DNA from: an uncultured Chitinophagales bacterium
GTDB taxonomy: Bacteria > Bacteroidota > Bacteroidia > Chitinophagales > JAHDHT01
Direction: 5' to 3'
DNA length: 41,094 nucleotides
Assembly: GCA_938023075.1 (NCBI GenBank)
Contig: CALHDG010000091.1
Span: 1-41,094 of the forward strand
This document shows, piece by piece, positions 1 through 41,094 of this stretch. The stretch's first letter is position 1. Each line of letters begins with the position of its first letter. The translations under genes and the position numbers were made by a program. The notes under the pieces were generated by a model that saw only the letters and a program-made list of their open reading frames with translations, was not told where the DNA came from and did not search any database.

Positions 1-2
1 GA

Positions 3-74
3 AACAATTTTTACGTAAAAACAGACACTGCTACTCCCCCTCTCAACAGACAAATGCTTTTAGGATGTATGTAA
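3..74 (+). CDS. C-terminal end of a preceding gene (partial)
   Basis: An open frame enters the window from the left and stops at TAA 72-74. Its last residues read NNFYVKTDTATPPL and then NRQMLLGCM. It would overlap the start of the next gene by 10 bases, a common arrangement inside operons. Only 23 codons are visible, so neither the product nor its reality can be judged; it is offered because the next gene has little upstream space of its own. Confidence 0.3.
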   Translation, partial: NNFYVKTDTATPPLNRQMLLGCM

Positions 75-895
75 AAAAAGGGTGGTATGGATTACCGGTG
101 GTTTTGCTGCTGCTGTTTGTGACGGTAATGAGTTGCAACCGTAATGCCTTAACTACCCAAAATACAGAACCCGAGCCACATAGTGCACAAGAATTGTTAG
201 ACAGAAAAAATGAAGCTTTTAGAGACAGTGTAAAGAAGGCAAATGCAAAAAAATACTGGTATTTGAACCCTGAGAATACTTGGCTGCAGGATAGAATTAG
301 AAGTGCTGGAGGTGGTATGATTCGATTTAACGACAGTATTAAGATGAAACCGGAAGAGTTACTTGTGACTTACAAAGAACATTTGGGTTATTCGACGGAT
401 GATGCATTTGTAGAAGTAAGAAGGTTTCCAATGAAAAATCCGGATGGAATGGAAATTCGTTACGACAGATTCTACAAGGATGCTTTAGTTAGAGCGGAAA
501 ATTTGAGCATCAATATTGGAACGGATGGATATGTTTGGGGTATTAACGCAAGATTTTATACTGATGTAGAAAAAATGTATCAACCACCATTGATAAGTAA
601 AGCAGAGGCGAAAGCGATTATGTTAAAAGCTTTTAAAGAAAAATTGTCGCTTTTTGAAACTGTAAATTTAGATAGTATCTTCTTAATCCCAAAAGGTATT
701 CGGTTTAGAGATTTTAATCTTCAACTTAGTCCATTGCGAAATAATCAATTTGATCAGTACTATTATGAATATACTTATTTTGCCGTTTTATCTTCACCAA
801 TTTTAGAAACACTTTTATATAAAACTTATTTAGACCCAATCAGTGGTGAAATAATAAAAATGGAGCCGATAATAAAACGCTCTATCCTTGATTAA
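65..895 (+). CDS. Hypothetical lipoprotein
   Basis: A 276-residue protein that I do not recognise. The first 24 residues form a lipoprotein signal peptide: basic MYVKKG, a hydrophobic run, then VTVMSC with the lipid-bearing Cys at 24, so it should sit in the cell envelope facing the periplasm. The remainder is soluble, rich in charged and aromatic residues, with no catalytic motif that I can see. The end (TYLDPISGEIIKMEPI) resembles the strand-turn-strand patterns of PepSY-like domains, but this is weak. It starts at ATG 65, overlapping a possible upstream frame by 10 bases, and is followed by a 155-bp gap before the EEP protein. Confidence 0.75.
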   Translation: MYVKKGWYGLPVVLLLLFVTVMSCNRNALTTQNTEPEPHSAQELLDRKNEAFRDSVKKANAKKYWYLNPENTWLQDRIRSAGGGMIRFNDSIKMKPEELLVTYKEHLGYSTDDAFVEVRRFPMKNPDGMEIRYDRFYKDALVRAENLSINIGTDGYVWGINARFYTDVEKMYQPPLISKAEAKAIMLKAFKEKLSLFETVNLDSIFLIPKGIRFRDFNLQLSPLRNNQFDQYYYEYTYFAVLSSPILETLLYKTYLDPISGEIIKMEPIIKRSILD

Positions 896-1050
896 CTCCA
901 TATCAACCTATCTTGCAGAAGACTCTGACGCCAATGCGAGTAGCGTAAAACCTTAAGCAGCGTAATTTCCTGAGATGACAAGAATTCTCAAAGGTTCTAT
1001 CCATCCCCTTTTTAATGTACGAATGCTTAAAAAATACCGTTCTGTACTCA

Positions 1051-2136
1051 ATGAAAAAATTGTTAAAATTACTGTTATTGGTCGCAACCGTGGTTTTTGC
1101 CTTAATTTTAATGTTTGCCAATACTGCCCCCTATACCAACCCTGCTGATTTTTGGGTGCCGGCTTTTTTAGGATTAGGCTATATTTTTTTAGTTTTCATT
1201 AATTTGCTAGTCGTTCTTTTTTGGGGCTATCATAAAAAAGGATACTGCCTGATACCTTTGGTGGTTATCCTATTAAGTTATCCGAATATTAAAAAATTAG
1301 TGGCTTTTAAAGACCCAAGCAAACCTTCGGAAAAAGTGCAGTTAACCAAGCTGATGAGCTACAACGTTAAAAATTTTGATTATTACAATTGGAAGGAAGA
1401 CTTAAAAGCCCGCAACAAAATGATGGAACACATCAAAACGGAAGCACCCGATATTATTGCTTTTCAAGAGTTTTTTACCGGCGGTAAAAAGGGTTGGGAT
1501 AATGTAACGTATCTAACAAAAGAGTTGAACTATACCCATCATTTTTTTCAACCTAAAATAACCATTAAAGAAAGAGAAGAATATTACGGTATTGCGATTT
1601 TTTCTAAATTTCCGATATTGAATCAACTGCACGTGCCATTTTATAACTCGAGAACGAACGCATTTATTTATACCGATCTTTTAATTGAAAGCGACACCAT
1701 TCGTTTGTACAATATGCATTTGCAATCAATTCATTTAGATCATAGTGATCAAATTTTAGAAAGTGGGGATGACCAAATTATTGATGTGGATGGTACCAAA
1801 TCAACCATTAACAAATTAAAAAGGGCTTATGCTAAACGGAGCGAGCAAGTGTACATCGCTCAAAAAAATATAAAAAACAGCCCCTATCCGGTATTGCTTT
1901 GTGGCGATTTTAACGATACGCCAATTTCATATGCCTACCAAAGCATAGCCAATTTATTAGAAGACAGTTACTTAAATGCTGGTCTCGGTTTGGGAGGTAC
2001 TTATGTGGGTCCTTTGCCTTCATTTAGAATTGATTATATTTTTAACGATGATGCTTTTAAAGTGGTTGATTTTCAAACAGTAAACCTTAAACTTTCTGAC
2101 CATAAACCGATTATGGCTACTTTCTATTTAAAATAG
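1051..2136 (+). CDS. Membrane-anchored endonuclease/exonuclease/phosphatase family protein
   Basis: A 361-residue protein. The first 85 residues hold about three hydrophobic segments; the rest is an EEP (DNase I-like) domain, a metal-dependent phosphodiesterase or phosphatase fold. EEP landmarks appear in order: LMSYNVKNFD (metal-binding Asn), DIIAFQEF (metal-binding Glu), LLCGDFNDTP (Asp/Asn pair) and LSDHKPIMATF (catalytic Asp-His). I chose ATG 1051 (MKKLLKLLLLVA) over an in-frame ATG at 1015, because it gives a clean membrane start and the 12 extra residues look unstructured. Substrate unknown; proteins of this layout are common in Bacteroidota. The sulfotransferase-like gene follows after 22 bp and may be co-transcribed. 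Confidence 0.88.
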   Translation: MKKLLKLLLLVATVVFALILMFANTAPYTNPADFWVPAFLGLGYIFLVFINLLVVLFWGYHKKGYCLIPLVVILLSYPNIKKLVAFKDPSKPSEKVQLTKLMSYNVKNFDYYNWKEDLKARNKMMEHIKTEAPDIIAFQEFFTGGKKGWDNVTYLTKELNYTHHFFQPKITIKEREEYYGIAIFSKFPILNQLHVPFYNSRTNAFIYTDLLIESDTIRLYNMHLQSIHLDHSDQILESGDDQIIDVDGTKSTINKLKRAYAKRSEQVYIAQKNIKNSPYPVLLCGDFNDTPISYAYQSIANLLEDSYLNAGLGLGGTYVGPLPSFRIDYIFNDDAFKVVDFQTVNLKLSDHKPIMATFYLK

Positions 2137-2158
2137 TGGTATTCTTGCAAAGTTCATT

Positions 2159-2968
2159 ATGACAACATCGCCAGAAATATATTTCCATGTAGGTTTGGGT
2201 AAAACCGGCACTACTTTTTTACAATATCAAGTATTTACGCAGTTAAAAGGCATCAAATACATACAAAGAACGCAATACAAAAATGCTAAAAAAATTATCG
2301 CACAAGGTGGCGCAAACAAATATCTGGTATCCAGAGAATTTGATCAACAATTGGAAAGCGAAGTGAGAAAATTTGCGGCAACCTACCCTAACACAACCGC
2401 CATCATTGTGTTTAGAAGACACGATACTTGGTTGGCTTCGCAGTATAGAAGGGCAATAAAAAATGGTTTTACCTACACGTTTAATGAATTTATTGATTTA
2501 AAAAACGATACTGGCTTTTTTAAGATAAAAGACCTTACTTATTACGATATGATTCTTTTATTAGAAAAATATTTTACCAAAAAGCCAATTGTATTATTTT
2601 ATGAAGATATGAAAAGTGATCCGAAGACTTTTATTAACCATTTATGTAAGAAAATAGGAGCTAGGGTAAATGTTGAACAACTGAATTTAAATCCGAAACA
2701 TCAATCGTACACCAAACAACAATTAAAAGCCATGTATTGGTTATCGAAAAGAATTAATCTAAAAAAAGAAAGAATTTTTAAAAGCGAGGTAGTACACTTT
2801 TTGCACCGCTTGTATTTATCAATATGGAGATATGGAACCTTATATGTAGCAAAAATGCTACCGAAAAGATGGTTTTCACAAGAAATCCTCCCAACTCGTG
2901 AAAACCTGTTAATGGTAAAAAATTATTTTGAAGTGGACTGGGAACTTTGTAAAAATTACATTGTGTAG
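2159..2968 (+). CDS. Sulfotransferase-like P-loop protein
   Basis: A 269-residue protein with the signature of PAPS-dependent sulfotransferases. The 5'-phosphosulfate loop is at residues 12-22 (GLGKTGTTFLQ), close to the N terminus as expected. The 3'-phosphate-binding segment follows at about 84-97 (VFRRHDTWLASQY), with Arg86 and Ser94 in the expected spacing. The C-terminal third is basic and aromatic. The family moves sulfate from PAPS to carbohydrates, lipids or small molecules; the acceptor cannot be read from sequence. No signal peptide, so cytoplasmic. The gene lies 22 bp after the EEP gene; a near-match promoter box (TATTCTTG, 2140-2147) sits just upstream of the ATG. Confidence 0.78.
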   Translation: MTTSPEIYFHVGLGKTGTTFLQYQVFTQLKGIKYIQRTQYKNAKKIIAQGGANKYLVSREFDQQLESEVRKFAATYPNTTAIIVFRRHDTWLASQYRRAIKNGFTYTFNEFIDLKNDTGFFKIKDLTYYDMILLLEKYFTKKPIVLFYEDMKSDPKTFINHLCKKIGARVNVEQLNLNPKHQSYTKQQLKAMYWLSKRINLKKERIFKSEVVHFLHRLYLSIWRYGTLYVAKMLPKRWFSQEILPTRENLLMVKNYFEVDWELCKNYIV

Positions 2969-3255
2969 ACTGGTAAACATTTTGATATTTTATTAATGCT
3001 TTTATTAAATAATTACTATCTAGGCTTCATACTTGGCATTCATCAAGCAAAAAAACATAAATAATTTTTCGTCTAAATGTCCGAGCAAATAAATTTGGAA
3101 GACGTATTCTATTACTTCATTCCCATTTTCAACTACAAAGTTTGTGCTCTCGTTATTTAGGGCTGTACTCATAAACATTAAATGCGTTAGTGCCTTATTT
3201 TTTACGTAAGTCAACAACAATATGTTGCTTAAAATGTATTATTTTGTTCAATAAT

Positions 3256-4296
3256 ATGGAAAATATAATCTCCAAGAAGAAAAATCAATATCCGGTAACT
3301 CATGATTTACGCAATTATTTAAAAAATTATAAGCGTGAAGTGGGTATGCCCGTATCGTATCAAGATTTAGAAGCATTTAATAGCTCCATACCGGTTTATG
3401 ATAAAAATGGGGAAGATACGTTGTGGGAATCGGTCTTTTATCCGCAAAGTAGTATGGAGGAAATACATACCGGTTTAAAGAAAATTTATGCCATCATTAA
3501 ATCCGATGGTTCGATGAAATTATCTGAACACCTGTCAGTAGATAGAATTGATTATTGCACTTTTGGGAACAGCAAACCCTTTAGAATACGGATAATTAAT
3601 AACTACAATGATAATTATGATTATTACTATGTGAAATTGGCAGATGCTAGCCGTATTTATGGCTTAGAATTAGAGCACATTCTCGCTCCCAACAGAATTA
3701 CCTATTTAGTATACCAAAATACCATTATTGAAGAACACATTGCCGGTATACCGGGCGATATGTTTTTAGAGTTGTATATGAACCATAAAGGAATGAACAA
3801 AACCCGGTTGGCAAAAGAGTTTATAAAGTTTAATGAACGTTGTTTTGTGAAACTGCTGGGCGATATGCGTGCCTACAATTTTGTGATTGACATTACTCAA
3901 GATTTTGATGACGTACAATACCGGGTACGTGCCATCGATTTTGATCAACAATGTTATGAAGGGAAAATGAGCTTATATCGTTCGCAATTTTTTAAAGAAA
4001 ATTTGCCTTTTGTTGAAATGTGTACAGAGTTAATTAACTATCCAACGGCGGTGCAATACCAACAAGAAGAACGCGCTTTAATGAACAAACGCTTGCGCAA
4101 TGATGCTACGCGGGTAGATACGCTGCTCAAATGTATGGAAAGTGATGTGATCTCTAAACCTGAAAAAGTGGATACTTTGCGCAACGGACTTGCCGGGTAT
4201 TATAAAGAGCCGCGCTTTCTACAATGTCAAAAAATGGGTGAAATTGTTCGTTTAAGTTTATCAATCATTTTAAAGAAAGACTATATTAAGATTTAA
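3256..4296 (+). CDS. Kinase-fold protein of unknown function
   Basis: A 346-residue protein with no family that I can name, but with the layout of a protein-kinase-like (APH/HipA-type) fold. YVKLADAS (Lys127) would be the beta-3 lysine and GLELEH the helix-C glutamate region. IIEEHIAG (about 157-164) resembles a hinge. LGDMRAYNFVI carries Asp203 and Asn208 with catalytic-loop spacing, and RAIDFDQQ (Asp228/Asp230) is placed like the DFG metal-binding Asp. No signal peptide or membrane segment. I chose ATG 3256 (MENIISKKK) because the 22 residues before it in the same frame look non-coding. Kinase activity is inference from motif spacing only. Confidence 0.75.
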   Translation: MENIISKKKNQYPVTHDLRNYLKNYKREVGMPVSYQDLEAFNSSIPVYDKNGEDTLWESVFYPQSSMEEIHTGLKKIYAIIKSDGSMKLSEHLSVDRIDYCTFGNSKPFRIRIINNYNDNYDYYYVKLADASRIYGLELEHILAPNRITYLVYQNTIIEEHIAGIPGDMFLELYMNHKGMNKTRLAKEFIKFNERCFVKLLGDMRAYNFVIDITQDFDDVQYRVRAIDFDQQCYEGKMSLYRSQFFKENLPFVEMCTELINYPTAVQYQQEERALMNKRLRNDATRVDTLLKCMESDVISKPEKVDTLRNGLAGYYKEPRFLQCQKMGEIVRLSLSIILKKDYIKI

Positions 4297-4300
4297 GCTG

Positions 4301-4308
4301 TACTTTTG
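4301..4308 (+). promoter_or_regulatory. -7 box TACTTTTG before the S4 protein gene
   Basis: Exact match to the Bacteroidota -7 consensus TAnnTTTG, just after the previous gene ends and 61 bp ahead of the TTG start at 4369. No convincing TTG box lies at the expected distance upstream. Confidence 0.4.
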
Positions 4309-4368
4309 GAGTGTTTATAGTATTTGAGTGTTTATCTTTTGATCATTTAAAAACAATTATTTATCAAT

Positions 4369-4776
4369 TTGCAAAAAACCAGAATAGACAAATGGCTTTG
4401 GGCGGTGCGCATTTACAAAACCCGTAGTCAGGCAACCAATGCTTGCAAAGCCGGCAAAGTAAAAATTAATGATGCTAGTGTTAAGGCTTCTTATATGATA
4501 GAGCCTGATCAAATTGTGCAGGTAAAAAAAGGGCACCTCCGGTATACCTTTAAGGTTTTAGGCATTATCGAAAAACGAATGTCGGCAAAATTAGTAGCTG
4601 ATAAATATGAAGACCTTACGCCTGAAGAAGACAAAAACATCAATCGCTTACCTTCTGCTTTTCATATACCGGTAGCTCAACGAAAAAGAGGTGCTGGCAG
4701 ACCCACCAAAAAAGAACGCCGCGAAATGGATCAACTAAAAGATGATATTGATGGTTTGGAGTTTGATGAAGATTGA
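4369..4776 (+). CDS. hslR: S4-domain RNA-binding protein, Hsp15 (HslR) family
   Basis: A 135-residue protein. Residues 1-65 are an S4 RNA-binding domain opening with RIDKWLWAVRIYKTRSQA, the signature of the Hsp15/RqcP group, followed by KAGKVKIND and the IVQVKKG turn. The C-terminal half is basic (QRKRGAGRPTKKERRE) with an acidic end. In E. coli Hsp15 binds free 50S subunits carrying stalled nascent chains; related RqcP works in ribosome quality control. The start is a TTG at 4369: no ATG precedes the S4 motif in frame, and the motif begins at residue 5, so a later start would cut the domain. A repeat cassette begins 40 bp downstream. Confidence 0.9.
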   Translation: MQKTRIDKWLWAVRIYKTRSQATNACKAGKVKINDASVKASYMIEPDQIVQVKKGHLRYTFKVLGIIEKRMSAKLVADKYEDLTPEEDKNINRLPSAFHIPVAQRKRGAGRPTKKERREMDQLKDDIDGLEFDED

Positions 4777-4900
4777 TGTAATACCAATTTGATTGTAAAA
4801 AGTGATACTAAAATTTGACAAGCTAACCCATAAACTAGTTTACACTTTCTTTTTAATTTTTTTTTTGAAGCGAAACTTTGTGGAGTTTAAATAACTTAGG

Positions 4901-4978
4901 TCCCGCTTTCCGCTCAAATGCCATTTGCCTGCGCTTCAAAGCCGCTCAAAATGGCATAACCGCTACAATCGGGGCTAG
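4901..4978 (-). ncRNA. Structured repeat core, copy 1 (Flavo-1-like candidate RNA)
   Basis: Conserved box CCCGCTTTCCGCTCAAATGC on the left and ATAACCGCTACAATCGGGG on the right flank a stem with arms ATGCCATT (4918-4925) and AATGGCAT (4950-4957). Outer CCCG/CGGG can also pair. Read on the minus strand it begins CTAGCCCCGATTGTAGCGG, which from memory resembles the Flavo-1 RNA motif of Bacteroidota. Strand and RNA nature are inference; the stem and boxes are seen directly, and the stem covaries with copies 2 and 3. Confidence 0.55.
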
Positions 4979-5016
4979 GTTGGTCAGTCCGCTCCTTCGT
5001 TAGCTGGCTATTTTTT

Positions 5017-5064
5017 GTGCGTTACAAACGCACTTCTCAAACATCCTCGTTGCAAACGAAGATG
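5017..5064. repeat. REP-like palindrome pair inside cassette copy 1
   Basis: Two adjacent hairpins. The first is perfect, arms GTGCGTT and AACGCAC around ACA (5017-5033). The second has arms CATCCTCGTT and AACGAAGATG around GCA (5042-5064) with one mismatch. The linker begins CTTCTC, as it does in the palindrome cluster at 40307-40402, and every hairpin centre follows the pattern GTT-nnn-AAC, so both belong to one family. Confidence 0.7.
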
Positions 5065-5126
5065 AGTTAGATGCACTCGAAAACAGGAAAGTATCAACCA
5101 CTTTAATAAACTTGTCAAACAGTTGT

Positions 5127-5134
5127 TATCTTTG
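5127..5134 (+). promoter_or_regulatory. -7 box TATCTTTG before the AAA+ gene
   Basis: Exact TAnnTTTG match, 20 bp before ATG 5154 and 10 bp after the end of cassette copy 1. The region where a -33 box would lie (about 5102-5106) is within the cassette's inverted end, so the insertion may supply or have replaced that part of the promoter. Confidence 0.5.
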
Positions 5135-5153
5135 GTGCTGTAAGTTTCGTAAC

Positions 5154-7085
5154 ATGCCAACACACAGTAAAACAGCAATAGAAGAATTAATCAATCAGCA
5201 TTTTAATACATCATATAAAAATGTATATAAAGCGGGCAAAATACCGCCTATGCTTATCTTAGAATTGTCTGATCATTTTAAAAGCCTTAACCTGAAAAAC
5301 GAAGAGATCTTATTGCTCATCTACACAAAACAAAACCAACAGTTTACTGGTTTGTGTTTAACCGATAAACATCTCTATATTAAAAAAGATAAGGAGCCGC
5401 AAAAATTGACAGTTGAAGAATTAAAGCATCCAACAAAAAATATAAGCCTTCAATTAAACGATGAAGCCTTGTATAACATCACCATGCAGTTTTTAGAAGA
5501 GTTATCTAAAGAAGAAATTAAACTCAATAAAAAAGAGCTAAGTGCCAAAGCACTTGCTAACAAAGTAGTGCATAAAATTGATAATAAGGAAAAGAAGGAC
5601 ATCTTAGAAAATATACCCATCATAATAAATGAAGAATTTCATCAATTGGTTCAATCGCTTGGCGATCAAATTGAAATGATTTATACCGAACTGAATGAAG
5701 CTCCAACTTTTTTAAAAGTACTCCATCAAATGATTGGGAAAGGCAACACTTTAAGCAAACAGTTTAAAGCCGAACACGTTGTTACACAAGATCTTATTAA
5801 AATTTATAACTTGTTTGATGAGGGTGAAGTGAAAATAGACAACCTGAAAGCTAAATTTGTACTGGCTTATTTGTTTGAACGTTTGCAGGGTAATAATATG
5901 AGTACCGCTTTATCGTTGCCACGCATCAATCAATTGGTGCAAGCCGAAAAATTTGAAGCGGGTATTAACAAAATAAAACAAGCTAACTTTTTAGAAACCC
6001 CTGAAGCCTATAAAAAACAATTGCTCTTGCCTTCTATGATGCTACGAATGCAACACCCTTTAATGGAAAGCGTTGCCGCCGAATATAACCGCTATGCCAA
6101 CTTGCTCGCCAAAGCAGATGATACCGTAACCGAAGCAGAACAAAAAATATTGAAAACGGTAATTGATTTAACCGGCAGACCTAAACAAGAACTCGCCAAC
6201 GTAAAACAAATTGAGGCTCCTGAAAATGAAACTTTAGACGATGTTTTAAAAGAGCTGAATGATCTAATAGCTTTGAAAAACATCAAAAAAGAAATTGCCG
6301 ATTTGATCAACTTTTTAAAGGTGCAAAAAATTAGAGCTGAGCAAAATTTGAAACCGGTTGATCGTGCTTTGCACGCTGTATTTATGGGTCCACCGGGTAC
6401 CGGTAAAACTACCGTAGCTCGTTTGTTGGCGAGAATATATAAACATCTTGGCTATCTTGAAAAAGGACATTTGGTAGAAACGGACCGTGCTGGTTTAGTT
6501 GCCGGTTATGTTGGGCAAACAGCTATTAAGGTTGATGAAGTGGTGAATACCGCACTAGATGGTTTGTTATTTATTGATGAAGCCTATGCTTTAGCACAAG
6601 ACAGTGGTCAGCGCGATTTTGGTAACGAAGCCATAGAAGCCCTGCTCAAAAGAATGGAAGACAACCGCAAACAATTGGTCGTGATTGTTGCCGGCTATCC
6701 TGATGAAATGGAAACTTTTATTACCTCAAACCCGGGTTTGCAAAGTCGCTTTAACCGCTTTTTTACCTTTAATCATTTTACTGGAAAAGAGTTGTTAGAC
6801 ATCTTTAAAATTTTTGCCAGCAAAGCCGATTTTATACTTTCTGCGGATGCAGAAGAAAAGCTCTCATTTATATTTGATGAATTGTACGAGCATCGACATC
6901 CCGGTTTTGGCAATGCCCGGGTTGCCCGTAATATTTTTGAAGAATGTGTTACCCGCCAAGCAAATCGCATTGTTTCTATTACCCCTATTACCAAAGAAGT
7001 GCTGATTCAAATTGAAGAACCCGATGTGCCGCCGGTTAAAGAAACGGTAAAAAATGTGTTGGTGTTTGATAAAGAGGAAGGCTAA
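5154..7085 (+). CDS. CbxX/SpoVK-type AAA+ ATPase with a long N-terminal extension
   Basis: A 643-residue protein. The C-terminal 270 residues are an AAA+ module of the CbxX/CfqX (SpoVK) group: Walker A GPPGTGKT at 412-419, Walker B LLFIDEAY at 471-478, and GLQSRFNRFF as the arginine-finger region. The pore-type segment AGLVAGYVGQTAIKV is typical of this group, which includes rubisco activase CbbX and type VII secretion EccA. The N-terminal 100 residues look like a small PH-like domain (FTGLCLTDKHLYIK). The middle is helical, and residues about 290-345 with LAKADDTVTEAEQKIL recall TerB-like calcium-loop helices. ATG 5154 (MPTHSKTAIEEL) was preferred over an upstream in-frame start that would overlap the repeat cassette. 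Target unknown; remodelling of a protein complex is the likely role. Confidence 0.85.
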   Translation: MPTHSKTAIEELINQHFNTSYKNVYKAGKIPPMLILELSDHFKSLNLKNEEILLLIYTKQNQQFTGLCLTDKHLYIKKDKEPQKLTVEELKHPTKNISLQLNDEALYNITMQFLEELSKEEIKLNKKELSAKALANKVVHKIDNKEKKDILENIPIIINEEFHQLVQSLGDQIEMIYTELNEAPTFLKVLHQMIGKGNTLSKQFKAEHVVTQDLIKIYNLFDEGEVKIDNLKAKFVLAYLFERLQGNNMSTALSLPRINQLVQAEKFEAGINKIKQANFLETPEAYKKQLLLPSMMLRMQHPLMESVAAEYNRYANLLAKADDTVTEAEQKILKTVIDLTGRPKQELANVKQIEAPENETLDDVLKELNDLIALKNIKKEIADLINFLKVQKIRAEQNLKPVDRALHAVFMGPPGTGKTTVARLLARIYKHLGYLEKGHLVETDRAGLVAGYVGQTAIKVDEVVNTALDGLLFIDEAYALAQDSGQRDFGNEAIEALLKRMEDNRKQLVVIVAGYPDEMETFITSNPGLQSRFNRFFTFNHFTGKELLDIFKIFASKADFILSADAEEKLSFIFDELYEHRHPGFGNARVARNIFEECVTRQANRIVSITPITKEVLIQIEEPDVPPVKETVKNVLVFDKEEG

Positions 7086-7452
7086 GCTTATGGCTATGCA
7101 AGAAGAACCAAAGCTATTTTTCGAATGGAAAAATTCGTCATTCAAAATTCGGTGTTCGATATTAGATATCGAATAATGAATATTGATTGTTTATTAACTT
7201 AAGTTTCGGTAGTAGTATTTATTTCATAATAGCTTGAATATAAATTATTTATAGAAATTGAAGTACTCAATGTTAATTAAATTCAAAATATAAAACATAA
7301 AATCATCCAAGTGAACCTGTTCACTTGTTGTAGTAAAGTGGCAATGCTTTTGTTGACACAATGGAACAGGTTCCATTGGAACAGCAATTATTTTACTACC
7401 GAATCTTAAGTTATTAAGGTATAAAAAATAATCACCCAATGAGCTGTAGATA
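7086..7452. other. Intergenic gap with two matched 20-bp palindromes
   Basis: A gap between convergent genes. It holds an 8-bp stem (TTCGATAT / ATATCGAA, 7155-7173) and two perfect 20-bp inverted repeats: CAAGTGAACCTGTTCACTTG (7308-7327) and CAATGGAACAGGTTCCATTG (7359-7378). Their 10-bp cores are reverse complements of each other. On the minus strand the pair lies in a 71-codon frame (7245-7460) whose ATG overlaps the stop codon of the M43 peptidase gene; I cannot tell whether it is translated. Confidence 0.6.
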
Positions 7453-9783
7453 TTAATCATAACCTCCAATTCTTGCATCAAAATCAACATTTTGATTGGT
7501 ATCAAAACCGATATCAAAACCGATACTTGCTCCTGCCTGATACATAACATTAGCTTTAATTGTAGAAGTTGAGGAGATGTTATCTTTGGCTTTATAAATG
7601 ATGTTGGTGTTATCTATGCCGCTTAAGTTAAGTGATGTAGCACAATCTTGACAATCATAACTTACCGCAATTGGTTGACTACAAGGTATGGGTGCAGGGC
7701 AATCTTTAGCTCGCAATGAAACATTATCTATTAGCAAGCTGGCACCCACAGTGCCGGTTTCTATTGCTTCAAAACGTATGGTTGCCTCTCCTGTTCCAAT
7801 GTTTGCTGTGGCAATATTGGCAGGACCAAAAGTCGCAATACCTCCATTGGTAGCATTGTTACAGTTTAAAGAAGCCACTGCTGTATTATTAATATAAACT
7901 GTTAAGCTAATATTGTCGGGATTGACACAGTTGATTGATTTATAATCAAATTGAAGACTAAGTGTATTACAAGTTGGAATGATAATATTTTGTTCAATAA
8001 CATATAGATAGTTTGTGTTAAAACCGCCAAACCATGCATCATTAGATCCATTCATATTGGCGGTGCTGTTTCCTGAAATAGCCACAATACCATAAGGCGT
8101 GGTAGCAGGTGTACCCGGAGGAAATTCTTCAGTTTCGTACCATTTAAAATTTCCCAATTCGAAATCTCCATTTTCTAAAATTTCATCACCTAAAGTAGGC
8201 AAGTTACAACAAGGTGGCCCATTAGGGTTGGGGGTAAAGTTTATGGTATAATTAGCTAGTCCACTTTCATCAATAGCTACCGGAAAAGTTGGATTTGTGT
8301 TGGAAGGCACCATAGAAATATAGTTTTCGCAACCATTTATGGGGTTTAAGATTGGCTCATTACAAGCGTTTTGGTTGCTTATGGTGACTAAAGTACTTAA
8401 ATCGTTAGGTGGTAGCGGATATACTTGTATTGTATAGGTTCCTCCATCTAAAGTAGTTGCTAGTGCATTATTATAGCAGTCTATATTTAAGTAATAGGTT
8501 TGGCTAATCACATTGCATCTTACCGTACTTATGGCAGATGGTGCATTAATTGGTATGCCTCCCTGACTAAGATAATTGTTAACAGACCATACAAACACTT
8601 CTCCAGTACTATTGGCATTTATGCTTAAGCCATAAGCCGGTGGATTTGGAAAAATTAGGTCGCCGGTTGAACCACAGTATTGTTCAATTACGTTTATCGA
8701 ATTATTGACTAGGGTAGGGCAAACAATATTACAATTGTTGGTATTACAAATGGTATTTAAACTGCCTATTGTTTGATTGCCGCAATTGTATTGAACTGCA
8801 CCAAACAATTTATTAGCCCAAAAATTCATAACCATAGCTTGATCTTTACTAAACAAACCCAAGCACACATCATTAGAATAATCCATAAAATTTGCTGTAC
8901 CTGTTGCTTGCCCATCGCAGCTAATAATACAACCAGCAGGACATCCCATTGTGTCTTTAAATTGGGGTGGTGTATCATCAACATTATATGGGCCTGGGCT
9001 ATCTGGTTCATCATTGCAAGATCCTTGAAAAGTGTGAAAAAGCCCTAAATAATGTCCAATTTCGTGCACTAAAGTTTTTCCTAAATTGAAGGTTTGGTTG
9101 GCTCCTAAATTACATGTGGTACCATCAATGCCACCAAAAGCCTCTGCACAAACTGTTACTCCATCAGCTATTGCGCGCCCTGGTATTCCGTCAGCTACTC
9201 CTAAACAATTACCGTTCGTTATAAAAATATTTAGTATACCATTCCAATCTGGTGCTCCAACACCTTCGGATACAAAGGTGCCTCCATCAAAAGTTCCTAA
9301 AGTAATGGGTAAATCGCAATATGGATCTAAACCTTGCGCATTGCCAAGTGGAGGTGTAGCATAACAAAAACTAATATTCGTTCCGGTTGATACAACACTG
9401 CTTCCATTATTATCTTGATATGCTGCAGGACATACATTTATTAAATTGCTGGAAGAATTATCGGCGAAGGCTTCATTGAGCAGCCGTAACTGGTCATCAA
9501 CTTCATCAATTAAACAAGCCTCTTGCGCGCAATTAGTTACGTTAGCTGAAAAATGAAAAGCTACTGGAATTATTACGGGTTGGAGCGGGGGCAATTGGGT
9601 AGTTTTATAGTTTTTTGAATTATAGACCTTGTTATAATATGCTTTATAATCCGGATTATTAGCTAATTGTTTTTCAAGCGCCTCCATAGTAAGGCACCTT
9701 AAAAATGCTTGTTCTGTTTTTGTTTGCCCGGTTACAATTAAAATGAAAGACACCTTTAAAAGCGTAAGTAATATTTTTTTCAT
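7453..9783 (-). CDS. Secreted M43-family zinc metallopeptidase
   Basis: A 776-residue secreted protein. Residues 1-20 are a signal peptide (MKKILLTLLKVSFILIVTGQ). The peptidase domain spans about 65-330, with zinc site HEIGHYLGLFH at 240-250 and the Met-turn NFMDY at 298-302: metzincin, M43 (cytophagalysin/pappalysin) type. Many Cys pairs fit an exported protein. A jelly-roll-like module follows at about 530-695 (ENGDFELGNFKWY ... LLIDNVSLRAKDC). The C terminus (YQAGASIGFDIGF ... ARIGGYD) resembles the small repeat module that often ends Bacteroidota surface proteins rather than a standard type A T9SS tail. A near-match promoter box (CATATTTG on the minus strand, 9818-9825) lies upstream. Likely a secreted or surface protease; substrate unknown. 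Confidence 0.88.
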   Translation of the reverse strand: MKKILLTLLKVSFILIVTGQTKTEQAFLRCLTMEALEKQLANNPDYKAYYNKVYNSKNYKTTQLPPLQPVIIPVAFHFSANVTNCAQEACLIDEVDDQLRLLNEAFADNSSSNLINVCPAAYQDNNGSSVVSTGTNISFCYATPPLGNAQGLDPYCDLPITLGTFDGGTFVSEGVGAPDWNGILNIFITNGNCLGVADGIPGRAIADGVTVCAEAFGGIDGTTCNLGANQTFNLGKTLVHEIGHYLGLFHTFQGSCNDEPDSPGPYNVDDTPPQFKDTMGCPAGCIISCDGQATGTANFMDYSNDVCLGLFSKDQAMVMNFWANKLFGAVQYNCGNQTIGSLNTICNTNNCNIVCPTLVNNSINVIEQYCGSTGDLIFPNPPAYGLSINANSTGEVFVWSVNNYLSQGGIPINAPSAISTVRCNVISQTYYLNIDCYNNALATTLDGGTYTIQVYPLPPNDLSTLVTISNQNACNEPILNPINGCENYISMVPSNTNPTFPVAIDESGLANYTINFTPNPNGPPCCNLPTLGDEILENGDFELGNFKWYETEEFPPGTPATTPYGIVAISGNSTANMNGSNDAWFGGFNTNYLYVIEQNIIIPTCNTLSLQFDYKSINCVNPDNISLTVYINNTAVASLNCNNATNGGIATFGPANIATANIGTGEATIRFEAIETGTVGASLLIDNVSLRAKDCPAPIPCSQPIAVSYDCQDCATSLNLSGIDNTNIIYKAKDNISSTSTIKANVMYQAGASIGFDIGFDTNQNVDFDARIGGYD

Positions 9784-10283
9784 CGCACACTTCTTTAGTA
9801 ATACTACGCTTATATGGCAAATATGATGCCTAATCGTTTAAATATATTATTTTTATTTATAATGTATTAAGATTTAATTGGGTGGGCAAGTATATTGAGT
9901 CAGCCTGAACAATAGTTTGTATTCAACACCTATTATACATTTACTATCATGTTATCAACGCAACTTATACCAATTTGTCTGTAAAAAAATGAGACAAAAA
10001 TTTAGGAATTAATATGCTGAGATTAATGCAAAAAACGCAAACATAGCCAGAGTTTACAGCGGGTATTTTTAACAAAGTAATGCGGAGAAAATAAATCTAC
10101 TTTTTATGTCAAAGTCATTTTTTGATAGACGAGGCGAAAAACGTAGTTATAATGGGGAACCAAGACGAGGCTTTTCAACGTAGTATATCGAAAAATGGCA
10201 AAGACAGAAATGTAGATTGATTTTTGTAGCATTACAAAGAGGTCGCCAAACTAGTATAATTGATAAGCTCGTATTGCAGCTTT
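9784..10283. other. 500-bp gap holding a large imperfect palindrome
   Basis: No convincing coding frame. The left third is AT-rich upstream sequence of the peptidase gene. From about 10077 to 10235 there is a long imperfect inverted repeat, listed separately. Confidence 0.6.
10077..10235. repeat. Long imperfect inverted repeat (about 75-bp arms)
   Basis: The left arm begins GTAATGC (10077) and the right arm ends GCATTAC (10235). Arms align over most of their length, with shared blocks such as AATCTAC, a TGTC-containing block and CATTTTT(T/C)GATA. The centre contains two near-direct copies of GACGAGGC followed by AACGTAGT, so the sequence is both inverted and internally repeated. It has no coding frame and lies between two minus-strand genes. 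From memory, similar palindromes recur in other Bacteroidota, but I cannot test this here. Confidence 0.65.
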
Positions 10284-10919
10284 TCATAAACTGCTTGGTT
10301 CATCTAAATAATGCTGCAACAATTTCAGCAATACACCCATTTCTTTTCCATTCACCAAGGCGTGATGCGCTTGAACGGATAAAGGCATTTTAATAACATT
10401 ACCACTTTTTAAATATTTGCCAAAGGTGAAACGGGGCACGCTGTCGCATGGGTGATAATGCATCGCATGTTGAATAGCCGTAAAACTAAACCATGGTATG
10501 GAAGACAGAAACAAATAATCATCTCTGCCGGGCTCATCTTCAAAAGAAGGATTTTCCTGCATTAGTGCTTCCACTTTTTGGGCAGCAGCTAAAAATTGAG
10601 ACAAGGTGTTTTGGTAAGAAACCGTGCAAAAACTAAACACCGAAGAGGCTTTGGTATGCAAGGCATAAGAAGGATGTACTGTAGTGTGTTCAACTACTCG
10701 GTTTTCTCTAATGCGCCATTTAAATTCTTTGGTAGAATTAGCGGCTTTAGCTATAGCAAAAACCACGCTTGGCGTAAATTTTAAATTTTCTTTGCTGATA
10801 AATGGCAAAAAATTCGTCAATTCTAGTTCTACAGTAATGTTAAAATGCGGGTGATTCATCGAATTAAAAAATTCAAAATGTTTTTGGCGATGCGAATCAT
10901 TAAAGGTAATTATCTTCAT
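10284..10919 (-). CDS. CatA-like acetyltransferase with altered active-site motif
   Basis: A 211-residue protein of the chloramphenicol acetyltransferase (CAT) fold, near the usual family length of about 210-220. It has the N-terminal RQKHFEFF and VELELTNFLPF segments, the SIPWFSFTAIQHA strand, and the acyl-transfer motif HHALVNG at 185-191. In CAT III the motif is HHxxxDG; His186 matches the catalytic His, but the conserved Asp is Asn190 here. CAT enzymes are trimers using acetyl-CoA; many Bacteroidota relatives are not proven resistance genes. Six bp separate it from the upstream membrane-protein gene, so the two and the acyltransferase gene probably form one minus-strand operon. Confidence 0.85.
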   Translation of the reverse strand: MKIITFNDSHRQKHFEFFNSMNHPHFNITVELELTNFLPFISKENLKFTPSVVFAIAKAANSTKEFKWRIRENRVVEHTTVHPSYALHTKASSVFSFCTVSYQNTLSQFLAAAQKVEALMQENPSFEDEPGRDDYLFLSSIPWFSFTAIQHAMHYHPCDSVPRFTFGKYLKSGNVIKMPLSVQAHHALVNGKEMGVLLKLLQHYLDEPSSL

Positions 10920-10925
10920 ATGGCT

Positions 10926-11441
10926 TCAATTGGCATAATACAATAAATAAGCAATGTTGAGGTCTTCAATTTGAGGGTGATAAACTTGTTTTACCATGTT
11001 GGTTTCAAATCTTAAACCTTGTTGCGTTTCTACAAAGTTGTTACAATATTTATTAAATCGTAATTGTCGCAATTGTTGACCACTTATTGTTTTTGAGTTG
11101 CCTTTGGCATCTATCAGGCTAATGTTTTGAATCATCAATTTTTCTTGGTTTTGATTTTGACTTAAATCAACTCGCACATTGCTGGTTCTTGCTGGCAAAT
11201 TGTATTGAAAAGTTCGCAATACACCATCACCTACTAATCTCTTTTTTATCTTTTTATGTTTTGAAAAATTTTCATTTTTAGTACGATGAAATAGATGCAT
11301 AAAATCTCCCTTTGTAGCAGATAAAGAAATGGATAATTGAACCGGACCAATTTCAACCTGTTTTAGTTGATGCCAAACAAATCCAACACTCACTGCTGTA
11401 AGCAACATAAAAATGACGATATAGCTTATTGAAGTTTTCAC
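10926..11441 (-). CDS. Small membrane-anchored protein of unknown function
   Basis: A 171-residue protein with one N-terminal membrane segment (about 6-26, SYIVIFMLLTAVSVGFVW) and a soluble remainder outside the membrane or in the periplasm. It starts with GTG at 11441, and the last base of the previous gene's TAG stop is the first base of this GTG, so translation is probably coupled. I see no catalytic motif. Its position between an acyltransferase-3 gene and a CAT-like gene suggests a role with the acyltransferase, for example in modifying a surface glycan, but this is inference from context. Confidence 0.75.
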   Translation of the reverse strand: MKTSISYIVIFMLLTAVSVGFVWHQLKQVEIGPVQLSISLSATKGDFMHLFHRTKNENFSKHKKIKKRLVGDGVLRTFQYNLPARTSNVRVDLSQNQNQEKLMIQNISLIDAKGNSKTISGQQLRQLRFNKYCNNFVETQQGLRFETNMVKQVYHPQIEDLNIAYLLYYAN

Positions 11442-12562
11442 TAAATCTGCTGCTTTTTATACAAACGATCTCTAAATTGTAAAACCGGGTATTCTATAAG
11501 CCGGTAAAAAAGTAAGGAGGCTGCAATAGTGAGCATCCAAAATAAAAAATAATTAACAAAAGCACCCGTAGTGGTTTGTGCCGGCAAATAATCTATAATT
11601 ACTTGACGAAGGGTTAAGTTAATGAGGTACATGGCATACGAAATAACGCTGATGACGACCATGAATTTTGACAACCAACCTTTGGCTATTTGTAAGGTAT
11701 TGAGTTTGGGCAACAACAAAGCTGTTCCAATTGAGATTAGTAAAAATGCAAAGATGCCTCTTAAAATTTCATAGTCTGCCCAAGGGAAAAGTTTGTAGAT
11801 AAAGAGCAACATCAATCCCATAAAAAAACAAAGTTCTTTATGATGGTTCCATTTTTTAGGATGGAAATAAAACACATAGGCTGCTAAAACGCCAATCATC
11901 AAACTATCAAACCTACAGAGTACAATTTTTTGAATGTAATCTTTAAAAACATAATTAATGGGTATGCCCAAAGCCTGTGTTTTTAAAGTAAAAAAGGTTT
12001 TAAATAAGATAGATAACAAAAAGAAGCAGCCGACCGAAAATAAAAAAGCCGGTTTTGATCGCTGCCGTAAAAGGATAGCTAACAAAAACAATAGCAGTGG
12101 AAAACTAACATAAAACCATTCTTCAACCGAAAGGCTGTAGGCTTCTCCAAAAAATAGCGGATGTGGATACCATAAATTTTGCACAAAACCATAAAATTGA
12201 AGATAGTAGATTTGGACATTTTGACTAAGCCAACACTTTAAGGCGATTAAAATAGTCAGCACTAAAAAATATGGCGGAATGGTACGCAACCAACGCCTTG
12301 CCCAAAAGTTTTTTAAATCGCGCCATTGTAAAGCAGCTTCTTTAAAATATATTTTTAGTAAAATACGACCAATTAAAAAACCACTCAACACAAAAAAAAT
12401 GGTCACTCCATCCATCTCAAAAATTTTAAGTACTTCTTTGTTCACATAAGGTAAAATAAGATCGTTGGCATGACGATACATCACAAAAAAAATGGCAAAA
12501 AACCGCAAGAGGTCTAAGCCAAAAATTCGCCGATCAAATTCTATTTTTAATAGATGATTCAA
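11441..12562 (-). CDS. Acyltransferase family 3 membrane protein
   Basis: A 373-residue integral membrane protein with about ten hydrophobic segments. It opens with RIFGLDLLRFFAIFFVMYRH, the acyltransferase-3 (OafA/NodX-like) signature, with the essential His in VMYRHAND in the first membrane helix. It also has FFVLSGFLIGRIL and a later YSLSVEEWFYVSFPL segment, both standard for the family. These enzymes transfer acetyl or other acyl groups to surface sugars. The start is TTG at 12562: the frame has no ATG or GTG between an upstream TAA and this codon. It forms an operon with the two following minus-strand genes. Confidence 0.92.
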   Translation of the reverse strand: MNHLLKIEFDRRIFGLDLLRFFAIFFVMYRHANDLILPYVNKEVLKIFEMDGVTIFFVLSGFLIGRILLKIYFKEAALQWRDLKNFWARRWLRTIPPYFLVLTILIALKCWLSQNVQIYYLQFYGFVQNLWYPHPLFFGEAYSLSVEEWFYVSFPLLLFLLAILLRQRSKPAFLFSVGCFFLLSILFKTFFTLKTQALGIPINYVFKDYIQKIVLCRFDSLMIGVLAAYVFYFHPKKWNHHKELCFFMGLMLLFIYKLFPWADYEILRGIFAFLLISIGTALLLPKLNTLQIAKGWLSKFMVVISVISYAMYLINLTLRQVIIDYLPAQTTTGAFVNYFLFWMLTIAASLLFYRLIEYPVLQFRDRLYKKQQI

Positions 12563-12663
12563 GTATACATTGAATAATTATAAATTAAGTTTTTAGTACT
12601 TTAATATTTGCTGATCATTCATTAAGATGAAACCGTATAGACTTAAGCTTTTGAGCTTGCATT

Positions 12664-13104
12664 TCATACCTTATCTCTTATAATAATGATTTCATCTGTT
12701 GATAATACCCAATCAACTCCTTTGCTATTTAATCCATTTATTAGTTTTTTATCTCCTGTCCAAACTGAGCATCTCAAATCTAAAGCGAGTGCAATAAAAG
12801 GAGCGTCAAATTCATCAACATCTTTGGTAAGTTCTATAGCTTTAATAAGAGTTGAAGTTTTAATTGATTCTAAATCAATTAGCTCAACTCCTTTAAATAG
12901 AATGCGTTTTTGATACATCAATTCTTTTTTAGTATATCCAGAGATTTTCAGAATTTTAGTTTCGTTATTATCCAGCTCTTCAAGAATAGTTGTTGGAGAG
13001 AAAAACTCAAATTTGTCTAATGAGTTTATTAAAAGGTCGCTAATTGTTCCAATCGGACTCAAAAGCCCACTAAAAATTATGTTGGTGTCTACAACAAGTT
13101 TCAC
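12664..13104 (-). CDS. PIN-domain toxin of a type II toxin-antitoxin pair
   Basis: A 146-residue PIN-domain protein of the putative toxin family typified by MKLVVDTNIIFSGLL. The acidic metal-binding residues are in place: Asp6 in VVDTN, Glu42/43 in ILEELD, Asp100 in DEFDAPFIALAL and Asp118 in WTGDKKL, so the RNase site looks intact. It starts with GTG and overlaps the antitoxin stop by four bases (GTGA, 13101-13104), the usual coupled order of antitoxin then toxin. The likely action is cleavage of RNA (tRNA or mRNA) when the antitoxin is lost; target unknown. Confidence 0.88.
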   Translation of the reverse strand: MKLVVDTNIIFSGLLSPIGTISDLLINSLDKFEFFSPTTILEELDNNETKILKISGYTKKELMYQKRILFKGVELIDLESIKTSTLIKAIELTKDVDEFDAPFIALALDLRCSVWTGDKKLINGLNSKGVDWVLSTDEIIIIRDKV

Positions 13105-13304
13105 TGTATTAGTCTACTTTTATTTTTTGTCCACCAAGATACTTTTGAGGTTTTTGCAAGTGCATCTATTTGATTTTGCGTAGCTTTACTTTTAGAAGCG
13201 ATTTCGCGAAAATTCAAATAATCTAATATTCTTTGCAATCCAACTATATCAACATCAGCGGGCAGTCTTATTAATATTTCATCATTTGTTCTTTCTATTT
13301 GCAT
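13101..13304 (-). CDS. Antitoxin partner of the PIN toxin
   Basis: A 67-residue protein directly before, and overlapping by four bases, the PIN toxin gene. It begins MQIERTNDEILIRLPADVDI, a beta-strand-rich opening like small DNA-binding antitoxins, followed by a helical segment and a basic, Trp-containing tail (KVSWWTKNKSRLIQ) that may wrap the toxin. I identify it by size, position and overlap rather than by a named domain. A near-match promoter box (TATCTTTA on the minus strand, 13310-13317) lies 5 bp upstream, suggesting a very short leader. Confidence 0.78.
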   Translation of the reverse strand: MQIERTNDEILIRLPADVDIVGLQRILDYLNFREIASKSKATQNQIDALAKTSKVSWWTKNKSRLIQ

Positions 13305-13435
13305 AATTGTAAAGATAATGCGTTTTTTAATTTAGTGCGATTCGATTTGTCAATTACAAACTAACTTGATACAAAGAAAATTAAAACACCCATAAAAAAA
13401 CACTCACAAGTTATTAATTTCTTGCAGATAGGCTG

Positions 13436-13443
13436 TACATTTG
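13436..13443 (+). promoter_or_regulatory. -7 box TACATTTG before ybaB
   Basis: Exact TAnnTTTG match. Its last three bases are an in-frame TTG that could be misread as the gene start; transcription should begin a few bases downstream, which favours ATG 13459 as the start. Confidence 0.5.
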
Positions 13444-13458
13444 AGCAAAAAGAAAATT

Positions 13459-13773
13459 ATGTTTGATATGTTTGGCAAAATTACCGAGATGAAAGAAAAA
13501 ATGGAAACGGTAAAAAAAGGCTTAGACCAAATTGATGTAAGCGGAGAAGCTGGAGAAGGCAAAATTAAAATAACCATGACCGCCAATAAAAAAACAAAAT
13601 CTGTTGATATTGACCCATCTTTAATAGCCGCTGATAAGGCTGAAGAATTAGAAGATTTATTGATTGTTGCCATTAACCGTGCCGTTGAAGCTGCCGAAAC
13701 GCGCGCGCAAGATGAAATTCAATCGGCAACCAAAGGGATGTTACCCAACATACCGGGTTTAGGCTTAGGTTAA
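13459..13773 (+). CDS. ybaB: YbaB/EbfC nucleoid-associated protein
   Basis: A 104-residue DNA-binding protein of the YbaB/EbfC family, usual length about 100-110. It has the expected layout: an N-terminal helix (ITEMKEKMETVKKGLDQI), a beta hairpin (GEGKIKITMTANKKTKSVDI), a helix with ELEDLLIVAINRAVEAAE, and a Gly/Pro-rich tail (LPNIPGLGLG). The family forms dimers that bind DNA and help shape the nucleoid. I chose ATG 13459 (MFDMFGKI) over an in-frame TTG at 13441, since that TTG lies within a promoter box. It is convergent with purN, with a two-way terminator between them. Confidence 0.9.
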   Translation: MFDMFGKITEMKEKMETVKKGLDQIDVSGEAGEGKIKITMTANKKTKSVDIDPSLIAADKAEELEDLLIVAINRAVEAAETRAQDEIQSATKGMLPNIPGLGLG

Positions 13774-13812
13774 GTTTTTTCGATTTAATCGATTAACGAA
13801 ATTTATAATCGT

Positions 13813-13837
13813 AGAGGTCGCAATTTTTGCGACCTCT
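13813..13837. terminator. Bidirectional terminator between ybaB and purN
   Basis: A perfect 11-bp stem (AGAGGTCGCAA / TTGCGACCTCT) with a three-base loop, 40 bp after the ybaB stop. The right arm is then repeated twice more as TTTGCGACCT plus a T run, each after ATAAACA (13843-13888), giving a short tandem array. It can serve both convergent genes. Confidence 0.7.
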
Positions 13838-13896
13838 TTGGATAAACACTTTGCGACCTTTTTGTATAAACATTTTGCGACCTCTTTTAATACTCT

Positions 13897-14490
13897 TTAC
13901 CCAACCAACAATTCTTCAATAATTTTAGGAAAATGTTCATACTCCAACTGATGAATTTTTTGGCTTAAACTGTCCACAGTCTCATTTTTGTCAACTAATG
14001 TTTTTGCCTGAAAAATGATGGCTCCTTCATCATACTGCTCATTTACATAATGAATGGTGATGCCACTTTCTTGTTCTTGGTTTTTCAATACTGTTTGATG
14101 TACTGTATTTCCATACATGCCTTTACCTCCGTATTTGGGCAATAGGGCAGGGTGCAAGTTAATAATTTTGTTAGGATAGGCTTCAATTAAAGTTTTCGGA
14201 ATTAGCCATAAAAAACCAGCTAATACCAACAGGTCGATCTGTTGGTTTTGTAAATAGTCAATTAGTTTTTTTGGTTTTTTAAAATCGGTTTGGTCAATTA
14301 AAAGCAGGTTTACATCAAAAGGTTTAATGTTTTCAATTACTGGGGCTTTGGGTTTATTGCAGACTAAAATTTTTACGGTAACTGCAGGCTTGTTTAAAAA
14401 ATACCGGCAAATATTAACCGCATTGCTACCGGTTCCCGATGCAAAAATGGCAATATTTTTGGTGGATTGATGCTGCATAATATGACTCAA
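13897..14490 (-). CDS. purN: Phosphoribosylglycinamide formyltransferase (PurN)
   Basis: A 197-residue GAR transformylase, which transfers a formyl group from 10-formyltetrahydrofolate to GAR in purine synthesis. The N-terminal phosphate loop reads FASGTGSNA. The active site INLHPALLPKYGGKGMYG holds the Asn and His of the catalytic set, and the third residue is the Asp in YDEGAIIF. Length fits the family (about 190-215). The start may be ATG 14490 or the ATG four codons on (MQHQSTKNIAIF); the second is closer to usual PurN starts. It stands alone on the minus strand, convergent with ybaB. Confidence 0.93.
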   Translation of the reverse strand: MSHIMQHQSTKNIAIFASGTGSNAVNICRYFLNKPAVTVKILVCNKPKAPVIENIKPFDVNLLLIDQTDFKKPKKLIDYLQNQQIDLLVLAGFLWLIPKTLIEAYPNKIINLHPALLPKYGGKGMYGNTVHQTVLKNQEQESGITIHYVNEQYDEGAIIFQAKTLVDKNETVDSLSQKIHQLEYEHFPKIIEELLVG

Positions 14491-14595
14491 TTATTCAAAT
14501 AGAAATTTTGATATGTATAAAGTGAGTAAGATACGTTTTTTAAGATAGGCTATTAAAACAAACCGGTTAAAATGCCAATTTAAAAGCAGCGCAAA

Positions 14596-16677
14596 CTATT
14601 TTACACCTTCTAATAATACTGCTTTATAATCTAACAATCGTTTTTTATATAAAAAATAGCCTTTTGACAACACGTAAGCAAAATTATTCAAAGCAGCGAT
14701 TAAAACATCTAAAGCCTCCTGGTTATAAACCTGATCTCCAAAATATATCCATGTTTTAGATAGGTATTGTTCAAAACTCTCTTTAACGCCATTTTGTATC
14801 ATCTCCTTAAAATCTTTATTATAACATAACTTTTGGATACAATTTTTAATTTTATATTCTAAGGGTTCCAACTCTTCAAAATACTGCTTAATTTGTTCGG
14901 GTGGTAGTTGTACAGTTATAAATTCTAAAGCACTCATAGCTTTTTCATAAAACGCTAAGTCCGTGTCAATTTGAGCATCATAATCACTTAAGGTTTTATA
15001 CATTTTTTCCAATTGTGGTGCTTTGTTCTGTTGCGCTTCAATGCTTAAAAAGTATTGATAAATCTGCTGGTCGTTTTGTTGAATTTGTTGCGAGGTTAAT
15101 GCTAACTCGGCAGCTACTTTTTCGGCTAATGCCTTACTTTCTTTTCTGTTATATTTTTTTCCATCATAGTCAAAGGTAGGGATGCCGGCTTTCTTATCGC
15201 TAATCTGTTCAATAACTTGTAAGTCGTTTTGCAGCGCAATAAGGGTGTACACGCTGTCAACCATCGCATCAGAAAATAAATCTTTTGGTTGTCGTGCCTG
15301 CTTTGGGTCTAATTGTTCACTCAATGGAAGGTCGCTTTCCGGCAGTTTTAGTTCAGGGTTTTTATCATCATAATATCCATTAAAAATTTTAGGAAAAGTG
15401 CCTTTAGTAAAGCTATGCGCATAAGCTTCTTTAAAATTAGGTAAGCTGTTTACTTTAAAATTGTCTTTATTTTTTCTGGCTTCAAAAATAGTATGGGTAA
15501 ACTGTTTTTGCCAAAGCTCTATTTGAGTAAACAGTTGATTTGCCGGTAAATTTTCTACTGCCGAATCCGCACGTAAATTCGTTTTTTCTAACCGGTTGAT
15601 TCGTTCTTCTGTACTTGGGTGCGATGCCCACTGATCTTTAATCACCAATTTTGATTTATTGAACCGGTTTAACTCACTAACCGGTACTTGAGGTAAATTA
15701 TTTTCAATAGGTAGTTGCGAATCTGTTGCAATAAAACGAAGTACAAAAGATTGCTCAGGATATATATTTTCGCTCACCAAATGCTCTTTTGCATCGTTGC
15801 TGTAATGGTTCATAACAGAGGTGAAAGAATAATCAGCTAAATTGGTTCTTAACAGGGCGGTTTTTAAAGGTTGGTAACCTGTTATCATTGCGGCAATTTC
15901 ATCTGCCTGAAATTCCATCTCTCTAGATAAGGCGAGATATCGTTTATTAACAAAAGCGTACATTTTTATCAATACCCATTTAATTGCCTTAACTATATTA
16001 AGCGCGATCACTACAAAAAAATAAATAAGCCACGAACTATTTCCCCAACGGTTCACTATTTCCTGGTAGCCTTCATCATCATTTACTAAGTTAAAAATAA
16101 TTTGGTTAACGTTGTAGGTGTAGCTACCTACCTTCATGGTTTTTTGCGAAAAATGACCAAATTCATGGGCTAAAATGGCTTTCAATTCTTGTTGAGTAAC
16201 CGTGTTCACCAATCCTAAACCAATTTGCAAGTTTTTTTGTATGGGCAAAAACATACTCCAAAAACTAGAATCGTAAAATACACTGGCATTGACATCTGCC
16301 GAAAGGTAGATTTTTTTTGGAGCTATGGTGCCCACTTGTTCTACCAATTGATTAATTAAAGTAAATAGTTTGGGTTCATCTTCTTTCGAAATTTCTACTA
16401 AATTGCTACGGTCTACTTTATGAGATTTGACTAAAAATTTCAATAAAAAAATTAAAATTAAAACACCGGTGCTAATTACGCCAATGCCTAAGCCTAAAGT
16501 AATTAAGCTGGGTTTTAATACCATAATTTGGATGCCTGCAAATATGCAAACGATAGTAAGCAATAAAGCCAAAACCAGTAAAATGAAATAAGTTACAATA
16601 AATACAACTATTGAAAAGATGGCTTTTCTGGTTTGTTTTTTAAATGTTTCGCTTATAGTGATTTCTTTTGCAATCAT
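14596..16677 (-). CDS. M48-family membrane metallopeptidase (HtpX/Ste24-like)
   Basis: A 693-residue protein. Two long hydrophobic segments (about 19-50 and 57-83) are followed by an M48 domain with the zinc site HEFGH at 171-175 and the third-ligand region LSREMEFQADEIAA near 255. Another hydrophobic stretch lies near 213-240. The C-terminal 300 residues are helical, rich in Gln and Glu, and longer than in plain HtpX. NPSTEER-like wording (HPSTEERINRLE) after the catalytic domain is typical of M48. HtpX-type enzymes degrade damaged membrane proteins; the role of the tail is unknown. A strong promoter lies just upstream. Confidence 0.88.
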   Translation of the reverse strand: MIAKEITISETFKKQTRKAIFSIVVFIVTYFILLVLALLLTIVCIFAGIQIMVLKPSLITLGLGIGVISTGVLILIFLLKFLVKSHKVDRSNLVEISKEDEPKLFTLINQLVEQVGTIAPKKIYLSADVNASVFYDSSFWSMFLPIQKNLQIGLGLVNTVTQQELKAILAHEFGHFSQKTMKVGSYTYNVNQIIFNLVNDDEGYQEIVNRWGNSSWLIYFFVVIALNIVKAIKWVLIKMYAFVNKRYLALSREMEFQADEIAAMITGYQPLKTALLRTNLADYSFTSVMNHYSNDAKEHLVSENIYPEQSFVLRFIATDSQLPIENNLPQVPVSELNRFNKSKLVIKDQWASHPSTEERINRLEKTNLRADSAVENLPANQLFTQIELWQKQFTHTIFEARKNKDNFKVNSLPNFKEAYAHSFTKGTFPKIFNGYYDDKNPELKLPESDLPLSEQLDPKQARQPKDLFSDAMVDSVYTLIALQNDLQVIEQISDKKAGIPTFDYDGKKYNRKESKALAEKVAAELALTSQQIQQNDQQIYQYFLSIEAQQNKAPQLEKMYKTLSDYDAQIDTDLAFYEKAMSALEFITVQLPPEQIKQYFEELEPLEYKIKNCIQKLCYNKDFKEMIQNGVKESFEQYLSKTWIYFGDQVYNQEALDVLIAALNNFAYVLSKGYFLYKKRLLDYKAVLLEGVK

Positions 16678-16706
16678 GTTATTTTAGTTAAGTATTAAAA
16701 ATTAAT

Positions 16707-16737
16707 CAAATATAGTAATTGGTGTTTTAATTTACAA
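16707..16737 (-). promoter_or_regulatory. Full promoter of the M48 peptidase gene
   Basis: On the minus strand, TTG (16735-16737), a spacer of exactly 20 bp, then TATATTTG (16707-16714), which ends 29 bp before the ATG. This is a textbook Bacteroidota -33/-7 arrangement and one of the two best in the window. Confidence 0.75.
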
Positions 16738-16826
16738 GTTCAATGCAACTTTATTTCACTTTTTTGCTTTAAAACAGCTACTTAAAATTCGAAACCAATT
16801 TTTACGCATACTTCCATAAAAAAACG

Positions 16827-16834
16827 TATTTTTG
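16827..16834 (+). promoter_or_regulatory. -7 box TATTTTTG before tRNA-Leu
   Basis: Exact TAnnTTTG match 35 bp upstream of the tRNA gene, with no clear -33 box. Confidence 0.45.
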
Positions 16835-16869
16835 CAGCCCGAATTAACAAAAGCACTAACTATGTATAG

Positions 16870-16954
16870 GCGGGTATGATGAAATTGGTAGACATGCTAG
16901 ACTTAGGATCTAGTGCTTCACGGCGTGGGGGTTCGAGTCCCTCTACCCGCACCA
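16870..16954 (+). tRNA. tRNA-Leu (anticodon UAG)
   Basis: An 85-nt class II tRNA. The acceptor arms GCGGGTA and TACCCGC pair perfectly; the D arm holds AAATTGGTAGAC; the anticodon stem CTAGA / TCTAG closes a loop CTTAGGA with anticodon TAG at 16904-16906; a short variable arm is followed by the T loop GTTCGAGTC. The 3' CCA is encoded (16952-16954). It reads CUN leucine codons. Confidence 0.97.
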
Positions 16955-16967
16955 ATTTAAAAACAAC

Positions 16968-16995
16968 AGGGTAGCCAGTACGCTACCCTTTATTT
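16968..16995 (+). terminator. Terminator of tRNA-Leu
   Basis: A perfect 8-bp stem (AGGGTAGC / GCTACCCT) with a six-base loop, followed by TTATTTTT, 13 bp after the tRNA end and before tig. Confidence 0.85.
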
Positions 16996-17034
16996 TTCGT
17001 ATATCAGAATTTTTTTATCAAAACAAATAACCAG

Positions 17035-18381
17035 TTGAACATTACACGAAACGATATTGATGAACTAAATGCCATACTGCAATTAGATTTAACCACCGAA
17101 GATTATTTGCCTGTGGTAAAAGAATCGTTAAAAAAGATAAGAAAGCAAGTGCAAATGAAAGGCTTTAGACCCGGCATGGTGCCCATTGGCTTAGTGAAAC
17201 GCAAGTTTGGCGAATCGGTTATGGTAGAGGAAATTGAAAAAATTGTTGGCAAAGGACTGCAAGATTATTTGCAAGAAAATGAAGTAAAAATTTTATTCAG
17301 CCCACTCATGGTTCCTCAAAATAATTTAGCATTTTCTGCAGTAGAACCTTCTGATTTTACATTTAACTACGAAATAGGTTTAGCCCCTTCTTTTGAGTTA
17401 AATTATAAAGAAGATACCTTGATCAAATATGCTATTGAAATAAGTGATGATTTTATTCAAGATGAATTGAACCGGCTTAGAAAACGGTTTGGCAAAGAAA
17501 ATGAAGCTATGCCACCTTTAGAAAATGAAGATATTCTTAGTATTCGATTAGAAGAGTTAGGTGAAGATGGTTTGCTTAAAGAAGAGGGCGTCACTAACGA
17601 ATCGCTAATTGCTGTTAATTTAATAAAAGATGAAGCTATTCAGAACCAAGTATTGCAGTTGGAATTGGACGGTCAACTCGATATCAATCTTAAAAAAGCC
17701 TTTAACAGAAATGAGGAGGAGCTATTAAAATTTTTGCTTAATAAAGCTGGAAAAGAAGCTGAAAATTTAGGGATGGATTATCGCATAACATTGCTTAGTG
17801 TAAAACGGGTTGAATTAGCTGATATGACGCCTGAATTTTATGAACAAGTATATGGAGATGATAGTTTAGATACCGAAGAAAAATTTATGAAACGCTTTCG
17901 GCAAGATTTGGAAGAACTATCGGAAGCTCGATCAGACCAACAATTTGTGCTGGATATTTATGATCACTTACTAGAAACGATACACATGGATTTGCCAGAA
18001 GATTTTATCAAAAAATATATTTTACAAAGTAAAGAAAACACCACAGAAGAAAGCATTGAAGAAGAATTTGACGACATTATAAAATCGGTAAAATGGGAGT
18101 TGATTCGAAATAAAATTGCCAACGAAAACGAAATAAAAGTAGAGCGCACGGATTTGGAAGATTTTGCCTTGGAAGATGTGCAGAAATTATACCGGCAATA
18201 TGCTTTTAACATTACTATAGAACAAGCAAAACCACAAGTACAAGAGATGTTGAAAAATCAAAAATATGTTGAAGAAAGCTACGGGAAAATACTTGACCGC
18301 AAACTGTTTGATATGTTACTTACACAGATAAAAAGCCAACCGCAAGCCATATCTTTTGAAGAATTCACTAAACTGAATTAA
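17035..18381 (+). CDS. tig: Trigger factor, ribosome-bound chaperone
   Basis: A 448-residue trigger factor. The N-terminal ribosome-binding domain carries the tail-tip signature GFRPGMVPIGLVKRKFG at about 43-59. A middle part replaces the classic prolyl-isomerase domain with a divergent segment, as is usual in Bacteroidota. The C-terminal arms are helical and acidic (ending PQAISFEEFTKLN). It binds near the ribosome exit tunnel and shields nascent chains. The start is TTG 17035, which gives the standard opening MNITRNDIDELN; no ATG lies near. clpP and clpX follow in the classic order. Confidence 0.95.
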   Translation: MNITRNDIDELNAILQLDLTTEDYLPVVKESLKKIRKQVQMKGFRPGMVPIGLVKRKFGESVMVEEIEKIVGKGLQDYLQENEVKILFSPLMVPQNNLAFSAVEPSDFTFNYEIGLAPSFELNYKEDTLIKYAIEISDDFIQDELNRLRKRFGKENEAMPPLENEDILSIRLEELGEDGLLKEEGVTNESLIAVNLIKDEAIQNQVLQLELDGQLDINLKKAFNRNEEELLKFLLNKAGKEAENLGMDYRITLLSVKRVELADMTPEFYEQVYGDDSLDTEEKFMKRFRQDLEELSEARSDQQFVLDIYDHLLETIHMDLPEDFIKKYILQSKENTTEESIEEEFDDIIKSVKWELIRNKIANENEIKVERTDLEDFALEDVQKLYRQYAFNITIEQAKPQVQEMLKNQKYVEESYGKILDRKLFDMLLTQIKSQPQAISFEEFTKLN

Positions 18382-18388
18382 TTTCACT

Positions 18389-18396
18389 TAAATTTG
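18389..18396 (+). promoter_or_regulatory. -7 box TAAATTTG between tig and clpP
   Basis: Exact TAnnTTTG match 7 bp after the tig stop and 51 bp before the clpP ATG. It may allow clpPX to be transcribed separately from tig; no good -33 box is visible. Confidence 0.4.
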
Positions 18397-18447
18397 GTTA
18401 TTAAATAGTAAAAAAAATTTTCATCTAAATAAAAAATAAATAAGAAC

Positions 18448-19155
18448 ATGAATTTTGGAAAAGAATTTCAAAAATATGCCCATTTAGACAGAAACATCGA
18501 TAAAAATCACTTAGGTCAGTATATTCAATCTACACATGCCGGTCAAAATTTTCAATCGGCAATGACCCCTTATATTATTGAAGAACGCCCCATGAACGTG
18601 GCTCAAATGGACGTTTTTTCCCGTTTAATGATGGATCGAATTATCTTTTTGGGTACCGGCATTAACGATCAGGTAGCCAACATCATAGTAGCTCAACTAT
18701 TATTTTTACAATCCGTAGATAATAAGAGAGACATTAATATTTATATTAACAGCCCCGGCGGGCAAGTATATGCCGGCTTAGGTATTTATGATGCGATGCA
18801 GTACATTGAACCGGATGTTTCTACCATATGCACCGGAATAGCCGCTTCTATGGCAGCTGTTTTATTGTGTGCCGGCACTAAAGGCAAACGAACCGGTTTA
18901 AAACATAGCCGGGTAATGATACACCAACCGATGGGTGGCGCGCAAGGGCAGGCGAGTGATATTGCCATTACTTACCGCGAAATTGAAAAGCTCAAAGAAG
19001 AACTATACAAAATCATTAGTCACCATAGTGGGCAAACTTATAAAAAGGTAGAAAAAGATGGAGACCGTGATTATTGGATGCGAACTGATGAAGCCTTAGA
19101 ATATGGTATGATTGATGAAGTATTAACTAAAAAAACCAGTAAAAAGGAAAGTTAA
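18448..19155 (+). CDS. clpP: ATP-dependent Clp protease proteolytic subunit ClpP
   Basis: A 235-residue serine protease subunit, slightly longer than E. coli ClpP because of its N-terminal part (residues 1-40), which may be a propeptide. The catalytic triad is complete: Ser134 in GIAASMAAV, His159 in VMIHQPMGG and Asp208 in GDRDYWM. The oxyanion-strand motif NSPGGQVYAG is present. It forms the tetradecameric chamber fed by ClpX (next gene, 9 bp on) and by ClpC (34.7 kb). The ATG at 18448 follows a 66-bp gap after tig. Confidence 0.97.
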   Translation: MNFGKEFQKYAHLDRNIDKNHLGQYIQSTHAGQNFQSAMTPYIIEERPMNVAQMDVFSRLMMDRIIFLGTGINDQVANIIVAQLLFLQSVDNKRDINIYINSPGGQVYAGLGIYDAMQYIEPDVSTICTGIAASMAAVLLCAGTKGKRTGLKHSRVMIHQPMGGAQGQASDIAITYREIEKLKEELYKIISHHSGQTYKKVEKDGDRDYWMRTDEALEYGMIDEVLTKKTSKKES

Positions 19156-19164
19156 ACCAACAAT

Positions 19165-20406
19165 ATGCCTAAAAAGAAAGATGATTTTAGTTGTTCTTTT
19201 TGTGGTCGCCGTAAAGATGAAGCACTCATTTTAATAGCGGGCATAGAAGGACACATTTGTGAAAATTGCGTGGGGCAGGCGCAATCTATTATTGATGAAG
19301 AACTTTATCAGCAAGAAAAGAAATTTAAATTTGCCCTACCCGCTATTTTAAAGCCTAAAAATATTAAAGAATTTTTAGATGAGTATGTTATAGGGCAAGA
19401 TGAAGCAAAAAGAATTATGGCAGTTGCCGTGTATAACCATTATAAGCGTTTGAACCAAAAGGTTAATAAAGATGAAGTTGAAATAGAAAAATCGAACATT
19501 GTTATGGTGGGCAGTACCGGCACCGGTAAAACCTTGTTAGCCAAAACCATAGCCAAGTTTTTGCAAGTACCTTTTACTATAGTTGATGCTACTGTTTTTA
19601 CAGAAGCCGGTTATGTAGGTGAGGATGTTGAAAGTATTTTAACACGCTTATTGCAGGTTTGTAACTACGATATCAATGCTGCTCAAAAAGGTATTATTTA
19701 TGTAGATGAAATTGATAAGATTGCCCGTAAGGGAGATAACCCATCTATTACCCGGGATGTGAGCGGTGAAGGCGTTCAACAATCGTTATTAAAATTATTG
19801 GAAGGTACACAAGTATTTGTGCCGCCACAAGGTGGTAGAAAACATCCTGAACAAAAGTTAGTAAAAATTGATACCTCTAATATATTATTTATTTGTGGTG
19901 GAGCTTTTGATGGTATTGACCGTTTAATTGCCAAGCGTACTCAAAAACAAGTAATTGGTTTCAAAATAAATGACGATAAGGCACCAATTGAAAAAGACAA
20001 ATTGGTGAAATATGTTAATTCACACGATTTACGTTCTTTTGGATTAATTCCTGAATTAATTGGTCGATTGCCGGTAGTTACTCACCTCGAACCCTTAGAT
20101 AGAAGTGCCTTAAAAGCCATACTAACGAAACCTAAAAATGCATTGGTGAAGCAATATCAAAAATTGTTTGAATTTGAAGGTATTGAGCTCAACATTACGG
20201 AGGATGTGATTGAATTTATTGTAGACAAAGCCATGGAATTTAATTTGGGTGCAAGAGGTTTGCGCTCAATTTGTGAAGCTATAATGACGGATGCCATGTA
20301 CGAAATGCCTTCTGAAACCGGTGTAAATGTGTTTAATGTTGATTTGGCTTATGTGGAAAGCAAAATGGGGGAAGACCGCGTTAAACAGCTTAGGGTAGCT
20401 TCGTAG
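19165..20406 (+). CDS. clpX: ATP-dependent Clp protease ATP-binding subunit ClpX
   Basis: A 413-residue AAA+ unfoldase. The N-terminal zinc-binding domain has Cys10, Cys13, Cys32 and Cys35. Walker A is GSTGTGKT at 116-123, and Walker B is GIIYVDEIDKI. The pore loop GYVGEDVES, the sensor and RKHPEQKLV region, and the ClpP-docking IGF loop (KQVIGFKIND) are all present. It hands unfolded substrates to ClpP. It lies 9 bp after clpP, so the two are surely co-transcribed. Confidence 0.97.
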   Translation: MPKKKDDFSCSFCGRRKDEALILIAGIEGHICENCVGQAQSIIDEELYQQEKKFKFALPAILKPKNIKEFLDEYVIGQDEAKRIMAVAVYNHYKRLNQKVNKDEVEIEKSNIVMVGSTGTGKTLLAKTIAKFLQVPFTIVDATVFTEAGYVGEDVESILTRLLQVCNYDINAAQKGIIYVDEIDKIARKGDNPSITRDVSGEGVQQSLLKLLEGTQVFVPPQGGRKHPEQKLVKIDTSNILFICGGAFDGIDRLIAKRTQKQVIGFKINDDKAPIEKDKLVKYVNSHDLRSFGLIPELIGRLPVVTHLEPLDRSALKAILTKPKNALVKQYQKLFEFEGIELNITEDVIEFIVDKAMEFNLGARGLRSICEAIMTDAMYEMPSETGVNVFNVDLAYVESKMGEDRVKQLRVAS

Positions 20407-20852
20407 ATTCTCAGGTTCATACTTTATTAATTTGTTTTTATACTAATATCTAAAGATTAGAGCATCATATAACAATTTGATAATAAATTGTGACACAAAA
20501 ATCTTAATGGAAGTCAGTTTGTGTTATTATATAAGGTAAGCCGGACTAATTCCCCTTCAAATGTTGAAGGGGTGGGCTTTTTCAAAAGAAAAAGGTCGGG
20601 GGAGTTTAAAACTCGTTAAAGATTGCTCAATACCGCTAATTAAAATCGTAATAGAACAATTTTGAATTTATTTTGGCAAGATTTAAACGCAGAAATCCCG
20701 AAACTTCTGAAAAGAGAGTATTTTTAATCTCGAAACATCGGAACCAACAATAATACTCAATTTGTGTTAAATTGATGTTTAAAGGTTAGCTTGAGTAACA
20801 CAAAATCGTTGTTTTTTTTACATATTTGCGCCTCAAAAATGTATACATAACA
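20407..20852 (+). other. Gap after clpX with a GC-rich hairpin
   Basis: No coding frame stands out. A strong hairpin lies at 20552-20572 (listed separately). A near-match promoter box CATATTTG (20821-20828) lies 25 bp before the proposed start of the next lipoprotein gene. The rest is AT-rich without clear repeats. Confidence 0.5.
20552..20580 (+). terminator. Hairpin downstream of clpX, possible terminator or dispersed repeat
   Basis: A perfect 9-bp stem (CCCCTTCAA / TTGAAGGGG) with loop ATG, followed by TGGGCTTTTTC. It lies 145 bp after the clpX stop. A downstream GGTCGGGGGAG stretch suggests it may instead be part of a dispersed GC-rich repeat. Confidence 0.5.
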
Positions 20853-21266
20853 TTGAAAACTCCAATTGTTGTATCAATTATTTTGCTAAGTGCAGTTTGC
20901 TTTTTATTGGCTTGTAATCAAAACCTTAAACCAGCAACCGGTATTACCGGCGAAGAAGCCATTGAACAAGCTGAACGATTCATTATTCAACAAGGTTACA
21001 CTAATTTGCCGGCGCAATTAAGTCAACTTAAATTTGAAAAAGACGAATATGCCAGCGATACTTCTAAAATTTTATCGTACCGAAAAAACATGTTAGAAAT
21101 GAAGGCTTTTGCAGCTAAACAACATGGCGGTAGTTGGTCGGTTGGGTTTATGTACGTTAATAAAGAAAATAATATTGGCAGAGCAGTGACGATGGATACA
21201 CTTGGTGTCAATACTATTATGCAAGCTAAAGAAGTTAGATTAGATTGGTTTTATGAGGAAGACTAA
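20853..21266 (+). CDS. Small hypothetical lipoprotein
   Basis: A 137-residue protein if started at TTG 20853 (MKTPIVVSIILL). It has a lipoprotein signal peptide with lipobox FLLAC at about residue 21. The mature part carries two helices (GEEAIEQAERFIIQQGY) and ends WFYEED; no known family is evident. An earlier in-frame TTG at 20826 overlaps a promoter box (CATATTTG) and would add nine residues, so I prefer the later start. The EEP lipoprotein gene follows after 39 bp; they may be one operon of envelope proteins. Confidence 0.7.
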   Translation: MKTPIVVSIILLSAVCFLLACNQNLKPATGITGEEAIEQAERFIIQQGYTNLPAQLSQLKFEKDEYASDTSKILSYRKNMLEMKAFAAKQHGGSWSVGFMYVNKENNIGRAVTMDTLGVNTIMQAKEVRLDWFYEED

Positions 21267-21305
21267 ATGCACGCATCATTTCATATTCATAATTCATAAG
21301 TAAAA

Positions 21306-22361
21306 ATGAGATATAGTAACACAATTATTTTTTTACTGTTGTTGGTATTTTTTGCCTGCAAAGCACCTAAAAATTTAACCCAAACAGAAACCAATAATTG
21401 CTTAGAAGATTCCATTCGACTCGCATTTTACAACGTTGAAAATTTATTTGATTTAAAAGATAATCCGGATAAAGAAGGGGATGAAGATTTTACACCAGAA
21501 GGGGAACGGGAATGGACAAAAGAACGCTTCGATAAAAAAATTAGTGATCTTTCAAAAGTAATTACGAGCCTTGGAAAGGGTAGTGCACCCGCCTTGCTTG
21601 GTTTAAGTGAAGTAGAAAATAGCTCGGTGTTAGATGCTTTGTTAGAGGCACCGGCTTTTGCTAAGGGAGCTTTCAAATATTTGCATAAAGATTCACCGGA
21701 TCGCCGTGGCATAGATGTTTGTTTGTTGTACAATAGCGAAGTTGTTAATATTATAGATTGGGAAGCCTTAAAAATTAATTTCCCTAAAGAGCCGGGTTAT
21801 ACGTCAAGAGATATCGTTTATGCTAAAGTAGCCTTCAATAATAATGAAGTTGCTCATATTTTGGTTAACCATTGGCCCTCTCGTTATGAGGGTATGGCAA
21901 TAAGTGAGCCACGCCGGGTTCAAGCCGCTACCGTAGCTAAAAATAAAATCAACAAAATTTTAGCTAAAGATGAAACTGCCAAAATTGTTTTGATGGGTGA
22001 TTTTAATGATGAACCATCTAACAAAAGCTTAAAACATATTATTCAAGCCGCGCAATCAAAAAACGAATTACAAACTTGTGATTTTTATAATACCTGTAAC
22101 CATATGGTTAATGATAAAACAAAAGGTACTTATAATTACAAAGGAAAATGGAGCTTTCTGGATCAAATAATTGTAAGCAAAAGTTTCTTAAATACTACCA
22201 AAGGGTTTTCTTCTAATGGAGAAGCAGAAGTATTAGCCGAAAAATGGATGCTTTATTACGGTAAGAAAAATGAGCCAAAACCTAACCGGACATATGGGTA
22301 TAAATATTATGGTGGATTTAGCGACCATTTACCAATTTATCTTGATTTAGTGTGTAATTAA
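21306..22361 (+). CDS. Endonuclease/exonuclease/phosphatase family lipoprotein
   Basis: A 351-residue protein with a lipoprotein signal peptide (LLLLVFFAC, Cys18) and an EEP domain. The motifs run in order: RLAFYNVENLFD (Asn), LLGLSEVEN (Glu), DRRGIDVCLLY, VNHWPSR, VLMGDFNDEPSN (Asp/Asn) and GFSDHLPIYLDL (Asp-His). All metal and catalytic residues look present. Being a lipoprotein, it should act in the periplasm or at the outer membrane, on extracellular nucleic acid or phospho-substrates. Unlike the EEP protein at 1.05 kb, it has no multi-helix membrane anchor. It is convergent with the START-like gene, 11 bp away. Confidence 0.9.
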   Translation: MRYSNTIIFLLLLVFFACKAPKNLTQTETNNCLEDSIRLAFYNVENLFDLKDNPDKEGDEDFTPEGEREWTKERFDKKISDLSKVITSLGKGSAPALLGLSEVENSSVLDALLEAPAFAKGAFKYLHKDSPDRRGIDVCLLYNSEVVNIIDWEALKINFPKEPGYTSRDIVYAKVAFNNNEVAHILVNHWPSRYEGMAISEPRRVQAATVAKNKINKILAKDETAKIVLMGDFNDEPSNKSLKHIIQAAQSKNELQTCDFYNTCNHMVNDKTKGTYNYKGKWSFLDQIIVSKSFLNTTKGFSSNGEAEVLAEKWMLYYGKKNEPKPNRTYGYKYYGGFSDHLPIYLDLVCN

Positions 22362-22372
22362 GGGAGATTAAG

Positions 22373-22759
22373 TTAACCAGCACCGCCAATCATAATAGAA
22401 AGTGTTTTAATCTGACTTTCCCAAAGCCTGCTTTGATTGTCAATTTCAGCTTCTTCAGCATAGTCGGTTATTACTAATACCGTGTCGTTGGTAATATCAA
22501 CTTTTTCAATTTTGAATTCAAAAAATTCGTCCTCTTCACCTTCATCCCAACGATATCTAATTAATTCATTTTCAATGGTTTCTATGCAAGTTGCTTTTTC
22601 TTCATAGCCCTCCCAAAAAAAGCTGTATGCCTTGTCTGTTTGATCAACATGGTCGGCAAACCATTGGGCTAAACCAGATGGAGTAGACAAAAATTTATAC
22701 AAAATAATTGGAGAAGAGTTGATTACAAATTCAAGTCTAAATTCTTTTTTTTTCGACAT
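22373..22759 (-). CDS. START-like (SRPBCC) domain protein
   Basis: A 128-residue protein of the START-like group widespread in Bacteroidota. It begins KKEFRLEFVINSSPIILYKF and has the features SGLAQWFADHVD and YRWDEGEEDEFFEFKIEKV of the AHSA1-type helix-grip fold, which makes a hydrophobic pocket. No ligand is known. It is found here back to back with rpoD, separated by 191 bp that contain the rpoD promoter. The gene order START-like/rpoD suggests a housekeeping role, but that is inference. Confidence 0.85.
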   Translation of the reverse strand: MSKKKEFRLEFVINSSPIILYKFLSTPSGLAQWFADHVDQTDKAYSFFWEGYEEKATCIETIENELIRYRWDEGEEDEFFEFKIEKVDITNDTVLVITDYAEEAEIDNQSRLWESQIKTLSIMIGGAG

Positions 22760-22840
22760 TTATTATTCTTGATGATCGCAATAAAAAAATAAAATCTTGA
22801 ATAACAAAGATATTTCTATTAATTTCTTAGTGTAAAGAGC

Positions 22841-22871
22841 TTGCGCTCCTACATAATATCACCTATATTTG
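22841..22871 (+). promoter_or_regulatory. Full promoter of rpoD
   Basis: TTG at 22841-22843, a spacer of exactly 20 bp, then TATATTTG at 22864-22871, 79 bp before the ATG. It has the same geometry as the M48 gene promoter. Confidence 0.75.
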
Positions 22872-22950
22872 CTTCAATCCGAATAAGTTCCCCGCCCCAT
22901 CACGTATAACCTATATATATTGATTAATAATGTAAAGCAAAACTTAAATA

Positions 22951-23817
22951 ATGAGGCAACTTAAAATTACAAAGTCAATCACCAACCGCGAAAGCCAGTC
23001 CCTTGAAAAGTACTTGCAAGAAATTGGGAAAGTGGACTTACTAATACCCGAACAAGAAGTTGATTTAGCACAAAGAATTAAGCAAGGCGATCAAGAAGCA
23101 TTAGAAGAATTAACCAAGGCGAACCTGAGATTTGTGGTTTCAGTTGCCAAACAGTATCAAAATCAAGGTTTATCTTTGAGCGATTTAATTAATGAAGGTA
23201 ATTTGGGTTTGATAAAAGCAGCGCAACGTTTTGATGAAACCAGAGGATTTAAATTTATCTCATACGCCGTTTGGTGGATTAGACAATCTATTTTACAGGC
23301 TTTGGCAGAACAATCTAGAATTGTTCGTTTACCCTTAAACAAAGTTGGTTCATTAAACAAAATCAACAAAGCTTTTTCTTCCTTAGAACAAGAATTTGAA
23401 AGAGAGCCATCTCCATCTGAATTAGCAGAGGTTTTAGAAATTGCCAGCGAAGAAGTGGAAACTACCCTCGGGGTTGCCGCTCGCCACGTTTCGGTTGATG
23501 CACCTTTTGTTGAAGGGGAAGATAACTCTTTATTAGACGTGTTAGAAAATGGCAATACGCCTTCAACTGATTTACGTTTAGAATATCACGAATCATTAAG
23601 AAATGAAATAGAACGTTCTTTAAGTACTTTAACCGAACGCCAAATGGATGTAATAAAACTCTATTTTGGAATTGGAGTAGAACACAGTATGTCTTTAGAA
23701 GATATTGGAGAAAAATTTGGTTTAACGCGTGAAAGAGTTCGCCAAATTAAAGATAAAGCGATTAACAAATTGCGCGGTACTTCCCGAAGTAAATTGTTAA
23801 AAGCTTATTTAGGATAG
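22951..23817 (+). CDS. rpoD: Primary RNA polymerase sigma factor RpoD/SigA
   Basis: A 288-residue sigma-70 factor of the short type used as primary sigma factor in Bacteroidota. It opens [21 protein letters not shown] (region 1.2). Region 2 has [12 protein letters not shown], then [18 protein letters not shown] and [14 protein letters not shown] (region 2.4 and -10-type recognition). Region 4 has [14 protein letters not shown] and the helix-turn-helix [20 protein letters not shown]. It lacks the long region 1.1 of proteobacterial RpoD. It recognises the TTG-N20-TAnnTTTG promoters noted in this window, including its own. Confidence 0.97.
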
Positions 23818-23866
23818 CGACATTTATTGTCATTTTTTTTATTTATCATTTTATTAAAAAAATAGA

Positions 23867-23909
23867 TCTCATCTTATGGTAGTTTCAGTAAGATGAGATT
23901 TTCTATTTT
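23867..23909. terminator. Terminator between rpoD and the epimerase gene
   Basis: A 10-bp perfect stem (TCTCATCTTA / TAAGATGAGA, 23867-23898) with a 12-base loop, extended by A-rich and T-rich flanks (TTTTCTATTTTT), 49 bp after the rpoD stop. It lies just beyond the end of the convergent epimerase gene and may serve both. Confidence 0.8.
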
Positions 23910-24950
23910 TTAGAACGCTGCCTCCAACAACTTTAGCAATTCGTCTTCTCGTTCAACCGTCATAGAGGTTTTTGCAACATAAGTATCTCTTTCTCTAATA
24001 TCTCCCCATTTTAAATTATTATGATAGTCTATCAAACGACTGATCGTTTCATCAACAGTACTAAAAGTAAAGTTAAAATCTTTTTGCAACCGGCTGTTGT
24101 CTACCGTAAAATAGTTGCCATTAACCCATAATGGAAATTGAGCCCATTCATTTATTATTAGCGTTTCAATAAAAGCGGGGCTTGCGTTTACCAATTGAAG
24201 CACTTTGTTTAAATGTGTAGCAGCCGTTTGCACCAGCTCTCTTAACGAGGCTTCATAGCTAGTTGCATTGTACGTTTGATAATTGTTTTTAAGGTCAATA
24301 GCTTGTATCACCATTCTTGAAAAATCGAATACATCTGTATAGGATAAGAGATTCTTACCCTCATTTGGAATGATAAAGGTTTCTTGATTTTTTACTTTAT
24401 ACAACCAATGATATAAACGATCAGAACGATCGTAAGGTCCAATAATATAACCAGGTCTTAAAATAATAGCGTCTAACCAATCTTGATTTAAAATCACATC
24501 TTCACAAGCCGTTTTACGTTTAACATAAGTTCCCTGGTTTTTATCAGTTTTGTCTGCCTCGCTGTAGGTACATTTCGAAAAATCTTCCTTCATAAATCCA
24601 GGTAACTTGTCATATTCTATTTCAACTTCATAATCGTATACTTGGTAAACACCAGTTGTTGAAACATAAATGTAGCGACCAACTTTTCCTTTCAATAGTT
24701 TTAGAAAATCTTCTATGGGATTAGGGTAATAACCAGAAATGTCTATAATGCAATCCCAATCTTGTTGTGCAGCTTTATGAAGATCACCTGTATCCCGGTC
24801 ACCTAAAATACGTTTTACTTCTGGAAATAAATGGGGATTGGTTTGCCCCCGGTTAAATAAGGTGATATCATATTCTGCCAAAGGCAACATTTGTTCAATT
24901 AAGTTCCGACCAACAAAGCGAGTGCCTCCAATAACTAATACTTTCTTCAT
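23910..24950 (-). CDS. NAD(P)-dependent epimerase/dehydratase family protein
   Basis: A 346-residue extended short-chain dehydrogenase. The Rossmann nucleotide loop is at the N terminus (VLVIGGTRFVGRNL, a GGTRFxG variant). The active-site region has STTGVYQVYD, and TYVKRKTACED carries the Tyr-xxx-Lys pair. LRPGYIIGPYDRSDR is typical of sugar-nucleotide epimerase relatives. The substrate is unknown; Bacteroidota members of this group are often annotated simply as epimerases. It stands alone on the minus strand, convergent with rpoD, with a 426-bp gap upstream. Confidence 0.88.
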   Translation of the reverse strand: MKKVLVIGGTRFVGRNLIEQMLPLAEYDITLFNRGQTNPHLFPEVKRILGDRDTGDLHKAAQQDWDCIIDISGYYPNPIEDFLKLLKGKVGRYIYVSTTGVYQVYDYEVEIEYDKLPGFMKEDFSKCTYSEADKTDKNQGTYVKRKTACEDVILNQDWLDAIILRPGYIIGPYDRSDRLYHWLYKVKNQETFIIPNEGKNLLSYTDVFDFSRMVIQAIDLKNNYQTYNATSYEASLRELVQTAATHLNKVLQLVNASPAFIETLIINEWAQFPLWVNGNYFTVDNSRLQKDFNFTFSTVDETISRLIDYHNNLKWGDIRERDTYVAKTSMTVEREDELLKLLEAAF

Positions 24951-25376
24951 TTAAGTTTGATTTAAAATTTCATAAAATCTCAAATCAATTTGCTTAGTTT
25001 AGGTTATTTATCAACTGTTTTCAAATTTACAATTAATTCATGTTACTTGACATAGTTATTTTGTTTCAACAATATCGTATTGATACAACTAATTTTAAGC
25101 TCCGCAAATACGTCACTTCAATGCATAGTTGACATTTTATCCATCCTATATGTTTAAACTGTGATGAAAGTTTGACTTGATGTCGAATTTCATATTACAA
25201 AATTATAAATAATTTTTGTAGTATTACTTTGCTGCAGACAAAATAATGGTATTGCCTCAAGCAGCTTGTCTAATGGCTTGAAAAATATGAAGCATAAAAT
25301 TTAGAAGTTTAGAATTAACAATAATGTATTACCATAAATTGTCTCGTTTCTACCATCTTTGTATTATTACAACTAA
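24951..25376. other. AT-rich gap between divergent genes
   Basis: Upstream regions of the epimerase gene (minus) and the CPBP-like gene (plus). The box CATCTTTG (25354-25361) matches the -7 consensus at seven of eight positions, 24 bp before ATG 25386. I see no coding frame, repeat or strong hairpin in the rest. Confidence 0.5.
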
Positions 25377-25385
25377 TTGTCCAAT

Positions 25386-26351
25386 ATGATTCGCTATAGC
25401 ATCACATCAATATACAAATATCTAAAACTACACTATGAAGAAGATTTTCATATTGGTCTGTATGTTTACACCTTGTCTTTTGTATTGGTTTGCCTGTTTC
25501 TAAACTATGAGTTTCGAATTTATAAGAGCATCCAAGCTAATCATATAGCAGCAGTTAGTGATCTTTCCCGCATTTTAAAATTTATGGTTTTCTATTCGGT
25601 GAGTTGGTTTGGTATCGCCTTACCGGCTCTTGCCTTAAAAAGAAAATGGGAAGTCTTAAGATCATCTGAATTTTGGGTTAAGGCAATAGTAATTATTGTT
25701 TTACTCTCACTTGGTTCTGGATGGCTTGGATATCGCGCTTGGTTTCAAGAGATGACCCGGGCAGAGAGTTACTGGAGTATGCGCTGTCTGTCGCAGTTTA
25801 AAAGATTCTTAATCAGTATTATTCCTATCCTCGCAATTTATTTTATGTATGATAAAACAACAGTAGGCAGTTTATACGGTATTCGTAAAAAAGGTTTTGA
25901 TTGGCGAATTTATTTACCTCTCTTATTGTTGATGGTGCCGCTGATTGCTTGGGCATCTTTTCAACCCAGTTTTATCAAAGCCTATCCAAGGTTTAGACCA
26001 TGGATAATGCCTGAGGTATTCGGTTTGAGCAAAGCCATGATGACTACTATTTTTGAGTTTTGCTATGGGCTTGATTTTATTGTAGTAGAATGGGTTTTTA
26101 GAGGATTGATCGTACTTACGTTCGTAAAATTTCTTGGACCAACTTCCGTGCTTCCGATGGTGGTCACTTACGCGTTTATCCATTTCGGAAAGCCTTCCGC
26201 AGAAGCAATAGGTTCAATTTTTGGAGGCTATATTTTGGGCCTTATCGCCTATTATTCCAAAAACATTTGGGGCGGTGTAGTTGTTCACTTAGGGGTTGGT
26301 TGGTTGATGGAGATTGCGGCGTTTTTGCAGCGTTGGTTGAACTATGGCTAA
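25386..26351 (+). CDS. CPBP-type intramembrane protease homologue lacking catalytic residues
   Basis: A 321-residue membrane protein with about eight hydrophobic segments. The C-terminal half resembles CPBP (CAAX/Rce1-type) proteases. The usual EExxxR motif reads VEWVFR (Val234, Glu235, Arg239), so the first, catalytic Glu is missing. FIHF gives His266 and VVVHLGVGW gives His301, but the Asn four residues after the second His is Gly305. It may be inactive or act as a scaffold. ATG 25386 is used; an in-frame TTG at 25377 would add three residues. It is not obviously linked to ffh, which begins 83 bp on. Confidence 0.75.
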   Translation: MIRYSITSIYKYLKLHYEEDFHIGLYVYTLSFVLVCLFLNYEFRIYKSIQANHIAAVSDLSRILKFMVFYSVSWFGIALPALALKRKWEVLRSSEFWVKAIVIIVLLSLGSGWLGYRAWFQEMTRAESYWSMRCLSQFKRFLISIIPILAIYFMYDKTTVGSLYGIRKKGFDWRIYLPLLLLMVPLIAWASFQPSFIKAYPRFRPWIMPEVFGLSKAMMTTIFEFCYGLDFIVVEWVFRGLIVLTFVKFLGPTSVLPMVVTYAFIHFGKPSAEAIGSIFGGYILGLIAYYSKNIWGGVVVHLGVGWLMEIAAFLQRWLNYG

Positions 26352-26434
26352 TGGATGCTTAATTATGGGTTTTTTAACTTGAATATCTTACCTTCGCAAT
26401 CAAATACAATCATCACAAAAATTAAGCAAAAAAG

Positions 26435-27772
26435 ATGTTTAATAACTTACAAGATCGTTTAGACAAGGCTTTTCAAAATATAAAAGGGCAGGGGCGCATT
26501 ACCGATATTAATATTGCCTCTACTATAAAAGAAATTAGACGTGCCTTAGTAGATGCGGATGTCAACTACAAAATAGCCAAAGAGTTTACCGATAAGGTAA
26601 AAGATAAAGCGATGGGAGAAGGTGTACTCACCTCCGTTTCTCCTGGTCAACAAATGATTAAAATTGTGCAAGACGAGCTGACTGCTTTAATGGGCGGACA
26701 AACCGAAGGGCTTAATTTAAGCGGTAGTCCAACGGTTATTTTAATTGCGGGTTTGCAAGGTTCAGGTAAAACCACTTTTTCTGGTAAGCTCTCCAAATTT
26801 TTAAAAGAGAAAAAACAGAAACACGTTTTGTTAGCAGCTTGTGATGTCTATCGACCTGCCGCTATCGATCAGTTAACCGTGTTATCTGAGCAAGTAAAAG
26901 TATCCATCTACAAAGAAGTCGATAATAAAAACCCGGTTGAAATTGCGACCAATGCAGTGGAACACGCAAAGATCAATAATAAAAATGTAGTGATTGTTGA
27001 TACGGCTGGTCGCTTGGCTGTAGATGAAGATATGATGAAGGAGATTAAGGCAATTAAAGATGCCGTTAATCCGCAAGAAATCTTATTTGTGGTGGATTCG
27101 ATGACTGGTCAAGATGCGGTTAATACAGCTAAGGCATTTAACGATCTGTTAAATTTTGATGGCGTTGTACTGACTAAATTAGATGGAGATACCAGAGGCG
27201 GTGCGGCACTGTCAATAAAATATACGGTTGATAAACCCATTAAATTTGCCAGCGTTGGTGAAAAAATGGAAGCCTTAGACGTGTTTCATCCTGAGCGAAT
27301 GGCGCAGCGTATTTTGGGTATGGGTGATATTGTGTCGCTGGTAGAAAAAGCACAAGAGCAATACGATGCCAAAGAAGCTGCCCGTTTACAAAAGAAGATC
27401 AGTAAAAACAAATTTGACTTTAATGACTTTCTTGGTCAGATAAAGCAAATTAAAAAAATGGGGAACGTTAAAGATTTGTTGGGTATGATACCCGGTTTGG
27501 GCAAAGCTTTACGTGATGTTGATATTGACGATGATGCCTTCAAAAAAATTGAAGCGATCATTTTTTCAATGACTCCCTTTGAGCGCGAAAACCCGCAATT
27601 GATTAATGGTACACGGCGCAAACGTATCGCCAACGGCAGCGGCAATACCATCCAAGAGATTAATGCCTTTATGAAACAATTTGACCAAATGCGCAAAATG
27701 ATGCGTACCATGACCAAGTTGAATAAAGCAGGCAGACCAGTACAACAGGCAATGCCAAAATTTGGGAAGTGA
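26435..27772 (+). CDS. ffh: Signal recognition particle protein Ffh
   Basis: A 445-residue SRP54-type GTPase. The N domain is followed by the G domain with loop GLQGSGKT at 106-113, DTAGRL and TKLDGDTRGGAALS. The C-terminal M domain is Met-rich (MKQFDQMRKMMRTMTKLNKAG) and binds SRP RNA and signal peptides. With FtsY it targets membrane proteins to the SecYEG channel. A near-match promoter box TACCTTCG (26390-26397) precedes the ATG. Structured repeat copy 2 lies 18 bp after its stop. Confidence 0.97.
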   Translation: MFNNLQDRLDKAFQNIKGQGRITDINIASTIKEIRRALVDADVNYKIAKEFTDKVKDKAMGEGVLTSVSPGQQMIKIVQDELTALMGGQTEGLNLSGSPTVILIAGLQGSGKTTFSGKLSKFLKEKKQKHVLLAACDVYRPAAIDQLTVLSEQVKVSIYKEVDNKNPVEIATNAVEHAKINNKNVVIVDTAGRLAVDEDMMKEIKAIKDAVNPQEILFVVDSMTGQDAVNTAKAFNDLLNFDGVVLTKLDGDTRGGAALSIKYTVDKPIKFASVGEKMEALDVFHPERMAQRILGMGDIVSLVEKAQEQYDAKEAARLQKKISKNKFDFNDFLGQIKQIKKMGNVKDLLGMIPGLGKALRDVDIDDDAFKKIEAIIFSMTPFERENPQLINGTRRKRIANGSGNTIQEINAFMKQFDQMRKMMRTMTKLNKAGRPVQQAMPKFGK

Positions 27773-27790
27773 TTATTAAAATTATTTTTT

Positions 27791-27926
27791 GCAGCGAACC
27801 AAATAGCATCACAGAAAGGCGCAGCCCGCTTTCCGCTCAAATGCTATTTGCTTTGCGGCATATGCTGCGCTGCGAAATAGCATAACCGCTGCAATCGGGG
27901 CTAGTTTGCAAAGTTCGGTTCTTTGT
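27791..27926. repeat. Structured repeat element, copy 2 (without outer cassette)
   Basis: This copy has the same inner layout as copies 1 and 3: GCAGCGAACC at the left (27791-27800), the core, and GGTTCTTTGT at the right (27917-27926), which is an imperfect inverted match to the left end. The GACAAG/CTTGTC outer ends are absent. The left flank repeats AAATAGCAT (27801-27809), which is also one arm of the inner stem. Confidence 0.7.
27825..27904 (-). ncRNA. Structured repeat core, copy 2 (Flavo-1-like candidate RNA)
   Basis: Boxes CCCGCTTTCCGCTCAAATGC and ATAACCGCTGCAATCGGGG are identical or nearly so to the other copies. The stem is ATGCTATTT (27841-27849) with AAATAGCAT (27875-27883), nine perfect pairs with a different sequence from copies 1 and 3. 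Minus strand is inferred from resemblance to the Flavo-1 motif, recalled from memory. Confidence 0.55.
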
Positions 27927-27984
27927 AAAATTTGTTTATTTTTCATTATACTTTATTATTTTTGTAATAACCAAGAATATAAAA

Positions 27985-28878
27985 ATGCTGCACTTACTTA
28001 TTATGGTCATCTTAAATGGCATCTTATCACCTCAACAGCAACAAACAGAAACACCCTTTTTAACCTATCAATGGAAAGAAATTTATTGTGAAAAATCGTT
28101 TACGGCGACTAACCGGTATATTCAATTTGAAGGACTTGGCTATTATGAAACCAAAGAGGAACGCCTACGGATAATAGCTTTCGATACCTTGCCTGTTACC
28201 GTAAAGATTTGCGAATCAATAAAAGACACGATAAAAGTAGTAGAGCAACTAACTTATTGTGCTTTACCAAATCCAGAATTTCATCAAAATTGGGATACCT
28301 TAGCAAAAGGGCAAAAACCTACGCCCATTACTAAAAACCAAGCTTTAACTTTTAAAAATTATACCAAATATAAGCTCCTTCATCAACAAAGTCCAGAATT
28401 TTCAGTACAATCTATTTATGGAGAACAATTCACGCAAGATAGCTTGATCAACAAAATTACCTTACTTAATTTTTGGTTTTACGGTTGCATGCCTTGTGTG
28501 GCAGAAATACCCGCACTAAATAAAGTGGCTGAATACTATAAAGATCATCCAAAAGTTCAATTGTTGTCTTTTTTTAGAGATAGTATTTATATAGATCAAG
28601 AATTGAATGTACCCAAATTTCAATCAACAGCAATAGCTATAAAAGATGAAAAAGTAATTGCCGATGGACCTTATGCTATTGAATTAAACTTTATACAAAT
28701 GGCCAATTCAAAAGATGAATGCGACGCTTTTAACGTATTAGCCTATCCAACCAATATTATTATTGATCATACTGGTCAAATACACGAAATTTTTGTAGGA
28801 GCGAGTATAAAAGATAACGAACATCTTAAAAATAACTTAATCTTTAAGATTGACCGGTTGTTAGAACAACTCAAATAA
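27985..28878 (+). CDS. TlpA-like thioredoxin-fold protein
   Basis: A 297-residue protein. It has a weak N-terminal hydrophobic signal ([14 protein letters not shown]), an unknown N-terminal half (about 20-130), and a TlpA/AhpC-type thioredoxin domain from about 137. The redox site is [10 protein letters not shown], with Cys168 and Cys171, and the cis-Pro is in AYPTNIIID. TlpA-like proteins reduce or shuffle disulfides in the periplasm. Its last eight bases overlap the end of the convergent lptB gene. The reading frame seems complete; there is no clear promoter other than what lies in or after repeat copy 2. Confidence 0.85.
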
Positions 28879-29608
28879 GCTTACGCTTACGCAGCTCAAA
28901 GTTTTTGCCAAGATAAACGCGTTTCACTTCTTCGTCGGCAGCCAATTCTTCGGCAGTGCCGGATTTTAGCAAGTTGCCTTCAAACATTAAGTAGGCTCTT
29001 TCGGTGATGTTTAAAGTTTCTTGTACATTATGATCGGTAATTAAAATACCAATGTTTTTAAATTTCAGCTTAGAAACGATCGACTGAATATCTTCTACCG
29101 CAATAGGGTCGATACCAGCAAAAGGTTCATCTAATAAAATAAATTTTGGATTAACCGCGAGTGCCCGGGCAATTTCCGTTCTTCTTCGTTCACCACCAGA
29201 AAGTACATTACCCATACTTTTTCTGATGTGACTTAACCCAAACTCCTCCAACAATTCTTCTAACTTGGCTTGTTGTGCTGTTTTGTTTAAAGCGGTCATT
29301 TCTAAAACGGCTCTAATATTATCTTCAACACTGAGCTGCCTAAATACCGATGCCTCTTGCGGCAAATAGCCTAAACCCAACTGTGCCCTTTTGTACATTG
29401 GCTCTTTGGTAATGTCTTTATCTGCTAAAAAAATGTTACCATCATTGGGTTTTACTAAGCCTACTACCATATAAAAGGTAGTTGTTTTCCCAGCACCATT
29501 CGGACCTAATAAACCAACAATTTCACCCTGATTAACCTCTATAGAAATTTGGTTAACTACCGTTCTTTTACCATACCGTTTAACTAATTTATCCGACCGT
29601 AAGCGCAT
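28871..29608 (-). CDS. lptB: LPS export ABC transporter ATP-binding protein LptB
   Basis: A 245-residue ABC ATPase. Walker A is GPNGAGKT at 35-42, the Q-loop region is [15 protein letters not shown], the signature [15 protein letters not shown], and Walker B is [13 protein letters not shown], followed by the His in [10 protein letters not shown]. The LSGGERRR and [13 protein letters not shown] wording is characteristic of LptB, which powers lipopolysaccharide export with LptFG from the inner membrane. Its start lies inside the last 20 bases of recJ, so the two are probably translationally coupled. Confidence 0.95.
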
Positions 29609-31322
29609 TTACTTCACTAGGTTTTAAATCTTTTACATTTAATTGTAAAGAAGTTTGATTTCTAAAGTTGTTTTCTTCAATGGTAAAACAAATGTCAAAG
29701 GGCTGTCCACTTTCAATTATTTCAAAAAAATGCGACATACCATAGCCAATACCTTTCACTGAAAAAGAATCTTTTTGTTTGATGTTAAAACGAATATGGG
29801 TTTCGCCAACTATACCAGAGTGCCCGGTATCATAAACGCCGGTTGCTCTAAATATTGGTTTCATGTTGGCGGGACCAAAAGGAGCAAATTGTTTTAAAAT
29901 ATTATAGAATTGATCGGTAATATCTTTTAACCGAATATCGGCATCAATAATTATTTCAGGCACTAATTGCTCATCGGTAATGGTATCGTTAACATAGGTT
30001 TCAAACTGTTTAATGAATTGATCGACATTTTTAGGTTGAATAGTTAAACCGGCAGCATATTTATGACCGCCAAATTGATCAATTAATTCGCTACAAGCAT
30101 TAATGGCTTCGTAAATGTTGTAATTTTTTACCGAACGTGCCGAGCCCGTCACCATATCATTTGAACGGGTTAAAATAACGGTAGGCCTATAAAAGCGCTG
30201 CATTAATCTGGAAGCTACAATGCCAATTACACCCTTGTGCCAATCCGGTTTATACAAAACTGTACTTTTTTTGCTGAGTTGTACTTCATCGTTAATAATC
30301 ATATTAACAGCTTCTTGGGTAATGGTAGAATCCACTTCTTTACGTTCGGTATTGCGTTGCTGCAATATTTCTGCACCATTATCAGCGTGCCCATTTAAAC
30401 CGGTAGCCGTTAATAACTTTACAGCATCGGAGGCATCATCCATTCTACCGGCAGCGTTAATTCGCGGACCCAATACAAAAACAATATCACTAATAGATAG
30501 TTTAGTTTTAATACCACTTAGCTGTATCATAGAACGTAAACCAGGCTGTGGTTTTTCATTGAGTTTGTCCAACCCGTGAAAGGCTAGCACCCTGTTTTCT
30601 CCAGCTATTGGAACAATGTCGGATGCAATGCTTACCACAGAAAGATCTAACAAATCATATACTAATTGAATATCTTTTCTATTAAAAATACAATAGGCTT
30701 GTGCTAACTTAAATCCGATACCACAACCACTTAATTCTTTATAGGGGTAATTACAATCTGATCGTTTCGGATCTAAAACGGCTACTGCCGGAGGAAGTTC
30801 TACACCCGGCAAATGATGATCTCCAATAATAAAATCAATACCGATTGATTTGGCATAGGCTACTTTTTCAATTGCCTTAATGCCACAATCTAAACAAATA
30901 ATAAGCGTGAAATTATTTTCTTTTGCCCATTTAATAGCTTCATAAGATACGCCATAACCTTCTTTATACCGGTTGGGAATATAGTAATCAATATTTTTGC
31001 AGAAATTTTTGAAAAAACTATAAACTGTAGCTACTGCTGTAGTGCCATCTACATCATAGTCTCCATAAATCAATATTTTTTCACCATAGTAAATTGCATC
31101 GTTAATTCTACCAATGGCAATGTCCATATCCTTCATTAAAAAAGGATTATGTAGTTCTCTTAAAGAAGGGCGGAAAAATCGTTTTGCCTGATCGAAGGTG
31201 TTGATACCTCTATCAACCAAAAAGCGGCATAGTACCGGATGAATCTTTAAATTTTTTTGAAGCAGCATTACCCTTTCTTCATCAACGTGCGTTGAAACCC
31301 ACTTAGTTTGTTCAATAACCAT
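29589..31322 (-). CDS. recJ: Single-stranded-DNA-specific exonuclease RecJ
   Basis: A 577-residue DHH-family 5'-3' exonuclease. The metal motifs are in order: [22 protein letters not shown], and [10 protein letters not shown] (the DHH itself), followed by [12 protein letters not shown]. The DHHA1 part has [13 protein letters not shown] and [11 protein letters not shown], and the OB-like tail covers the last 130 residues. It acts in recombination and mismatch repair. The end overlaps lptB by 20 bases. Upstream is a 215-bp gap without a clear TAnnTTTG box. Confidence 0.95.
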
Positions 31323-31537
31323 CTATCTAATTTGTTTAGAAAAAGATCTTTACAGACCTAACAATTTGGGAGAGCAATTAAAATATGCACAATTGTATTG
31401 GTTAATTTGTTTAGTCAAGAGTCGAGTATTATTAATCAGGTAATAATAATTCAGGTAATAGCTTTATATTCTACAATATTAAGCCGTATTTGTTAGAAAA
31501 TCAAAGTTTTTAACAGATAAATAACATTTATCAAACA

Positions 31538-33181
31538 CTAATTTAATAATGCCAACTTTTTTTTGAAGATACCTTGTTGGGTTTGTACTTGTAATATATA
31601 CAATCCTGGAGATTGATTCATTAACAATAATTGTTGCTGTTGGCTTACATTATTAGTTTTGTAAGATTGAATTAACTGCCCATGTAGATTGATTAACCGG
31701 ATTTGCTGAATAGTTATATTAGTATCCCATTTAATTGTAATAGTTTGCAAATCTAAATGTTGAACAACATTTATGTGGGTATCCAACACATTTAAATCGT
31801 CTTCTGCCGAAACTTGAATGCAATTTTGAAACAATTCTTTTGGAATATAATTTAACTTAACCAATGCACATTGTGTAAATATATTGCTGAGGGAAATGCC
31901 AAAGTTTGGATCGATAAAGTCATCGGCACTAAAGCGATACTGAAATTTTTCTCCTGCTTGTACTTGGGTATTTGTAAGTTCACCGACAAACGCATTAATT
32001 GATATAGGTAAATCGTTATTTGCTTCAATATAAGCAGATACTATAACTCGGTTTTCATCCCCTGTTAAGTCACAAGCAGTATTAATATTATCCGAACTGT
32101 TTTTGGTTAATACTAAACTATATTCGCAGAGCTTACAAGCCTCATATGGAAAAGCAGTAATCAGCTTAGTGATATCAACAATAGTTACACAGTTAATGGC
32201 AGTATCTTTTATAAAAAAGTCAAGTTGTCCGGTAGCAAAATCCACGGGTTTAAATGAATAGGTAAAAGTACCAGGTTCTGTAGTTATTGCGTTGGTTATA
32301 TTACCTACCATAGCTTCATAAATAAAATTGCCATTGCCTCCTTTAATATTATTGTAGTTGAAATGAGCGATCAATTCGTTCTCTACAAGATCGCAACCAA
32401 ACTGAATAGCCTTGTTTTCATCTAACCCTACCTTACCGGCAATGTAGCAATCAATATTACAAGCAGTTTCTATTGAATTTGGAACGGTAAAGGTTTGCTC
32501 ATAAAAACAACTATGCTCATCAGAAATTTTAAAACCAAGGGGTTGATTACGATTAATATCATTTTGCGTAACCGCATAATAAAAACGAAAAGGAGGTTTA
32601 GTCAATTTATTAGTAGAAATTTCACCAAGTCCGAGTGTTTCAATAGTAAAGTTGGCATTGGCAACACCCCCGGTAATATCTAACACCTCTATAAAAAAAG
32701 CTGGTTCGCCTTGGGTATTTAAACCACAACTTAATGTTTCGTTTAAATCGCCCGGTTTTATCACTATTGAAAGTTCATTATTGCAATTACAAGCTTGGTA
32801 TATATTTACAACTTCTAACTGAGCTATTAAGCTGATATCCATTTTATAAGTATTACCAGTTTCATCTTCAATAGTAAAACCGATGGTTTGCTTATCTTGA
32901 TCTTTGGTTGAAAAGAAATATGAAAATCCCTCACCTTTGGTAAGGTTGGTTTTGCTTACACCACCCTCTATTATTGGAGTAATAGAATAAGTACCAGAAC
33001 CGCCGGTTACACTTAGTATTTTAATTACTATTCGAGGCTCGCTTTGTGAGAAATCGCAATTTAGATTAACTACATTTCCATCAATATCATATTCCACGTC
33101 AATTTCATCTTTTGCTAAAACGTTTATTGCAAAAGCAATTATTAAAGTGAAAATTATTATATTATACGTTACGTACTTCAT
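31538..33181 (-). CDS. Secreted protein with four internal repeats and a T9SS type A tail
   Basis: A 547-residue exported protein with a signal peptide (about 1-23) and a C-terminal T9SS type A sorting domain (about 475-547) with IRLINLHGQLIQSY and SPGLYILQVQTQQGIFKKKL. Between them lie four repeats of about 100 residues. Each opens with a Cys (NCDF, SCGL, GCDL, ACDL) and contains a Gly-rich TGGSG- or GGNG-type turn (absent from the fourth), a G-x-F-x-Y-x-F strand and a closing Cys. The pattern suggests disulfide-closed beta-sandwich modules. The sorting domain predicts transport by the type IX system to the cell surface. Function unknown. It is preceded by 238 bp without a clear promoter box. 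Confidence 0.85.
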   Translation of the reverse strand: MKYVTYNIIIFTLIIAFAINVLAKDEIDVEYDIDGNVVNLNCDFSQSEPRIVIKILSVTGGSGTYSITPIIEGGVSKTNLTKGEGFSYFFSTKDQDKQTIGFTIEDETGNTYKMDISLIAQLEVVNIYQACNCNNELSIVIKPGDLNETLSCGLNTQGEPAFFIEVLDITGGVANANFTIETLGLGEISTNKLTKPPFRFYYAVTQNDINRNQPLGFKISDEHSCFYEQTFTVPNSIETACNIDCYIAGKVGLDENKAIQFGCDLVENELIAHFNYNNIKGGNGNFIYEAMVGNITNAITTEPGTFTYSFKPVDFATGQLDFFIKDTAINCVTIVDITKLITAFPYEACKLCEYSLVLTKNSSDNINTACDLTGDENRVIVSAYIEANNDLPISINAFVGELTNTQVQAGEKFQYRFSADDFIDPNFGISLSNIFTQCALVKLNYIPKELFQNCIQVSAEDDLNVLDTHINVVQHLDLQTITIKWDTNITIQQIRLINLHGQLIQSYKTNNVSQQQQLLLMNQSPGLYILQVQTQQGIFKKKLALLN

Positions 33182-33419
33182 TTTATAAAATATACTATGT
33201 TATACCAAATTGACCTTAAAATGTAACACACATTTCGTTTTACTGTTGGCAGTTACTAAATCAAGTTAGCACATGCTTTTCGTAAAAAATACTCGTTATT
33301 GCTGCTGATTATGCTTGCAATTTTTGCCTCTATCTCACCAAAATAAATTAAAAATTTTAGGGTCACTATTTATACTTAAATTGCTATAAAAGATGTATTT
33401 TACTCTAAATTAAATTGCC

Positions 33420-34322
33420 ATGCTTGAAATTGCAGACATTGTACAACATACTTTACGTAAAAAAAAGGCGGTTGTTGCCTTAGAAAGCACGATTATATCA
33501 CATGGAATGCCTTATCCGAAAAATATGGAAACTGCCTTATTGGTTGAAGATACGGTGAAACAACACGGTGCTGTACCAGCTACCATTGGTATAATAAATG
33601 GCAAACTAAAAGTGGGTTTATCAAAAGCAGAAATTGAACTATTGGCTAAAGCCGGAACAGCTGTAATTAAAGCAAGCCGGCGAGATTTACCTTATTTGAT
33701 AGCAACTAAACAACACGGAGCAACCACAGTTGCGGCTACTATGATTATTGCAGCCATGGCAGGCATATCCGTTTTTGCCACCGGTGGCATTGGAGGGGTA
33801 CATCGTGGGGCAGCGCAAAGCATGGATGTTTCGGCAGACCTGCAAGAGTTGGCTAAAACCAATGTTGCTGTAGTGTGTGCCGGAGCCAAAGCTATTTTAG
33901 ATTTAGGTTTGACCAAAGAATATTTAGAAACCCACGGAGTACCCTTACTGGGTTATGGCACTAAAGAGTTACCGGCATTTTATTCCCGAAAAAGTGGCTT
34001 AAGTGTAGATTACGAAATAAATACTATTAGAGAGTTGGCAGCTTTGTTACACGCCAAGTGGCAATTGAAATTACAAGGTGGTGTGGTTATTGCCAATCCT
34101 ATTCCTTTAACTTATGAAATGGAGTATGCTACTATGAATACAGCCATAGAGCAAGCCTTACAAGAAGCCGACAATCAACAGTTACAGGGAAAAGCGATTA
34201 CTCCGTTTTTGCTCTCACGCATTGAGCAACTAACCAAAGGTAAAAGTTTAGAGGCGAATATTCAGTTGGTTTTAAACAATGCTCAATTGGCAGCAGCATT
34301 GGCTGTTGAAATGAATGCATGA
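33420..34322 (+). CDS. psuG: Pseudouridine-5'-phosphate glycosidase PsuG
   Basis: A 300-residue protein of the IndA/PsuG family, which splits pseudouridine 5'-phosphate into uracil and ribose 5-phosphate in pseudouridine breakdown. The N-terminal signature is VVALESTIISHGMPYPKN. The region AVIKASRRDLPYLIA holds the Lys and phosphate-binding residues, and GGIGGVHRGAAQSMDVSADL is the manganese and active-site loop; a later GYGTKELPAFY is also conserved. Length is typical (about 300-310). No pseudouridine kinase gene (psuK) is adjacent in the window. Confidence 0.95.
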   Translation: MLEIADIVQHTLRKKKAVVALESTIISHGMPYPKNMETALLVEDTVKQHGAVPATIGIINGKLKVGLSKAEIELLAKAGTAVIKASRRDLPYLIATKQHGATTVAATMIIAAMAGISVFATGGIGGVHRGAAQSMDVSADLQELAKTNVAVVCAGAKAILDLGLTKEYLETHGVPLLGYGTKELPAFYSRKSGLSVDYEINTIRELAALLHAKWQLKLQGGVVIANPIPLTYEMEYATMNTAIEQALQEADNQQLQGKAITPFLLSRIEQLTKGKSLEANIQLVLNNAQLAAALAVEMNA

Positions 34323-34722
34323 AATTTCAAATTTCAAAAATTTCAATTTCCAAATTCTAAATTCTAAATTCCAAAAATCAAATTTCCATTTTCCTTTTTT
34401 GGTTGAAAAATGATTTTACAACAAATAACACGTATGGATTATTTAAATAAAAATATTCATCATCTGTTTAATTACTAAATATAACTAATCATTTTAAGAT
34501 GATTAACTTAGTGGATGTGAGTGTAATTTAAAAAAAATACGACTGCGCTATCAAAAGTCAGTAGCACAACAAAAGTGTTAAAAAATCATGCAAAACTGTC
34601 AATCTGTCCTCAAAAAGCCATATTATCGAACAAATCAGCGTAAGTTTATGACAATTATCAAAATAAAGAAGTAGATTTACGGTGTATAACCAATTGGTTT
34701 AATTTTTGACACTTAAATAAAT
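34323..34722. other. Gap upstream of clpC
   Basis: The first 60 bp are low-complexity runs of AAATTTC and AAATTCC. A 7-bp stem (TAATCAT / ATGATTA, 34486-34505) is present. The box region near 34700 (TTTAATTTTTGAC) has the TA and TTTG parts of a -7 box but one extra base between them. I see no coding frame. Confidence 0.5.
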
Positions 34723-37254
34723 ATGGAAAAGAATTTTTCTCCAAAGGTAAAAGAGGTGATCTCGAATAGTAGAGAAGAAGCACTTCGTTTAGGACACGAT
34801 CATATCGGTATTGAGCACTTGTTGCTGGGTTTAATTCGTCAGCAAGAAAGTGATGCAATTAGAGTTTTAGAATCGTTAGATGTAGATATATATAAATTAC
34901 GTTTGTCTATTGAAGATGCCGTAAAAGAAAAAGTATCGCACCCTAATTATACGGCAGGTAATATACCTTTAACCAAGCAAGCCGAAAAGGTATTGCGCAT
35001 TACCATGTTAGAAGCCAAGTTGCTCAACAGTCAAGAAATTGATACGGAACATTTAATGTTGTCCATCTTAAAAAACAAAGAAAATATTGCTGCTCAGATA
35101 TTGCGACAGTTCGAAATTGATTACGAATTGTTTAAAACGGAATTAGAGTTTATGCGTGGTGAAATTACTGCCAGCGAACGCGATAGAGGAGATGAGGATG
35201 ATGCGTTTGAAGAAGATCGACCAAGTCGGCCACCTTCAAAAGGTAAAGGCAACAGCAAATCCAAAACACCGGTGTTAGATAATTTTGGTAGAGACATTAC
35301 CAAATTAGCCGATGATGGTAAGTTAGATCCGATAGTAGGGCGAGAGGTTGAAATTGAACGGGTTTCGCAAATTTTAAGCAGACGAAAAAAGAACAATCCC
35401 ATTTTAATTGGGGAACCCGGTGTAGGTAAAACTGCCATAGTAGAAGGTTTGGCTTTACGCATTAATCAACGTAAAGTGAGCCGCGTTTTATTTGATAAGC
35501 GTTTGGTGATGTTGGATTTGGCAGCATTAGTAGCCGGTACAAAATATCGTGGGCAGTTTGAAGAGCGGATGAAAGCCATTATGGGCGAGTTAGAAAAAAA
35601 CCGGGATGTTATTTTATTTATTGATGAGATACATACCATTGTTGGTGCAGGTGGAGCGACAGGCTCTTTAGATGCTTCTAACATTTTTAAACCAGCTTTA
35701 GCCAGAGGGGAGTTGCAAACTATTGGAGCTTCTACCTTAGATGAGTATCGTCAATATATAGAAAAAGATGGAGCCTTAGATCGTCGTTTCCAAAAAGTAT
35801 TGGTCGATCCACCTTCTGAAGAAGAAACGGTAAACATCTTACAAAATATTAAAAACAAATATGAAGAATATCATAATGTTGATTATTCTGATGACGCAAT
35901 AGAGGCTTGTGTAAGTTTAAGTACCCGTTATATTACCGATAAGTTTTTGCCAGATAAAGCCATTGATGTGATGGACGAAGTTGGGGCAAGGGTACATTTA
36001 AAAAATATACATGTGCCACCAACTATAGTAGAGTTGGAAACTAAAATTGAAGAAGTTAAGAAAGAGAAAAATCAGGTAGTTAAAAAACAAAAATATGAAG
36101 AAGCTGCCCGTTTAAGAGATTCGGAAAAGAACTTGTTAGATGAGTTGAATACCGCTAAGAAAAAGTGGGAAAATGAAGTAAAAGAAGAACGGCATCCGGT
36201 AAACGATGAAGATATAGCAGAGGTGGTAGCGATGATGACCGGCATTCCGGTAAAACGGGTTGCTCAAAGTGAAAGCAAGCGGTTGATGAATATGAACGAT
36301 GATCTTCAAAAAGTAATTATCGGGCAAGATGAAGCGATTGCTAAAATTACCAAAGCCATACAACGTAACCGGGTGGGTTTAAAAGATCCGAAAAAGCCAA
36401 TTGGTTCGTTCATCTTTCTCGGTCCAACAGGTGTTGGTAAATCCGAATTGGCAAAAGCCTTAGCGCGTTATTTATTTGATAATGATGAAACCTTAGTGCG
36501 CATTGATATGTCGGAGTATATGGAAAAATTTTCGGTATCGCGTTTAATTGGTGCACCGCCGGGTTATGTAGGTTACGAAGAAGGTGGACAGTTAACTGAA
36601 AAGGTTAGACGAAAGCCTTACTCTGTAATTTTGTTAGATGAAATTGAAAAAGCACATCCCGATGTATTTAATATTTTATTGCAAGTGTTAGATGATGGAC
36701 AGTTAACCGACGGTTTGGGTAGAAAGGTCGATTTTAAAAATTCATTAATTATCATGACCTCCAACATTGGAGTTCGACAATTAAAAGATTTTGGTGCTGG
36801 TATTGGTTTTAGTACCTCCGCTCAAGAGGAAGGTGCTGATGATTATGCCAAATCGGTAATACAAAAAGCCTTAAAGAAAACTTTTTCGCCAGAATTTTTA
36901 AATCGTATTGATGATGTGGTGATCTTTAATTCATTAGATCAACAGCACATACATCAAATTATTGATTTAGCATTAAAAGATGTGTATGGTAGATTAGAAA
37001 ATTTAGGCTACACCATTGAATTGACCGACGATGCGAAAGATTTCTTGGCAGAAAAAGGATACGATCCGCAGTTTGGTGCGCGACCATTACATCGAGCCAT
37101 TCAAAATTATATGGAAAATCCATTAGCCGAAGAAATTTTAAATGGCAATCCCAAACCAGGCGATTTACTGTTTATTGATTTTGATAAGAAAGAAGAAAAA
37201 ATCACGATTAAAATTAAGAAAGGCAAAAAGAGTGAGCAAGAAACCGATGCTTAG
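34723..37254 (+). CDS. clpC: ATP-dependent Clp protease ATP-binding subunit ClpC
   Basis: An 843-residue class I Clp/Hsp100 unfoldase. Two N-terminal Clp repeats (about 1-145) are followed by a charged linker, an AAA+ D1 with GEPGVGKT, a middle UVR-like helical segment ([17 protein letters not shown]) that marks ClpC against ClpA, and a D2 with GPTGVGKS. A ClpP-docking loop lies in the D2 domain near GIGFSTS. It unfolds substrates for ClpP (18.4 kb). It stands alone; a terminator follows. Confidence 0.96.
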
Positions 37255-37319
37255 TTCATTGTAAACTATGAATGATAAGTTATGAATGTTGTTTCATAGG
37301 TGAATCATTTTTAAGATAT

Positions 37320-37360
37320 AAAGCGAGACAGTCTGTATGGTTGTTTCGCTTTTTTTGTTT
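37320..37360 (+). terminator. clpC terminator
   Basis: A stem of 11 pairs (AAAGCGAGACA / TGTTTCGCTTT, one G-T pair) with an 11-base loop, followed by a T run and TTTTG, 66 bp after the clpC stop. Confidence 0.85.
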
Positions 37361-37446
37361 TGACAATAATAAAAGATGGTGTTAAAAATATCTTGTCAGA
37401 GTTTAGATTCATAATATTTGATTGCCAATTGATTGATTCAATAAAC

Positions 37447-37709
37447 GACTAATAGACAAGTTTATCTACACAAGAAAGTAGTTGACACAATTTTGATATT
37501 TTTTGAAGCGAAACTATAATGCTTTATAATAACACTTGTCCCGCTTTCCGCTCAAATGCTGCGCCAACGCTGCAAAATCCTACGCTTCAGGCAGCATAAC
37601 CGCTGCAATCGGGGCTAGTTTAAAAACTTTGGTTCTTCGTAGAAAGAAAAAACAGAGACAATCTAAAATAAGAAAGTATCAACTACTTTGATAAACTTGT
37701 CGACTAATA
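37447..37709. mobile_element. TIR-bounded repeat cassette, copy 3, with 8-bp target duplication
   Basis: The cassette itself is 37455-37701 (247 bp). Its first 12 bases GACAAGTTTATC are the exact reverse complement of its last 12, and a second inverted block, AAAGTAGTTGA, follows a few bases inside each end. The flanking 8 bp GACTAATA occur on both sides (37447-37454 and 37702-37709), as expected for a target duplication. It carries no coding frame but contains the structured core (37505-37640). Such small non-autonomous elements are moved by a transposase encoded elsewhere. Confidence 0.72.
37540..37618 (-). ncRNA. Structured repeat core, copy 3 (Flavo-1-like candidate RNA)
   Basis: The same boxes as copies 1 and 2, with the stem ATGCTGC (37556-37562) and GCAGCAT (37591-37597). 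The inner loop sequence is unrelated to the other copies. Minus strand is inferred by resemblance to the Flavo-1 motif. Confidence 0.55.
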
Positions 37710-37781
37710 ACTATATTAGTAATGCAAGAATCATCAAGTGTTAAAGTGAGATTGTTTTTTGCTAAACTACTGTGTAGCTTT

Positions 37782-38327
37782 TCAGTATATCCCAAAATCA
37801 ATAGCAGACCGGATTCGATACTTGTCTCTTTTAAAACTAATTTTACCTCTAACTATACAAGGATGAATTTTATTCGCTTTAGCAAAAGTAATGATTTCTT
37901 CATCGGTATAAAAATGGTCTTTTTTGTAAGCATGGCTTTCCGCCTTGTAGTCCAAATCAATAAATTCGGCTTTGTTGTTGTTTAGCAGATGCTCAAAAAT
38001 GTGTCCTAATTCATGAAAAAGGGTAAACGCAAAATTATCTAAACGTTTATACCGTAAACTCATACCAATTGCTGGGTTGTGATTGCTCCAAAAAGAAATA
38101 CCATCAACCGGAGCTTGCAAGGGTTTTTTTTGATCAACTAACTCGATGCCGTATTCTGTTAAAGTACTGTCAACCCGTTTCAAAGTCTTTTTGTTTTTGG
38201 TGATGATTTTTTTTAACGCAGCTACTAAATCATCTTTCTGTTGGTAATTGAATGATTGAACAGTTTGCTTAGCGGCTTTAAACTGCACCAATTTTACCCA
38301 AATTGGGTTGCGGTTGGCTAATTCATC
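37782..38327 (-). pseudogene. Truncated HigA-ImmA paralogue with internal deletions
   Basis: Homologous to the C-terminal half of the intact protein at 39170-40276. The HTH domain is missing. Homology starts with DELAN (38313-38327), jumps to WVKLVQ, and then runs colinearly through FTLFHELGHIFEHLL. A second deletion of about 26 residues joins AYKKD to FYTDEEI. It removes the segment equivalent to MEANQFAECH, which in ImmA/IrrE peptidases supplies the third zinc ligand. No ATG precedes the homology; the longest frame begins with TTG at 38291. The protein, if made, could not be a normal peptidase. Confidence 0.8.
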
Positions 38328-38333
38328 TCATTT

Positions 38334-38756
38334 CTATTTAGCTTGCCCAAAGTTGTCCCAATAATTTTTGGGTGTCAAGATTCTTGTATATTCAAATTTT
38401 GTTATTTTAAAATCAAGAGTATTGCCTGTAATCAAATAGTCTGCCGAACTTACTGCAGCTAATTCCAAAAATTTGTTGTCACTTTTATCTGTTAAGATGT
38501 CAACTTTCTGATCCGTTTTTTAAAATGTGGAAATTTCATAGAGTTTGTTTAACACTACATCCGCTTTCGTTTTGAAGTTAGCAAACCTGCTGAATTTTTT
38601 CCTATTCATTACATCTACATATTCGGCAAATATTTTTACAAATAAACAAATTTCCACCTCTTTAGGTAGCACTAACTCATATAGAATTATTGATGGAATT
38701 GAGTTTGAAATTAGGGCAGAGACAATTTCATTAGTGTCAAGAATGAGTTTTTGAAT
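38334..38756 (-). pseudogene. Decayed PIN-domain toxin gene
   Basis: On the minus strand the frame reads KLILDTNEIVSALIS at its start, typical of PIN toxins, and LAAVSSADYLITGNTLDF near its end, followed by ILTPKNYWDNF and a TAG stop (38334-38336). It is broken: an in-frame TAA at 38520-38522 lies between EISTF and KTDQKVDIL, and the expected ATG is ATT (38754-38756) just after another stop. Full length would be 140 residues, normal for the family. It follows the antitoxin gene with about 20 bases of overlap, as expected. Confidence 0.8.
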
Positions 38757-38974
38757 CCCTTACAGCCTTTATTTCGGCATTTATATCATCCAGTGTCATT
38801 TTTGAAAGTCCTCGTACTTCAGCAATTTCATTACATTGCAAAAGTGCTTTTCGGGCATACTCTCTACTTATCAAATCTACCAAATCTACCAAATCAGCAA
38901 ATTTAATTTCCTCACTTCCTAAAATTAAACTTTTGAAAGTTGGTTTCACTAACTTCTATTTGTAAAGTTCGCAT
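38737..38974 (-). pseudogene. Frameshifted antitoxin gene of the PIN pair
   Basis: A 70-residue frame from a GTG at 38949 contains EEIKFADLVDLVDLI and a helical tail ending RDSKTHS. A second frame begins with ATG 38974 (MRTLQIEVSETNFQKFNF) and runs into it. Joining the two by removing one base in the A run at 38921-38924 would give a smooth protein (...NFQKFN-LGSEEIKF...), so one extra base probably caused a frameshift. A 9-bp tandem duplication (CAAATCTAC, 38872-38889) also inserts DLV. The GTG-started product may still be made, but without the original N terminus. Confidence 0.65.
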
Positions 38975-38986
38975 ATTTATCTACAC

Positions 38987-39169
38987 TTAAAATTCCTTAT
39001 CAAATTTACGATTTTTTCTGGAAGCTTGGTTCTTTTTTGTTACGTTTACATTGTTGGGCTGTTTATAGATAACTTTTAATCGTTCGAACAAATCTTCAAT
39101 GGTGCAAATTTTCAGCAATTTCAACTGGCAAGACAAAAAGACTTGCGGTAGAAAATAATTTTTTAAATT
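38987..39169 (-). other. Short open frame directly after the HigA-ImmA stop
   Basis: In the same frame as the HigA-ImmA gene and directly after its TAA, the sequence stays open for about 60 codons, ending ...KNRKFDKEF at TAA 38987-38989. It contains KICTIEDLFERLKVIYKQ, which looks protein-like. No ATG is present. It may be a remnant of a longer gene or chance; I do not recognise a family. Confidence 0.25.
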
Positions 39170-40276
39170 TTAGTTTATCTCAAAATCAATAGCAGAACGT
39201 ATTCTGTAATTATTCCGCTTAAAACTGATTCTACCTCTAACTATACACGGGTGAATTTTGTTCGCTTTGGCAAACGCTATAATTTCGTCATCAGTATAAG
39301 TTTTACTTTTTTGATAAAAGGCTTTCCAATTAGCTTTATTAATTAAATGGCATTCCGCAAATTGGTTGGCTTCCATTTCTTTCGGATCTTTTTTGTAGGC
39401 ACTACTTTGGGCTTTGTAATCCAAATCAATAAACTCTGCTTTATGGTTGTTGAGTAGATGTTCAAAAATATGTGCCAATTCGTGAAAGAGCGTAAAGGCA
39501 AAATTATCTAACCGCTTATAGCGCAAGCTCATGCCTATTGCCGGGTTTTTATCACTCCAAAAAGAAATGCCGTCAACCGGTGCTTGAGGCGGCTTTTTTT
39601 GATAGACCAACTTAATACCAAATGCACTTAGCGTATGTTGAACCTTGTCTAAAGTCTTTTTGTTTTTGGCGATTATCTTTTTCAACGCCCTAATTAGTTC
39701 ATCGCATGTTTTGTAATTAAACGCTTGTACTTTTTGATGAAATGCTTTGTGCTGAACCAACTTTACCCAAGCCAACAGATTAACCGGATCTACTTTTAGC
39801 TTATTTGATCTGCGAAAATGGGCATAATTGGGTTGTGCATATAGGTTGGCTAATTCATCTAAATGCTTTACCGAGTAAATGATTTTTACAATCGGAATAT
39901 CATTTACCGGATCGCCTGTCAGTACTTTTTCTTTTTTAAAAAAGGCTAAGGGTACTTTATCTTTTATTAAACTCCATTGCTCAATGGCTTCTAAACGAGT
40001 TTGATTTTTTTGCTGAATGCGTGCCGTATCTAAATCATAGTTTTTCTGCAACTCCAACCAATAATCGGCACTAATGTTTAAAACTTTTTCAAACAACAAA
40101 GCTAACTCGGCAGGTACATTTCGTTTGCCTTTTATTATTTCGTTTAACTGACTTTTCTTTACACCAATTTGCTGTGCAAAATCAGTTTGTGAAATTTCTC
40201 TTGCTTCTAATTCATCAAACAACACTTCGCCGGGGTGGGTAGCGGTTTGTGGTGTTAGTTCTGTTAATTTTTTCAT
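39170..40276 (-). CDS. higA: HigA-type antitoxin fused to an ImmA/IrrE metallopeptidase domain
   Basis: A 368-residue protein. Residues about 8-75 are a HigA/XRE helix-turn-helix: THPGEVLFDEL, then SQTDFAQQIGVKKSQLNEII. After a linker, the C-terminal half is an ImmA/IrrE peptidase domain with FTLFHELAHIFEHLL (HELAH at 265-269) and the Glu-containing segment MEANQFAECHL (about 301-311). Such fusions are known among HigA relatives; the peptidase part may respond to a signal or degrade a partner, but this is inference. It follows higB on the minus strand; 138 bp with REP-like palindromes separate them, whereas most higBA pairs are nearly adjacent. Confidence 0.88.
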   Translation of the reverse strand: MKKLTELTPQTATHPGEVLFDELEAREISQTDFAQQIGVKKSQLNEIIKGKRNVPAELALLFEKVLNISADYWLELQKNYDLDTARIQQKNQTRLEAIEQWSLIKDKVPLAFFKKEKVLTGDPVNDIPIVKIIYSVKHLDELANLYAQPNYAHFRRSNKLKVDPVNLLAWVKLVQHKAFHQKVQAFNYKTCDELIRALKKIIAKNKKTLDKVQHTLSAFGIKLVYQKKPPQAPVDGISFWSDKNPAIGMSLRYKRLDNFAFTLFHELAHIFEHLLNNHKAEFIDLDYKAQSSAYKKDPKEMEANQFAECHLINKANWKAFYQKSKTYTDDEIIAFAKANKIHPCIVRGRISFKRNNYRIRSAIDFEIN

Positions 40277-40306
40277 AATTGTTATTTTTCATAAATCCAT
40301 TCTAAT

Positions 40307-40402
40307 CATCCTCGTTTGCAACGAGGATGTTGCGAGAAAAGCGTTTGTAACGCTTGGGTGCATTGCAAATGCACTTCTCGCCCGCCCTCGTTACAAACGA
40401 GG
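40307..40402. repeat. REP-like cluster of four hairpins between higB and higA
   Basis: Four perfect hairpins in 96 bp: CATCCTCGTT/AACGAGGATG (40307-40329), AAGCGTT/AACGCTT (40339-40355), GTGCATT/AATGCAC (40358-40374) and CCTCGTT/AACGAGG (40386-40402). Loops are TGC, TGT, GCA and ACA. An outer stem GCGAGAA/TTCTCGC encloses hairpins 2 and 3. The layout is like REP/BIME sequences, which in other bacteria are mobilised by RAYT transposases. It occupies the gap of the higBA operon. Confidence 0.8.
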
Positions 40403-40414
40403 ACGATAGTTCGC

Positions 40415-40738
40415 TCATTTTTCATAATGTTTGCTGATGTCCTGTATTTCTAACAGATCAATAATTAAGCCCTTTTCTGCTGTGGCTACTTCTTTAAACA
40501 ACAAACGATATTGCTTGTTAATCCAAACTGCGCTAATACCTTTTAAATTACCTGTTTTCTTTTCATACCGCAAACTGTGCATTTGATATAATTGATCAAT
40601 GTTTAGTATGGCTTTTAATTTGTTAATGGTTTTTACATATTGCTTAATTAGTTGCGGGTTCGATTTGTATTGTTTGTAAGGTTTACTATTGCCTTCATAT
40701 AAATCTGCCAAATACTGTTTTGTAAAGATGATGTTCAT
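40415..40738 (-). CDS. higB: HigB-type RelE-superfamily toxin
   Basis: A 107-residue protein of the RelE/HigB fold. The pattern is MNIIFTKQYLADLYEG, helical KTINKLKAILNIDQLYQM, then the strands GNLKGISAVWINKQYRLLFKEV and GLIIDLLEIQDISKHYEK. The ISAVWINKQYRLLF segment with its Arg and the final HY are typical of HigB toxins, which cleave mRNA on the ribosome. The toxin gene comes first, as is usual for higBA. The protein looks complete and intact. Confidence 0.9.
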   Translation of the reverse strand: MNIIFTKQYLADLYEGNSKPYKQYKSNPQLIKQYVKTINKLKAILNIDQLYQMHSLRYEKKTGNLKGISAVWINKQYRLLFKEVATAEKGLIIDLLEIQDISKHYEK

Positions 40739-40764
40739 ACAATAACGTAAAAATAGTAAAATTG

Positions 40765-40780
40765 TTCACATTATTGTGAA
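40765..40780. promoter_or_regulatory. Putative HigA operator upstream of higB
   Basis: A perfect inverted repeat TTCACA-TTAT-TGTGAA, 27 bp upstream of the higB start. A near-match -7 box (TATTTTTA, minus strand, 40748-40755) lies between it and the gene, so a repressor bound at the repeat would cover the -33 region. Assignment to HigA is inference. Confidence 0.45.
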
Positions 40781-40823
40781 AAAATAATTTAAACTTAGGG
40801 AACTTAAATGCAATCGATTTGTT

Positions 40824-40831
40824 TATCTTTG
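40824..40831 (+). promoter_or_regulatory. -7 box TATCTTTG before the NTPase gene
   Basis: Exact TAnnTTTG match, 25 bp ahead of ATG 40857. Confidence 0.45.
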
Positions 40832-40856
40832 TGTTAAGTAAGTTATACGAAATATC

Positions 40857-41094
40857 ATGGAGTTAGCAGAAGATACAATAACGACAACACCTAATACAAG
40901 CAATTACTATAACTGGAAAAGATATTGGCTGCCCAGTAATATAAGTAAGCCCGATATGGATTTCGATGATTTTATGAGTCCAAGAGCAGGTTATTTTAAT
41001 GGAGATTTAAAAACTTACGATGATCTTTCAAATATAAATTACTTACTGTTGGTTGGCGAACCAGGAATGGGTAAAACTAAATTTTGTGGACAAA
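40857..41094 (+). CDS. N-terminal part of a P-loop NTPase (STAND/NACHT-like), cut by the window end
   Basis: Seventy-nine codons are visible. After a short polar start comes YYNWKRYWLPSNISKPD, then MSPRAGYFNGDLKTYDD and LSNINYLLLVGEPGMGKTKF, whose GEPGMGKT is a Walker A loop at about 68-75. From memory, this order (an RYW-P-type opening, a short linker, then LLLVGEPGxGKT) resembles the N termini of large NACHT-type or related STAND ATPases, some of which act in antiviral defence. The rest lies outside the window, so the family call is tentative. It diverges from the higBA operon and follows an exact -7 promoter box. Confidence 0.7.
   Translation, partial: MELAEDTITTTPNTSNYYNWKRYWLPSNISKPDMDFDDFMSPRAGYFNGDLKTYDDLSNINYLLLVGEPGMGKTKFCGQ

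Follow-up and report, generated by a model that had tools for sequence, protein, structure and literature searches.

The window analyzed here, a stretch of 41,094 nucleotides taken at its full length, is contig C91 (CALHDG010000091.1) in the assembly of an uncultured Chitinophagales bacterium (6.12 Mb in 288 contigs). It holds a cassette of 247 bp at 37455 to 37701, the ends and flanks of which were confirmed to the base, a second copy of the same element, and a related unit without these ends. The features in the window were as follows.

4817 to 5116, plus strand: second, decayed copy of the element, with flanks that agree at just 5 of 8 positions
4895 to 4980, minus strand: Flavo-1 match of the second copy (42.1 bits, passing the gathering score)
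27825 to 27903, plus strand: free Flavo-1-like unit without these ends
37447 to 37454, no strand: target-site duplication, left copy, GACTAATA (from the sequence and the 8-bp rule of the family)
37455 to 37466, plus strand: left terminal inverted repeat, GACAAGTTTATC, an L-type end (from the sequence, the end-pattern search, and end pairing)
37475 to 37485, plus strand: left subterminal inverted block, AAAGTAGTTGA, set 8 bases in from the terminal block
37505 to 37641, no strand: extended structured unit, GAAGCGAAAC ... GGTTCTTCGTA, about 137 bp, with free copies elsewhere in the genome
37533 to 37620, minus strand: match to Flavo-1 (Rfam RF01705; 38.2 bits, E value of 1.2e-6, under the gathering score of 42)
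37679 to 37689, minus strand: right subterminal inverted block, TCAACTACTTT, which abuts the right end directly
37690 to 37701, minus strand: right terminal inverted repeat, GATAAACTTGTC, an R-type end
37702 to 37709, no strand: target-site duplication, right copy, GACTAATA (from the sequence)

The 12-bp terminal blocks GACAAGTTTATC and GATAAACTTGTC are exact inverses of each other, as are the subterminal blocks AAAGTAGTTGA and TCAACTACTTT, and the flanking 8-bp duplication is perfect. Because the second block lies 8 bases in from the left end but abuts the right end, the cassette ends are asymmetric. No open reading frame (ORF) of at least 80 amino acids was found inside 37455 to 37701. In all of this, our analysis agrees with an earlier sequence-only reading of the locus, which had described exact 12-bp inverted ends, a second inverted block, a perfect 8-bp duplication, and no gene. 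Near the cassette, at 39170 to 40276 on the minus strand, is an ORF that encodes an HTH_3 domain together with an IrrE-like peptidase (M78) domain. Compared with shuffled sequences, the cassette folded with a z score of −5.15 as single-stranded RNA (minus strand) and −3.83 as DNA (plus strand), and pairing of the terminal repeats supplies much of this folding signal.

The earlier reading had also described a structured core carried as cargo. That core can now be named, since it corresponds to Flavo-1 (RF01705) in both model match and pairing pattern (PMC2864571), with an outer stem of CCCG (37540 to 37543) and CGGG (37610 to 37613) and an inner stem of ATGCTGC (37556 to 37562) and GCAGCAT (37591 to 37597). 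The best scores among the other copies in this genome reached 65.9. The conserved unit, which starts at GAAGCGAAAC and ends near CTTCGTA, reaches beyond the Rfam model. The description as cargo was borne out as well, in that Flavo-1 also exists outside these ends and the ends also carry other cargo. In a 603-kb sample of the genome chosen regardless of the element, there were 37 cores, of which 12 had both ends, 9 had one end, and 16 had neither.

A search of the host genome for segments bounded by these ends, suggested as a check in the earlier reading, returned many further copies, and neither of the findings which that reading had named as refuting a MITE was made. At least 40 matches to the cassette were found, including itself, and the others had 79 to 95% identity. 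With no more than one mismatch, the 12-bp end occurred 145 + 148 times, compared with 26 + 32 times for a reversed control pattern; the 31-bp left-end pattern, with up to 3 mismatches, occurred 48 + 45 times, compared with 0 for its control. The host genome carries roughly 100 elements that end in this way. We fetched DNA stretches by position and paired the ends by script, tolerating 3 mismatches at most in the first block. The pair counts reported below depend on this end-matching rule, and they are not densities, as many of the stretches were picked around the end pattern. The evidence comes mostly from this one draft genome, to which a Saprospiraceae metagenome-assembled genome (MAG) adds three paired elements.

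Among the 68 distinct pairs of ends less than 1 kb apart in the host genome, 66 combined an L-type end with an R-type end, and thus the asymmetry seen in the window is kept across the family. Based on crude ORF calls, 51 of the 54 elements with sufficient context lay outside ORFs of 100 amino acids, compared with ∼21% of random positions, and 5 of 51 lay between divergent genes, compared with about a quarter expected.

The duplication is a property of the family. In a first batch of own-genome pairs less than 1 kb apart, the flanks agreed at 7 or 8 of 8 positions in 34 of 61 pairs (24 of them perfect), compared with 1.06 pairs on average and at most 7 when partners were shuffled. The enlarged set gave 35 of 68 pairs (shuffle mean, 1.0; maximum, 6). 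When duplication lengths from 3 to 12 were scanned, there was a signal at 8 only (24 perfect, compared with 0 to 2). The flanks agreed at 6 or fewer positions in about half of the pairs, and hence many of the copies are old.

To find empty sites, the flanks of an element were joined by script minus one target copy and matched to the fetched DNA, and the junctions were read. Two other members of the family were found to have empty sites, each with one copy of the 8-bp target and both at paralogous positions. One of these elements (L022, with duplication AATTGAGG and a cargo other than Flavo-1) lies inside a dispersed repeat, copies of which at L006 and L131 are uninterrupted at that point; the other (L074, with duplication AAAAATGT and Flavo-1 cargo) was inserted within a further family member. 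The junction of a third candidate (L016) aligned less cleanly, and this candidate was left out of the count. In the one other genome of the same taxonomic family, there was no match to the cassette. The region is AT rich and short repeats are frequent in it, so that inverted ends and an 8-bp repeat might arise by chance; however, the copy number, the uniform 8-bp duplication, and the paralogous empty sites refute this explanation, which we regard as extremely improbable.

The ends do not always enclose Flavo-1. When the interiors of the paired elements were clustered, 47 held Flavo-1, 7 held a palindrome of the GGTCGCAAAAATTGCGACC type, 6 held a repeat of the GCCGGATAATCT type, and 1 (L021) was a singleton. 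At least three unrelated cargos other than Flavo-1 are thus found between the same asymmetric ends in the host genome, and the three paired elements of the Saprospiraceae MAG (G299, found by way of locus L080) carry a further cargo class. Perfect 8-bp flanks were present in elements of several cargo classes. In addition, six Flavo-1 copies (L132, L044, L089, L042, L043, and L101) share an insertion of ∼200 bp that splits the 3' arm of Flavo-1, always at the same position. These six copies are at different sites, and three of them have perfect duplications (GATTTTTT, GACCAAAG, and GAATTTTA). The insertion might instead have been gained by a single copy following the final transposition of that copy, with recombination spreading it afterward, but we consider this less likely given the different flanks of the six copies and the three perfect duplications. 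Together, the other cargos and the moved interrupted copies indicate that an element can move without Flavo-1 and without an intact Flavo-1 structure.

Nested elements were observed at two other places. In G299, L139:1501-2069 contains the 241-bp miniature inverted-repeat transposable element (MITE) of L135 and L136 with two palindromic mini-elements inside it, one beginning GGCACTACGG with an 8-bp duplication (GAAAAAAT) and one beginning TCTATTGATACCCC with a 9-bp duplication (CTCGAAAAG); the empty sites of both are visible in L135 and L136. At L101:12158-12870, a composite Flavo-1 MITE holds a further nested element beginning GCTACCCGTCTAAGCC, which seems, judged by eye, to have a 9-bp duplication (GACACTTAG).

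A transposase with the same ends, which the earlier reading had proposed to look for, did not turn up among the families searched. The single match to IS1595 (PF12762) is without these ends, none of the seven matches to DDE_Tnp_1 (PF01609) in the host genome is flanked by them, and Transposase_mut (PF00872) had no match. Of 13 end pairs spaced 1 to 5 kb apart, none had flanks agreeing at more than 6 of 8 positions. An autonomous copy could have been lost from an assembly in 288 contigs.

The distribution of the ends differs greatly from that of the core. Across 299 genomes of the order, the 31-bp left-end pattern was found in one, the host itself, and in 0 of the 298 others. The right-end pattern was absent from viral contigs, and searches with the cassette gave no match in plasmids and nothing beyond one weak 32-base match in phages. 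Flavo-1, in contrast, was detected in 44 of the 100 genomes searched from the order, several of which had ∼42 copies among the matches listed. Given how much wider the distribution of Flavo-1 is, its capture by the ends is likelier than the reverse. Of the two options in the earlier reading, that the RNA-like element has become part of a MITE therefore fits better than that it travels as one.

A core this dispersed and numerous could itself be mobile, as a REP-like hairpin dependent on a Y1/RAYT transposase, with the GACAAG ends acquired secondarily. Besides the high copy number, this is favored by the Y1_Tnp genes that the host genome encodes and by a comparison in another genus, where Flavo-1 is present in one species (G059, L250), whereas a sister species (G046, L258) lacks it in the orthologous gap between the response-regulator gene and trxB. 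However, this comparison shows presence and absence only, without a clean junction, and loss in the sister species would explain it as well as gain; none of the nine Y1_Tnp loci in the host genome has a nearby Flavo-1 match at an E value of ≤0.01, and the 8-bp duplications go with the GACAAG ends. We consider self-mobility of Flavo-1 unlikely. A REP/RAYT element was likewise rejected, as none of the nine loci has Flavo-1 hairpins flanking the Y1 gene. Three of them (L153, L157, and L158) are RAYT-like genes of ∼180 to 224 amino acids with Flavo-1 absent nearby.

Flavo-1 entered the literature as a candidate structured RNA of Bacteroidetes, rated a probable RNA (Weinberg et al. 2010; PMC2864571), and the free units in the host genome covary strongly. 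Exchanges between CCCG/CGGG and CCTG/CAGG, exchanges between TT/AA and TA/TA, and several types of inner arm were observed among them. In a set of 28 free-unit sequences analyzed with small custom scripts, the plus-strand consensus fold had 95% of cells paired, compared with a shuffle mean of 81%, and 12 pairs had changed on both sides. The MITE-borne units are more uniform, and their variation and covariation are chiefly in the inner arm. The rating and the covariation would suit a functional RNA kept by selection, with the MITE spreading a useful regulatory module. However, a DNA hairpin is also compatible with the covariation, motif-interrupted copies have persisted and moved, and Flavo-1 matches in Flavobacterium psychrophilum are sense or antisense to transcribed regions, occurring in either orientation and often outside such regions (PMC9723704). 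A functional RNA is thus a rather doubtful account of the family. Flavo-1 may instead be primarily a dispersed mobile DNA repeat and not an RNA gene, its covariation reflecting DNA hairpins or exchange between copies and its mobile carriers differing among lineages, the carrier in this genome being a MITE family whose cargos are interchangeable; we put this broader proposal forward tentatively, as a possibility below even chance.

The ends, the uniform 8-bp duplication, the many copies, the empty sites of two members, the free units, and the alternative cargos are direct observations. From these, we conclude with high confidence that 37455 to 37701 is a nonautonomous MITE, presumably moved in trans, with an 8-bp target duplication, and that its interior is a captured Flavo-1 repeat of ∼137 bp carried as a passenger. 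The uniform duplication together with the inverted ends indicates a DDE transposase acting in trans; encoded elsewhere, it would recognize the asymmetric two-block ends and insert the element into AT-rich targets, which it would cut with a stagger of 8 bp. The cassette interior would have been captured as a copy of the widespread structured repeat, with the Rfam Flavo-1 motif at its center. The class of the transposase and the direction of capture are likewise probable readings of this evidence, and the copy in the window presumably moved in the same way as the two members with empty sites. Unrelated cargos are moved by these very ends, and Flavo-1-interrupted elements still moved; both observations argue that Flavo-1 is the passenger and not the engine.

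The nearest precedent for the Flavo-1 MITE is BrickBuilt of Porphyromonas gingivalis, which its authors conclude is a MITE that trapped a direct repeat (PMC4596501). Like the cassette family, BrickBuilt and MITE464 of that species are gene-less and intergenic, have terminal inverted repeats, and place similar ends around unrelated interiors. In contrast, their ends are most like those of ISPg1 and ISPg9 and differ from those of the cassette, their duplications vary in length whereas those of the cassette family are uniformly 8 bp, and BrickBuilt is without an Rfam match whereas the cassette cargo is an Rfam family (PMC4596501). MITECca01 of Cardinium resembles the cassette in being gene-less, circa 240 bp long, and present in many copies with inverted ends, but its IS982-family parent is known and present, whereas no parent was found for the cassette family (PMC9769881). 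Our literature search found no publication linking Flavo-1 or an Rfam structure to a MITE or transposable element.

This finding gives a physical history to an Rfam family rated as a probable RNA, in that carriage by a MITE put many of its copies into this genome. Carried and free copies need to be told apart in surveys of Flavo-1 copy number and wherever function is inferred from that number. Finally, the asymmetric ends with their interchangeable cargos are a natural experiment on what a transposase requires.
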